Source: an uncultured Pelagibacteraceae bacterium (GTDB lineage: Bacteria > Pseudomonadota > Alphaproteobacteria > Pelagibacterales > Pelagibacteraceae). Taken from it: a stretch of DNA of 64,000 nucleotides. The DNA is taken from NCBI GenBank assembly GCA_902529715.1, contig CABZXL010000003.1:26623-90622 (forward strand), written 5' to 3'. Positions 1-64,000 of this stretch are shown here, piece after piece (the first letter of the stretch is position 1; every line of letters begins with the position of its first letter). The notes under the pieces were generated by a model. It was not told where the DNA came from and made no database searches. It saw only the letters and a program-made list of their open reading frames with translations. Made by a program: the position numbers and the translations under genes.

Positions 1-361
1 GGGATAAGCCCATAAGAGCAGCAAATATCCAGAAAACTGATTGAGCTTTAGCTGCACTCATTTTATTTATACCAAAGCTCATGTACAAAACGATTCCTAG
101 AGGTGCAAGCATAACAATCCATTTTAAACCCGAAAAGAATAAGGTATTTCCAAAGCTAGTAAATTCAGTTATAGCTCCAGAAGCATCTGTTACTACCGAC
201 ATCTTAAATGAAATAAGAGCTATAATTCCAGTTAGTAATACTCCAGTTGCCATGTAATTATATACTTTTAGCATGTAGGCTCTTAAGCCCTCATCCATAA
301 CTACAGTAGATTGAGTGGTTGCTTTTACTTTGTTAAATATATTTTGCTTATTAAATTCCAT
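1..361 (-). CDS. Bax inhibitor-1/YccA family membrane protein (C-terminal part outside window)
   Basis: Reverse-strand reading gives MEFNKQNIFNKVKATTQSTVVMDEGLRAYMLKVYNYMATGVLLTGIIALISFK...; open to window edge; BI-1 family-like N-terminus. Not in ORF track because truncated. Confidence 0.8.
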   Translation of the reverse strand, partial: MEFNKQNIFNKVKATTQSTVVMDEGLRAYMLKVYNYMATGVLLTGIIALISFKMSVVTDASGAITEFTSFGNTLFFSGLKWIVMLAPLGIVLYMSFGINKMSAAKAQSVFWIFAALMGLS

Positions 362-429
362 ACCATTTATATAATAGCCTTTTACTATTTATTCAAGATA
401 TCATAAAAACCTTAAAAAATATTTAATAT

Positions 430-1473
430 TTGATGAATTATAGAAAATTAGGCAATACAGATCTTGACGTTAGTACAATTTGTTTAGGAACAATGACTTG
501 GGGAGAACAAAATACTCAAGAAGAGGGTTTTGAACAAATGGATTATGCATTAGATCATGGAGTAAATTTTTGGGATACAGCCGAATTATATGCGGTTCCT
601 CCTAAAGAAAAAACTTTTGGTCATACAGAAAAAATTATGGGTAATTGGTTTCAAAAAACAAAAAAGAGAGACAAGGTAATTTTAGCTACAAAAGTTGCTG
701 GACCGTCGAGGGAATATTTAAGAGGTGGTGAAAATAACTATGGAATTGAAAAAATGACGGAAGCTTTAAATGGTAGTTTGAAAAGACTACAAACAGATTA
801 CATTGACTTATACCAACTCCACTGGCCTGAAAGAAATACTAACATGTTTGGTAGATTGGGTTATGAACACAAAGAAGAAGGCGATTGGAATAAATTCGAG
901 AATGTTTTGGGAAATTTACAAAAATTTATTAAAGAAGGAAAAATTAGAGAAATAGGTTTATCAAATGAAACTCCTTGGGGTGTTTCAAAATATCTTGAAC
1001 TTAATAAAGAAAAAAATCTACCTAGAATGATGTCTATTCAAAATCCCTATAGCTTATTGAATAGAACATATGAAATCGGTCTTGCAGAAGTTTCTATAAG
1101 AGAACAGATTGGTTTATTAGCATATTCTCCTTTAGCAAGTGGATACTTAAGTGGAAAATATAGAAACGAAACATATCCAAAAGGATCTAGAATGGAGAGA
1201 GATTGGGAATTTTGGAAATATAGATATAATACTCCTAATTTGAAAGATGCAGTTGAAGAATATTACAAAATAAGTGAAAAATATAATCTTAATATGAGTC
1301 AAATGTCATTAAAGTTTTGTGAATTACAACCTTTTATGACAAGTGTCATTATTGGAGCCACGACAATGGAGCAGTTGAAAACTGATATAGAAAGTGTAAA
1401 TGTAAATTTAAGCGATGAAGTTATTAAAGAAATTAATGAAGTACAAAAAGTTTATCCAAACCCATGTCCATAA
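430..1473 (+). CDS. aldo/keto reductase (Tas-like)
   Basis: ORF; MNYRKLGNTDLDVSTICLGTMTWGEQN..., AKR motifs (NFWDTAELY, IGLSNETPWG). Confidence 0.9.
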   Translation: MMNYRKLGNTDLDVSTICLGTMTWGEQNTQEEGFEQMDYALDHGVNFWDTAELYAVPPKEKTFGHTEKIMGNWFQKTKKRDKVILATKVAGPSREYLRGGENNYGIEKMTEALNGSLKRLQTDYIDLYQLHWPERNTNMFGRLGYEHKEEGDWNKFENVLGNLQKFIKEGKIREIGLSNETPWGVSKYLELNKEKNLPRMMSIQNPYSLLNRTYEIGLAEVSIREQIGLLAYSPLASGYLSGKYRNETYPKGSRMERDWEFWKYRYNTPNLKDAVEEYYKISEKYNLNMSQMSLKFCELQPFMTSVIIGATTMEQLKTDIESVNVNLSDEVIKEINEVQKVYPNPCP

Positions 1474-1976
1474 TTAACAAAAAAATTATATTTTTTTTAA
1501 GTATTTTTATTTTTTCAATAAACTATGTTTCCGCTGAAGAGTTAAAAAAAATTAGTAAGTCTAAAGACTGGGAAACATTAGTTTTAATTAAAGATGATGG
1601 ATTAACTTGTTTTGCTCAAACTAAACCTGTTTTACAATCTCCTAAGGCAAATAAAAGAGAAGCAAGACTTTTTGTATCATTCAGGCCAAATGATAAAGTT
1701 ACTGATGAAATTAGTATAACATCTGGTTATGAATTTAATTCCCAGAATTCAATATTAGCAACATCCGGAAAAAAAAAATATAAATTTGATATTGCTCAAG
1801 ACGGGTTTGCATGGATTTCGAGTAATAAAGTTGAAAAAAAAATGATCAATACTATGAAAAAAGGCTCTAGAATAATGATAACTGCTTACAATAAATCTGG
1901 ATCTCAAACAATTGACCACTATTCATTATTAGGTTTTACAAAAGCCTATAATACTGCAAAAAAAAGTTGCACATAA
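1464..1976 (+). CDS. invasion associated locus B (IalB)-like secreted protein
   Basis: ORF with signal peptide; IalB-like pattern (DWETLVLIKDDGLTCFA...FVSFRP...SGYEF). Confidence 0.65.
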   Translation: MSIINKKIIFFLSIFIFSINYVSAEELKKISKSKDWETLVLIKDDGLTCFAQTKPVLQSPKANKREARLFVSFRPNDKVTDEISITSGYEFNSQNSILATSGKKKYKFDIAQDGFAWISSNKVEKKMINTMKKGSRIMITAYNKSGSQTIDHYSLLGFTKAYNTAKKSCT

Positions 1977-1982
1977 TTTTTA

Positions 1983-3167
1983 ATGAAATTAAGTAAAAGA
2001 ATTGTGCTCGCTTATTCAGGTGGGTTGGATACCTCAATTATTTTAAAATGGCTTCAAGAAAATTATAAAGCTGAAGTTATTGCTTATACAGCTGATATCG
2101 GCCAAAAAATCGATAGAAAAAAAATAATTAAAAATGCAAAAAAGCTAGGAGTAAAAAAAATAATAATAAAAGATTTAAAAGATATTTTTGTCAAAGATTA
2201 CGTCTTTCCAATGATAAGAGGTCATGCAATTTATGAAGGTGTTTATTTATTGGGAACATCAATTGCAAGACCATTGATTGCAAAAGATCAAATAAGAATT
2301 GCAAAAAAATTTAAAGCATATGCAGTTTCGCATGGATCAACAGGTAAAGGAAATGATCAAGTAAGATTCGAACTTGGTTACCATTACTTTGGACCAAAAA
2401 TAAAAATTATAGCTCCTTGGAGAATTTGGAAACTTAAATCCAGAACCGACTTAATTAATTATGCAAAAAAATATGGAATACCAATTCCAAAGGATAAAAA
2501 GGGTGCACCACCATTTTCAGTAGATGATAATTTGTTTCACACATCAACTGAAGGAAAAGCTTTAGAGAATCCAAAAAATTCAGCTCCTGAATTTATTTTT
2601 CAAAGAACAACTTCTCCAGAAAAAGCACCAAATAAAGCCTCCTATGTAACAATAGGATTTAAAAATGGAGACCCTGTAACTATTAATGGTAAAAAATTAT
2701 CTCCTTCAAAACTTTTGGAAAGTCTCAACCATCTAGCTGGTCAAAATGGAATTGGAAGAGTTGATCTTGTTGAAAATAGATTTATTGGAATAAAATCAAG
2801 AGGTGTTTATGAAACTCCCGGTGGAACTTTATTGATCAATGCTCATAGAGCAATTGAATCTGTTACGTTAGATAAAGAAACTATGCATAAAAAAGATGAA
2901 ATAATGCCTAAATATGCAGAACTCATTTACAATGGTTATTGGTATTCTAAAACGAGATTTAAACTTCAAAAAATTGTCGATCAAAAAAGAAACAAAGTCA
3001 ATGGGTCTGTTAAACTTAAACTATACAAAGGTAATATTACAATTGTATCTAGACAAACTAAAAGTAATGCTTATTCAATGAAAAAAGTTTCGTTTGAAGA
3101 AAATAAAACATTTAATAAATCAAATGTTGAGAGATTTATTAATTTCCATAAAAAAAATTTAAAATAA
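1983..3167 (+). CDS. argG: argininosuccinate synthase
   Basis: ORF; KRIVLAYSGGLDTSIILKWL, AYTADIGQ, SHGSTGKGNDQVRFE. Confidence 0.97.
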   Translation: MKLSKRIVLAYSGGLDTSIILKWLQENYKAEVIAYTADIGQKIDRKKIIKNAKKLGVKKIIIKDLKDIFVKDYVFPMIRGHAIYEGVYLLGTSIARPLIAKDQIRIAKKFKAYAVSHGSTGKGNDQVRFELGYHYFGPKIKIIAPWRIWKLKSRTDLINYAKKYGIPIPKDKKGAPPFSVDDNLFHTSTEGKALENPKNSAPEFIFQRTTSPEKAPNKASYVTIGFKNGDPVTINGKKLSPSKLLESLNHLAGQNGIGRVDLVENRFIGIKSRGVYETPGGTLLINAHRAIESVTLDKETMHKKDEIMPKYAELIYNGYWYSKTRFKLQKIVDQKRNKVNGSVKLKLYKGNITIVSRQTKSNAYSMKKVSFEENKTFNKSNVERFINFHKKNLK

Positions 3168-3171
3168 AATA

Positions 3172-3390
3172 TTATTCTTTATTTTTGGCAACTTCACGAG
3201 GATCTGGTATTTCTCCAAAAGAATATCTTATTACATGAATTATTACCCAGCCCAAAGCCATTGATGTTAAAATATAGTAAATAAAAGCTAAAGACTCGTT
3301 TTGAGCAAAATCTTTTAGATCTGCTCCCCAATAAATTATATTCCAAAAGAAAAAAAAGAATAATTCATAAATAATTATAATTTTAAACAT
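3172..3390 (-). CDS. small membrane protein, unknown function
   Basis: 72-aa ORF with two hydrophobic segments. Confidence 0.55.
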   Translation of the reverse strand: MFKIIIIYELFFFFFWNIIYWGADLKDFAQNESLAFIYYILTSMALGWVIIHVIRYSFGEIPDPREVAKNKE

Positions 3391-3459
3391 AGTTTTAAAT
3401 CTTAGTTACTAAGATGATGTAGTGACCTGTAACCTAATTGAAAGTTATTAATCTTTGTT

Positions 3460-3510
3460 TTTTGTCGCAGTCTAAAGATTATATGACAAAGTAAATTTCC
3501 TGCGACAAAA
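3460..3510. other. inverted repeat / potential RNA hairpin in intergenic region
   Basis: TTTTGTCGCAG (3460-3470) and its exact reverse complement CTGCGACAAAA (3500-3510), extendable outward with a small bulge to TCTTTG/CAAAGA. Confidence 0.6.
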
Positions 3511-3677
3511 CAATCAAAGATCAAAATTATCAATTAAAATACTTAATCTAGTTAATGAAAGAAAAAAAAAAGAAAAAAAATTCTATTTCATCAATATTTG
3601 TCAGGAAATATATTTACTATTATTATGCTTTTTTTTGGTTAATCCTAATTTCTTATCTGCTTATAAAGTAATATAAT

Positions 3678-4823
3678 ATGTATTTTGAACCGTCTAGAAA
3701 AGCGGCAATTAAACAATTAAATAATTTTATTGAAGAAAATCTTATAGAATATTCTAAACAAAGAAACTTTGATTATGGACCAAATCAAAGAACAAATACT
3801 TCGTGTCTATCACCATATGTATCGCATGGCATAATCAGTGAAAAAGAAATTATTGATAAATCCTTAAAAAAAAACTCATTCATAAAAAATGAAAAATTTA
3901 TTCAAGAAGTTTTATGGAGAATTTATTGGAAGGGGTGGCTAGAATTAAGGCCGAATGTTTGGTCAGATTATTTAGAAGATTTAAAAAAAATAAAAGAAAA
4001 TTTCGAAGATAATGAAAACTATTTAAATGCGATTAGTGGTAAAACAAATATTGAATGCTTTAATTATTGGGTAAATGAGCTCAAAAATCATAACTATCTT
4101 CATAATCATGCAAGAATGTGGTTTGCAAGTATTTGGATATTTACTCTTGGTTTGCCTTGGCAATTAGGTGCTGAATTTTTTATGAAATATCTTTTTGATG
4201 GAGACTGTGCATCTAATACTTTGGGCTGGAGATGGGTTGCAGGAGTTCAAACAAAAGGTAAAAATTATGTTGCTTCGGAGTGGAATATAAAAAAGTTCAC
4301 CAATAATAGATTTGACAATATTAAACTTAATGAAAACCCAGTTCCAATAGAAGATGATAGAAATTATACGATTTTGAATAATGATTTTCTAAATGCAAAT
4401 TTATCTGAGAATCAGCATCTGTTAATATTTGAAAATAATATGTCCTTCGAGCAATCTAACTTTAACTATCAATCATTTAAAAATATTTATTTTGTTTTTA
4501 ATGGAAATGAATCTAGGCAAATAAAATTAGACGAAAAAGTTCTCAACTTTAAAAGGTCTCTTATAAATAATCAAATTGAAGATTTAAAAAATAAATCATT
4601 ATATTGTAAAATGATTAATGTTGAAGATTTAAAAAATATGAAAGAAAATTTATTGGCTTTATATCCATCCGTTGGAGAAAATCTTGATTACATCAATTCA
4701 AATAATCTTAAAAATATTTCTTTTTTATACAGAAAAATTGACCAGTACTCTTGGAAATATTGCAATAAAGGTTTTTTCAATTTTAAAAATTATATACCAA
4801 AAATAATTCAGGAATTTATTTAG
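3678..4823 (+). CDS. photolyase/cryptochrome-like FAD-binding domain protein with atypical C-terminal domain
   Basis: ORF; photolyase FAD-domain features near the N-terminus (FIQEVLWRIYWKGW, NYLHNHARMWFASIWIF, LFDGDCASNTLGWRWVAG), then about 155 aa not part of the usual FAD domain. Confidence 0.8.
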   Translation: MYFEPSRKAAIKQLNNFIEENLIEYSKQRNFDYGPNQRTNTSCLSPYVSHGIISEKEIIDKSLKKNSFIKNEKFIQEVLWRIYWKGWLELRPNVWSDYLEDLKKIKENFEDNENYLNAISGKTNIECFNYWVNELKNHNYLHNHARMWFASIWIFTLGLPWQLGAEFFMKYLFDGDCASNTLGWRWVAGVQTKGKNYVASEWNIKKFTNNRFDNIKLNENPVPIEDDRNYTILNNDFLNANLSENQHLLIFENNMSFEQSNFNYQSFKNIYFVFNGNESRQIKLDEKVLNFKRSLINNQIEDLKNKSLYCKMINVEDLKNMKENLLALYPSVGENLDYINSNNLKNISFLYRKIDQYSWKYCNKGFFNFKNYIPKIIQEFI

Positions 4824-4941
4824 AAGAGCATCTTTTAGAACAGTATTTTACTCGATCCCAGTTTAATTTCCATTTTTTTCTCCAAACAAATGATTTTTTG
4901 CAAACTAGACAGATTTTAGAGGGCAAATTTTGCTTTTTCAT
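4816..4941 (-). CDS. DUF2256 family small zinc-finger-like protein
   Basis: Manual translation, not in ORF track: MKKQNLPSKICLVCKKSFVWRKKWKLNWDRVKYCSKRCSSK*; CxxC...WRKKW...W..VKYCS.RC pattern of DUF2256. Confidence 0.85.
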   Translation of the reverse strand: MKKQNLPSKICLVCKKSFVWRKKWKLNWDRVKYCSKRCSSK

Positions 4942-5288
4942 TTAAGTTGATTTTTATTTTTTAAAAATAAAAAGTATGCAACGAATTCATAAACATAGTG
5001 AAAAAGAAAAAAAAGAGGTTTTATCGAAAATACTTTTGCTAAAAAATTATATTTTGGAATCTTTGACCAAATGATTAAAAAAGCTTTAGCTCCCCCTATC
5101 ACCTTTCCATCTTCGATAACATGAAGCCTTCTTAAAAGTTCTTCTTGTGATTTAGATGTCAATTTTAAAGCTTCTTCATTATTTGTAATATCAACCCATT
5201 CTAAATTACTATCAGCAATTTTTTTGTAGTGATTTATCTCTAGTCTACAAACGCTACAAGAATTATTAAAAAAAACTTTAATTACCAT
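4938..5288 (-). CDS. DCC (DUF393) family thiol-disulfide oxidoreductase-like protein
   Basis: ORF; FFNNSCSVCRLEINHYKK CxxC motif. Confidence 0.75.
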   Translation of the reverse strand: MVIKVFFNNSCSVCRLEINHYKKIADSNLEWVDITNNEEALKLTSKSQEELLRRLHVIEDGKVIGGAKAFLIIWSKIPKYNFLAKVFSIKPLFFLFHYVYEFVAYFLFLKNKNQLK

Positions 5289-6774
5289 ATGTATTTTTAT
5301 TTATGAATTTTTCAGCTTCTAATAATATTAATTTTTTTCTATCAAGTTTCATTTTATCAAAAATTCTTACCATCATTGAAAGTCTAGGATTTTTTAAAAA
5401 GAAGGATCTATTTCTATTTATAAATCTCCAGTACAATCCATCCATAGTGTTGCACCAATCACCTTTTTTAAAATCCATCATTTTCATAAAATAACTTGAT
5501 CCGCATATATATGGTTTTGTTGCAAAAATTCCTCCATCACTAAATAAACCCATTCCATAAACATTTGGTACCATCACCCAATCAGATGAGTCTACAAACA
5601 TTTCCATAAACCATTTGTAAACAGCTTTGGGTTTTAACTCGCATAAGTTCATTATATTTGAGAGTATCATTAATCTTTCAATATGATGTGACCAGCCATG
5701 GTGTAATGAATTCTTAATTGCATAATCTAAAGGAGGTAAACCTGTTGTACCTTCATACCATGAGTTTTTCATCCTTCTATTTTGTTTAAAAAAATTTCTT
5801 GTCTCCATTTCATCACTATATTTTTGATAAACTCCTCTCATAAACTCTCTCCAACCAATGACCTGCCTTACATATCCCTCTAGAGAATTTAGTCTAATTT
5901 TATTTTTTTTATGAAATTCTAAAATTTTAGAAATTATAAATTCAGGAGTTATAAGACCTAAATTAATATATGGACTTAGTGCACTATGAAATAGAATATT
6001 ATTTTCTTGATGAACTGCATCCTCATAATCGCCAAATAAATTTGATTTTTCTTTTATGAAAAAATTTAAGAGTTTAACAACATCATTGTACTCGGTTGCA
6101 AACCAAAAATTTTTGGTATTACCTGGATGATCCTTGAACATTTTTTCAATAATAGGTTTCAAATGCTTTGTATGTTTTGTTTCTGTTATATTTGGAAATT
6201 TTGGAACCTTTATATTTTTTGGAAGTTTTTTTCTATTATCTTCATCAAAGCTCCATTTGCCTCCTTCAGGATTTCCATCTTTCTTCATTAAAATATTTAA
6301 TTTTTGTCTTGTTCCTTTATAAAAAGTTGCCATGAAAGGTCTTTTATTTTTTGATAAGTAATCATTAAATTCTTCTCTAGAATTTAAAAACATCGGTGAT
6401 TTAATTTTATTCCATATTAGATCATTTTTTTTAAAAAAATTTTGTAGCTTTTTTTCAAAAAACTTATCTTCAATTTCAAAACTTGTAATTTCTTTAATTT
6501 TTTTTGACTTAATGATTTTTTTAACTTTTTCCAAATAATCTTTTTTGAAATCACTTGAATCAATTTTAGTATATTCAACTTTAAATTTATTTTTTTTCAA
6601 GTAATCTGCGTGTGATCTCATTGATGATAAAAATAGTAAAATTTTTAATTTGTGATGTTTTTCATAAGTGCATAATTGATAATCTTCAGCCATAAAAAAA
6701 ATATGGTCATCTTTAAAACTATTTAAATGTTGAATTGGAAATAGTTGGTTTCCCAATATAAAAAATAACTTCAT
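5278..6774 (-). CDS. cryptochrome/deoxyribodipyrimidine photolyase-related protein (DPRP; prokaryotic (6-4) photolyase type)
   Basis: ORF; MKLFFILGNQLFP..., HGWSHHIERLMILSNIMNLC, YICGSSYFMKMMDFKKGDWCNTMDGLYWRFI (cysteine pattern of FeS-containing members). Confidence 0.9.
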   Translation of the reverse strand: MKLFFILGNQLFPIQHLNSFKDDHIFFMAEDYQLCTYEKHHKLKILLFLSSMRSHADYLKKNKFKVEYTKIDSSDFKKDYLEKVKKIIKSKKIKEITSFEIEDKFFEKKLQNFFKKNDLIWNKIKSPMFLNSREEFNDYLSKNKRPFMATFYKGTRQKLNILMKKDGNPEGGKWSFDEDNRKKLPKNIKVPKFPNITETKHTKHLKPIIEKMFKDHPGNTKNFWFATEYNDVVKLLNFFIKEKSNLFGDYEDAVHQENNILFHSALSPYINLGLITPEFIISKILEFHKKNKIRLNSLEGYVRQVIGWREFMRGVYQKYSDEMETRNFFKQNRRMKNSWYEGTTGLPPLDYAIKNSLHHGWSHHIERLMILSNIMNLCELKPKAVYKWFMEMFVDSSDWVMVPNVYGMGLFSDGGIFATKPYICGSSYFMKMMDFKKGDWCNTMDGLYWRFINRNRSFFLKNPRLSMMVRIFDKMKLDRKKLILLEAEKFINKNTYGN

Positions 6775-6804
6775 TAGAAAGTTATAGGTTAAATAATTAA
6801 AAAA

Positions 6805-7647
6805 TTAATTAGATCTTTTGAAGCACTCAATAGTATTTTTAAGAAGACAAGCGATTGTCATTGGGCCAACACCGCCAGGGACAGGTGTTAAAGCTTTTGC
6901 AACTTTTGAAACTTCATCAAATGCGACATCACCCACTATTCCATTTTCTGTTTTATTTATTCCAACATCAATAACTATTGCGTCTTTTTTAACCCAATCT
7001 CCTCTTACAAGCTCAGGTATTCCAACTGCAGCAACTATAATATCGCCTTTTAAGCACTCACCTTTTAAATCTTTTGTTTTTGAATGAGTAATTGTTACGG
7101 TACAATTTTCTTTTAATAAAAGTTGCGTCATTGGTTTTCCATTTAAATTTGATCTTCCAACAACAACTGCTTTTTTTCCACTTAAATTTGGTTCAATTTT
7201 TTTTATCATCAAATAACACCCAAGTGGTGTACACGGAATTGAACTTTCATAACCTGAGGATAGGTTTCCAACATTCATTGGATGAAATCCATCAACATCT
7301 TTGCTTGGTAAAATTGTCTCAATAACCTTTTGCTTATCTATATGTTTTGGCAAAGGAAGTTGTACTAAAATGCCAGATACAGTTTCATCTTTATTAAGTT
7401 CTTCAATTTTATTTAAAACCGTTTTTTCCTCAACTGAATCTGGATATTTAATTACTTCTGATTTTAAACCTACCTCATTCGCTGATTTTTCTTTATTCCT
7501 GACATAGATTTGACTTGGGGCATCTTCTCCAATCAAAATTACAGTTAATCCAGGAACTTTATTATATTTGGATTTTAATTCAAAAACTTCTTTCTTTAGC
7601 TCTTCTCTTAATTCTGCTGATATTTTTTTTCCGTCTATTAAAATCAT
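6805..7647 (-). CDS. folD: bifunctional methylenetetrahydrofolate dehydrogenase/cyclohydrolase
   Basis: ORF; VGRSNLNGKPMTQLLL, VPGGVGPMTIACLL. Confidence 0.97.
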   Translation of the reverse strand: MILIDGKKISAELREELKKEVFELKSKYNKVPGLTVILIGEDAPSQIYVRNKEKSANEVGLKSEVIKYPDSVEEKTVLNKIEELNKDETVSGILVQLPLPKHIDKQKVIETILPSKDVDGFHPMNVGNLSSGYESSIPCTPLGCYLMIKKIEPNLSGKKAVVVGRSNLNGKPMTQLLLKENCTVTITHSKTKDLKGECLKGDIIVAAVGIPELVRGDWVKKDAIVIDVGINKTENGIVGDVAFDEVSKVAKALTPVPGGVGPMTIACLLKNTIECFKRSN

Positions 7648-7650
7648 GGA

Positions 7651-7944
7651 TTAGTTAAATATTATTGGTGCTACGTAAAGCTTCATACACATTTCTATAA
7701 ACCAGATCAACAAAAGAAGTATTATTGGTGAAATATCAAAAGCACCTAGATTAGGTAAAAATCTTCTAATTCTGTTCAAAATAGGGTCGGTTAAACGATA
7801 TGTAAATTCTAATATTGAATAAACAAATCTATTTGATGTATTTAAAACGTTAAAAGCTATCAACCAACTTATAACTACATTTGCAATAACAACATAAGTA
7901 TAAATTTTTAAAACTTGAAGCACTAAATAAAAAATAGCAATCAT
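7651..7944 (-). CDS. YggT family membrane protein
   Basis: 97-aa ORF; LTDPILNRIRRFLPNLGAFDISPIILLLLI. Confidence 0.9.
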   Translation of the reverse strand: MIAIFYLVLQVLKIYTYVVIANVVISWLIAFNVLNTSNRFVYSILEFTYRLTDPILNRIRRFLPNLGAFDISPIILLLLIWFIEMCMKLYVAPIIFN

Positions 7945-9026
7945 TTCTTCTCAACATAAATAGACTGACTAGGAAATGCAAATGATGCACCATTTTTTTC
8001 AACAATTTGTTTAATTTGAATTGCCAATCTTTCCTTAACAGCCAACCACTCATCCCAATCATCTGTTTTTGTAAAACAACGAATATACATATCAATTGAA
8101 CTGTCTGCAAACTTATCAACCCTAACCGCATATCCAAGTTCAGGTTTATAATCTTCATTTTTTTTTATATAATCTTCAATTTCATTTCTAATTGTTTTGA
8201 GTTGATCAACTGTTGAATCGTATTGTAAATTAATTATCCAACTAATAATCCAATTGGTTGTTTGGCTTACATTTATTACAGCATTTTCAGCAAATTGAAA
8301 ATTTGGAATTATTGCAATTGATTTATCAAATTTTCTTATAACGGTTGATCTAAATCCAATTTTTTCTACAATTCCTTCAATTATTCCTTCAACTAAAATC
8401 CAATCTCCAATTTTAAATCTTTTTTCAACTAATACTAATATTCCTGAAATTAAATTTTTAAATAAATCCTGTGCACCCAATGCAACAGCAACACCAAATA
8501 AACCTAAACCTGCAATAATTGGTCCAATTTTTATACCCCATAATTCAAGAACCGCGGCTATACCTAAAATAAAAATTAATACTTTTAATGACTTAATAAT
8601 CCAACCAATAAGTTCTCTTGTTAAAATTTTATTTAAACCACTTAATACATAAGAAACTGGCTCTATAATTTGATGCATAACCCAAAAAATAAAAATGGTT
8701 ATTAGAGTTCTATTAATTGTATCCACAATTTCTCTGCTCTCTGCAGAAAAAGACATGTAATAACTCGCAATAAAAAAACCGATAACTATAGGCAAAAATC
8801 TAGCTGGCCCTTCCATTGCAGAAACAAAAGAGTCATCAAATTTATTTGTTGTTTTCTTTGCTATATTTTCTAATCTTTTAATAATAACTTTACTGATGAT
8901 GCCTCTAAATATTAAAAAAAGAAAAAATATTCCAACACCAATTAATATCTGAAGAATATCAACACCCAAAATTCCTCTTTCCCAGACAGAAAGAAAAAGT
9001 GATTTAAAATTATTAAATAGTTCCAT
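7941..9026 (-). CDS. mechanosensitive ion channel (MscS family)
   Basis: ORF; GLGLFGVAVALGAQDLFKNLISGILVLVEKRFKIGDWI. Confidence 0.92.
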   Translation of the reverse strand: MELFNNFKSLFLSVWERGILGVDILQILIGVGIFFLFLIFRGIISKVIIKRLENIAKKTTNKFDDSFVSAMEGPARFLPIVIGFFIASYYMSFSAESREIVDTINRTLITIFIFWVMHQIIEPVSYVLSGLNKILTRELIGWIIKSLKVLIFILGIAAVLELWGIKIGPIIAGLGLFGVAVALGAQDLFKNLISGILVLVEKRFKIGDWILVEGIIEGIVEKIGFRSTVIRKFDKSIAIIPNFQFAENAVINVSQTTNWIISWIINLQYDSTVDQLKTIRNEIEDYIKKNEDYKPELGYAVRVDKFADSSIDMYIRCFTKTDDWDEWLAVKERLAIQIKQIVEKNGASFAFPSQSIYVEKK

Positions 9027-9028
9027 TT

Positions 9029-9727
9029 TTAAATTTTATATAGCAAAAATTCTTCTTCTCCAGGACTAAAAATAAAAATTTTTTTCCACTTAATTTTATT
9101 TAGTACTGACGAGGATTTTTCGCTTATACACATTAAATTGGTGTTCATCCAAAAATCATTTAATTTGTAACTATTTATTAATTTTAGGAAACTCAAAGCA
9201 CTATTTTGGGAATAAACATAGACTACATCTGGCATGTTTGATCTTAATTTTTCTATAAATTTTTCGTCTAATTGATAATTAGGTTTTGAGGTGTAGTTAA
9301 TAATTCTTTGCACATTGTATCCGAGTGATAATAAATTTTTATCAAGGTCATTTGAAATAATTTCTCCACTCACATAAAGCATTTTTCCTAAAGAAGAATT
9401 AAAATTTTGTAATATTAACTCTTTTAAATTTCTTACATTTCCTCCGGCTGTTATTACATTTTGAAATCCAAGACTAAGTGCTTTTTTCTCCGTTGCACTT
9501 CCAACACAAAAACAAATAATTTTTTTGTCAATCAGTTTTGTATCTAAAAATTTTAATGCATTAGCACTTGTAAAAATTATTGCTTTATAATCTAAAAAAT
9601 TTATTTTTTCATATTCAACTTTTTCAATTTGAATAACTGGCATATGTGAAACGTTATGTCCAAGATCTCTAAATTTTAATATTAACTCCTCACTATCTTC
9701 CAAAGGTCTTGTAAACAAAATATGCAT
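9029..9727 (-). CDS. hemD: uroporphyrinogen-III synthase
   Basis: ORF adjacent to hemC; ILFTRPLEDSEEL, FTSANALKFL. Confidence 0.85.
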   Translation of the reverse strand: MHILFTRPLEDSEELILKFRDLGHNVSHMPVIQIEKVEYEKINFLDYKAIIFTSANALKFLDTKLIDKKIICFCVGSATEKKALSLGFQNVITAGGNVRNLKELILQNFNSSLGKMLYVSGEIISNDLDKNLLSLGYNVQRIINYTSKPNYQLDEKFIEKLRSNMPDVVYVYSQNSALSFLKLINSYKLNDFWMNTNLMCISEKSSSVLNKIKWKKIFIFSPGEEEFLLYKI

Positions 9728-9728
9728 A

Positions 9729-10652
9729 CTATTTTTTATAACTCCCCTTAGATTGACTTTTTAAATTTTCTCCAATTTCTATTCCTAGTTCTGCTGCATG
9801 TTTTATATCTTTGGAAGACTTACAATAAAATCTTTCTTTTCCGTCTAAAGAAAAAAGTTCTCCTTCTAGTGTTATATTTTCATTATTTATAATTGATATT
9901 GCACCAACTGCAGTTTCGCAGTCTCCTTCTAAAACTTTAAGAACATTTCTTTCGGCTTGAGAGCTTTTAAAAGTTTTTAAATCATTTATTTTTTTTAAAA
10001 GATTTTTTATAAAATCATCATCACTTTTACATTGCAATGCTATAACTCCTTGCCCAGCACTTGGAATAATTTCATCAATAGAAAAAATTTCAGAAATGTG
10101 CTCGTCTAAATTTAAAGAATTAATACCAGCATAAGACAATATTACTGCGTCATATAAATTTTCATTTAATTTATTTATCCTAGTGTCAACATTGCCTCTA
10201 ATTAATTTATAATTCAAATCATTTCTTTTATTTTTTAGCTGAAATTCTCTTCTAAAAGATGAAGTTCCTATTATTGAATTTTTTTTCAAATCTTTAAATT
10301 TTATTTTATTTTTAGAAATTAATACTTCTCTAGGATCATTTCTTTCTAAAAAACAATTAGTTATTAATCCCTCAGTTTCATCTGATGGCATATCCTTTAA
10401 AGCATGCACCGCAATGTCAATTTTATTTTCTAATAATTCTTTTTCTATTTTTTTTGAAAAAAGTCCCTTACCTCCTATTTCAGAAAGTCTATCTTTTTGA
10501 TTTAAATCTCCTGCAGTAGTAATTTTTTTTATTTCAACACTCTCAATATTTAATTCTTTAGATGTTTTTAAAATTTTTTCTTTTGCTTTTTCAGCATATA
10601 TTAAAGCTAATTTACTACCTCTTGATCCAATAATAATTTTTTTGCTTTTCAT
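9729..10652 (-). CDS. hemC: hydroxymethylbilane synthase
   Basis: ORF; IIGSRGSKLAL, HALKDMPS, GDCETAVGA. Confidence 0.96.
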   Translation of the reverse strand: MKSKKIIIGSRGSKLALIYAEKAKEKILKTSKELNIESVEIKKITTAGDLNQKDRLSEIGGKGLFSKKIEKELLENKIDIAVHALKDMPSDETEGLITNCFLERNDPREVLISKNKIKFKDLKKNSIIGTSSFRREFQLKNKRNDLNYKLIRGNVDTRINKLNENLYDAVILSYAGINSLNLDEHISEIFSIDEIIPSAGQGVIALQCKSDDDFIKNLLKKINDLKTFKSSQAERNVLKVLEGDCETAVGAISIINNENITLEGELFSLDGKERFYCKSSKDIKHAAELGIEIGENLKSQSKGSYKK

Positions 10653-10710
10653 TAAATTAATTTATACTCCATCTTTATATTTAGAATTTTAAATTAATAA
10701 AAACTAATTT

Positions 10711-11784
10711 ATGTCAAAAAAACCAGTAATTCTTGGAATAGAGTCTAGTTGTGACGAAACTGCAGTGGCTTTAATTAGAGAAAATAAGGAAGGTGAACCA
10801 GAAATTTTATCTAATGTAATTTCAAGCCAAGTAGATATTCATAAAGAATTTGGAGGAGTGGTTCCTGAACTTGCTGCCAGAGCACATATAGAAAAAATTG
10901 ATTTAATTGCTAAAAAAGCATTAGATGAAAGCGGAATTAATTTAAATGAAGTAGATGCAGTTGCTGCAACCGCTGGCCCAGGTTTAGTTGTTTGTTTATC
11001 TGTTGGACTAAACTTTGGTAAAGCTCTTTCGATATGTTTAAAAAAACCATTTATTGCAATTAACCATTTGGAAGGGCACGCATTAAGTCCTAAACTAAAT
11101 TCAAAAATAAATTATCCTTACCTTCTGCTTCTTATCTCTGGAGGACATACTCAATATTTGTGCGTTGAAGAACTTGGAAAATATAAAAGACTTGGAACAA
11201 CTATTGATGACGCAGTCGGAGAAGCATTTGATAAAACTGCAAAGTTACTTGGTATTGAATTCCCTGGAGGACCTAAAATTGAAGAATTTTCTAAAAAAGG
11301 AGATCCAACAAAATTTGATTTACCAAAACCAATAATTAATAAAGGGGGTTGTAACTTATCTTTTGCAGGACTTAAAACAGCTATTCTTAGAATTACAAAA
11401 AAAATAAAAACAGAACAAGATAAATATGATCTTGCTGCTTCATTTCAAAAAACAATTGAAGAAATATTATATAAAAAAACTAAAATTGCTTTCGCAGAAT
11501 TTAAAAAAATTTATGGAAACAAAAATAATTTATTTGTTATTGCTGGAGGAGTTGCTTCAAATAAAAAAATTAGAGATCGTTTAAATTTATTAAGTAAAGA
11601 AGAAAATTTTGAAACAATTTTTCCACCTATAGATTTATGTAGTGATAATGCTGCAATGATTGCATTGGTTGGTTTAGAAAAATTTAAAAAAAACCAATTT
11701 AATAATTTAGATTTTCCAGCAAAACCTAGGTGGCAATTAGATGAAAACGCCATTTTTTTAAAAGGAGCTGGTGTAAAAATTTAA
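10711..11784 (+). CDS. tsaD: tRNA threonylcarbamoyladenosine biosynthesis protein TsaD
   Basis: ORF; LGIESSCDETAVALI, NHLEGHALSP, LISGGHTQYL. Confidence 0.97.
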   Translation: MSKKPVILGIESSCDETAVALIRENKEGEPEILSNVISSQVDIHKEFGGVVPELAARAHIEKIDLIAKKALDESGINLNEVDAVAATAGPGLVVCLSVGLNFGKALSICLKKPFIAINHLEGHALSPKLNSKINYPYLLLLISGGHTQYLCVEELGKYKRLGTTIDDAVGEAFDKTAKLLGIEFPGGPKIEEFSKKGDPTKFDLPKPIINKGGCNLSFAGLKTAILRITKKIKTEQDKYDLAASFQKTIEEILYKKTKIAFAEFKKIYGNKNNLFVIAGGVASNKKIRDRLNLLSKEENFETIFPPIDLCSDNAAMIALVGLEKFKKNQFNNLDFPAKPRWQLDENAIFLKGAGVKI

Positions 11785-11803
11785 TTAAAAATCAAGATAG
11801 ATA

Positions 11804-12907
11804 TTAATAGAATGAAATTAATGATGACAATAATTTATGCTGATATCTCCAATTACCAAGTATATTAAAAGACATTGCGCATTCATAAGTACATTTACAT
11901 TTTGATTTAATTATAAAATTTTTGATTTCTTTATTTTTTTCTGTATTCCAGAGTTTTAAAAAATCCATATCAAAATCTCTTAGGTCTCCAATTAGTTTAT
12001 CTTCAAGTATTTCACAAGGATAAACTTTTCCATCTGGGGTTATAACGCCAAATAATGAAGATGCATGGCATGGGCTTATATAGTTATTATTTTTATAAAT
12101 TTTCTTTATTAAATCCCAAGAAATTTCATCCTTTTTATTATGAATTTTACCTTGAATTGTATTTGCATAGTTTACTATTTTTTTCTGTTTCTGATATTCT
12201 TTTATTTTATTAGTAAGCCAGTCGTAGGCATTCAAAATTTGTTCAACTTTTTCTTTAGGTCTAGTATAAACACCCTCGTCTCTAACAAGACAACATTTAA
12301 TAGAGTCAATTTTACAATCTTCAGTAAAATAATAAAAAATTTCTTTTATATTTGAACAATTTTCATGTGTAACTGTAATACTTACTGAAGCATTTATATT
12401 TGGATTATTTAACTTTTTAATTATTTCATAGCTTTTAATACAATCGTTAAATAGATTTTTTATTTTTCTTACCGCATTGTGTTTTTCAGGAAGATCATCA
12501 ATTGAGATTTGAAAATTAACTTCTATATCTTTATTAAACTTTGCTATTTCTTCTGCAAAAAATTTTATTCTATCTGGCAAACTTCCATTTGTTGTTACAT
12601 AAATTGACTGTATGCTTGTATTTTTTATATATAACTTAGCTATCTCAACTATATCTTTTCTTGCAAATGGCTCTCCTCCTGTAAAGTTAACATTTAATAA
12701 AGTATCACCCATATTTTTTGTCATTTTTTCTATTTCTTCTAGTGTAAGTTCACCTTTAAATGTTTTTGGATTATCAAAATCAATAAAACAAAAAGAACAT
12801 CTTGCGTTACATCTATTTGTAAGAAAATGAATTAGGCTTACAGGTGTTTTTTTTTTAAAGTAAATATTATTTACAACTTTTGAAAATTTTGCTTTTTTTG
12901 TTATCAA
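11804..12907 (-). CDS. radical SAM protein with C-terminal SPASM-like cysteines
   Basis: ORF; NRCNARCSFCFID (CxxxCxxC), NFTGGEPFAR, C-terminal KCKCTYECAMSFN. Confidence 0.9.
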   Translation of the reverse strand: MITKKAKFSKVVNNIYFKKKTPVSLIHFLTNRCNARCSFCFIDFDNPKTFKGELTLEEIEKMTKNMGDTLLNVNFTGGEPFARKDIVEIAKLYIKNTSIQSIYVTTNGSLPDRIKFFAEEIAKFNKDIEVNFQISIDDLPEKHNAVRKIKNLFNDCIKSYEIIKKLNNPNINASVSITVTHENCSNIKEIFYYFTEDCKIDSIKCCLVRDEGVYTRPKEKVEQILNAYDWLTNKIKEYQKQKKIVNYANTIQGKIHNKKDEISWDLIKKIYKNNNYISPCHASSLFGVITPDGKVYPCEILEDKLIGDLRDFDMDFLKLWNTEKNKEIKNFIIKSKCKCTYECAMSFNILGNWRYQHKLLSSLISFY

Positions 12908-12908
12908 T

Positions 12909-13892
12909 TTATTTTTGTGTATATAGTTTTTTAATTATGTAGTCTTTTAATAATATGCTGGAAACAAATCCAATACCAGGCATAAAAATACTAATAAATG
13001 TTAATTTTAAACTTTTAAAAAAATTACTAGAATAGTTAATTTTAAATGCATTTATTAAACAAACAATAAAAATAAATAATAAGCCTAAAATATAAATATT
13101 TAAGTAAAATTCACTTAAAAAAATTAAAGGGAACATTAAGATAAATATAAATGGTAAGGATGAAATTAGCAAAAGAAAACTCTCTAAACAAGGAAATTTT
13201 AAAAATGTTCTTAAACCAGTTGATCCATATACAAATCTTTGTCGAGCAAAATGTTTAAAATTTCTATCTTTATGAAAAACATAAATACTTGGGCAAAACA
13301 TAATTTTATAACCTAATTTTCGTATATTTTTATTCAAAGAAATTTCCTCACCAGAATATAAATTTTCATACATTCCTTTAACTTTTTTATATAAATCAGT
13401 TCTAACAATCAAATTACAACTTGGTAAAAAATTAACATAACATTCTTTATTCTCTCGATTGCTTTTTGTAATTGTATTTAAGGTAACAAAAGATAACTTC
13501 CTTGATCTTGATACTAATTTTTTTTCTATATCTTTAGTTTTAGGAGATAAATTTGGCCCTCCTACAGCGCCTAATTTTTTATATTTTTTAAATAATTTAT
13601 GAACATCATTAAGCCAAAAGGATTTGGGATATGCATCACTATCAATAAAACAAACAAATCTTGTTTTGCAATTTTTTACAGCTAAATTTCTTTTAAAACC
13701 AATTGTTTCATTTCCTGAAACAAAAATTTTTATTTTATTATCTTTTTTAAAATTTTGATATTTATCTAGAATTAAAAATATTTTTATTTTTTTATAATAT
13801 TTTCTTATATTTTTTATACAAAAACTTAAATTTTGATCATAAGATCTAGAGGGTATAATTACGGTTATGTCTTTTTCTACAGACTTGGTCAC
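12909..13892 (-). CDS. glycosyltransferase family 2
   Basis: ORF; ITVIIPSRSYDQNL, CFIDSDAYPK, C-terminal hydrophobic region. Confidence 0.85.
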   Translation of the reverse strand: MTKSVEKDITVIIPSRSYDQNLSFCIKNIRKYYKKIKIFLILDKYQNFKKDNKIKIFVSGNETIGFKRNLAVKNCKTRFVCFIDSDAYPKSFWLNDVHKLFKKYKKLGAVGGPNLSPKTKDIEKKLVSRSRKLSFVTLNTITKSNRENKECYVNFLPSCNLIVRTDLYKKVKGMYENLYSGEEISLNKNIRKLGYKIMFCPSIYVFHKDRNFKHFARQRFVYGSTGLRTFLKFPCLESFLLLISSLPFIFILMFPLIFLSEFYLNIYILGLLFIFIVCLINAFKINYSSNFFKSLKLTFISIFMPGIGFVSSILLKDYIIKKLYTQK

Positions 13893-13977
13893 TATTAAAA
13901 TATTATATTTGGTTATTATTCAAAATTATTTTCTTTAAATTGTATTTGTTTGGTATAATGAGTTTAGAAATAATATA

Positions 13978-14679
13978 ATGTCAAATTTAAAATTATCAAT
14001 AATTATACCTATTTACAATGAAGAGAAAACAATAATACAAACATTAAAGAGAATTAAAGAAACAAATAATAATAAAATAAATTATGAAACAATAGTAATT
14101 AATGATGGTTCAAAAGATGGTACTTTAGATTTATTAAAATCACATAGTGATCTTTATGATCATTTAATTGATTATAATAATAATTCAGGAAAAGGATATG
14201 CGGTTAAAAAAGGATTAGAGGCATCTACGGGTGATTATATAATTTTTCAAGATGCCGATTTGGAATATGATCCAAAAGATTTTTCTAAATTTATTGATTT
14301 AATTAATAATCAAAATGTAGATGGTATTATAGGATCGAGATTTGTTTATAGCGGATTTACTAGATCACACAGTTTTCTAAATAAAATAGGAAATCATATA
14401 TTAACATTTATTTTTAACGCTTTGTACAATACAACTTTCACAGATATATATTCTTGTTATTATTGTTATAGAAAAAATTTATTAAATCATGAAAATTTAA
14501 AAACCTTTGGCTTTGAACAACACGCAGAAATCTTGTGCAAAACTATTAAGAATGGTAAATTTTTTTATGAAGTTCCAATAAGCTACAATGGCCGCACTCA
14601 TGATGAGGGGAAAAAAATTAAATTCTACCATTTTTTTTCAGTATTATTCAGAATTATTATGGAAAGAATATCTTTTTAA
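13978..14679 (+). CDS. glycosyltransferase family 2 (polyprenyl-phosphate sugar synthase-like)
   Basis: ORF; LSIIIPIYNEEKTI, INDGSKDGT, FQDADLEYDP, IGSRF. Confidence 0.92.
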   Translation: MSNLKLSIIIPIYNEEKTIIQTLKRIKETNNNKINYETIVINDGSKDGTLDLLKSHSDLYDHLIDYNNNSGKGYAVKKGLEASTGDYIIFQDADLEYDPKDFSKFIDLINNQNVDGIIGSRFVYSGFTRSHSFLNKIGNHILTFIFNALYNTTFTDIYSCYYCYRKNLLNHENLKTFGFEQHAEILCKTIKNGKFFYEVPISYNGRTHDEGKKIKFYHFFSVLFRIIMERISF

Positions 14680-14685
14680 TTAATT

Positions 14686-17247
14686 ATGACAAAAAAAATT
14701 GTCATTGTTGGCGCTCTTGGATATTTAGGAACAGAACTGTGTAAAATCTACTCGGGTGAAAGTTGGCGTAATAAAATCATAGCTCTAGATGATCGCTTTA
14801 TTTCTGAAAGAGTAAGCCAATTAAAAGATTGGAATATAGAATTTTTTCAAGGTCACATTTTAGATAATAAGTTTTTAAATAAACATTTAAATAATGCTGA
14901 TGTTGTTCACCATTTAGCAGGTGTAACAGATGTAGCTTATACAAAAACAGAGGCAAATTCTGAATTAGATGAAAGAATAAGATCAATAGCAATAGATGGA
15001 ACTAATAATATTTTAAAAAATATTCCTAATAATTGTAAAATAATTTTTCCATCTACACATGTTGTTTTTGAAGGATTTGAACATGCAAAAGAAAATATTT
15101 TAGAAAATGAGCCTCCTCGACCTATTTTGATGTATTCAAAAAGTAAGGTTCAAAATGAAATTGATATAAAAAACTCAAATAATGATTACGTAATTTTACG
15201 ACTTGGCTCAGTCTATGGATATTCTTTAGATACTATGCGTATAAATATAATGCCAAACCTATTTTCTAAAATTACATCTCAAAATGGAACGATTAAACTA
15301 TTCTCGGGCGGCAAGCAGTTAAAAAGTCTTGTTAATTTAATTGATGTTGTAAGATGCATGAAGTTTGTTGAAGAAAACCAAAAAATAAAGAAAGAAATTT
15401 TTCATTTAGTTAACGAACAAACAACAGTAAAAAAAGTAGCAGAAATTTGTAAAAAAATTAATCCAAAAATTAAAATAGAAGTCACAAATGATGAAGCTCC
15501 AAATAAAGGTTATACTTTATCAAATAAAAAATTATTGAATACAGGATTTAAATTTCTTTATAACGTTCAAGATTCAATTAAACAAATGATTCATCAATGG
15601 TCATTTAGAAAAGATAATAATAACTTAGAGCATATTTTTAAAGGAGAAAATGAGTTCATAGACTCAAGGGGTAAAATAAGTAATTATGAGCTGCCAGAAC
15701 CTATAAATTTAATTGGATACATAGAATCTAAAAAAGGAACAGTTAGAGCTAATCACTTTCATCCAATTCAAGAACAAAAATGTTTGCTTGTTAAGGGTCA
15801 ATTTATAAGTGTTTACAAAGATTTAATTAATAATAAATCACATCGAGTAACACATATTGTAAATGAAGGAGAACTAATAGTCACTAAACCAAATGTTGCT
15901 CACTCTATGGTTTTTACAAAAGATTCTATATTCCTAAATTTGGTTAGAGGCGAAAGAGAACATAAAAATTATGGAATAACTCATACACTTCCTTACGAGT
16001 TAGTAAATAATATAGATCGGATTAACTTATTAAATATTTATAAATTTAATTGTAGATGTTGTAATAATGAAAAACTTAAAAGAGTAGTTTCATTAGGATT
16101 TCAGCCATTAGCAAATAACTTAATGAAATCAAAAAATGATAGAGTTGATCTTTATCCTTTAGAAATGAATTATTGCTCAAAATGTCATAACTGTCAGCTT
16201 TCAGTAAATATTGAGCCAAAAAAAATGTTTTCAAATTATCTTTATTTATCTTCAACTTCAGAAACATTTAAACAACATTTTAAAAAAGCAGCTAAACAGT
16301 ATGTTAAAGATTTTAAACTTTCACCTAAAAAATCGTATGTTATTGATATTGGTAGTAATGATGGTGTAGGTTTAAAACCATTTAAAGATTTAAACTTCAA
16401 ACATCTTCTAGGAATTGAACCTGCAAAAAACTTAGCAAAGCTTGCTAATAAAAATAAGATAAAAACATTTAATGGTTTTTTAAATAAAAAAAATCTAAAG
16501 AAAATTAAAAGAAATGCTGACATTATTCTAGCATCTAATGTGTTTGCACATTCTGATGATTTAAAAACTATGGCTGAATGTATGCTTAAGCTATTAAAAA
16601 AAAATGGAACTATTATTATAGAAATCCAGTATCTAATAAATACTTTGAAAGATTTAACTTTTGATAATATTTATCATGAACATTACAACTACTGGTCATT
16701 AACCTCCCTAAAATATTTTTTTAATCAATTTAGTGCAAAAATTTTTAAAGCTGAAAAAATTAATACACACGGAGGATCTTTAAGAATTTATGTTACTAAA
16801 AATATAAATAAGAAGGATGATAAAAGTATAAAAAAAATTATAAAAGAGGAAGAAAGATTTGGAATTAGAAAATTTGAAACTTACAAAAAATTTGGTGAAA
16901 AAATTTATAAAATAAGAAAAAATTTTTTAAAAAATATAGATAAAATTAAAAATAATAATCAAAAAATTATAGGTTATGGATCGCCAGCAAAGGCTACTAC
17001 AGCTTTAAATTTCTTTGGTATTTCTAAGGAAATTGAATATATCATTGAAGATAATAAGCTAAAACAAGGAAAATATCTCCCAGGAGTTAAAATACCAATT
17101 CTAAATAATAAAAAAAAATTTAATAAGAATTCTTCATTATTAATTCTTGCATGGAATTTTTTTGATGAAATAAAAAAAAAGAATGAAAAATTTTTTAAAC
17201 ACATCATTAATATCAAAAATTTAGAAAAGGATAATTTTTTTAAATGA
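14686..17247 (+). CDS. three-domain fusion: NAD-dependent epimerase/dehydratase + sugar 3,5-epimerase-like cupin + sugar C-methyltransferase
   Basis: Single 853-aa ORF; N-term KIVIVGALGYLGTEL...YSKSK; middle IESKKGTVRANHFHPIQEQKCLLVKGQ...NVAHSMVF; C-term CRCCNNEKLKRVVSLGFQPLANNL...CSKCHNCQLS, VIDIGSNDGVGL. Confidence 0.88.
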   Translation: MTKKIVIVGALGYLGTELCKIYSGESWRNKIIALDDRFISERVSQLKDWNIEFFQGHILDNKFLNKHLNNADVVHHLAGVTDVAYTKTEANSELDERIRSIAIDGTNNILKNIPNNCKIIFPSTHVVFEGFEHAKENILENEPPRPILMYSKSKVQNEIDIKNSNNDYVILRLGSVYGYSLDTMRINIMPNLFSKITSQNGTIKLFSGGKQLKSLVNLIDVVRCMKFVEENQKIKKEIFHLVNEQTTVKKVAEICKKINPKIKIEVTNDEAPNKGYTLSNKKLLNTGFKFLYNVQDSIKQMIHQWSFRKDNNNLEHIFKGENEFIDSRGKISNYELPEPINLIGYIESKKGTVRANHFHPIQEQKCLLVKGQFISVYKDLINNKSHRVTHIVNEGELIVTKPNVAHSMVFTKDSIFLNLVRGEREHKNYGITHTLPYELVNNIDRINLLNIYKFNCRCCNNEKLKRVVSLGFQPLANNLMKSKNDRVDLYPLEMNYCSKCHNCQLSVNIEPKKMFSNYLYLSSTSETFKQHFKKAAKQYVKDFKLSPKKSYVIDIGSNDGVGLKPFKDLNFKHLLGIEPAKNLAKLANKNKIKTFNGFLNKKNLKKIKRNADIILASNVFAHSDDLKTMAECMLKLLKKNGTIIIEIQYLINTLKDLTFDNIYHEHYNYWSLTSLKYFFNQFSAKIFKAEKINTHGGSLRIYVTKNINKKDDKSIKKIIKEEERFGIRKFETYKKFGEKIYKIRKNFLKNIDKIKNNNQKIIGYGSPAKATTALNFFGISKEIEYIIEDNKLKQGKYLPGVKIPILNNKKKFNKNSSLLILAWNFFDEIKKKNEKFFKHIINIKNLEKDNFFK

Positions 17248-18024
17248 GTCTAAAAAAAATAATTGATAAGGAACTTTTTTTTATTATTTTAATAATTTTT
17301 ATTATTCTTATATTTATTAAAAATATAAACTTTTTTCAAAAACTTATATTTTCTTCCAAATTTAGATTTTGAAGAAAGAATAACTACCAAAGTTTATAAT
17401 TATTGTAACAATGAATCTGTTGGATATGTTCACGATATAAAAAAAAAATTTAATATAACAAATAATCCAAAGGTTATAAATTTTGATATACACCCTGATC
17501 CAAGCTGGGTATTTCTTAATACTTCAAAACCAAAGAGTGATAAGTATTTAATAGTTCTAAATTATATAGAAAATCCCAATATTTTTTTTCATAAGACAAA
17601 TAAAATTTTTAGAGGTGAAAAAATATTAAATGCAGCTGGGATAAAAGAAATCCAATTTTTATCCAAATATAAAAAACCAATTAAAATTAATGGTAATTTA
17701 CACTTATACCAAGTTAAAGTTGGAACCTTTAATTTTAAAAATTTCGATGAATTAGAAAAAAATAATTTTAAATTAAAAGAAATTTTTAAATTAAAATTAA
17801 ATAAAGATAACTATGTTAATTCAAAATATTTAGTTAATAAAGAAATATCAGATTTTGGTGGAAGGGAAGTTTTAAACCTAATAAAAATTTTAGACAATCA
17901 AAATAACGAAATTGAAGAAATAGACAAAATTCAAGTAAGTTTAATAAATCAAATTTCACTTAATAACTATCAAATATTAGATAATTTTAAAAATAAATGT
18001 TTATATTTAAAAAAAAATGGATGA
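17244..18024 (+). pseudogene. frameshifted membrane-anchored protein of unknown function in saccharide island
   Basis: ATG at 17244 (overlapping the upstream TGA) gives MSLKKIIDKELFFIILIIFIILIFIKNINFF... and stops at 17370-17372; the +1 frame is open from 17329 to TGA 18022-18024 (LPNLDFEERITTKVYNYCNNESVGYVHD...) with no in-frame ATG. Confidence 0.75.
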
Positions 18025-19331
18025 AATAATTAAAATTTTGTTTCAAATTGGATTGATATTATTTATTTTTTTAATTCCAATTTTTAAACTTAACTCAAAT
18101 AATACTTTGAGTTTAAAAAATGCAACAACACTAGATCAAACTTTTTTTAATTTTATTATTTTAATAAATTTAATACTATTTTTATCTTTTTTTTTAGTTT
18201 TAAAATATCTTCAATAATTTTTTATAATTTCCTTTTTTATATTGGCATCATTAATTTATAATTTAGTTTTAAAGTATAATTTTTTAGGAAGCTTAGAATA
18301 TAAGTTAAAGCTATTTTTTTTTACAATATTTTTTATTTTAATTTCTTTTGACTTATTATTTAATCTTGAGCTTGGCTGGGATGCACAAAAATTATGGTTT
18401 CCAAAAGTTTTAAATTTTTATCAAGGAAATACTATTGCCAATCTTGAAACACTTCTTTGGCCAGAATATCCATTTTTAGGTTCACTACTATGGGCTTTTT
18501 TTTGGAAAATTAGTTTTTTCTGAATATGAATATCTTGGAAGATTAATCTATGTATTTATTTTTTGTTTATCTATTTTTTCTATTAGTGAAATTTTGAAAT
18601 TATCTTTTATAAAACAAATGTTATTTGCTTCTTTAAGCATTTTGCTTATTTACAATTACAATTTGTTTAATGGATATCAAGAAATAATAATTTTTTCTTT
18701 GGTAATTTTGGCTGCAAAATATTCTTATTTAATTATTTTAGAAAAAAAGCTAGATATTTTTTATTTAATATTTCTTTTATTAATATTTAATTCTATTATT
18801 TGGATAAAAAATGAAGGTATATTTATTTCATTATTTTTATTTTTTAATATTTTTTTATTCTCAAAATATAAATTAAAACATAAATTAATTTCTTTATTTA
18901 TTTTAATTTTATTAATTGCTTTAAGATTGTTGATTTTTAAATTTTATAATTTTGAAATAAGTTTACAACCAGGCTCATATAATAATTTTTCTCTAAGTGA
19001 AATATTTAATAAAATTAGTATTGATAGGTTAAGTATAATTTATAAATATTTGATACAAAGTATTTTTAAAAATTATTTAGTATTGTTAAGTCTACTATTT
19101 ATTTTATTTTATTTTATTAAAAAGAAAAATTTTAAAAATATCAATTTCGTATTATTTTACTTCTTTCTAAATATTGTATTTATTAATTTTGCATATTTAT
19201 TAACTGATTTACCAATAGAGTTTGCGGCTAAAAGCGGCACACATAGATTAATGTTTGAGTTTTCTGGATATTATTTGCTGTTCATAATAATTTTTCTAAA
19301 TGAATTTTGTAAACAAAGTAAAAAAAATTAG
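18017..19331 (+). pseudogene. disrupted polytopic membrane protein, probably a glycosyltransferase (GT39/ArnT-like)
   Basis: Three ORF fragments form one hydrophobic protein: in-frame TAA at 18215-18217 and a +1 shift at the T8 run 18496-18503. Middle part ELGWDAQKLWFPKVLNFYQ resembles membrane GT loops. Confidence 0.7.
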
Positions 19332-19748
19332 ATGCAGTATTGGTTAATGAAGTCTGAACCAAATGTTTGGTCTATTGATAATCAAAAAAAATCTGGTTTA
19401 AAGGGCGCTACTTGGGATGGAGTTAGAAATTATCAGGCTGCAAATAATTTAAAAAAAATGTCAAAAGGTGATCTTTGTTTTTTTTATCATTCAAATATTG
19501 GAAAAGAAATTGTTGGTATAGTCGAGGTAATAAAAGATGCCTTTATAGATCCAACAGATAAAGATGGGAAATTTGTAGCTGTGCAGGTTAGATTTAAAAA
19601 AGCTTTGAATAAGCCTGTTTCTTTAGAAGAAATTAAAAAAAATCCTAATTTACGTAGGTTGCCTCTTGTTAGACAAAGCAGATTATCAGTTATGCCTATA
19701 GATACTAAAAGCTGGAAAATTATTTTGAAGATGAGTAGTATTGGCTAA
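19332..19748 (+). CDS. EVE domain-containing protein
   Basis: ORF; YWLMKSEPNVWSID, WDGVRNYQAANNLKKMSKGDLCFFYHSN. Confidence 0.95.
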   Translation: MQYWLMKSEPNVWSIDNQKKSGLKGATWDGVRNYQAANNLKKMSKGDLCFFYHSNIGKEIVGIVEVIKDAFIDPTDKDGKFVAVQVRFKKALNKPVSLEEIKKNPNLRRLPLVRQSRLSVMPIDTKSWKIILKMSSIG

Positions 19749-19761
19749 AAAATAAATCTTT

Positions 19762-21807
19762 ATGCCTAAAAAAAAGAAAAAAAGAAAAAAAATAAAAAAG
19801 AAAAAATCTTCAAGAAAAAAAACAAAAATAAGAAGAAAATTAAAAAAAAACAAATCAAAAAAAACTGAAAATACAGAATTAATTTATAAAGCAAAAAGTG
19901 ATTGGATAAAAAAAGCTATAGTAAATAAATCCGGATATCAAAAAAAATATTCAGATTCATTAAAAAACAACGATAATTTTTGGAAAAAAGAAGGCAAAAG
20001 AATTTCCTGGATCAAGCCATATACTAAAATTAAAGATTATAAATACAGTAAGACTGATGTTCATATTAAATGGTTTTATGATGGAACTTTAAACGCATCA
20101 GCTAATTGTATTGATCGACACTTAAAGAAAAATAAAGATAAAACAGCAATAATATGGGTTGGTGATGATCCAAAAGTTCAAAAAAAAATTAGTTACAAAC
20201 AATTACATCAAGAAGTTTCAAAAGCAGCAAATGGATTAAAAGAAATAGGAGTAAAAAAAGGAGATAGAGTTACAATATATTTAACAATGATTCCTGAATT
20301 GGCATACACAATGCTAGCATGTGCAAGAATAGGAGCTGTTCATTCAATTATTTTTGGTGGTTTTTCAGCAGACAGTATTTCTGGGAGGATTAACGATTGC
20401 AAATCTGATTACGTTATTACTGCTGATGAAGGTGTTAGAGGAGGAAAGATTATAGACTTAAAAGGAAAAGTTGATGAAGCTCTTTTGAATTGTCCAAATG
20501 TTAAAAAATGTGTTGTGGTAAAACGAACTGGAAACAGAATTAATTGGGATGAAAGTAGAGATATTTGGTATCACGATATAACTAAAAAAGCTTCTAAGTA
20601 TTGTGAACCTGAAGAAATGAATGCGGAAGATCCATTATTTATTTTATATACATCTGGATCCACAGGAAAACCAAAAGGAGTTTTGCACACGACTGGGGGC
20701 TATATGGTTTATGCCTCAATGACCCATCAGTATATTTTTAATTATAAACCAAAAGATATATATTGGTGCACTGCTGATATTGGCTGGGTTACAGGTCATA
20801 GCTATATAATTTATGGACCTCTTTCAAATGGAGCAACAACGATCATGTCTGAAGGCATTCCTAATTATCCAGATTGGTCTAGATGGTGGCAAATAGTAGA
20901 TAAATATAAAGTTAATATTTTTTATACAGCACCAACTGCAATAAGAGCCATGATGAGAGAAGGGGACGGTCCTGTAAAAAAAACGTCAAGAAAAACTCTA
21001 AAACTACTAGGAACAGTTGGTGAACCAATAAACCCAGAAGCTTGGCAATGGTATTTTAAGACTGTAGGTGACTCTAGATGTCCAATCGTTGATACATGGT
21101 GGCAGACAGAAACTGGAGGAATTTTAATTAGTCCTCAAACTGGTGCTATAGACTTAAAGCCTGGATCTGCAACAAAACCATTTTATGGAATTAAACCAGA
21201 AATAGTTGATAAAGATGGTAAGGTTCTAAAAGGAGAGGCACAAGGAAGATTATGTATAGCTCAATCTTGGCCAGGTCAAATGAGATCGGTATATGGAGAC
21301 CATAATAGATTTATAGAAACATACTTTTCTCAGTTTGATGGAAAATATTTTACTGGAGATGGATGTAGAAGAGATAAAGATGGATACTATTGGATAACAG
21401 GAAGAGTGGATGATGTTATTATTGTATCAGGACATAATTTAGGAACTGCAGAAATAGAGAGTGCCTTTGTAGCACATCCAAAAATTGCAGAAGCTGCAGT
21501 AGTTGGATGTCCACACGATATAAAAGGAAATGGATTATATTGTTATGTAACTCTGAATGTAGGAGAAGAACCAAATGGAGATCTAGAAAGAGAACTAAAA
21601 CTTTGGGTAAGAAAACAAATTGGAGTAATTGCTACTCCAGATTTTATTCAGTTTTCACCTGGACTTCCAAAAACAAGATCAGGAAAAATAATGAGGAGAA
21701 TTTTAAGGAAGATAGCCGCAAATGAACATGAACAACTTGGAGATACAACAACTTTAGCTGATCCGAGCGTAGTTAAAAGTTTAGTTGATAATAGAAAAAA
21801 TATTTAA
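19762..21807 (+). CDS. acs: acetate--CoA ligase (acetyl-CoA synthetase)
   Basis: [47 protein letters not shown]-terminus carries a Lys/Arg-rich tail. Confidence 0.96.
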
Positions 21808-22427
21808 AATTTTATTCTCTCGTTAAATTCTTTTTTAACAATATCCCACTTTAAAATTACAGAATTTAAAACAATCTTACGATCAAGGTTTTTTAATTCA
21901 TCAGCTATAGGTGCCCACTTATATAATGATAATGCGCTAGGGTTAAATGGAAGATCATTATAATATGTGTTCCAATTAATGTTTTGTAATCTTTCATTAA
22001 AATTTTTTTTTGCTTCTTCAATAATATCTAGTGGCATTTTATTTATAGTTTCATCATCTAAAATTTTAAAAAAAATTTCTTTAGCTTTTTCAACTTCTTG
22101 ATAATTCGAATTATTTTTTAAATAAGAAAACGTAAAAAATGTTAGATCTTGAAGAGCAACTGCATACATATTCCACTTAGCTAAATTTACAGATGCCATG
22201 AACTCATCATTTTCAAAATGAAGAACATATCTTGTTCCCATTCTAGTTTTTAAGTAACCGTAAAGCGTTACTTGTGTAACCCAGGCTGATTTGGATTGTA
22301 TAAAATCCTCTAATTCATCCAAATTGCTTATTTTTGTCTTTGGTACGAAAGCTTTAAAAAGAGAAAAAAAATAAATCTTAAAATCTTTCCAAGTAAGGTC
22401 TTTCCAAGTTAATTTGTATTTTGCCAT
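21804..22427 (-). CDS. conserved hypothetical protein
   Basis: [25 protein letters not shown]...; beside acetate metabolism genes. Confidence 0.6.
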
Positions 22428-22552
22428 AAAAATAGCTATTTATTTATTTTATACCCTAAAAACTCCACTATTATTAACAATTTTAACACTTTAAATCTCT
22501 TTCATAATGGTTATGGTTTCCGCCAGTTATAACTAAAAGAGGAGAGATAAAA

Positions 22553-22813
22553 ATGTCAAAACAAGCACAACACTGGGAAAAAACCAGAGGATTGCTAATT
22601 GTAACATTAGCAATTTGGTTTGTATTCTCAATTGGCATCTTTCTTTTTGGCGCTGAAATGGAGTCCGTTGGTGGACCCTTCGGTTATCCACTGACATATT
22701 GGTTTACTTGTCAGGGGTCTCTTGGAATTTTTGTAATCCTAATTTTCTGGTTTGCGAACAGACAAGAAAAAATCGATGAAGAGTTCGGCTTCAGTGAAAA
22801 AGGAGATGATTAA
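22553..22813 (+). CDS. DUF4212 domain protein, small subunit of sodium/solute symporter
   Basis: 86-aa ORF preceded by gaggag; paired with the large SSS subunit; GGPFGYPLTYWFTCQGSLGIFVILIFWF. Confidence 0.9.
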   Translation: MSKQAQHWEKTRGLLIVTLAIWFVFSIGIFLFGAEMESVGGPFGYPLTYWFTCQGSLGIFVILIFWFANRQEKIDEEFGFSEKGDD

Positions 22814-24633
22814 TGATTAAAGGTAATTTTATAGATAATTTGCCTAAAGTTTATGGAATCTACACAGGTGGATTTTTAGCTTTCATAATCATTATGGCAA
22901 TTGGCGAACAGATGGGTATGTCAGCAAAAGCAATAGGAATTGCATTCGTTGCTTTTACTGTGGCCATCTACGCTATAATTGGTTATCTATCACGTACAGC
23001 ACAAGCTGATGCTTATTACGTAGCTGGAAGACAAGTACCAACCGTGTTCAATGGAATGGCGACTGCAGCAGACTGGATGTCTGGTGCATCATTCGTTGCA
23101 ATGGCAGGTGGTATTTACTTCAAAGGTTACGGTTATATGGCACTACTTGTAGGTTGGACTGGTGGATACGTATTAGTTGCATCTTTATTAGCACCATACC
23201 TAAGAAAATTTGGCTGTTACACAGTTCCAGATTTTATAGGTACAAGATACGGTGGTAATTTAAGTAGATTTTTAGCAGTAGTAGTCTTAACTGTTGCTTC
23301 ATTTACATATGTAACTGCACAAATTAACGCTACAGGTACTATTGCATCTGTTGCCTTAGATATCCCATTCCAATACGCGGTTTATGTTGGATTAGTAAGT
23401 ATATTACTATGTTCAATGTTAGGTGGTATGAGAGGGGTAACTTGGACACAGGTCGCACAATATATCGTACTAATAATAGCTTACTTGCTTCCAGTATTTT
23501 GGATCAGTAACAAAATGGGTGCGGGTTTCTTCCCACACTTTATGTTAGCTGATGAAGTTGCGAGAATTGCTGATCTTGAAGCCCAATTTGGTTTAGGAAC
23601 AGTAAAAAACTCTGCAGCTGATTTAGCAACTGTACCAAAAGGTTTAGCAGGTATAACTAAAGCTCACTCAGCGGTTAACGCTACACCTTGGGCATTTATT
23701 TCATTAGCACTAGCGATGATGATGGGAACAGCTTCATTACCTCACGTGATGATGAGATATTTTACTACTCCAAGTGTAAAAGCAGCTAGAAAATCAGTAG
23801 GTTGGTCTTTATTCTTTATCTTCTTACTTTATTCTTCTGCTCCAATGTTAGCGACACTATCTAAATTGTCATTGATAGATCCTAACTTAGCGACTGGAAT
23901 TATTGGTAAATCGATAAGTGAAGTTCAAGCGATAGATTGGTATCAAAACTGGAACCAAGCAAACTTAATGTTTGTAAGCGACTTTAACGGAAATGGAACT
24001 CTTGAATTAAACGAGTTTTTCATGGGTGGTAAAGCCGTTGTGTTAGCAACTCCAGAAATAGCTGGATTACCATACGTAATCTCAGGTCTAGTTGCTGCTG
24101 GAGGTATGGCTGCTGCCATGTCGACAGCCGATGGTTTAATTCTAGCAATTGCAAATGCTTTGTCTCATGACTTGTACTACAAGATCATTGATCCAAAAGC
24201 AGAAACTGCAAAAAGACTAGTTGTTGCAAGGGTATTACTTGTAGTAATTGGTTTTGCTGGAGCAACTATTGCGGCAATGGAGATCCAAGGTATCTTAGGT
24301 TCAGTAATCTGGGCTTTTGACTTTGCGATGTCTGGATTGTTCTTCCCACTTGTACTTGGTGTATGGTGGAAGAGAGCTAATAGAGAAGGTGCTATAGCTG
24401 GTATGGCTTTAGGTCTTGCTTCTGGTATGGGTTACCTGATTTGGGTACGAAATGGTGGAAGTGGATTCTTAGGTATTACACAGTTAACGTTTGGTATCTT
24501 TGGTTCAGCGGTCAGCTTAGTATCTATGGTTGTGGTAAGTTTAATTACTTCAGAACCTGATGCTGCTACGCAAAAAATGGTTGACGAGGTTCGTGTACCG
24601 TCTGGTAAATCGATCCTTGGTAAACAACACTAA
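22813..24633 (+). CDS. sodium/solute (acetate-type) symporter, large subunit (SSS family)
   Basis: ORF; AYYVAGRQVPTVFNGMATAADWMSGASF, SLPHVMMRYFTTP, AAAMSTADGLILAIANALSHD. Confidence 0.93.
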   Translation: MIKGNFIDNLPKVYGIYTGGFLAFIIIMAIGEQMGMSAKAIGIAFVAFTVAIYAIIGYLSRTAQADAYYVAGRQVPTVFNGMATAADWMSGASFVAMAGGIYFKGYGYMALLVGWTGGYVLVASLLAPYLRKFGCYTVPDFIGTRYGGNLSRFLAVVVLTVASFTYVTAQINATGTIASVALDIPFQYAVYVGLVSILLCSMLGGMRGVTWTQVAQYIVLIIAYLLPVFWISNKMGAGFFPHFMLADEVARIADLEAQFGLGTVKNSAADLATVPKGLAGITKAHSAVNATPWAFISLALAMMMGTASLPHVMMRYFTTPSVKAARKSVGWSLFFIFLLYSSAPMLATLSKLSLIDPNLATGIIGKSISEVQAIDWYQNWNQANLMFVSDFNGNGTLELNEFFMGGKAVVLATPEIAGLPYVISGLVAAGGMAAAMSTADGLILAIANALSHDLYYKIIDPKAETAKRLVVARVLLVVIGFAGATIAAMEIQGILGSVIWAFDFAMSGLFFPLVLGVWWKRANREGAIAGMALGLASGMGYLIWVRNGGSGFLGITQLTFGIFGSAVSLVSMVVVSLITSEPDAATQKMVDEVRVPSGKSILGKQH

Positions 24634-24643
24634 ATAATCTTTT

Positions 24644-24670
24644 AAAGGGGCGATTAATTTCGCCCCTTTT
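24644..24670 (+). terminator. Rho-independent terminator after symporter operon
   Basis: AAAGGGGCGA-TTAATT-TCGCCCCTTTT hairpin followed by T run. Confidence 0.9.
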
Positions 24671-24703
24671 AATTTCTCATTTTTTCAAATATAAATTTCT
24701 AAA

Positions 24704-25060
24704 ATGTCTGCTAACTTTCATCCTTTAGTCTATATAATCGATTATATTCTTGGAATAATCATGTGGACTTTGATTGGAAGAGTTGCAATGAATATTTTCC
24801 AAAAAGAAGACTCTGAATTCTTTTTTATGAAAGTATTTGTTAAATTTACTAATCCATTAATTTATATGTTTAAGCCCATAACCCCTTCATTCATAATCCA
24901 TCCGTTAGTACCTTTATATGTGGCTTGGTTTTTCTTTATGATAAGATTTTATTTAATGCCATGGATTCTAGGTTATTCCGTAATGGGCATGCTATCTTTT
25001 CCTCTAGAAAGTGAAATTTCGAGACAAATTTACCAATTTTTTAATTCAATTAAATTTTAA
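24704..25060 (+). CDS. small integral membrane protein (YggT-like)
   Basis: 118-aa hydrophobic ORF; topology reminiscent of YggT. Confidence 0.5.
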   Translation: MSANFHPLVYIIDYILGIIMWTLIGRVAMNIFQKEDSEFFFMKVFVKFTNPLIYMFKPITPSFIIHPLVPLYVAWFFFMIRFYLMPWILGYSVMGMLSFPLESEISRQIYQFFNSIKF

Positions 25061-25088
25061 AAATTGATACTAGTAAATCTAGCTATCA

Positions 25089-25748
25089 ATGAAAAAAATA
25101 CAAATTTCACCATCAATTCTTTCAGCTGATTTCAGCCAGCTGGGAAATGAAATAAAGAGATTAGAAGAAGGTGGGGCTGATATGATTCATGTTGACGTTA
25201 TGGATGGTCATTTTGTTCCTAATCTTACAATTGGCCCACCTGTAATTAAAAGGTTACGTAATTTTACTAGGCTACCATTTGATGTTCATTTGATGATATC
25301 TCCGGTACACAAATATATTGAAGATTATTCAAATGCTGGAGCAGATATAATTACAATACATCCAGAGGCAACAGATAATTTAATAGATTCGATTGATCAT
25401 ATTAGAAAGTTAAATAAAAAAGTTGGAGTTTCTTTAAATCCAGACACTAAATTAAATATTATTGATAATGTTTTAGATAAAATAGATTTAGTTTTAATCA
25501 TGAGTGTTTTTCCTGGATTTGGTGGTCAAAAATTTATGCCCGAAGTTATAGAAAAAATTAAAAATTTAAAAAAAACTAAAGAAGAAAAAAAGTTTAATTT
25601 CGATATTGAAGTTGACGGTGGTATTAATTTTGAAAATAGTAAAATAGTAATTGAAGCAGGAGCTAATATTTTAGTTTCAGGAACAACTATTTTTAAAGAA
25701 AATAATGGTAATATAAAAAAGAATATTGATTCTCTGAAATTAGAATAA
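25089..25748 (+). CDS. rpe: ribulose-phosphate 3-epimerase
   Basis: ORF; ISPSILSADFSQLGNEI, HVDVMDGHFVPNLTIGP, VDGGIN. Confidence 0.97.
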   Translation: MKKIQISPSILSADFSQLGNEIKRLEEGGADMIHVDVMDGHFVPNLTIGPPVIKRLRNFTRLPFDVHLMISPVHKYIEDYSNAGADIITIHPEATDNLIDSIDHIRKLNKKVGVSLNPDTKLNIIDNVLDKIDLVLIMSVFPGFGGQKFMPEVIEKIKNLKKTKEEKKFNFDIEVDGGINFENSKIVIEAGANILVSGTTIFKENNGNIKKNIDSLKLE

Positions 25749-25752
25749 GTAA

Positions 25753-27381
25753 ATGATTTTAAAAAATTCTATGAATTTTATTAGTGAATTTTTTAATTAT
25801 TCATCAAATCAAATAAGGAAAATTTATCTAAGTTCTAGAATTTATAATAAAAAAATATCTAAAATTGATGATAAGCTTATCGAATATAAACCAAGTCCTA
25901 ATCTTCTAGATTGTTTAATAAAATATGAAAAAAAGAAAAATAATATTGAAAATTTTTATTTAAATTCTGTTTGGTCAAACCAAAATATTAAAGAGACTGA
26001 TTATAAAAAACTTCATAGCTTTTTTTGGTTATTTACAATTGATTTAAAATCTTCAAAAAAAATCACTCAATCAATTATTTTAAATTGGATTGAAAAGAAT
26101 CAAAAATATAATTCTAAAAGTTGGGAAATAGATACTTTATCAAAAAGGATTATAGCTTGGTTATCAAATTCAAAATTAAGTTATGATGATAGTGACGAGA
26201 ATTATAAAGAAAATTTTAATAGTAATATAAAAAAGCAGGTTAACCATTTAATTAATGAAATAAATAGATCTAAATTGGTAAATGATAAGATGATTGGATG
26301 TGCTTCAATCATATTGTCAGGTCTTTCTTACAATGATGAAAAATATTTAGATTATGGATTAAATCTTTTGAAAGAAATTATTAAATTTTCTTTTGATGCA
26401 CAATATTTTCCAAAATCTAGAAACTTCAGACAACTTATATTCTATTTAAAATATTTTATTTTAATAAGAGAATGGCTTAAAGAGTCTCTAAATGAAATTC
26501 CAGAATATTTGAATGAAATAATTTTTTTCTTAGGTCAAAATTATAATTTTATATGGCAAAATACTAATCAAAGTTTATTATTTAATGGAAACCATATTAA
26601 CTCAAATATTGATTTTGATAGATATTTAAGTTTTCACAACTATAAATTCAAAAGTGAAAGTAACGAAAGTGGAGGATATGGTATTTTAAAAAATAAAAAT
26701 GTTTTTATTTCAATTGATTTGGGGTCTTCTCCCGAAAAAAAATTTAGTAACGATTATCAATCTGGAGCTTTATCTTTTGAAATTTTTTATAAAAATTGCA
26801 AGTTAATTACTAATTGTGGTTACTTTCAAAATTATAAACATCAGCTTAACTCAATTTCTAAATCAACTGCAACTCATTCAACAGTCGTTTTGGATAATAG
26901 ATCTTCCTGTAAAATGAAAAAAGCCTCTGATGGTATTTTTAAAGTAGATGAAGAGCTAAAAATATTAAAAAAATCTATAATATCTGAAAAAAATTATTGG
27001 AATATATCTGGATCACATGATGGTTATTTAAAAAAATATGGAGTAATTCATGAAAGAAAAATAGAATTTTTTGTTGAAAAAAATAAATTTATTGGAACAG
27101 ATAGGTTAATTAAAAAGAAAAGTTTTAAAAGTTCAAATTTTGAAATTAGATTTCATTTTATACCTGGAGTTAAAATAACCAAAACCCAAGATGAAAATTC
27201 TATTCTCATTGAATTAGAAAATTCTGGATGGAAATTTTTATGTAAAGATCATAAAATTGATGTTGAAACTGGGCTATATTTCGGTAAAAAAAACTCTTTT
27301 GCTGAAAATCAAAATATATTTATTTCAGGTTTAACTCAAAATGAAGATCAAGAAATAATATGGGAATTAATTAAAATTTAA
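25753..27381 (+). CDS. heparinase II/III family protein
   Basis: ORF between rpe and purH; LFNGNHINSNIDFDRYL, HSTVVLDNRSSCK, HDGYLKKYGVIHERKI. Confidence 0.82.
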   Translation: MILKNSMNFISEFFNYSSNQIRKIYLSSRIYNKKISKIDDKLIEYKPSPNLLDCLIKYEKKKNNIENFYLNSVWSNQNIKETDYKKLHSFFWLFTIDLKSSKKITQSIILNWIEKNQKYNSKSWEIDTLSKRIIAWLSNSKLSYDDSDENYKENFNSNIKKQVNHLINEINRSKLVNDKMIGCASIILSGLSYNDEKYLDYGLNLLKEIIKFSFDAQYFPKSRNFRQLIFYLKYFILIREWLKESLNEIPEYLNEIIFFLGQNYNFIWQNTNQSLLFNGNHINSNIDFDRYLSFHNYKFKSESNESGGYGILKNKNVFISIDLGSSPEKKFSNDYQSGALSFEIFYKNCKLITNCGYFQNYKHQLNSISKSTATHSTVVLDNRSSCKMKKASDGIFKVDEELKILKKSIISEKNYWNISGSHDGYLKKYGVIHERKIEFFVEKNKFIGTDRLIKKKSFKSSNFEIRFHFIPGVKITKTQDENSILIELENSGWKFLCKDHKIDVETGLYFGKKNSFAENQNIFISGLTQNEDQEIIWELIKI

Positions 27382-28922
27382 TGAAAAAAATAAAAACAGC
27401 ATTAATTTCTGTTTCTGATAAAAAGAATTTAAAAATACTTTTAAAAAATTTATCTAAACACAAAATTCAAATTGTTAGTTCTGGAGGAACTTTTAATAAA
27501 GTAAAAAAATTAGGTTATAAATGTTTAGAAATATCAAAATATACTGGATTCAAAGAAATACTGGGTGGAAGAGTAAAAACTCTTCATCCTAAAATCCATG
27601 CGGGAATTTTAAGTATAAGAGGAAATAAAAGTCACACTAAAGATTTAAAGAAAAATAATTTTGAAGAAATAGATCTTGTAATCGTAAATTTTTATCCTTT
27701 TGAAAAAACTTTGAAAAGTACAAAAGTGCACAAAAAAATAATTGAAAATATAGATATTGGTGGACCAACAATGGTTCGTGCAGCTGCTAAAAATTATAAT
27801 GATATTACTGTAATCACCAACCCTGAACAATATAAAGATCTAATAGAAGAATTAAATACAAATAAAAGTAAAACTTCTTTAAAATTTAGACAAAAGATGT
27901 CTGAAGTAGCATTTACTGAAACTGCTTATTACGATGGATTAATATCTAATTATTTTAATTCTCAATCTAAAGATTTATTTACTAAAAAAAAATTATTTTT
28001 TGGTAATTTAATTGAAAAATTAAGATATGGAGAAAATCCCCATCAATCAGCAGCGATTTATTCTTTTAAAGATAAATTAAATCTTAAGCAGCTTAATGGT
28101 AAGAAACTAAGTTATAATAATTATAACGATATTTTTGCTGCACTTCTAATCTCAAGATCTTTGCCAAAAAAGATTGGTACGGTTATAATCAAACATGCAA
28201 ATCCTTGTGGTGTATCAATAAATAAAAATAAATTAGAAAGCTATAAATTAGCACTTGCATGTGACCCAGTAAGTGCTTTTGGAGGAATAGTTTCATGTAA
28301 TTTTAAAATTAGAAAAAATTTAGCTTTAGAGCTAAAAAAAATATATTTAGAAGTAGTTATTTGTAATGGAATTGAAAATAAAGCACTAAAAATATTACAA
28401 AAAAAGAAGAATTTAAGAGTTATTGATTCAAGTAATTTAAATAATACTAATTTAAATAATATATCTTCACAATTCAATTCTTTTTTAATACAAACTCCTG
28501 ATAAAGTTTCTTTATCTAAATCAAACTTTAAAGTAGTTTCCAAAATCAAACCTAGCTCTGAAACTTTTAAAAATTCAATATTTGCATTTAATGTTTGTAG
28601 ATTTGTGAAATCTAATGCAATTGTTATTGCAAATAAAGACTCAACAATTGGAATTGGATCAGGCCAACCTAGCAGATTGGATAGTTGTGAGTTAGCAATA
28701 AAAAAAGTTAAAAAATTTTATAAAGAAAAAGAAAATGAAGAAATTATTGCAGCCTCTGATGCCTTTTTTCCTTTTGTCGACGGAATTGAAAAGTTAGTCC
28801 AATCAGGTGTATCCACTATCATACAACCTTCGGGTTCAATAAAAGATAAAGAAATAATTAAATTTGCAAATAAAACTAATACTGTTCTAATTTTCTCAAA
28901 AACTAGACACTTTAAACACTAG
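27381..28922 (+). CDS. purH: bifunctional AICAR formyltransferase/IMP cyclohydrolase
   Basis: ORF; ALISVSDKKNL, GGRVKTLHPKIHAGIL, LRYGENPHQSAA. Confidence 0.97.
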   Translation: MKKIKTALISVSDKKNLKILLKNLSKHKIQIVSSGGTFNKVKKLGYKCLEISKYTGFKEILGGRVKTLHPKIHAGILSIRGNKSHTKDLKKNNFEEIDLVIVNFYPFEKTLKSTKVHKKIIENIDIGGPTMVRAAAKNYNDITVITNPEQYKDLIEELNTNKSKTSLKFRQKMSEVAFTETAYYDGLISNYFNSQSKDLFTKKKLFFGNLIEKLRYGENPHQSAAIYSFKDKLNLKQLNGKKLSYNNYNDIFAALLISRSLPKKIGTVIIKHANPCGVSINKNKLESYKLALACDPVSAFGGIVSCNFKIRKNLALELKKIYLEVVICNGIENKALKILQKKKNLRVIDSSNLNNTNLNNISSQFNSFLIQTPDKVSLSKSNFKVVSKIKPSSETFKNSIFAFNVCRFVKSNAIVIANKDSTIGIGSGQPSRLDSCELAIKKVKKFYKEKENEEIIAASDAFFPFVDGIEKLVQSGVSTIIQPSGSIKDKEIIKFANKTNTVLIFSKTRHFKH

Positions 28923-29256
28923 AAATTTTATCAATTTTTGCTGCTAGAACAAAATCACTTTCATGTAAACCATTTATGGCATGAGTAAAGATTTTAATTT
29001 TGGCATATCCCCATCCAAACAAAATATCTGGATGATGTCCTTCTTTTTCAGCAATTTCTCCAACTTTATTTATAAAATTTTGACTTTCTAAAAAATTATT
29101 AAATTTAAATTGTTTAATTAAATAATAAGTTTTTTCATCATCTGATTTTACATCCCAGCCATCAACTTTTTTTAAGTACTTATGAATTTCACTTAAATCA
29201 AAACTTGGAATACCTCCTTCACAGGGAATACATTTCTTATCTGCTAAATCACTCAT
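28912..29256 (-). CDS. phhB: 4a-hydroxytetrahydrobiopterin dehydratase
   Basis: ORF; KKCIPCEGGIPSF, AEKEGHHPDILFGWGYAKIKIFTHAINGL. Confidence 0.93.
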   Translation of the reverse strand: MSDLADKKCIPCEGGIPSFDLSEIHKYLKKVDGWDVKSDDEKTYYLIKQFKFNNFLESQNFINKVGEIAEKEGHHPDILFGWGYAKIKIFTHAINGLHESDFVLAAKIDKISSV

Positions 29257-29273
29257 ATTGTTCCTTATTTAAT

Positions 29274-29348
29274 TGGAGCGGGCAATGGGACTTGAACCCA
29301 CGACCTTCTCGTTGGCAACGAGACGCTCTACCACTGAGCTATGCCCGC
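29274..29348 (-). tRNA. tRNA-Gly(GCC), CCA encoded
   Basis: Reverse strand GCGGGCATAGCTCAGTGGTAGAGCGTCTCGTTGCCAACGAGAAGGTCGTGGGTTCAAGTCCCATTGCCCGCTCCA folds as a cloverleaf; anticodon loop TTGCCAA. Confidence 0.97.
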
Positions 29349-29427
29349 TTATTAGATGATGATTATAGGTAGCAAGTTTTAAATTGCAAGTAATTAGAAA
29401 GTTTAAAAAATTTCAATTATTTAAAAA

Positions 29428-31020
29428 TCAATAATTAAATTTTTTTGTCCATTTATCCAATATATGTTTTACTTCTGAAAATTCATCCTTATAATTTTTC
29501 CATCTTCCAATTGATTTTTTATATAATGGTTGACTAACCTGTCTATAGCTTGGAGTATCTATAATCCCTCTTTTTTTTGTTGTTTTATAGTATTCTTTTA
29601 CGTTGTCTGACCATTCTAATTCAAGAAAACGAAGTAATTCAGTTATAGAATGATCAAAGTTTTGAACAGTTTCCTCATATTTTATTGTATGAATTTTTAT
29701 TGGGAATTTTTCAAAATATATTAACCACAAATTCATAACTAAATCATAAAGATTTACAGTATCTTTCAGGTTTGTAAAATTTAGCATTGCGCTATTTGGA
29801 CCAAAATGTTGCATAAAACAACTTAAAACAACATCATAAGGATTTCTTAATGCCAATATGAATTTTGAATTTGGAAAAAAAGAAAAAATTTCAGCAACAT
29901 GAACAATATTTAAAGGTAATTTATCTATATAAATCTTATCTCTATCAGTTTTAATATATTTATTTCTTTCCTCGAAATAAATCTCTCTCATTTTATAAAA
30001 AAAACTTTCATTTATATTTTCTAATTTAGAAAAATCATTATTAATATTTCGTTCCAATTCTTTTATAAAATTTTCAACCAAAGGTTTTTCTTCCAGTACC
30101 TCTACAGAATTATGGCTTCGTAAAATTGAATCTAACAATGTTGTGCCAGATCTTGGAAAACCTATTAAAAAAACTGGGTCGTTCGATTTTTTTTGGACAT
30201 TTAAAATATTCCAATTTTTAAATTTTTTATTAGAAAAAAAATCAATTCTTTTTTCAACATATTTAATATAGTAATTTTTATCAATTTTATTATATACGTT
30301 TTTGAAAGAATTATTTGACTCTACAAAATATTTATACGCTTTATCATATTTTCCAATACTATCGTAACTTTGTGCTAAAATTTCAGATGCAATAGTATTA
30401 AGATTAAAATCTTTATTATTTAACTTAATACTTTCTAAAATATTTATTGCTTTTAAATAATTTTTTTTTCTATACTCATAAATTCCAGAAAAATATTTTA
30501 CTAATGTAATTTCTCCTAAGTTTATTTTTGCACTTTTTAGAAAGTCATCCAGCTTATTAAGCTGATTTGATCTATCATAAAGTTCAAAAAGATTGATATA
30601 AGCTTCTGACATATTTGGAGTTATATCTATTGTTTTTAATAAAAACTTTTCGGCATTATTTAAGTCATTTTTTTCTTTATATAAATTTCCTAAATTAAAA
30701 TAAGCTTTAAAATTTTTTGGATCTTTATCTATTGCTTGAAAATAGTTTTCTAAGGCAGATTTCTCATTTTTTAACCTTTTAAAAGCTAATCCTAAATTAC
30801 ATAATGCTCCTGAAAAATTTGGATTTAACTCAATCGCTTTTTGGAAAAGTTTAATAGAGCCCTGCGCATTTCCTGAATTTAATTCTATATTTCCTAGAAT
30901 ATTATAAACTGCTGGTAAATTAGGGTCTATAGATATTGCATCCTCAAATAATTTTTTAGCTTTAATTAAATTATTACTTTTGAGTGCTTCAAATGCTAAA
31001 TCTATTTTTTTTTGAATCAT
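29428..31020 (-). CDS. TPR repeat + sulfotransferase family protein
   Basis: ORF; N-terminal TPR units, C-terminal VFLIGFPRSGTTLLDSILRSH. Confidence 0.9.
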   Translation of the reverse strand: MIQKKIDLAFEALKSNNLIKAKKLFEDAISIDPNLPAVYNILGNIELNSGNAQGSIKLFQKAIELNPNFSGALCNLGLAFKRLKNEKSALENYFQAIDKDPKNFKAYFNLGNLYKEKNDLNNAEKFLLKTIDITPNMSEAYINLFELYDRSNQLNKLDDFLKSAKINLGEITLVKYFSGIYEYRKKNYLKAINILESIKLNNKDFNLNTIASEILAQSYDSIGKYDKAYKYFVESNNSFKNVYNKIDKNYYIKYVEKRIDFFSNKKFKNWNILNVQKKSNDPVFLIGFPRSGTTLLDSILRSHNSVEVLEEKPLVENFIKELERNINNDFSKLENINESFFYKMREIYFEERNKYIKTDRDKIYIDKLPLNIVHVAEIFSFFPNSKFILALRNPYDVVLSCFMQHFGPNSAMLNFTNLKDTVNLYDLVMNLWLIYFEKFPIKIHTIKYEETVQNFDHSITELLRFLELEWSDNVKEYYKTTKKRGIIDTPSYRQVSQPLYKKSIGRWKNYKDEFSEVKHILDKWTKKFNY

Positions 31021-31064
31021 GGATATTATATTAAATTATACCAATTTATGTTATATGCATAAGT

Positions 31065-31706
31065 ATGTTAAAAAAAGAAAACTTGCCAAAAATAATACCA
31101 GTTTTTCCTTTAAGCAACTTTATAATTTTTCCAAAAACTAATGTGCCTTTAAATATTTTTGAACCAAGATATATAGAAATGGTGGATGATGCCATGAAAG
31201 AAGATAAGATAATTGGATTGATTCAACCTAAAAATTCTACTCAATCAATACCTGAACTTTATAATGTCGGTTGTGCCGGTAAAATAACAAGTTTTAATGA
31301 AACAGAAGATGGAAGATATTTAATTGTTTTATCAGGAATTAGTAGATTTAAAATTGTAGAAGAATTAAAAAATCAAAAACTTTACCGAAAGTATAAAGTA
31401 AATTTTGATGATTTTTCTTCTGATTTAGATGAAAGAAAAGAGGAGATTAAATTTTCAGATTTAAAACTTTTATTTAATAATTTAAAATCACTATTTGTTA
31501 AAGAAGGTTATAACATTAATTGGAAAGAATTAGAAAAACAAAGCCTAAATCAAACAATAAATACTTTAGCTATGGCATCACCATTTTCTCTGGAAGAAAA
31601 ACAAATTTTACTAGAAACAGTTAATATAAATGAAAGAAAAAAAAAATTAGAACTAATATTATCTACTTATAGTTTTAATGATTTTAATAACACTACCATT
31701 CAATAA
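31065..31706 (+). CDS. LON peptidase substrate-binding (N-terminal) domain protein
   Basis: ORF; IPVFPLSNFIIFPKTNVPLNIFEPRYIEMV, IGLIQP. Confidence 0.9.
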   Translation: MLKKENLPKIIPVFPLSNFIIFPKTNVPLNIFEPRYIEMVDDAMKEDKIIGLIQPKNSTQSIPELYNVGCAGKITSFNETEDGRYLIVLSGISRFKIVEELKNQKLYRKYKVNFDDFSSDLDERKEEIKFSDLKLLFNNLKSLFVKEGYNINWKELEKQSLNQTINTLAMASPFSLEEKQILLETVNINERKKKLELILSTYSFNDFNNTTIQ

Positions 31707-32801
31707 TTAAATTAATCCTTTATCTGCAAAATTCATAGAATATTTTTTAAACAATGTATTATTTTCTAATAAATTAAATATTTTATTTGAATAATTATTT
31801 TTTATTTTACTGTCAAATTTAAAAAATTCATAAATAAAATTAATACTACTAAAAAATAAATAGTTATAATGCTTTGTTTTATTTTCGAATTCTTTTAAAA
31901 CTGATTTATCTAATCTGAGTCCCAGATCTATTTTTTTATCTATTAGTTCAGATAATATTTTTATATCTCTTATAGTCATATTAAGTCCTTGTCCTGCCAA
32001 GGGATGAACTTTGTGTATATTGTCACCAAAACAAAGTATGTTTTTATTATAATAATTTTTTAAAACTGAACCTTTAAGATAAAATTTTTCAATTTTCGAA
32101 AATGATTTAAATGAATATATTTTATTATATTTTTTAATTAAATTTAAAATTTCATATTCCTTAAACTTTTTATTTTCCTCAAAAACTGAAAAAACAATAG
32201 AAGTTTGGGTATTGGAAATAGGTAAAAATGCAATTGGACCAAATTTTGTAAATATCTGATGTGCAATTCTATTATCACATTTCTGATGATTGGCTACCAC
32301 AGTATAAGCTGAACTATTATAATTTTTATATTGTTTTCTAAAAAATAATTCTTTAGAAATTTTATTATTTTCATTAAAATTAACTATTAAATCAAATTTA
32401 TTTTTATTATTAACAATTGAATTATAAAAAGTTGTTTTATTTTTTTTTATAAAATGAATTAATTTTTTTTTTTTAATTTTTTTTTCAAGAAGGCTAATAA
32501 ATTTATTATACTTGATTATAGAAAAAATTTTACTATCTACTGGACCGAAATTCAAAATTTCTTTATTATTTTGTGATTCATTAAATATTTTAATGTTATT
32601 TATAAACCAAGCATTATTTTCTATACTTATGCTTTCCTTTTTTAAAAAATCAATATTCTTTTTTGCTATACCTAAGGTTCTTGTTTCAAATTTTTTTTTA
32701 TAATTACCTTCATCAAATATTGATATTTTTATATTTTTGTTAGTTAAAATATTTGCTAGTATCAAGCAAGGTAATCCATAGCCAATTAAACATATATTCA
32801 T
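31707..32801 (-). CDS. FAD-dependent monooxygenase, UbiH/UbiF family
   Basis: ORF; ICLIGYGLPCLILANIL, CFGDNIHKVHPLAGQGLNMTIRD. Confidence 0.82.
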   Translation of the reverse strand: MNICLIGYGLPCLILANILTNKNIKISIFDEGNYKKKFETRTLGIAKKNIDFLKKESISIENNAWFINNIKIFNESQNNKEILNFGPVDSKIFSIIKYNKFISLLEKKIKKKKLIHFIKKNKTTFYNSIVNNKNKFDLIVNFNENNKISKELFFRKQYKNYNSSAYTVVANHQKCDNRIAHQIFTKFGPIAFLPISNTQTSIVFSVFEENKKFKEYEILNLIKKYNKIYSFKSFSKIEKFYLKGSVLKNYYNKNILCFGDNIHKVHPLAGQGLNMTIRDIKILSELIDKKIDLGLRLDKSVLKEFENKTKHYNYLFFSSINFIYEFFKFDSKIKNNYSNKIFNLLENNTLFKKYSMNFADKGLI

Positions 32802-32867
32802 ATTTAAATTTTAATTTTAACAATAAATATTAAATGATACAAAGTTACAAACTAGATTCTATATAAA

Positions 32868-34961
32868 ATGAATATAAAAGATTTAAGCAAAAAAAGCCTT
32901 GATTTTACTGTTAAAAGAGTTGCAGAAATAATCGGAATATTGTTTATTTGTACTTCTACCTTATTATTTTTATCACTTATAAGTTATTCACCGGAAGACC
33001 CAAACTTTATATTTACAGATAATACTGAGATAAAAAATATTCTGGGAATTAGAGGAAGTTATACTTCTGACCTTTTTTTTCAGTCGATTGGTTTGATATC
33101 ATATTTAGTATCAATCACTATTTTTTTTACAGGAATTAATTTAATCAAAAACAAGAATTTTTTAACTATCGTTGAAAACACTTTTTATTTAATTTTATAT
33201 AGTATTATTGGATCATTATTTCTTTCAATTTTCTATCCAAATTCTTTATGGCTATCTATTAATGGAAATGGAGGTTTTGTTGGAATTTTTTTTCAAAATA
33301 CTTTTCTATCAAGCTTAATAAATTTAAATAAAGATATTTCATTTTATTTTGTTCTAATCCTAATTATAATTATTTTTTTAATAAGTATTAATTTTAATAT
33401 TAAATATTTAATAAATATTTTTAAAAATATTTTTTTATTTTTAAAAAAATATAAAAATAAAGACGCTGCATTAACAGATTTTGTTTATGAAGAAAATCAA
33501 AAAGTAGTTGACAATCTTCAAAAACCTAAACAAGAAGACTTGCCATTTAATGAAAAAAGTGCTGAAAATACAAATAAATATAGATTTAAATTACCATCTA
33601 TTAATTATTTAAAAAGACCAACAAAATCTGAACAAGAAAAAAACTTAAATGAAAATAAAATTGACGAAGATACTTTAGAAAAAATACTTTTAGATTTTGG
33701 TGTAGAAGGAAAAATAAAAAAAGTTAGTAGAGGTCCTGTAGTTACTTTAAATGAATTTGAACCTGCGCCAGGTATAAAAGTATCAAAAATTATTAACTTG
33801 TCTGAGGACATTGCACGAAATACAAGTTCGGAGTCAGCTAGAATATCGACAATTCCAGGAAGTAGTACTATTGGTATAGAACTTCCAAATTCTTCAAGAG
33901 AACACGTGTTCTTGAGTGAAATTATTTCTAGCTCTAATTTTGCTAAAAAAGATATTAAACTTCCCATAGCTCTTGGAAAAAGTATTTCAGGGGTTCCTAT
34001 TGTGGAAGATCTTACAGCAATGCCACACTTATTAATTGCTGGAACCACTGGTTCAGGAAAGTCTGTTTGTATAAATACTATAATTTTATCATTACTTTAC
34101 AAGCATGGTCCTGATAAATGTAAATTCATACTTGTAGATCCAAAAATGTTAGAATTGTCTACATACGAAGGTATACCGCATTTATTATGTCCCGTAATTA
34201 CAGAAGCAAAAAGAGCAGCTTCTGTTTTAGGATGGGTTGTTAAAGAAATGGAAAGTAGATACAGATTAATGACAAGAGTTGGCGTTCGAAATATAGATGG
34301 TTATAACACAAAGCACAAACTTCCAATGCCTTACATTGTTGTAATCGTTGATGAAATGTCTGATCTTATGCTTGTAGCTAGCAAAGAAATAGAAGGTTAC
34401 ATTCAAAAATTATCCCAAATGGCAAGAGCTGCAGGCATACATATAATAATGGCTACCCAAAGACCAAGTGTTGATGTAATTACTGGAACAATTAAAGCTA
34501 ATTTTCCTACAAGAATATCTTTTCAAGTTACTTCAAAAATAGATAGTAGGACAATATTGGGTGAACAAGGAGCTGAGCAATTGCTAGGAAAAGGAGATAT
34601 GCTTTACATGTCCTCTGCCAATAGAATAGTAAGAATACACGCACCTTTTGTATCTGAAAATGAAATTGAAAAAATAAATAACTATTTAAGATCACAAGCA
34701 GAACCTGACTATGTTGATGAAATTTTAAATTTTGCAGATGAAAAAGAAATTGGAAAAAATTCATTAGAAAATGAAAATCAAGATGAATTGTATATTACTG
34801 CATTAGAAATAATTAAATCAGAAGGAAAAGCTTCTACCTCTTTTTTACAAAGAAAATTACAAATAGGTTATAATCGTGCTGCTAGAATAATTGATATGAT
34901 GGAAGAAAATGGAGAAGTAAGTAAAGCAAATCATGTAGGTAAAAGAGAAGTTTTAAAATGA
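32868..34961 (+). CDS. ftsK: DNA translocase FtsK/SpoIIIE
   Basis: ORF; N-terminal TM segments, LIAGTTGSGKSVCINTIILSLL, C-terminal winged helix. Confidence 0.97.
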   Translation: MNIKDLSKKSLDFTVKRVAEIIGILFICTSTLLFLSLISYSPEDPNFIFTDNTEIKNILGIRGSYTSDLFFQSIGLISYLVSITIFFTGINLIKNKNFLTIVENTFYLILYSIIGSLFLSIFYPNSLWLSINGNGGFVGIFFQNTFLSSLINLNKDISFYFVLILIIIIFLISINFNIKYLINIFKNIFLFLKKYKNKDAALTDFVYEENQKVVDNLQKPKQEDLPFNEKSAENTNKYRFKLPSINYLKRPTKSEQEKNLNENKIDEDTLEKILLDFGVEGKIKKVSRGPVVTLNEFEPAPGIKVSKIINLSEDIARNTSSESARISTIPGSSTIGIELPNSSREHVFLSEIISSSNFAKKDIKLPIALGKSISGVPIVEDLTAMPHLLIAGTTGSGKSVCINTIILSLLYKHGPDKCKFILVDPKMLELSTYEGIPHLLCPVITEAKRAASVLGWVVKEMESRYRLMTRVGVRNIDGYNTKHKLPMPYIVVIVDEMSDLMLVASKEIEGYIQKLSQMARAAGIHIIMATQRPSVDVITGTIKANFPTRISFQVTSKIDSRTILGEQGAEQLLGKGDMLYMSSANRIVRIHAPFVSENEIEKINNYLRSQAEPDYVDEILNFADEKEIGKNSLENENQDELYITALEIIKSEGKASTSFLQRKLQIGYNRAARIIDMMEENGEVSKANHVGKREVLK

Positions 34962-35515
34962 TAAAAAAAATAATTTTAATTTTTTTTTTTTTAAATATAT
35001 TTAATAACTCTTACGGATCTGCCAAAGTTGAAATAATTAATAATTTTAAAAAAATAAATAGTATAAGTTTTGATTTCAAACAAAATATCGAAGATAAAAC
35101 TGAAGAAGGAAATTGCATAATTAAGTATCCTAAAAAAATTTTCTGTGATTACAAAGATATAAAAAAAAAAATTATTGTTTCAAATGGAAATTCATTAGTA
35201 ATTAAAAATAGAGCATCAAAGGGATATTTTTTATACCCGCTAGATAAAACGCCATTGGAATTAATTTTAAATAAAAATTTACTATTAGATAAAATTGGAA
35301 GATTAGAAACAAAACTTGTTAATGATAAATATTATATTTTTTCATTAGAAAATAATGGGAATAAAATAAATATTTTTTTTGATAAAAACTCTTATGATTT
35401 AATTGGTTGGCAAACAGAAGATATTTATCAAAATCTTGTCATAACATTTATATATAATGTTAAAAAAAATTTAAATTTTAGTGAAAAATTGTTCAAACTC
35501 CCTAAACAAGATTAA
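34958..35515 (+). CDS. lolA: outer-membrane lipoprotein carrier protein LolA-like
   Basis: ORF with signal peptide downstream of ftsK; ISFDFKQNIEDKTEEGNCIIKYPKKIFCDY. Confidence 0.8.
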   Translation: MIKKIILIFFFLNIFNNSYGSAKVEIINNFKKINSISFDFKQNIEDKTEEGNCIIKYPKKIFCDYKDIKKKIIVSNGNSLVIKNRASKGYFLYPLDKTPLELILNKNLLLDKIGRLETKLVNDKYYIFSLENNGNKINIFFDKNSYDLIGWQTEDIYQNLVITFIYNVKKNLNFSEKLFKLPKQD

Positions 35516-36019
35516 TTATAAATTGATAATTTCAGATTTATAAATTTTCATTCCTCTAGATAAGTAATTTTTTAACGCGTGTTTGTGATCCAAAGAACAT
35601 GTGTGTACCCACACTCTTTTGGATCCATCATAAAAAGATTTTTTAATTGCTTCTGATAATAAATAAGCACCAAATTTTTTCCCAAAATACTCTTCTAAAA
35701 TCCCAAAATAAGCTATCTCACATTCTAATTTATCCTTATAAAAAATTTGCTCAAAAAATCCCACAAGATCTTCGCTTTGCTTTAGAACATACGTTCTAAC
35801 ATTAGAAGAATTTAAGTAATCAGACCACTTTCTGTCACTCCACACCAGTCTATCGACCCATTTATGTTTTTTTCCTATTTCTTTATAAAAAAATTTGTTT
35901 AATTGAAAATCTGGTGGATTAACTTTATTTAAAATTAGATTGATAGCTGGTTTTTTTGAATCTACTAGCTCATTTATAGATTTAATTTCCAGGTAATTTC
36001 TTTTTATTTGATTGGTCAC
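35516..36019 (-). CDS. GNAT family N-acetyltransferase
   Basis: ORF; CEIAYFGILEEYFGKKFGAYLLSEAIKKS. Confidence 0.85.
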   Translation of the reverse strand: MTNQIKRNYLEIKSINELVDSKKPAINLILNKVNPPDFQLNKFFYKEIGKKHKWVDRLVWSDRKWSDYLNSSNVRTYVLKQSEDLVGFFEQIFYKDKLECEIAYFGILEEYFGKKFGAYLLSEAIKKSFYDGSKRVWVHTCSLDHKHALKNYLSRGMKIYKSEIINL

Positions 36020-36381
36020 TCAACCATTTTTCCAATTTTTTCACCACCAAATAAATGAAAATGAAGATGAGGAACTTCTTGCCCTCCATCTTCACTTATA
36101 TTTGCTAAAGCTCTATAACCTTTTCCAGTATCTACAGAAATACCTAATTTTTTAGCTACAATATTTATCCCTTTAAACAATCCTACCATCTCCCCTGGAG
36201 AAGCATTTTGGCTAAAATCATCAAGATCAATATATTTTCCTTTTGGAATAACTAGTGCATGAATTTTTTTTTGAGGATTTATGTCATGAAAAGATAAAAC
36301 AAAATCATCTTCATAAATTTTTTCACATGGAATTTCACCCCTTAGTATCTTAGCAAAAATATTATTATCGTCGTAACTCAT
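36016..36381 (-). CDS. HIT family protein
   Basis: ORF; IFAKILRGEIPCEKIYEDD, GGQEVPHLHFHLFGG. Confidence 0.96.
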   Translation of the reverse strand: MSYDDNNIFAKILRGEIPCEKIYEDDFVLSFHDINPQKKIHALVIPKGKYIDLDDFSQNASPGEMVGLFKGINIVAKKLGISVDTGKGYRALANISEDGGQEVPHLHFHLFGGEKIGKMVE

Positions 36382-36650
36382 TTCTTTCTTTTATTTAATT
36401 CTTCCATTACTTCTTCAATCTTAACATCATTTGCTTCAAGATAAATTATTAAATGATAGAAGACATCTGCAGCTTCATGTATTTTATTAGAATTTTTTTC
36501 TACAGCTTCTATTAATTCATTTATTTCCTCTAAAACTTTTTCTTTGCTTAAAGATTTGTCACTTAAAAGTTTGTTTGTATAAGAACCTTCTATAGGATTA
36601 GTTTTTCTTTCTCTTGCAAGTTTAAAAAGGCTTTCTAATGTGTTTAACAT
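36378..36650 (-). CDS. hisE: phosphoribosyl-ATP diphosphatase
   Basis: ORF in his cluster; KVLEEINELIEAVE...EAADVFYHLIIYLE. Confidence 0.92.
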   Translation of the reverse strand: MLNTLESLFKLARERKTNPIEGSYTNKLLSDKSLSKEKVLEEINELIEAVEKNSNKIHEAADVFYHLIIYLEANDVKIEEVMEELNKRKK

Positions 36651-36651
36651 A

Positions 36652-37407
36652 CTAAATCCTAACTGGTATTCCTTTAGAGTTCAAATATTCTTTAGCTTCT
36701 TTGACAGAATATTTTCCATAATGAAATATAGATGCAGCCAAAACAGCACTAGCATTTCCTAATTTAATTCCTTCCACTAAGTGATCTAGGTTGCCAACCC
36801 CACCAGAAGCAATAACTGGAATATTTACTTTAGAAGATATTCTAGATGTCAAATCTATATCAAATCCAACTTGAGTTCCGTCTCTATCCATAGAAGTGAC
36901 TAACAACTCTCCCGCTCCACTTTCTTCCATCTTTTTAGCAAATTCTATTGCATCAATTCCTGAATTATTTCTTCCTCCGTGAGTAAAAACTTCCCATTTA
37001 TCTCCATTTTTTTTAGCATCAATTGCAACAACAATACATTGAGATCCAAATTTTTTAGAACTATCAATAACTACTTCTGGATTTTGAACAGCAGCAGTAT
37101 TTATTGAAACTTTATCAGCTCCACAATTTAATAATTTGCTTATATCATTAACACTTCTAACACCTCCTCCAACTGTTAATGGTACAAAACATTTCATTGA
37201 AGTATCTTTAACAACATCATAAATGATATCTCGATTTTCATTTGAAGCAGTAATATCTAAAAAACAAATTTCATCTGCGCCACCATCGCTATAAATTTTA
37301 GCTTGTTCAACTGGATCTCCAGCATCTTTTAAATCAACAAAGTTAATACCTTTAACAACACGACCATTCTTAACATCTAAACAAGGTATTATTCTATTTT
37401 TAAGCAT
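36652..37407 (-). CDS. hisF: imidazole glycerol phosphate synthase subunit HisF
   Basis: [33 protein letters not shown]. Confidence 0.98.
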
Positions 37408-38119
37408 CTACTTCTCTCACTAGTTCTTCTAATTTAATATCTCCATCGTAAATAGCTTTACCAACTATTATACCTTCAATATTTTTTAAACTTTTTGCAT
37501 TTTTAATATCGTCAATTGAAGATACGCCACCAGAAATTATCACTGGACAATTTGATTTATCCGCAATTTTTGCTGTTTCTATAAAATTTGGACTTTGTTT
37601 GGTCCCATCACGATTTATATCAGTATAAATTAATCTACTAACACCATAATCATTTACTTCTTTTAAATAATCTAGAGTTAATTTATTAGAATTTTCCTTC
37701 CATCCAGATACTGATAAATATCCATTTTTAGCATCTAAGCCTAGGGCAATTTTATTTGGAAATTTTTGACAGGCTTCTTTTAAAAAACTTTTATCTTTAA
37801 TAGCTGCACTTCCTAAAATTACTTTTTCAACACCAGCATCGGTATATTTTTGAATACTATCAATACTTCTAACTCCACCTCCTACTTCAATTTTTAAATC
37901 AAATTTTCTGACTATTTCTTGAATAATATCTGAATTAACTGTTTCACCAGTTAGTGCTCCGTCTAAATCAACAATATGTAAATTTTTAAAACCATGATCC
38001 TTATATTTACCAGCCTGTTCAATTGGAGACATTTGATATTCAGTTTTATTATCAAAATCTCCTTTAATTAATCTCACACATTTTTTATCTTTAATATCTA
38101 TGGCTGGAAATATTTTCAT
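37400..38119 (-). CDS. hisA: phosphoribosylformimino-5-aminoimidazole carboxamide ribotide isomerase
   Basis: [23 protein letters not shown]. Confidence 0.97.
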
Positions 38120-38125
38120 TTTTTC

Positions 38126-38752
38126 TTATAAATTTATAAAATTATCAATTATTTTAAGTCCTATATTATCACTCTTTTCAGGGTGAAATTGGGTTCCAAA
38201 AATATTTTCTTTCTCAACTGAACAAACAATATTTGATGAATAGTCTGTGGTTGATGATACTACTCTTTTATCTTCAGGAATAATTTCATAACTATGTACG
38301 AAATACATGTGCGAATTATTTTCTATACCTTTAAAAATTTTACTATCCTTAACAATATTTAATTGGTTCCAGCCAATATGAGGAAGTTTGTATTTGCCAT
38401 TTTGATTATCAATTTTTGATACCTTGCCTGATATCCAACCTAAACCTTTTGTTTCTGTTTCTTCATAACCAATATCTGCAAACATTTGTAAACCAACGCA
38501 AATTCCAAGAAGTGGTTTTTTGTTGGTAATTGCAAATTCATTTAAAGTATCAACTAAACCATTGATATTATTCAAAGCATCAACGCAACTCTTAAACGAA
38601 CCCTGTCCTGGTAAAACCACTTTATCGCTAGATTTAATCTTATTTAAATCTGATGTTACTTCGATATGTACTTTATCTTTAGCAACTTCCTTAAAGGAGT
38701 TTATTACAGAGCTAATATTGCCTGAATTATAGTCAACAATTGTGACATTCAT
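38126..38752 (-). CDS. hisH: imidazole glycerol phosphate synthase subunit HisH
   Basis: ORF; IVDYNSGNISSV, LPGQGSF, LGICVGLQMF, FGTQFHPEKS. Confidence 0.97.
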   Translation of the reverse strand: MNVTIVDYNSGNISSVINSFKEVAKDKVHIEVTSDLNKIKSSDKVVLPGQGSFKSCVDALNNINGLVDTLNEFAITNKKPLLGICVGLQMFADIGYEETETKGLGWISGKVSKIDNQNGKYKLPHIGWNQLNIVKDSKIFKGIENNSHMYFVHSYEIIPEDKRVVSSTTDYSSNIVCSVEKENIFGTQFHPEKSDNIGLKIIDNFINL

Positions 38753-38757
38753 TAAAA

Positions 38758-39348
38758 TTATAAAGAACCTTTTGTAGAAGGAATAGTATTTTTATTCCTT
38801 GGATCCATCTCTAATGCAGCTCTTAGTGATCTCGCTAATCCTTTAAAGCAAGACTCAATTATATGGTGGCTGTTATCACCATAAATATTTTCAACATGCA
38901 AAGTAATTCCGGCAGCTTGTGAAAATGCTTGAAACCATTCTTTGAATAGTTCAGTATCCATTTCACCAAGCTTTTCTACTTTAAGCTTAACTTTCCAAAT
39001 TAAATAAGGCCTATTAGATACATCCAATGCAACTCGAGTTAATGTTTCATCCATCGGTATCATTGCATGCGCATATCTTTTAATCCCTATAAATTTCTTT
39101 GAAGCTTTTTTTAAACACTCGCCAATAGCTATACCCGAGTCTTCTGTGGTATGATGTAGATCAATATGGGTGTCTCCTTTGGCTTTAATATTCATATCTA
39201 TAGAGGAGTGCTTTGATAATTGCTCAAGCATATGATCTAAAAATCCTATACCTGTATCAACTTTATACTTGCCTTTGCCATCAATATTTAAATCAACACT
39301 GATACTGGTCTCTTTAGTTTTTCTGCTTATTTTTGCTTTCCTCTTCAT
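38758..39348 (-). CDS. hisB: imidazoleglycerol-phosphate dehydratase
   Basis: [34 protein letters not shown]. Confidence 0.98.
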
Positions 39349-39438
39349 AATTTAAAAAGGTATATATCTATTATTTAATTATGGCAATAATACTAGACTT
39401 GGTCTTGAACTATTGAATTTAGTATCCATTTATAGGGT

Positions 39439-39954
39439 ATGACAACAATAGTATTAGTTAGAAAAAACAATGAAGTAGTGGTTGCTAGCGATGGGCAAGT
39501 TAGTATGGGAAATACCGTAATAAAAAGCACTGCTAACAAAGTAAGAAAAATTGAGAAAAGAAATGTGATTGCAGGTTTTGCTGGTTCCACAGCAGATGCC
39601 TTAACTTTGTTTGAAAGACTAGAGTCTAAATTAGAAAAACATGCAGGAAATCTTTCAAGGGCTGCTGTCGAGTTAGCTAAAGATTGGAGAACTGATAAAT
39701 ATTTAAGAAGGTTGGAAGCATTAATGGCTGTAGGAGATAAAGAAAAAAGTTTTATAATTTCTGGAACTGGTGATGTTCTTGAACCGGAAGGAAGTGTAAT
39801 TGGAATTGGTTCTGGAGGAAATTATGCATTAGCCTCAGCAAAAGTTTTAATGGATACTAACCTTTCAGCAGAAGAAGTTGCAAAAAAAGCAATTCAGGTA
39901 GCTTCTGAAATTTGTGTATTTACTAATGATAAAATAAGAGTTGAAAAAATATAA
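39439..39954 (+). CDS. hslV: ATP-dependent protease subunit HslV
   Basis: [29 protein letters not shown]. Confidence 0.98.
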
Positions 39955-41318
39955 TGGAAAATTCAAACGTAACACCTTTGGTGCCTAAAGAAAAAACAGA
40001 CAAAAAAGAAATTTTAAATTCTCTTTCACCAAGAGAAATTGTTTCAGAGTTAGACAGATTTGTAGTTGGACAAAAAAATGCAAAAAGAGCAGTAGCAATT
40101 GCCCTTAGAAATAGATGGAGAAGACAAGCATTAACTGGCGAAATGAAAGATGAAGTTTTACCAAAAAATATTTTGATGATGGGTCCAACTGGTGTTGGAA
40201 AAACAGAGATATCTAGAAGACTCTCGAAATTAGCTGAAGCTCCGTTTGTTAAGGTTGAAGCAACTAGATTTACAGAGGTTGGATATGTTGGAAGAGACGT
40301 TGAACAAATAATTAGGGACCTTTTGGAAATAGCTATTGCTATGGAAAAAATAAAAAAAAGAAAAGAAGTACATGCAAAAGCTCAAAAGTTGGCAGAAGAA
40401 AGAGTTTTAGATGCTTTGGTTGGAAGTAAGGCAACTGTTGCTACAAAAGAAAGCTTTAGAAAAAGATTAAGAAATGGAGATTTAGACAATAATGAAATTG
40501 AAATAGATATTAGTGAAACAGGGCAAATGCCTCAGTTTGAAATTCCTGGAATGCCAGGGGCAAATGTTGGAATGATTAATATTTCTGAGATGCTAGGAAA
40601 ATCAATGGGTGGGAAATCAAAAAAGAAAAAAATGTCTGTAAAAGAATCTCATGAAATTTTAATTAATGAAGAATCTGATAAATTAATAGAACAAGATAAA
40701 ATTGTAAAAGCAGCAAAAGATTCTACAGAAAATAATGGAATAGTATTTTTAGATGAAATAGATAAAATTTCAGCTAGAACTGACCGAGTCGGTGGAGATG
40801 TGTCGCGAGAAGGAGTACAAAGAGATCTGCTACCACTTATTGAGGGTACAACTGTTAGCACCAAATACGGAACTATTAAAACAGACCATATTTTATTCAT
40901 AGCTTCGGGTGCTTTTCAGCTAGCAAAACCATCTGATTTACTTCCAGAATTGCAGGGTCGATTACCAATTAGAGTTGAATTGGATGCATTGAACAGTGAA
41001 GATTTTAAAAGAATATTAAAAGAACCAGATAATAGTTTAATAAAACAATACAAAGCTTTGCTTAAAACAGAAAATGTAGATTTAGAATTTTCAGAAGATG
41101 GTATTGATATGATTGCAAATTTAGCTTTTGAAGTAAATTCGAAGGTTGAAAATATTGGTGCAAGAAGATTACATACAATTATTGAAAGAGTTTTGGATGA
41201 TATTAGTTTTACAGCGACAGATAGAGATGGCGAAAAAATAACTATTGATGCTAATTATGTTAAATCAAACCTTGGAGATATAGTAAAGGATACTGATTTA
41301 TCAAAATTTATTCTTTAA
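39954..41318 (+). CDS. hslU: ATP-dependent protease ATPase subunit HslU
   Basis: [41 protein letters not shown]. Confidence 0.98.
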
Positions 41319-41727
41319 ACTTTTTTAAAAAAATATCAAAACTTCCTTTTGATATATCTTCTATGTCGGTTTCTTTTATATCTTTTATAACCCTATTAAG
41401 TTCATAATTAGATTTAATATATTCTGGAACTGAATATTTAAGTATACCAAGACTTTCGGATTGATAAGGATTTTCTTTATTTTTAGATCTTGATCCCTTG
41501 CCAGTTATTACCTTTATTTTTCTTACGTTGTTAGAATAACAGGATAAAATAAATTCATAAATAATTTTATTTGCTTTGTCTAAAGTATATCCATGTAGAT
41601 CTATTGATTTTTCTAATTGTATTTTGTTTTTTTTTTCTTCAAGAAAATCTTTGTTATCTAATTTTTCCTTATTATTAATGAAATTTAACCAATCTTTTTT
41701 ATCTTTATCTGAAATTCTTTTTATCAA
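41308..41727 (-). CDS. Smr/MutS2-type domain protein
   Basis: [15 protein letters not shown]...[11 protein letters not shown]. Confidence 0.9.
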
Positions 41728-42360
41728 TTATGCTTGGGTATCTATTAAAAGCCAATTTGGATTTAATGATTTAATATCTCTAGAAAATTTCCAAGTATCA
41801 TGTACTTTTTTAATTTTTTCAGGATCACCTGAAACAATTTTTTTATCTTTGTCTTTGATACAAGAGATTATTTCACTAACAAAATCAACTGTAACTTCAA
41901 ACATATTATTTTTTTGATTACAATCTTTTATATTTGCAGAATTTACACCAATAAATGTTGTCTCTGAAATCAAACCTTTATTTTTTTTTTCTTTTATCGC
42001 CTCACTAAAACTAGCAAAAACTTTTTTATCTAATAAAGTTTTTATATTTTTAAGGTCGTTAGCTGCAAAATTTGTTACTATAGTTTCATAAGCAATTTTA
42101 GCTCCCTGTAAAAACTCCGCTTTAGCTTTTTCATCAAAATTAGTTTTATCTATTTTCTTTAATTCTTGCTTTTTTTCTGAAAAACCATGAGAAAAAGTTC
42201 CACTAATATCTTCTTCATGGCCAGTTTTTTTTCCTAAAATTCCCCTTAATCTCAAGAAAATAAAGCCTGCAATCATTGCCAAAAGTATTATATCAATATA
42301 TTCAAAACTATAATTCATATGTAAATAATATTTACTATGTTGCTTAATTTCAACTGACAA
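41728..42360 (-). CDS. Tim44/TimA family protein
   Basis: ORF; N-terminal TM, LLAMIAGFIFLRLRGILGKKTGHE. Real start may be the internal Met at about 42318. Confidence 0.85.
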   Translation of the reverse strand: MSVEIKQHSKYYLHMNYSFEYIDIILLAMIAGFIFLRLRGILGKKTGHEEDISGTFSHGFSEKKQELKKIDKTNFDEKAKAEFLQGAKIAYETIVTNFAANDLKNIKTLLDKKVFASFSEAIKEKKNKGLISETTFIGVNSANIKDCNQKNNMFEVTVDFVSEIISCIKDKDKKIVSGDPEKIKKVHDTWKFSRDIKSLNPNWLLIDTQA

Positions 42361-42376
42361 ATTAGACTAAAGACAA

Positions 42377-42781
42377 ATGAACTCAGTAATTTTGTTAATT
42401 TTTATTATACCTGTCATAGAAATTTATCTTTTTATCAAGATAGGATCTCAAATTGGTGCTTTTAATACTATTTCTCTTATAATAATTACGGCTGTAGTAG
42501 GCCTATATTATGCAAAATATGAAGGATTAAATACATTAAGGTCAGCTGTTAGCCAACTAGTAAAAAACGAAATACCTATTAATGAAATAATTTCTGGAGC
42601 AGCTTTGGCTTTTGCTGCATTATTAATGATTTTACCAGGATTTTTAACAGATGTAATTGGACTAATAATAATTTTTCCATGGACAAGAAATATTTTTTTA
42701 AAAAAAATTACTATAAAGAAAAAAAATAATAATAAAAACTTTATTGAAGGAGAATATGAAGATATAGATGATAAAAAATAA
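42377..42781 (+). CDS. fxsA: FxsA family membrane protein
   Basis: ORF; IPVIEIYLFIKIGSQIG, ALLMILPGFLTDVIGLIII. Confidence 0.92.
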   Translation: MNSVILLIFIIPVIEIYLFIKIGSQIGAFNTISLIIITAVVGLYYAKYEGLNTLRSAVSQLVKNEIPINEIISGAALAFAALLMILPGFLTDVIGLIIIFPWTRNIFLKKITIKKKNNNKNFIEGEYEDIDDKK

Positions 42782-43203
42782 TGTCAGAAAAATTTAAAAT
42801 TTATTCAGAATTCATAAAAGATTTATCAAGTGAAACGAAAGATTTGGAAACTTATTTATATGTTAAAGAATATTTAAAAAATTATAACTTAAATATTGAA
42901 ATTTCATCAAAACCATTAAAAAACAGATTTATAGAAGTAAATACAAAATTAACATATGTTGATAATAGTGAGTCTAAAAGTAAGGCATTTTTTGAAATCA
43001 TATATGCAACTATCGTAAAAATTGATGAACAAATTAATGATAGGAAAATAATAGAAAAAATTATTTTGTGTGAAGTTCAAAATAAAATTTACAATAATTT
43101 AGAAAAAGTATTCATTAATTTGCTAAGAGACTCGGGTTATCCAGGAGCTAAAATTGAGAAAAAAATTGATTTCGAAAAACTTTATAATCAAAAGTTAAGT
43201 TAA
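42781..43203 (+). CDS. secB: protein-export chaperone SecB (divergent)
   Basis: ORF; IYSEFIKDLSSET..., RDSGYPGAKI; alphaproteobacterial context near dnaQ/coaE. Confidence 0.8.
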   Translation: MSEKFKIYSEFIKDLSSETKDLETYLYVKEYLKNYNLNIEISSKPLKNRFIEVNTKLTYVDNSESKSKAFFEIIYATIVKIDEQINDRKIIEKIILCEVQNKIYNNLEKVFINLLRDSGYPGAKIEKKIDFEKLYNQKLS

Positions 43204-43868
43204 AAAAAATTTTTTTTAAGATTATTTTTTAGAAATTCATTATGTAATTTAATTTCTTCAGAAGTTGGTTCAACAATTTTTTTAAAATAATTGTTTGTCT
43301 TATTTAATTTTTTATAAATTAAATTTTGATTTGTTTGAGCAAAATTTAATTTTGGTTCTTTTTGATCAATTAAATTGATATAAACTTTAGTTAATAATTC
43401 ACAGTCAATTAATGCATTATGTTTTTCTCTTTTTGAATTATCAATCCTGTACCTTTTGCACAAAGCATCAAGACTTATTTGAGAACCAGGGTATTTATCT
43501 CTTGCTATCTCGAGTGTATCAACAACATTTTCCTTTTCTATTATTTTTTTTCCTGCAATTTTTAGTTCGTTGTTTAAATGTGAAATATCAAACTCAGCAT
43601 TATGAATAATAAGTTTTTTATCTTTTATAAATAAAAGAAATTCATCTGCTACTTCAAAAAACTTTTTTTTATCTGCTAAAAATTGATCTGTATAACCATG
43701 GACGTCGAGAGCATTTTGAGAAACTTTTCTTTCAGGATTTAAATAACAGTGAAAATTATTAGATGTAGGAATTAAATTATCAAGCTCGATGCAGCCTATT
43801 TCAACAATTCTATGACCATCTTTTACTGATAAACCCGTTGTTTCTGTATCTAATATAATTTCTTTCAT
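43200..43868 (-). CDS. dnaQ: DNA polymerase III epsilon subunit
   Basis: ORF; EIILDTETTGLSVKDGHRIVEIGCIEL. Confidence 0.95.
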   Translation of the reverse strand: MKEIILDTETTGLSVKDGHRIVEIGCIELDNLIPTSNNFHCYLNPERKVSQNALDVHGYTDQFLADKKKFFEVADEFLLFIKDKKLIIHNAEFDISHLNNELKIAGKKIIEKENVVDTLEIARDKYPGSQISLDALCKRYRIDNSKREKHNALIDCELLTKVYINLIDQKEPKLNFAQTNQNLIYKKLNKTNNYFKKIVEPTSEEIKLHNEFLKNNLKKNFF

Positions 43869-44440
43869 TTATATAAAATTTTATTTTTTAGTATTCTAAC
43901 ATTTTTTTTGACCGATTTCTCTCTAAAATCATTTTTTATTATATAATCAGATTTTTTCTTTTTAATTTTCAAAGGAAGTTGAAATTTTTTTAATATGTTA
44001 ATTATTTTAATATTATAATTTTTTCTTTTTTTAAGATTTTTAACAATCTCTTTTTTTTTTGCATCAACAAAAACAAGAATAAAATCTTTTTTTTTTATTT
44101 TATTTTCCAAAAGTAGGGGAATATCTAAAACAACTATTTTCTTTTTTTTGTTTTTATTAATAAATTTATTCATTCTATCACGTACAATAGGATGCACTAT
44201 TTTATTTATTTTTTTTAAATTTTTTTTATTTAATAATATTAATTTAAAAATTTCTTTTTTATTTACTGGAAATGAAAATATATGATTTGGAAAATTTTTT
44301 TTTAATATTTTAAAACAATTTTTATTATTTTTATATATTTTGGTTACTTCTACATCGGCATTAAATACAGGAAAGCCAAATTGATTTGCTACAAACGTTT
44401 TTCCGGACCCAATATCTCCTAAAATACCTATTTTAATCAT
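43865..44440 (-). CDS. coaE: dephospho-CoA kinase
   Basis: ORF; IGILGDIGSGKTFVANQFG, FNADVE, VLDIPLLLE. Confidence 0.92.
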   Translation of the reverse strand: MIKIGILGDIGSGKTFVANQFGFPVFNADVEVTKIYKNNKNCFKILKKNFPNHIFSFPVNKKEIFKLILLNKKNLKKINKIVHPIVRDRMNKFINKNKKKKIVVLDIPLLLENKIKKKDFILVFVDAKKKEIVKNLKKRKNYNIKIINILKKFQLPLKIKKKKSDYIIKNDFREKSVKKNVRILKNKILYK

Positions 44441-45229
44441 TTAAATTAATTTTATTGTTTCATCATCTATTTCTGGCATCAATTTATGCCAAATAGTAAA
44501 CGCTTGATGAGCTTGATAAATAAACATCATTTTCCCATTTTCTGTTTTATTCCCAAACAACTTTGCTCTCTTTAAAAAAAGAGTTTCTTTTGGATTATAA
44601 ATTACATCATAAAAGTACTTATCTGGGCCATTTGCAGAATAATCAAAATTTAAACCATCTTCGTTTTTTAAACCAACGCTTGTAGCATTTATAATCATGT
44701 CGAAATCTATTCTTTCTCCCCACTCAACTATTTCAAGATCTTTAAATAAATTTTTTAAACTCTCTGCTTTTTGCTTAGTTCTATTGCTTAATGTAATTTT
44801 TGAAACTTTCATTTTTCTAAGAGCATAAATAATTGAGGGAGCCACACCCCCTGCACCTAATACAAATATTTTCTTGTTAGTAAGATTATATTTGGCATAT
44901 TTAATTGCCAGTTCAAATCCAGCTATATCTGTATTGTGACCAATTGTAATTCCATTTTGTAAATAAATTGTGTTAACAGATTGTGTATCTTTTGCTTCTG
45001 GACTTAATTCATCTAAAAACTGAATTACAGCTTTTTTAAATGGTACAGTAACATTAATACCATTTATTTTTTCTTCTTTAACTTCAGAAATGATTTTTTT
45101 TAACTCATTCTCATCAAGCTTTTTTTTATCGTAAACAGCATTAATATTATTTTTTTTTATCCAAAAATTGTGTAATTTTGGTGATAGAGAGTGTTGAATT
45201 GGATTCCCTATAACTAAAAATTTTTTCAT
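44441..45229 (-). CDS. aroE: shikimate dehydrogenase
   Basis: ORF; VIGNPIQHSLSPKLHNFW, NVTVPFK, HNTDIAGF. Confidence 0.96.
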   Translation of the reverse strand: MKKFLVIGNPIQHSLSPKLHNFWIKKNNINAVYDKKKLDENELKKIISEVKEEKINGINVTVPFKKAVIQFLDELSPEAKDTQSVNTIYLQNGITIGHNTDIAGFELAIKYAKYNLTNKKIFVLGAGGVAPSIIYALRKMKVSKITLSNRTKQKAESLKNLFKDLEIVEWGERIDFDMIINATSVGLKNEDGLNFDYSANGPDKYFYDVIYNPKETLFLKRAKLFGNKTENGKMMFIYQAHQAFTIWHKLMPEIDDETIKLI

Positions 45230-45384
45230 TTTTTTTTATTTACTTTGTTGGCAAATTTATTCAATAAAAATAAGGATATTGCTGATAATATAGCAAAAAG
45301 TTCTAGAGCATGGCCCGACATTCCTAAAAAATAATGAACAAAGGCAAACAAAATACAAACAATGAACCAAATTAGTATTAGCAT
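45226..45384 (-). CDS. small membrane protein (unlisted ORF) between maf and aroE
   Basis: Manual translation MLILIWFIVCILFAFVHYFLGMSGHALELFAILSAISLFLLNKFANKVNKKK*; overlaps maf stop by 7 nt and aroE ATG by 3 nt. Confidence 0.65.
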   Translation of the reverse strand: MLILIWFIVCILFAFVHYFLGMSGHALELFAILSAISLFLLNKFANKVNKKK

Positions 45385-45965
45385 TTTAAATTTTTTATAT
45401 ATTCTTTTATTTTTTTAACTGGAAGGCCCATAATAGTATTTTCATCCCCTTCAATTTTTGAGAATAAAGACCTTCCCTCACCTTCAATTTGATAAACATT
45501 ATAGGCGTACAACGCTTCATCGGTTATTTTAGATAAATATTCTTCAAGCTGTTTTTCATTTAAGTTTTTCATAGTTAAAGCAGCCTTGTCTGTATAATTC
45601 CAAATCATAGAGCCATTTTTTGAAATACAAACAGAACTAATTAAATAATGTGTCTTGCCATTAAGTTTTTTTAATATTTTAAAAGCTTCTTTCCTATCCT
45701 TTGGTTTCGAAACTAATTCTTTATTTATATCAATTACACTGTCAGCACCAAGTACAATTTCTTTATTAAACTTTAAACTTATTTTATTGGCCTTTAACTC
45801 CGCTAAATTTTTAGAAATTATTTCCGGGCTAGCATTTTCTTTTAATAAACTTTTTTTTACCGATTCTTCATCCACATTAGATGGAAAAACTTTACATTCA
45901 ATTTCATTTTCATCCAAAATTTTTTTTCTTACTTTGCTATTAGATGCAAGAATTAATTTATGCAT
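45378..45965 (-). CDS. maf: Maf family nucleotide pyrophosphatase
   Basis: ORF; LILASNSKVRKKIL, VLGADSVI, NVYQIEGEG. Confidence 0.95.
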   Translation of the reverse strand: MHKLILASNSKVRKKILDENEIECKVFPSNVDEESVKKSLLKENASPEIISKNLAELKANKISLKFNKEIVLGADSVIDINKELVSKPKDRKEAFKILKKLNGKTHYLISSVCISKNGSMIWNYTDKAALTMKNLNEKQLEEYLSKITDEALYAYNVYQIEGEGRSLFSKIEGDENTIMGLPVKKIKEYIKNLKC

Positions 45966-46779
45966 TTTGATTTTTTATCTCATAAATTTTTATAATTGAT
46001 GCTGCGGTTTCCTCAATTGATTTCCTAGTAACATCAATTACTGGCCATTGATATTTTTTAAAAGATTCCTTTGCTTTTTTTGTTTCTAACTCTATTTTTT
46101 CAATATTTGTATAGTCGGTACCATGTTCTTCCTTTATTGCCATCATTCTATTTTTTCTAACATCAATTAATCTTTTAGGTTCAACTGTTAATCCTACCAC
46201 GCATTTAAGTTTTGGATTTTCTCTTAGTAGCTTAGGTATTGAATTTTCATTTATTAAAGGAATATTGGAGGTCTTATATCCTCTATTAGCAAGATATATT
46301 GATGTTGGTGTTTTTCCAGTTCTACTAACACCAAGTAAAATAATATCTGATTTTTCTAAGTCTTCGATCATGCTTCCATCGTCATGATTCATTGTAAATT
46401 GAATGGCTTCGATTCTTTTAGAGTTCTCTTCATAAGTATGTTGTCCACTAGGTATGTGGGAAGCTCTTTGTTTTAATAATTTAGAAAAATTTAAAATTAA
46501 ATCTCCTAGAACACTAAAACAAGGAATATTAAATTTATTTGCTTCCTTTTCTAAATATTTTGCAAGGTTATCATCAACTATAGTGTAAAGAATTATTGGT
46601 TCTTTTTGTTCTCTGGCTAATTCAATAATTTTTAAAATTTGATTTTGTGTTCTTGTAAATGAAAACTGGTGATTATTATGTTCAAAATTTGAAAACTGTG
46701 CCTTTAAAGCTAGAAATATTCTGTCTATTGTTTCTCCTGTTGAGTCTGAAATTAGATAAATATCGTGTTTAGATGTCAT
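45958..46779 (-). CDS. ppsR: pyruvate, phosphate dikinase regulatory protein (DUF299)
   Basis: ORF; YLISDSTGETIDRI, ILLGVSRTGKTPTSIYLANRGYKTSNIPL. Confidence 0.93.
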   Translation of the reverse strand: MTSKHDIYLISDSTGETIDRIFLALKAQFSNFEHNNHQFSFTRTQNQILKIIELAREQKEPIILYTIVDDNLAKYLEKEANKFNIPCFSVLGDLILNFSKLLKQRASHIPSGQHTYEENSKRIEAIQFTMNHDDGSMIEDLEKSDIILLGVSRTGKTPTSIYLANRGYKTSNIPLINENSIPKLLRENPKLKCVVGLTVEPKRLIDVRKNRMMAIKEEHGTDYTNIEKIELETKKAKESFKKYQWPVIDVTRKSIEETAASIIKIYEIKNQNA

Positions 46780-47064
46780 GTATAAAGTGTTTATAATAAT
46801 TTAATAAATTAGTTAAAAATTAATAACTTTTTTCATTTTTTTTTTATTTGAATAACTTGTAGATTATTAACATAAATAAACATCTTAATAATCAATATAC
46901 ACAATAATTTATTTAACTTAAAATTTTCAAAAAAGAGGCTATTTGTCTTAACTTTTTATTATTTTTATCTGTTAGTATTTAGTGAGTAAAATGTTAAAAA
47001 TTAATAATTCCTTATATTAACAGGATATAAAACAAATATTAAAGATTATATATATACATATTAT
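46780..47064. other. candidate chromosomal replication origin (oriC)
   Basis: 285-bp AT-rich gap between divergent ppsR and hemE with an inverted repeat and 15-bp direct repeats; neighbourhood matches origin-proximal alphaproteobacterial synteny. Confidence 0.6.
46862..46893. repeat. 9-bp perfect inverted repeat GATTATTAA/TTAATAATC
   Basis: Arms 46862-46870 and 46885-46893, 14-nt spacer. Confidence 0.8.
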
Positions 47065-48066
47065 ATGACCCCAATCCAAGAATGTATTCAAAATAAAAAT
47101 AGTAAATTAAACCCTATATGGATAATGAGACAAGCCGGTAGGTATCTCCCTGAATTTAGGGAAATTAGAGCAAAAAATCCTGACTTTATTAAATTATGTT
47201 TAAATGAAAGTTTATCTTCCGAAATAACTTTACAACCAATTAAAAGATTTGATTTTGATGCAGCAATAATCTTCTCTGATATTTTAATGTTACCATATGG
47301 TTTAGATCAAGAGGTTAAATTTGAAAAAGGATTAGGACCAAAACTAGGTGAATTAGATTTAAATAGATTAGAAAGTATCAATGGAAATGAATTTAGCAAA
47401 AAATTAAACTCTGTTTATAAATCTATATCCAAAACGTCTGTTAATCCTATTTTAAATAATAAAGATTTGATTGGTTTTGTAGGGGCTCCGTGGACAATTC
47501 TTGTTTATATGATTAATAAAATGTCGCCAAAAAATAATCTTTCAAAAAAGATTTTTAAAGACAAGCTGTTTGTAAAAAAATTGTTAGTTATTATTGAAAA
47601 ATTTCTTAAAATTCATATTGAAAACCAAATAAAAGCAGGTGTAAGTATAATACAAATATTTGATAGTTGGGCTGGATTATTAGAAGAAAATATTTCTGAA
47701 TATATTTATGAACCAACTCTAAATCTTGTTAACTATACTAAAAAATTAGGTGTTCCAGTTATTTGTTTTCCAAGAGGTATAGATAATTATAAAAATTTTT
47801 GTGATGTAATTAAACCCGATATGGTAAATATTGATTACAATGTTGATCCCAAAAAGGCAGTGAAAGAAATAAAAATACCTATTCAAGGTGGATTGGATCC
47901 AAAAGTATTATTAAGTGATAAAGAAAACTTACATAAAGAAGTAATAAAATACCTTCAAATTTTTAAAGATCACCCTTACGTATTTAATCTTGGACATGGT
48001 ATTTTGCCAGAAACAAAAATTGAAATGGTTGAAGAACTAGTAAAAATAGTTAGAGAATTTAAATAA
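47065..48066 (+). CDS. hemE: uroporphyrinogen decarboxylase
   Basis: ORF; PIWIMRQAGRYLPEFREIRA, IIFSDILMLPYGL. Confidence 0.97.
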   Translation: MTPIQECIQNKNSKLNPIWIMRQAGRYLPEFREIRAKNPDFIKLCLNESLSSEITLQPIKRFDFDAAIIFSDILMLPYGLDQEVKFEKGLGPKLGELDLNRLESINGNEFSKKLNSVYKSISKTSVNPILNNKDLIGFVGAPWTILVYMINKMSPKNNLSKKIFKDKLFVKKLLVIIEKFLKIHIENQIKAGVSIIQIFDSWAGLLEENISEYIYEPTLNLVNYTKKLGVPVICFPRGIDNYKNFCDVIKPDMVNIDYNVDPKKAVKEIKIPIQGGLDPKVLLSDKENLHKEVIKYLQIFKDHPYVFNLGHGILPETKIEMVEELVKIVREFK

Positions 48067-49055
48067 TGGAAAAACATCCTGAAATAAAATTTGGAAAGAC
48101 TGGAGTTTTAATAATTAATTTAGGAACTCCGGATTCCACAAAATGGTTAGATGTTAGAAGATATTTAAAAGAGTTTCTATCAGATAGAAGAGTAATTGAA
48201 GTAAATCCAATAATTTGGCAAGTTATACTTAATCTTTTTATTCTAAACTTTAGGCCATCAAAAAGTGCTAAGGCTTATAAAGAAATATGGATGAAAGAAG
48301 AAAATATATCACCATTACTTCATTACACTAAAAAACAAGCTGAAAAATTATCAAAATCTTTTTCAAACGAAAATATAATTATAGACTTCGCTATGAGATA
48401 TGGAAACCCAAGTATAAAAAGTAAAATAAAAAAATTAAATAAAGAAGGTTGCGAAAATCTCGTAATTTTACCTCTTTACCCACAATATGCAGCCGCAACT
48501 ACAGCAACTGTTTGTGACGAAGTATATAGAACTCTAATGAATATGAGATGGCAGCCATCTTTAAAAATTATTCCACACTATGAGTCAGATCCATTATACG
48601 TTGATGCTCTAGTAAACTCAATAAATGTTAAAATAAAAAATATAAATTGGAAACCAGATTTGATTTTAGCTTCATATCATGGAATACCAAAAAAGTACTT
48701 TGATAAAGGAGATCCATATCATTGTTATTGTCATAAAACTACAAGACTAGTTTCGGAAAAATTTAAATCTATTGAAATTAAAACAACCTTTCAATCTAGA
48801 TTTGGCCCACAAGAGTGGCTCCAACCATATACGGACAAAACCTTAGAAAACTTACCAAAGGAAGGAAAAAAAAATGTCCTCGCTATATGCCCAGGCTTTT
48901 CTTCAGATTGTGTTGAAACATTAGAGGAAATATTAATACAGGGCAAAAAAAGTTTTATGGAATCGGGAGGAGAGAATTTTGATATGATACCATGTCTAAA
49001 TGATAATGATGATCATATAAATTTACTAAAAAATTTAATTCAAAAAAATATTTAA
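48066..49055 (+). CDS. hemH: ferrochelatase
   Basis: ORF; GVLIINLGTPDS, ASYHGIPKKYFDKGDPYHCYCHKTTRL. Confidence 0.97.
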   Translation: MEKHPEIKFGKTGVLIINLGTPDSTKWLDVRRYLKEFLSDRRVIEVNPIIWQVILNLFILNFRPSKSAKAYKEIWMKEENISPLLHYTKKQAEKLSKSFSNENIIIDFAMRYGNPSIKSKIKKLNKEGCENLVILPLYPQYAAATTATVCDEVYRTLMNMRWQPSLKIIPHYESDPLYVDALVNSINVKIKNINWKPDLILASYHGIPKKYFDKGDPYHCYCHKTTRLVSEKFKSIEIKTTFQSRFGPQEWLQPYTDKTLENLPKEGKKNVLAICPGFSSDCVETLEEILIQGKKSFMESGGENFDMIPCLNDNDDHINLLKNLIQKNI

Positions 49056-49058
49056 TTA

Positions 49059-49493
49059 ATGAATTATTACTTACTTTTTAAATCTTTACATCTAATTGCA
49101 GTTATTTCATGGATGGCAGGATTATTATATCTGCCAAGAATTTTTGTTTATCATGTTGAAAATTTAGAAAAAAAGGAAACCACAGAGATATTTGAGGTCA
49201 TGGAAAAACGTCTTTATTTTTATATTATGAGGCCGGCAATGATTTTAAGTTGGCTTTTTGGAATAATATTAATTTACATAAGTGGTATAGAAATTTTTTC
49301 ACAATTATGGATGCATATAAAATTAGGACTAGTTGTACTTCTTACTATTTATCATGAATATTTAGGAATATGCCTTAGATCCCTTAAATTAAAAACTAAT
49401 ACAAAAACATCAAAATTTTTTAGAATTATTAATGAAGTTCCGACGATTTTATTAATATTTATTATTTTTATTGTGATTTTTAAGCCAATCTAG
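49059..49493 (+). CDS. hemJ: protoporphyrinogen oxidase HemJ
   Basis: ORF downstream of hemH; FKSLHLIAVISWMAGLLYLPRIFVYH. Confidence 0.92.
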   Translation: MNYYLLFKSLHLIAVISWMAGLLYLPRIFVYHVENLEKKETTEIFEVMEKRLYFYIMRPAMILSWLFGIILIYISGIEIFSQLWMHIKLGLVVLLTIYHEYLGICLRSLKLKTNTKTSKFFRIINEVPTILLIFIIFIVIFKPI

Positions 49494-49558
49494 GGTTGTA
49501 ATTTTTAGAATAATATATATATTATAATTATCTAGCATCTAATAACCCCCCTTATATT

Positions 49559-50830
49559 ATGAATATACAAGATTTAAAAAAGAAAAGCTCAGAACAGTTA
49601 ATTGATGAAGCTGAGAAGCTTGGTATTGAAAATGCCAGCACTCTTAAAAGACAAGAAATATATTTTGCAATATTAAAAAAACTCGCAGAAAAAGGAGAAG
49701 AAATAACCGGTGGCGGAATTCTTCAACTTTTACAAGATGGCTTTGGTTTTCTTAGAGCAATGGAATCAAACTACCTTCCAGGAGCGGACGATATATATAT
49801 AAGTCCTAACCAGATTAGAAAATTTGGTTTAAGAACAGGTGATACAGTCGAAGGCCCCATAAGAGCACCTAAGGACGGTGAAAGATATTTTGCATTATTA
49901 CAAGTTAATAAAATTAATTTTGAAGAACCTGAAAAATCAAAACATAAAATAGCTTTTGATAACCTAACACCATTATATCCAAATAAACAAATTGAATTAG
50001 AGGTTGAAAGCACTAAAGTAGAAAAAAAACCAGATTTAACCTCAAGGCTAATTGATCTAGTAAGTCCAATAGGAAAAGGTCAAAGATCACTAATTATATC
50101 ACCACCAAAAGCGGGTAAAACAATGATACTTCAAAGCATTGCAAATTCAATAACAGCAAATCATCCAGAGTGCTATTTAATGGTTTTATTAATTGATGAA
50201 AGACCAGAAGAAGTTACAGATATGCAAAGAACGGTTAAAGGAGAAGTTATAAGTTCAACATTTGATGAGCCTGCTCAAAGGCACGTAGCTGTTGCAGAAA
50301 TGGTTATAGAAAAAGCCAAAAGACTTACGGAACATAAAAAAGATGTAGTTATATTGTTAGATTCAATTACTAGACTAGGAAGAGCATATAATGCTGTAGT
50401 TCCAAGTTCTGGTAAAGTGTTAACTGGAGGAGTGGATGCAAATGCACTTCAAAGACCAAAAAGATTTTTTGGAGCAGCAAGAAATATAGAGGAAGGTGGT
50501 TCATTAACAATTATAGCAACCGCTTTAATTGATACTGGAAGCAGAATGGATGAAGTTATCTTTGAAGAATTTAAAGGAACAGGAAATAGTGAAACCATAT
50601 TGGATAGAAAAATATCAGATAAAAGAATATTTCCCGCGATAGATATAACAAAATCTGGAACAAGAAGAGAAGAATTGTTATTTGATAAAAATGATTTACA
50701 AAAGATGAATGTTTTAAGGAGAATTATTGCACCAATGGGTTCGATGGAAGCTATTGAGTTCCTTAACTCCAAACTTAAAAATACTAAGAATAATGCTGAA
50801 TTTTTTAATTCGATGAATAAACCAGCATAA
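49559..50830 (+). CDS. rho: transcription termination factor Rho
   Basis: [37 protein letters not shown]. Confidence 0.98.
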
Positions 50831-50868
50831 TCATATATATTATTAAAGTATTTTTAATCTTTTTTTAA

Positions 50869-52413
50869 ATGAACTTAACAGCAGAAATCCAAAAATTACA
50901 AAACTATTTAAGAATCAAAGATCATAAAACAGTAGTATATGGATGTGAAAAATTAATTAATAAGTTTCCAAACAATCCTCTTTTATTTAATCTTTTAGCT
51001 CTTGCTTTACATGGAAATGGAAACTATTTAATGGCAATTGATAGATTTAAAAGAGCTCTAGATCTAGATCCAAAGTTTTTGCCTGCAAAAAACAATTTAG
51101 CAAACAGTTATAAAGCTATTTGGAATTTTCAAAAGGCTGAATTTTTTTATAAAAGTGTTTTAGAAAGTAAACCTGATTATATTCAAGCACTATTTAATTA
51201 TGCAAATCTAAAAACTTTAATTTTTGACTATTCTTCAGCAATTAATTTATATGAAAAAGCTCTAAAAATAAGTGAAAATGATCCACGTATTTTATTTGGT
51301 CTTGCAAATGCTTATCATGCAATAGGAAAAACCAGAGAAACAAAAGAAATTATTGAAAATTTACTTTTAAAGAATCCAAAGAATTCTTCTGCTCACAAAT
51401 TGTTGAGCTCAATTGTCGATTATTCTGAAAATAATGAAAATTTAGATCAAATGAAAAATTTAATATTAGAAAAAGATTTATCAAAAAGTCAAATTGTAGA
51501 TTTGTCATTTGCTCTAGGCAAAGCATATGAAGATATGAAACAGTACGAAAATTCTTTTTTATATTTACAAAAAGCCAATAAATTAAAAAAAAAAGATAAT
51601 AAATATAATATAAAAGATGATGAAATTTTTTTCGAGTCTATAAAAAAAACATTTGAAAATTTTAATTTTAATGAAGAAAAAAAAATATTCGACAAGAAAA
51701 TACCTATATTTATATGTGGAATGCCAAGATCTGGAACTACTTTAGTTGAACAAATTATTGCTTCTCATAATGAAGTTTTTGGTGCTGGTGAATTAGTTTA
51801 TCTTCAAAGTGTTATTAAAAAAAATTTAATTTTTGAGAAAAAATTATCAGAAGAAAAATTAAATAATGAATTAAGTAACCAAGCAAATTTTCTTAATAAA
51901 GAATATTTTGAAATGATAAATTTTCATAATTTCAAAGAAAATTATTTTACAGACAAGGCACCTCCAAATTTTAGATGGCTCGGTATAATCAAAATATTTT
52001 TCCCAAACAGTAAAATAATTTATTGTAAAAGAAATGCTAAGGATAACTGTTTATCTATTTACAAAAATTTTTTTTTATCAGAGGATATGAAATATGCATT
52101 TGACCAAACTGATATTGCAAATTATTATAATTTACACTTAGATTTGATGAATTATTGGAAGCATAAAGTTGGAGATTTTATATATGAGGTTGAATATGAA
52201 AAGCTTGTTTCTAATAAAGAAGAAGAAATAAAAAAATTAATTAAATTTTGTGATTTAAAATGGGATCCAATTTGTCTTAATCACCATAAAAGCAAGAAAA
52301 CTCCAATCAAAACTGTTAGTATTTCTCAGGCTAGAAAACCAATTTATAAAAGTTCAGTAAATTCCAATTCTAATTATGAGAATTATTTATCTGAAATGTT
52401 TAATTTGCTATAA
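50869..52413 (+). CDS. TPR repeat + sulfotransferase family protein
   Basis: ORF; TPR units then IPIFICGMPRSGTTLVEQIIASH. Confidence 0.9.
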   Translation: MNLTAEIQKLQNYLRIKDHKTVVYGCEKLINKFPNNPLLFNLLALALHGNGNYLMAIDRFKRALDLDPKFLPAKNNLANSYKAIWNFQKAEFFYKSVLESKPDYIQALFNYANLKTLIFDYSSAINLYEKALKISENDPRILFGLANAYHAIGKTRETKEIIENLLLKNPKNSSAHKLLSSIVDYSENNENLDQMKNLILEKDLSKSQIVDLSFALGKAYEDMKQYENSFLYLQKANKLKKKDNKYNIKDDEIFFESIKKTFENFNFNEEKKIFDKKIPIFICGMPRSGTTLVEQIIASHNEVFGAGELVYLQSVIKKNLIFEKKLSEEKLNNELSNQANFLNKEYFEMINFHNFKENYFTDKAPPNFRWLGIIKIFFPNSKIIYCKRNAKDNCLSIYKNFFLSEDMKYAFDQTDIANYYNLHLDLMNYWKHKVGDFIYEVEYEKLVSNKEEEIKKLIKFCDLKWDPICLNHHKSKKTPIKTVSISQARKPIYKSSVNSNSNYENYLSEMFNLL

Positions 52414-52485
52414 TTTCGATTTAGTTCAAAATTTTTATAATATTTAAAATTTACTTTATCTTCCAAATTTAGTTATATTACTAAA

Positions 52486-53817
52486 ATGACAATTTATGCT
52501 CTTTCAACTGGACCAGGAATATCAGGATTAGCAGTAATAAGAATTTCGGGCCCTGAATGTAAGTTAATATTTAAAAAAATGACTAATGGCTCAAATTTAG
52601 TACCAAGAGTAGCAACCCTCAAAAAAATCAATAAAATCAATACTAATGAGCTAATAGATCAAGGTATAATTATATGGTTTCCTGGGCCTGAGAGCTATAC
52701 GGGTGAAGATATGCTTGAATTTCATGTACATGGAAGCAGAGCTGTCATAGAGAGTATACACACATCAATATCAAAGATAGAAAACTGCAGATTAGCAGAA
52801 CCAGGAGAGTTTACAAAGATCGCATTTCAAAATGGGAAAATAAATCTTCTCAAGGCAGAAAGCATTGCTGATTTAATTGCTTCCGAAACAGAAATTCAAA
52901 GACAACAGGCAATTAAAATTATGTCAGGAAAAAGTTCTGACAAATTTAATTCCTGGAGAGAAAAATTATTAAAAATTTTATCAAATGTAGAAGCCAAAAT
53001 AGATTTTCCAGATGAAAATCTTCCAGATAATATTCTAAAGGATATAAAAAATTCTTCAAAAAAAATAAAGGAAGAAATCCAAAAGTTATTAAATGATCAA
53101 AAAGTTGGAGAAAGAATTCGAGAGGGTTTTAAAATTGCTATAGTTGGACCTACAAATGCCGGTAAGTCTTCCTTGTTAAATTATCTTTCTAAAAGAGATG
53201 TAGCAATTGTTTCAGAAATTGCTGGAACTACAAGAGACGTAATAGAAACCCACCTAAACATAGATGGTCTACCAGTTATAATTTCTGATACCGCTGGCAT
53301 AAGAGACTCAAAAGATGAAATAGAAAAAAAAGGTATTAGACTTGCATTAAAAAGTGCCGAAAAAGCTGATTTAAACATAGTAATAATTGAGCCTAAAAGT
53401 GTTGATTTTACTGGCTTTTTGAATGATTTAGTTAATGAAAAAGCTATTTTTGTTTTAAATAAATCTGATTTAGGAATTCATAATATTGATCCAAAGTTAA
53501 AAAAATTGAATCCTATTCTGATTTCGTTAAAAAATGAAAAAAATATTGATGAGTTAATTTCTGCAATTAAAATAAAATTAAAGAACAAATTTATTACATC
53601 TGACGATATTTTGATTACAAGAGAAAGACATAGACAGCATTTAGAACAATGTGCTCAACATTTAGCAAACTTTGAAAATAAAAATAATTCAGAAGATTTT
53701 GATAAAGCTGCCGAAGATTTAAGGTTAGCAACTAGACATTTAGGAATAATTGTTGGAAAAGTGGATGTAGAGGAGATATTAGGCAGTATTTTCAACGATT
53801 TTTGCATAGGCAAATGA
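52486..53817 (+). CDS. mnmE: tRNA modification GTPase MnmE
   Basis: ORF; TIYALSTGPGISGLAVIRISG, VGPTNAGKSSLLN, C-terminal FCIGK. Confidence 0.97.
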   Translation: MTIYALSTGPGISGLAVIRISGPECKLIFKKMTNGSNLVPRVATLKKINKINTNELIDQGIIIWFPGPESYTGEDMLEFHVHGSRAVIESIHTSISKIENCRLAEPGEFTKIAFQNGKINLLKAESIADLIASETEIQRQQAIKIMSGKSSDKFNSWREKLLKILSNVEAKIDFPDENLPDNILKDIKNSSKKIKEEIQKLLNDQKVGERIREGFKIAIVGPTNAGKSSLLNYLSKRDVAIVSEIAGTTRDVIETHLNIDGLPVIISDTAGIRDSKDEIEKKGIRLALKSAEKADLNIVIIEPKSVDFTGFLNDLVNEKAIFVLNKSDLGIHNIDPKLKKLNPILISLKNEKNIDELISAIKIKLKNKFITSDDILITRERHRQHLEQCAQHLANFENKNNSEDFDKAAEDLRLATRHLGIIVGKVDVEEILGSIFNDFCIGK

Positions 53818-53954
53818 TCCTATTTTTAAGCGGATTTTTGACTATTATTGGTGTTTTTACCTTGATAAATAACGATTTTTAGTCATTTTTAATTTTTTTT
53901 TTAATAATTTCTCTCCGATCTTGTAAATATTTAATTGAGTTATAAGTTTAACAT

Positions 53955-55826
53955 ATGAAAAATGATTTAACATTTGATGTTGTTGTTATAGGAGGAGGGC
54001 ATGCAGGCTGTGAAGCAGCTGCAGCATCAGCGAGGTTAGGAGTTAACACCGCACTGTTTACCCACAAAATTGAAACCATTGGAGAAATGTCATGCAACCC
54101 AGCTATTGGAGGATTGGGAAAAGGACATCTTGTCAGAGAAATAGATGCATTAGATGGACTTATGGGTGAAGTAGCAGATAAATCAGGTATTCAATTTAGG
54201 TTGTTAAATAGAAGCAGAGGTCCAGCTGTAAGAGGACCTAGAACTCAAAGTGATAGATCTTTATATAAAAAATATATGCAACAAAAACTTATAAACTACT
54301 GTAATTTAAGTGTTTTTTCTGATCCAGTAATTAAGTTTATATTTGATAAAAATAGTATAAAAGGATTTGAAACTCAATCAGGTAAGAAAATTAAAACATC
54401 TAAACTAATACTAACAACTGGCACTTTTTTAAATGGTTTGATACATGTAGGAGAAAAACAAACTCCAGCAGGTAGGTATAATGAAAAACCTTCAACAGGT
54501 TTAAGTGAACAATTAAAAAAACTTAACTTTAAAATTGGAAGACTTAAGACAGGAACGCCGCCTAGACTTGACTCCAGAACAATTAATTTTAATAATTTGG
54601 AGGAACAGTTTGCAGATGACGATCCATATTTTTTTTCTTTCCTTACAAAAAAAAATTTAAACAAACAAATTTCTTGCCGGATGACTTATACGAATGAGTT
54701 TGTACATAAAATTATTTCAAAGAACATAAAACGAAGTGCTATGTATTCAGGAACTATCCAGGGAGTTGGTCCAAGATACTGTCCATCTATAGAGGATAAA
54801 ATTATCAAGTTTGCAGAAAAGCAAAGGCATCAAATTTTTCTAGAGCCTGAAGGGTTAAATGATCATACAGTTTATCCAAATGGTATATCTACGTCACTAC
54901 CAGCCGAAATACAGCAAGAAATATGTAGTAAAATCAATGGTTTAGAGAATGTTAAAATATTAAGACCTGGATATGCTATAGAGTACGATTTTGTTGATCC
55001 AAGAGAGCTATTTCTTACTCTAGAAACTAAAAAAATCAAAAATTTATACCTAGCAGGTCAAATCAATGGAACTACCGGATATGAAGAAGCAGCCGCGCAA
55101 GGACTTATGGCTGGAATTAATTCAGCCCTCTCATTAAAAGGGAGTGAGCCATTTATTCTTGACAGATCCGAGGCATATATTGGGGTAATGATAGATGATC
55201 TTGTTACAAAAGGAGTTGCCGAACCATATAGAATGTTCACTTCTAGGGCAGAATATCGACTATCTCTAAGATCTGACAATGCTGACATTAGGCTTACTCA
55301 AAAAGGAATAGACATAGGTTTAGTTCTTGATGAAAGGAAAGAAGTATTCTTAGAGAAGCATTTTCATCTTAAACAAATTCAAGATAAAATGGATAAATTG
55401 ATTATTTCACCATCAAAAGTTTCTAAATACGGTGTAAATATTGCAAAAGATGGTGTTAGCCGAAATGCTAACCAGATATTAAGCCAAAAAACAGTAGATA
55501 TGTCTAAAATAAGGGAAATTTGGCCTGAAATTACTTATGTTTCACGTGAAATAGATGATCAATTAGAGATAAATTCACACTATAGAGGATATTTAAAGAA
55601 GCAAAATGCAGATATTTTAGCTTTTAAAAGAGATGAAAATCTTATTATTCCAAAAAATATGGATTATGACATATTTCCAGGTCTGTCTAATGAAGTTAAA
55701 TCAAAATTTAAGAAAATAAGGCCAAAAACTATGGGACAAGCGCTAAGAATTGATGGAATTACGCCAGCCGCCGTATATATTTTGTTGTCTCATCTAAAAA
55801 GAAAGTCTATTAAGCATATAGCTTGA
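53955..55826 (+). CDS. mnmG: tRNA uridine-5-carboxymethylaminomethyl synthesis enzyme MnmG
   Basis: [49 protein letters not shown]. Confidence 0.98.
55538..55553. promoter_or_regulatory. parS: parS-like site (one mismatch)
   Basis: TGTTTCACGTGAAATA within mnmG 3' region; differs from TGTTTCACGTGAAACA at one position. Confidence 0.75.
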
Positions 55827-56467
55827 TTGATTCGAATTTTATAAAAAACTCAAAACTTAATATTCAAAATGTTTCACGTGAAACATTGAATGAGCTTAAC
55901 AAATACAGTTTATCAATTATTAGAAAGAATAGAGAGATAAATTTAATAAGCTCAAGTACAGAAAAGTCAATAAATACAAGGCATATTGCTGATAGCGCGC
56001 AAATCATTGATTTTATTAATAAAAATGATATTAAAACATGTACTGATTTAGGATCAGGTGCAGGCTTACCAGGCATAGTTATGGCAATTTTGATGAAACC
56101 TAAAAAACCAGAATTTAAGGTTATTTTATATGAAAAAAGCTATCATAAAAGTAATTTCCTAAAAGAGATTTCCAAAAAATTTAAATTGAATACAGAAATT
56201 AATCAGAAAAATATTTTTGAGCAAGAAGATTTAGAAACTGACATTATAATTTCTAGAGCATTTAAACCTTTACCAATTATTTTAGAAATAGCTTCGAATA
56301 ATTTTAAAAAGTTTAAATATATAATTTTATTTTTAGGTAAAAATGGAAAGGAAATTTTAAAAGATGCAACGAATAAATGGAAATTTGACTATGAAGAAAA
56401 AAAAAGTTTAACAAGTGATGAGTCATTAATAGTTAAGATTTCAAACTTACAAAAAAAAAATGGATAA
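55823..56467 (+). CDS. rsmG: 16S rRNA (guanine527-N7)-methyltransferase
   Basis: ORF (TTG start); [17 protein letters not shown], between mnmG and parA. Confidence 0.94.
55868..55887. promoter_or_regulatory. parS: parS centromere-like site (perfect palindrome)
   Basis: AATGTTTCACGTGAAACATT, perfect 20-bp palindrome containing TGTTTCACGTGAAACA, just upstream of parAB. Confidence 0.93.
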
Positions 56468-57260
56468 AAAAATAATTTCAGTAATTAATCAGAAAGGTGG
56501 AGTAGGAAAAACTACTACGGTAATTAATTTAGCTTCAGGTTTGACAATGAAAGGCAAAAAAGTATTAGTAATAGATCTTGACCCACAGGGTAATGCTACA
56601 ACGGGGCTTGGATTGTCCAATACAGAAAATTCTGAACTAACAATTTATACTGTTCTTAATGGAAATAAAAAAATTTCTGAGGTTATCCAATCGACTAAGT
56701 TCGATAATCTAAATTTGGTGTCTTCAAATGTGGATCTCTCAGGACTGGAGGTGGAGACTGCTGGAGATAGCAGAAGGGCCTTTAAATTGAAAGACGAATT
56801 AGCCGCTATTTTAAATGATTCTGGAGGATTATATGATTATATTCTCATTGACTGTCCTCCATCGCTGAGCCTATTAACAATTATGGCATTAGTTGCTTCA
56901 GACGAACTCATAGTGCCTCTCCAGACAGAATTTTTTGCTTTAGAAGGCCTTACTCAATTGATGAAGACAATTGAAAGGATCAGGTCTAATTTAAATCCAT
57001 ATCTAAACATACGAGGTATACTTCTTACCATGTATGATAAAAGAAATAAGTTATCTGGAGAGGTAGAACAGGAAGCTCGAAACTATTTTAAGGAAAAAGT
57101 TTATCAAACAGTAGTACCAAGAAATGTAAGGCTATCAGAAGCACCATCCCATGGAATTCCAGTCCTACTTTACGATAAAACTTGTCCAGGCAGTAAATCG
57201 TATTTTACTTTCACAGATGAATTTTTAAATCAAGATAAACCTGTTGAAAGTGCCGCATGA
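56460..57260 (+). CDS. parA: chromosome partitioning ATPase ParA
   Basis: ORF; ISVINQKGGVGKTTTVINLAS, DLDPQGNATTGLG. Confidence 0.97.
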   Translation: MDKKIISVINQKGGVGKTTTVINLASGLTMKGKKVLVIDLDPQGNATTGLGLSNTENSELTIYTVLNGNKKISEVIQSTKFDNLNLVSSNVDLSGLEVETAGDSRRAFKLKDELAAILNDSGGLYDYILIDCPPSLSLLTIMALVASDELIVPLQTEFFALEGLTQLMKTIERIRSNLNPYLNIRGILLTMYDKRNKLSGEVEQEARNYFKEKVYQTVVPRNVRLSEAPSHGIPVLLYDKTCPGSKSYFTFTDEFLNQDKPVESAA

Positions 57261-58108
57261 TGAATCCATTTAAAACTAAAAAAGGATTAGGCAGAGGATT
57301 GTCTTCTTTAATTGGCGACACAGATTCAAAACCAATAAAAAATAAAATATCTTTAAGTTCAATTATTAGAAATAAATTTCAACCAAGAAAAAGTTTTGAT
57401 AAAGAAAAAATGGCTGAGCTGACAAATTCAATTAGAGAAAGAGGAATTATACAACCAATAATAGTTAGAAAATCTTCTGACCAAAATAATAAATTTGAAA
57501 TAATTGCTGGTGAAAGAAGGTGGCAGGCCGCTCAAAATGCAGGACTTCATGAAGTCCCAGTTGTAGAAATTGAAGCAGATAATTTAAAATCCTTAGAATT
57601 TGCAATTGTCGAAAATGTTCAAAGAAGTGATTTAAATCCAATAGAAGAAGCCAAGGGTTATAAAAAATTAATTGATGAATTTAGTTATGACCAAGAAAAA
57701 GTATCAAAATTTATAGGAAAGAGTAGAGCACATGTAGCAAACTGTTTAAGATTATTATCGCTTCCCGATGAAGTCATTTTACATATTGAAGAAAATAAAA
57801 TTTCACAAGGTCATGCTAAAGTGCTTGTAGGTCTTGATAATGCACACTTTTTAGCAAATAAAATTATAAAAAAAAAATTATCAGTAAGACAAACAGAAAA
57901 TTTAGTTAGATCTTTAAAAAATTATAAAGTTAAAAATAAGACAACCAAAAATCCAAATCTTATAAGTCTAGAATCTAGCATAGAAGAAAAAACTGGAATT
58001 AAAGTTTTCATAAGAAATAAAAAAAACAATTCTGGGCAAGTTACTTTTGAGTATAAAGATTTAGATCAGCTAAATAGACTGATAATGACTATAAAAGAAT
58101 ATTACTAG
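57257..58108 (+). CDS. parB: chromosome partitioning protein ParB
   Basis: ORF; KKGLGRGLSSLIGD, GERRWQAAQNAGL, ENVQRSDLNPIEEA. Confidence 0.97.
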   Translation: MMNPFKTKKGLGRGLSSLIGDTDSKPIKNKISLSSIIRNKFQPRKSFDKEKMAELTNSIRERGIIQPIIVRKSSDQNNKFEIIAGERRWQAAQNAGLHEVPVVEIEADNLKSLEFAIVENVQRSDLNPIEEAKGYKKLIDEFSYDQEKVSKFIGKSRAHVANCLRLLSLPDEVILHIEENKISQGHAKVLVGLDNAHFLANKIIKKKLSVRQTENLVRSLKNYKVKNKTTKNPNLISLESSIEEKTGIKVFIRNKKNNSGQVTFEYKDLDQLNRLIMTIKEYY

Positions 58109-59092
58109 TTATTTTGCAGTATTAAGAACAAAATCAGAAAGAATATTCAATGAATTATAATAATTTTTTTTAATTAATAATTCTATATCATTTATTTTAA
58201 AAATAAGCTTTTCAGTTTCTTTTAAGGTCCACTTAGAAGCCTGAGTTTTTACAATTTCTTTATCTTTCCAAAAGATTGATGGTCTATAATTTTTAATTAT
58301 TTCTTCTATATTTTTATTTGAACTGTGGATTTTTTTTATTTCTAAAAGCCTTTTTGATTTTATGAGCAAAGTTCTTATAATCAAAATACAGTCCTCAACA
58401 GAAAAAATATTTTCATTAAAAATTTTATTTATTTTTTTTATATTTTTTGACAAACAACTATCTACAAGTTCTGAAATACTATAATTTTCAGCTAAATTTG
58501 TTAATTTAATTACATCCTCAATACTAATTTTTTCTTTATCTAATAAAAAAAGAGATATTTTATTTAACTCGTTGTTTAAATTTATTCTATCTCCACTGCT
58601 TCTTTCAATAATTAAATTAATAATTTCTTGTGAAACTGAAATTTTTTTATTTCTAAAAAAATTATTTGCAAGTTGAGAAAGGGTTCTATTATCGTCTTTG
58701 TAAAAAGGTGTACAAATTAAACTTTCTTCTTTTTCAAACAGAGATCGTAATTTTGATTTTTTTTCTAATATATCTGCATTTAATATTATTGTTACATCAT
58801 TAATTTCTTTACTTAATAGTTCATTAATTAATTTAATTATTTTTTCACTTACTCGTGAAATTAATATTAATTTCAACTCATCAAAAAAGGATTTATTTCT
58901 TAAACTTGATACAAAATTCTCAAAACTATTTAAGACTTCAGTTTCATCAAATCGCTCTATATTCCCCTTAAAATTTTCTATAAAAACATCCTTAATTACT
59001 TGATTTTTATAACCATCATTTTCACCATAAAATAAAAATATTTTATTTTTTAATTTTTTAATTTTTTGATGTTCATAAGCTTTAATTATCAT
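58109..59092 (-). CDS. holA: DNA polymerase III delta subunit
   Basis: ORF; IFLFYGENDGYKNQVI..., HolA-like organization, adjacent to lptE/leuS. Confidence 0.87.
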   Translation of the reverse strand: MIIKAYEHQKIKKLKNKIFLFYGENDGYKNQVIKDVFIENFKGNIERFDETEVLNSFENFVSSLRNKSFFDELKLILISRVSEKIIKLINELLSKEINDVTIILNADILEKKSKLRSLFEKEESLICTPFYKDDNRTLSQLANNFFRNKKISVSQEIINLIIERSSGDRINLNNELNKISLFLLDKEKISIEDVIKLTNLAENYSISELVDSCLSKNIKKINKIFNENIFSVEDCILIIRTLLIKSKRLLEIKKIHSSNKNIEEIIKNYRPSIFWKDKEIVKTQASKWTLKETEKLIFKINDIELLIKKNYYNSLNILSDFVLNTAK

Positions 59093-59101
59093 TTTAAAAA
59101 A

Positions 59102-59560
59102 TTAAATAGATTGTAAATAAATTATTATTTCTTCAGCAATTTTCTCTGTTAAATTTTTTGCTGTTTTGCTCTCGTATTTTTTTAATTTAAATTTATTGTT
59201 GCTATTATTATAATTTATTGATTTAGAAAAAGATTTATCGTTTAAATTATTTTTTTCATCCTCAACATAAATTCTCAAATTAACATTCATTTTGTAGGTT
59301 TTTGGATTACCTTTGGTATCTTTTGATGCAACTTCTTTTTTAAAATTAGTATCAATTTTTAATGAAAATCTTTTTTCACTGTTTATACTTTTATAACCAT
59401 CTAATTTATTAATTAAAATTTTGTTTAACTTATTATTTCCTGAAGCCTTTATTTCTGTTATCGAGAAATTAGAATTTTTATTTGAAAAAATTGGTGTATA
59501 TCCACAACTAGACACAAAAAATAAAATTATTAAAAATTTTGTAAAAATTACTTTATTCAT
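59102..59560 (-). CDS. lptE: LPS assembly lipoprotein LptE-like
   Basis: ORF; lipobox SSCGYTPIF; between holA and leuS. Confidence 0.8.
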   Translation of the reverse strand: MNKVIFTKFLIILFFVSSCGYTPIFSNKNSNFSITEIKASGNNKLNKILINKLDGYKSINSEKRFSLKIDTNFKKEVASKDTKGNPKTYKMNVNLRIYVEDEKNNLNDKSFSKSINYNNSNNKFKLKKYESKTAKNLTEKIAEEIIIYLQSI

Positions 59561-62097
59561 TAAATTAATATATTTATTAGTCTGTTTTTAACAAAAAAAC
59601 TTTTTTTGATTTTTTTATTTTCTAAAATTTTTTTTGTAATTGAATTGTCTTTAATTTCATTTATCAATGTTTCTTCAGATATATCTTTCATATATTTTAG
59701 TGTTGCTCTTTTTTTACCATTAACTTGTATTACATATTCAATTATATCTTTTTTAATTAAATTTTTATCAACTTCTGGCCATTTTTGGAAAGATTTTAAT
59801 TTAAGATCATCAAGACATTCTGAGGAAAAATGAGGAATAATAGGTGAAATTATTGTTAAAAACTTAGAATAATTATCCAATAAGGATTTTTTCTCAATAC
59901 TGCTGTTTAATTTTTGATTAAAAAAGTTATATGATTCATATAAATTTGCAATGATCACATTGTAATTAAATTTTTCTAAATTATAATTAATCTTTTCAAT
60001 CATTTGGTTAGTAAAAATTGAAATTTCCTCATCCTTATGATCAGAATTTTCTTCAATTTTATTTTTAAACTTCTGATGGAGAGTCCATAATTTTTGGATA
60101 AATTTAAATGAAGCCACCATACCTTGTTCTGACCATTGTACATCCTTTTCTGGTGGACTGTCTGAAAGAATAAATAATCTTACCGCATCCGCTCCATAAC
60201 TATTAATTATATTTTCAGGATCAATTGTATTTTTTTTCGATTTTGACATAGATTCAGATGGTCCAACTGAGACTTTTATATTAGGAGAATTTTTCATATA
60301 AAAATTTTTTCCATCTTTACTTTCAACTTCTTCAGGGGCTAACCATTTATTGGCTTCATCTTTATATGTTTCATGGCAAACCATTCCTTGCGTAAAAAGT
60401 CCACTAAATGGTTCATGTATATTAAATTTATTATTTTTATAGTTTATTGCTCTCATAAAAAACCTAGAGTACAACAGATGTAGTATTGCATGTTCAACCC
60501 CACCTATATACTGATCAACTGGCATCCAATAATTTATTTCATCTAAGTCAAAACCATATTTAGTATTTTTAGGTGAACAAAACCTTAAAAAATACCAAGA
60601 TGAATCTACAAAAGTATCAAGTGTATCGGTTTCTCTTAGACAATCCATTCCATTAATAGTTATTTTTTTCCAAGAATCTACTTTATCAAGTGGATTACCA
60701 TTAACTTTTAAATTTATATTTTCAGGTAGTTCAACTGGAAGTTTTTCTTTAGGAATTTTTATCACATTTCCATTTTTGTCATAAGCTATTGGGATGGGAC
60801 AGCCCCAATATCTTTGTCTTGATATACCCCAATCTTTTAGTCTAAAATTAATTTTTTTCTTACCTAATTTTTTTTCTTCGAGAATTTCAATTGTTTTAAT
60901 TATAGATTCACCTGGAGCCTTTAAACCATTTAAAAAATTTGAATTAATAATTTCGCCTGGTCCAGTATAAGCCTCATTTTTTACTTTAAAGGAATCCTTC
61001 TCATCTATTGGTTTAACTACAGTTTTTATTGGTAGGTTATATTTTAATGCAAAATCCAAGTCTCTTTGATCATGCGCTGGGCAACCAAACACAGCACCAA
61101 AACCGTAATCCATCAATACAAAATTTGCAAAATAAACAGGAACTTTCTGCTTTTCATCAAATGGATTAACAGCAAATAAATTTGTATTAAAGCCAATTTT
61201 TTCACCCTGGGCAATAGATTCTTCAGTTGTTCCCGTTTTAGAACATTCTTTTTTAAATTTTTTAAATTCTGGATTATCCTTAAAAAATTCTGATATTGGA
61301 TGGTCAACTGAAACTGCCAAAAAAGAAAATCCAAATAAAGTATCAGGTCTTGTAGTAAAGCATTTTACAGTTTTAATATCTAAATCACCTTTGATTTTAA
61401 AGTTAATCTCACAACCAAATGATTTACCTATCCAATTTTTTTGCATTACTTTAACTTTGTTTGGCCATGAATCAAGACCATCTAGTCCCTTAAGTAGTTC
61501 ATTTGAAAATTTAGAAATATTAAAAAACCATTGATTTAATTTTTTTCTTTCAACAATTGCACCAGATCTCCATCCTTTTCCATCAATTACTTGTTCATTT
61601 GCGAGAACTGTTTCATCAACCGGGTCCCAATTAACATAGTTTTCTTTTCTATAAACCAAACCCTTATCTAGCAATTCAAGAAAAAAAGTTTGTTGATGCT
61701 TATAGTATTCCTTAGAGCATGTTGAAATTTCCCTATCCCAGTCTATAGATAAACCAAGACTCTTTAATTGATTTTTCATTACTAAAATATTTTTTTCTGT
61801 CCAAACTTTAGGATCTAAGTTATTTTCTTTTGCCGCATTTTCTGCTGGCATTCCAAACGAATCCCAACCCATCGGATGTAAAACATTGTAACCAAGCATT
61901 GATTTATAGCGTGATAAAACATCTCCAATTGCATAATTTCTTACATGCCCCATATGAATTTTTCCAGAAGGATATGGAAACATTTCAAGACAATAAAATT
62001 TTTTTTTTGATTTATCTATTTTTGAGTTGAATAACTTATTTTTGGCCCAGTAGTCTTGCCATCTTTTTTCTACTAATTTAAAATTATATCTATCCAT
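59560..62097 (-). CDS. leuS: leucyl-tRNA synthetase
   Basis: [39 protein letters not shown]. Confidence 0.98.
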
Positions 62098-62133
62098 TAA
62101 ATTGAATTTAAAATTAAATAATAATTAAAATAT

Positions 62134-62685
62134 TTATCTAATTTTTCCTAAATACTTTTTATTGCCACTAGCTTTCAATTCTTTTTCATAGACCACTGCT
62201 TTTTTTAAGATATTTTTTTTTAACTCTTTAACTATTTGTTCACCACTTTCTGTTATTGCACAGCTAGCTTGAATTCCACATTTTTTGGTAAAAACTTTTA
62301 TCTCTAATGCATCTGCTCTAATTTCATTTGTTAAAAAACGAATAGTTATTTTTATAGATTCATTTTCACTATTGCCTGAATACCAATCTGAAATTATTAT
62401 TCCTCCACTATAATTTGCAGATATTAATGGTATAAAGTTTATAGTATCCAAACTCGCTCTCCAAAGCGGATTAGAGCTTGCAAAATCAAATACCCCACCT
62501 TTTTCTTTTTTACCCATTAGTCTAAAGCCCTTTCCTTCCTCCATATTTTTCTTAATTCTTTTTTCAGGTTCAGGAGGGTAATCTTTTGCGCTAACTTTCT
62601 TGTATTTTAGAGTCTCACAAGAATTTAGAGAAATTAGTAAAGCTGGAAGCAGAAAAAACAGTTTAAAATAGTTAAATTTTATCAT
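62134..62685 (-). CDS. DUF3576 domain lipoprotein (start reassigned downstream of ORF-track Met)
   Basis: ORF 62134..62754; likely start MIKFNYFKLFFLLPALLISLNSC with lipobox; NPLWRASLDTINFIPL. Confidence 0.75.
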   Translation of the reverse strand: MIKFNYFKLFFLLPALLISLNSCETLKYKKVSAKDYPPEPEKRIKKNMEEGKGFRLMGKKEKGGVFDFASSNPLWRASLDTINFIPLISANYSGGIIISDWYSGNSENESIKITIRFLTNEIRADALEIKVFTKKCGIQASCAITESGEQIVKELKKNILKKAVVYEKELKASGNKKYLGKIR

Positions 62686-62889
62686 GAAATTAAAGGTTAT
62701 TTTAAATAACATAAAAATATGCAATTTTATCGAAAAAAAAGCCATTTTTTCCATAAAAATGAGTGATGCAAAATTGCAACACTTAATAAATTTTTAGTAT
62801 ATTATGGTCAAATATATAAAAAAATTTACTATTAATTTGGTAGAAATGCACTGTTTATAATTAATTATAAAACATAAATAGGAGTAAAC

Positions 62890-63810
62890 ATGAAAAACAT
62901 AACTAAACTAGGATTAACTGCATTAGCAGGATCTCTAGTAGCAAGTTCTGCTTTCGCTGGTGAGATGAGCGTAAGTGGTTCTGCAAAAATAACTCATGCA
63001 TCTGCTGATGAAAAAGAGACTCAAGGTAACTCTTTTTCTAACAGTAAAGGAATATCTTTTTCTGGATCTGGTGAGTTAGATAATGGATACACAGTTAGCA
63101 CAACATACGCTATGACAAATGCTGCGTTTTCATACTCTGTAGTTACAATCGATATGGGAGATATGGGAACTGTAGGATTATACAACAATAGTGGTGGTGC
63201 TGGTTTAACTAAATACTACGATACTATGCCAACTGCTGGTGAGCAAGTTTGGGATGACTCTGACGCTGATGACAATGGTCTACCATTACACGATAACGAC
63301 AACATGTTAGGTTACAATGGTACTTTTGGAGGTTTAGGAGTATCTTTAGCATACGTTAATGGTGGTTCTGGTGCGAAAGATGGTGGTGCATCTGATAGTT
63401 CATGGGTTTTAACTTATGACGGTCTAATGGATGGTTTATCTATTGGTGCTGGTATGGGTGAAAACGGAACTACTCAAGATTTATCAACTATCTGGGCTAA
63501 GTATACTGCAGGTTCAATAACTTTTGGTTTCCAAAAGTCTGAAGTTGACAATACTGGTTCTACAGCTGATGAAGAATCTACAGCTCTTGCCGCTTCAATC
63601 GCAGTAAACGAAAACTTATCAATTTCAGCTGGTAAACACGACGTTGATATGGGTGCAGGAAAAGTTGACGAAGAATCAACTGGTGTTTCTGCGTCTTACA
63701 CAATGGGATCAACTACAATTGGTTTTGTTGCTAACTCAACTGACAACGTAGCTGGAACTTCAGGAACTGACGACTCTTATAGAGAAATTGCAGTATCATT
63801 TGCATTCTAA
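62890..63810 (+). CDS. outer-membrane porin
   Basis: ORF with aggag RBS; signal peptide LTALAGSLVASSAFAGEMSVSGSAKIT, beta-strand alternation, terminal Phe (AVSFAF). Confidence 0.9.
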   Translation: MKNITKLGLTALAGSLVASSAFAGEMSVSGSAKITHASADEKETQGNSFSNSKGISFSGSGELDNGYTVSTTYAMTNAAFSYSVVTIDMGDMGTVGLYNNSGGAGLTKYYDTMPTAGEQVWDDSDADDNGLPLHDNDNMLGYNGTFGGLGVSLAYVNGGSGAKDGGASDSSWVLTYDGLMDGLSIGAGMGENGTTQDLSTIWAKYTAGSITFGFQKSEVDNTGSTADEESTALAASIAVNENLSISAGKHDVDMGAGKVDEESTGVSASYTMGSTTIGFVANSTDNVAGTSGTDDSYREIAVSFAF

Positions 63811-63834
63811 ATAAGTAATAAGTTTCAAAAAATT

Positions 63835-63868
63835 AAAAGGCCCTTCTTTTAGAGGGGCCTTTTTTTTT
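63835..63868 (+). terminator. Rho-independent terminator after porin
   Basis: AAAAGGCCCTTCT-TTT-AGAGGGGCCTTTTTTTTT. Confidence 0.93.
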
Positions 63869-63876
63869 GCTCCTTA

Positions 63877-64000
63877 TTATTTAAATAAGTTTATTGCTGC
63901 AAAACCTGCAACGTTTAATAATTTTATTTTTTTTAAATTACTTTTATTAACTCCACCAAGAGCGACAATTTGTTTTTTTGTAAGCCTTGATAATTTTTTA
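63877..64000 (-). CDS. thiamine-phosphate synthase-like protein, C-terminal fragment (truncated by window)
   Basis: Reverse-strand reading ...LKKLSRLTKKQIVALGGVNKSNLKKIKLLNVAGFAAINLFK*; ThiE-like ALGG(V/I)N motif. Confidence 0.65.
   Translation of the reverse strand, partial: KKLSRLTKKQIVALGGVNKSNLKKIKLLNVAGFAAINLFK

Follow-up and report, generated by a model that had tools for sequence, protein, structure and literature searches.

The 285-bp gap between the divergent genes ppsR and hemE is very probably the chromosomal replication origin (oriC) of this SAR11-type bacterium. Several lines of evidence supported this assignment, which had first been put forward by a sequence-only reading: i) the whole-chromosome skew of relatives; ii) the symmetry of inversions among them; iii) the proximity of parS; iv) the enrichment of DnaA-box-like sites in the gap; v) the poorer fit of an origin placed at dnaA.

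The window (the whole 64-kb stretch of DNA that was analysed) is part of contig C3 of a Pelagibacteraceae (SAR11) genome (917 kb in 51 contigs, 72% complete), and the closest named relatives of its HemE (58-88% identity) were from Pelagibacteraceae (SAR11) single-cell and metagenome assemblies. The predicted oriC (46780..47064, no strand assigned) is a noncoding intergenic region whose limits proved exactly those first proposed, with ppsR (DUF299/COG1806; 45958..46779, minus strand; PF03618, E 1.7e-84) on its left and hemE (47065..48066, plus strand; PF01208, E 1.2e-79) on its right. Its GC content is 14% vs 27% for the window, which places it within the window's lowest 1% for GC. The gap had also been called unusually large, and it is indeed the longest of the window's nine divergent intergenic regions (next 135 bp; median 85 bp); two non-divergent ORF-free stretches in the window, of 994 and 510 bp, exceed it in length. 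The 994-bp stretch (17248-18241) is an ORF-poor segment within the AT-richest portion of the window (about 18-20% GC), and neither DnaA-box-like sites nor an Rfam match was found in it. The region has another DNA match in its own genome (C27, 77% over 55 bp), which was rejected, as it looks like AT-rich chance similarity.

Genes switch strand at the gap, as the sequence-only reading had noticed: ppsR, maf, aroE and two further ORFs occupy the minus strand at 43.2-46.8 kb, and hemE through parB the plus strand at 47.1-58.1 kb. This switch is real but only local, the strands being mixed further out, and taken alone a strand switch within a 64-kb window would not prove an origin. Skew within the 64-kb window was discarded as origin evidence, since gene strand dominates it and it is hence not diagnostic. 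The whole-chromosome skew evidence therefore comes from complete relatives, the window's own genome being fragmented.

Alignment of the gap across relatives, one of the checks suggested together with the origin proposal, revealed that both its length and its DnaA-box-like motifs were kept in 121 loci. Between divergent ppsR and hemE in these loci, which represent eight genera, the gap measured 254-289 bp (median 282). Since this length is fixed while SAR11 intergenic regions are short (median 34 bp for the non-zero ones in the complete relative G012), the gap length appears to be under constraint. Median nucleotide identity to the window over 12 close relatives was higher for the gap (89.5%) than for ppsR (85.9%), maf (84.2%) or hemE (83.1%), and was exceeded by that of hemH (91.5%). 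In a ninth genus, g7 (G067 and G075), hemE has been lost from the locus but a gap is still present, here between ppsR and rho: the noncoding region of G075 is 353 bp long (16% GC) and carries three DnaA-box-like TTATAAACA sites, and the corresponding stretch of G067 carries four.

At the level of individual sites, the gap indeed contains no consensus DnaA box, as had been reported: no site lies within one mismatch of TTATCCACA, and the strict consensus TTATNCACA is absent from the window gap, while it occurs 77 times in the 121 relatives' gaps vs 3.5 in shuffles. A relaxed DnaA box, TTATNNACA, was found 361 times in the 121 gaps vs about 41 in dinucleotide shuffles, with at least one copy in 118 of the 121, and enrichment of three similar or permuted control patterns was not found in the same gaps. 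As the 121 gaps are related to one another and the TTATNNACA pattern was suggested by their alignment, the out-of-sample test in G012, which is outside that alignment, counts most: its gap holds three TTATNNACA sites, compared with at most one in each other region (181 intergenic regions of at least 100 bp). Moreover, across the G012 genome, sites with at most one mismatch from TTATCCACA reach their highest density in the gap taken together with its hemE edge. In the window, the two TTATNNACA sites of the gap are the highest count among nine intergenic regions, and five sites lie within two mismatches of TTATCCACA vs 1.07 expected from shuffles (0.4% of shuffles reach five). The DnaA of G012 retains the RDHTT recognition motif, and thus its reading of TTATNNACA-like sites is plausible.

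Two weak boxes had been singled out in the gap. Both exist where they had been placed, but they differ in conservation, and better-conserved sites had been missed. The weak box TAATCTACA (46858..46866, minus strand) is unconserved, with 11% of its columns invariant over 13 sequences, and, judged from this alignment, is probably a chance match; the weak box ATATACACA (46895..46903, plus strand) is partly conserved, reading ATATACACA in 7 of 13 sequences and ATATACATA or ATATACATC in the remainder. The DnaA-box-like sites TTATAAACA (46788..46796, minus strand) and TTATTAACA (46864..46872, plus strand) were each kept in 11 of 13 close sequences, and ATATTAACA (47014..47022, plus strand) was identical in 12 of 13 sequences of the window's clade, the remaining one having TTATTAACA. 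The position of TTATAAACA, about 270 bp before hemE, is the commonest minus-strand box position over the 121 loci. At the position aligned with ATATTAACA, most of the genus outside the window's clade carries TTATTCACA or TTATCCACA. In whole subclades (L017, L019, L022 and similar loci), a conserved block, TAATTTACGTTAT or TAATNACCNTTAT, continues into the box on the hemE side. The single weakest-duplex segment in the gap had no consistent position across relatives, and therefore no unwinding element was assigned.

A noncoding stretch so strongly conserved in sequence might instead encode a conserved structured RNA. This is extremely unlikely: at the gathering threshold Rfam returned nothing in the window but a tRNA, and the conserved blocks hold boxes in both orientations, which is origin-like. 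A second alternative is that the gap serves only as the divergent promoter and leader region of ppsR and hemE, its length and conservation being regulatory. A gap between divergent genes must contain both promoters, and AT-rich sequence mimics promoters as well as boxes; however, the gap outlasts the loss of hemE in g7, it is the DnaA-box-like motifs that are specifically enriched and not the permuted controls, and both the switch in skew and the centre of inversions described below coincide with the gap, so that a purely regulatory role is very unlikely.

The other sites sought in the gap, i.e., CtrA (TTAA-N7-TTAA), IHF (WATCAN5WTR) and GANTC sites, were all absent from the window gap. Across the 121 gaps, the IHF pattern occurred 28 times vs 43 in shuffles, and TTAA-N7-TTAA occurred 78 times vs 33.5 in shuffles, an excess that repeated TTAACA-type boxes may explain. 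The absence of a CtrA site from the window gap fits the reported absence of a ctrA ortholog in Pelagibacter (PMC2877005).

Cumulative skew over whole chromosomes, also among the proposed checks, was run in relatives and supported the gap in G012 and in three sampled genomes. G012, a complete genome of 1,343,202 bp, was analysed whole; its gap is located at 1262 kb, and the antipode of the gap falls at 590 kb. Its cumulative GC, purine and coding-strand curves had their minima at 1231-1291 kb and maxima at 616-621 kb, and the third-position GC curve (coding sites only) had its bottom at 1309 kb; the minima are 26-47 kb away from the gap, on one side or the other, and the maximum is about 25-30 kb off the antipode. 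In a two-breakpoint fit the best origin was 1232 kb for purine skew and 1288 kb for GC skew, and fixing it at the gap cost a small loss of fit (1100 and 242 units respectively). The skew minimum is broad, with bootstrap 95% intervals of roughly 1156-1450 kb (purine) and 1218-1393 kb (GC), counted past the end of the record (1343 kb). The three further complete genomes came from three genera, G098 from the same genus and G067 and G088 from others, and sampling covered about 30% of each. In all three, the top score for GC, purine and strand was reached with an origin no more than 10 kb from the gap. SAR11 read coverage is described as V-shaped, with a single origin, in passages of PMC9589681 that give no location for it.

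As in many bacteria, the origin might instead lie at dnaA, the ppsR-hemE gap being merely origin-proximal. In 11 complete genomes dnaA is single-copy and just 61-73 kb (about 4-6% of the chromosome) from the gap; in the window's genus and in g9 it lies beyond hemE, and in g5 and g7 beyond ppsR. The accessible text of PMC2031905 gives a rule by which oriC is assigned to dnaA if dnaA is within 7% of the skew switch, and as worded there this rule would place the SAR11 oriC at dnaA because of that short distance. On the other hand, an origin at dnaA in G012 lost 4584 (purine) and 1590 (GC) units, i.e., about 4 times and 6.6 times more fit than one at the gap; the 297 bp upstream of dnaA contain no TTATNNACA site; and in G098 dnaA (972 kb) is outside the top-scoring origin interval (860-910 kb).

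The placement of inversions bears on the same choice. Bacterial chromosomes generally show inversions that are symmetric about the origin. In this composition-free test, ortholog distances from the gap in G012 correlated with those in G067, G098 and G088 at 0.82, 0.97 and 0.88 respectively; centred on dnaA, the correlations were 0.70, 0.97 and 0.76, that is, worse in G067 and G088 and equal in G098. Moreover, for G067 and G088 a grid search found the best centres of symmetry close to the gap or to its antipode. With these results, an origin at dnaA is very unlikely.

The segregation genes lie nearby as well. In Caulobacter, parS is found near the origin. The window holds an exact parS palindrome, TGTTTCACGTGAAACA (55870..55885, no strand), inside rsmG and 8.8 kb off the gap, and a parS-like site with one mismatch (55538..55553, no strand) inside mnmG; both are 8.5-9 kb from the gap, beside parA (56460..57260, plus strand; AAA_31/ParA matches) and parB (57257..58108, plus strand; ParB_N and HTH_ParB). 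In 11 complete relatives the best parS was 7-20 kb from the gap.

With the ppsR-hemE gap as oriC, initiation would begin with DnaA binding to an array of AT-shifted, mostly weak boxes over about 235 bp. DnaA would then melt AT-rich DNA between or beside the boxes, a helicase would be loaded, and two forks would depart in opposite directions to meet near the antipode. ParB bound to parS, 8.5-9 kb off, may then segregate the newly copied origins.

Membership of the SAR11 gap in the known hemE/COG1806 origin type is well supported. Origins of this type have been described by seven criteria, not all present in every genome (PMC1914354). When these were applied, the gap showed: i) hemE and COG1806 as boundary genes; ii) a size (285 bp) within 200-1000 bp; iii) AT content above the genome average; iv) more binding sites than other intergenic regions; v) similarity to relatives above that of the neighbourhood, hemH excepted; vi) a GC-skew shift, via four complete relatives; and vii) weakness in consensus sites, with no IHF site in the window gap and strict-consensus DnaA sites present in relatives' gaps but not in its own. 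The TTAA-N7-TTAA motif of the Caulobacter-type, CtrA-controlled origin was likewise lacking there.

Among individual origins, the gap resembles Cori of Caulobacter crescentus in its ppsR (COG1806/DUF299) and hemE boundaries, in being intergenic and AT-rich with several DnaA-box-like sites, and in having parAB and parS close by, but it differs in its length of only 285 bp and in its lack of CtrA, IHF and GANTC sites and of a consensus DnaA box. The oriC of Rickettsia prowazekii has the same boundary genes and also belongs to a small AT-rich alphaproteobacterial genome (PMC1914354), but CtrA and IHF sites have been described for Rickettsia, and both are lacking in the window gap. With the dnaA-dnaN type the SAR11 origin would share initiation that is presumed to be DnaA-driven (in G012, dnaA is followed by an apparent dnaN); in contrast to that type, the predicted SAR11 origin is 61-73 kb from dnaA, whose upstream region is free of box-like sites. 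Literature placing the SAR11 origin at hemE was not found in a search that covered few subscription journals and no origin databases such as DoriC, and priority for this placement cannot be claimed.

More broadly, we tentatively suggest that SAR11 might combine the ancestral alphaproteobacterial origin address, free of CtrA, IHF and GANTC control, with lineage-specific AT-shifted DnaA boxes (TTATTAACA/ATATTAACA in the window's clade, TTATAAACA in g7 and TTATTCACA/TTATCCACA elsewhere), a possibility to which we give somewhat less than even weight. If true, the origin would be a minimal free-living one, of fixed overall length but with drifting boxes. Exact knowledge of the origin, at a distance of 61-73 kb from the dnaA site that the automatic rule gives, would provide the correct leading and lagging strands for work on skew and gene strand. 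Furthermore, the gap offers a defined 285-bp target for replication timing in a streamlined alphaproteobacterium reported to be without CtrA.

Outside the 121 loci the neighbourhood varied. In other alphaproteobacterial families, ppsR and hemE were divergent in five of seven ppsR-bearing genomes, with a gap of about 330-680 bp. No ppsR homolog was detected in any of the 11 genomes searched of f2 (G211-G222), a sister family in the same order, and therefore the origin neighbourhood must differ there. A non-divergent order at L239 (a contig from a single cell, on which ppsR and a partial hemE are co-oriented) was discarded as probably an assembly or amplification chimera. Finally, in g7 (G067 and G075; L133 and L202), where hemE is absent from the ppsR-rho region, a distant URO-D homolog (32% identity) was the only one found elsewhere; the heme branch may therefore differ in this genus.
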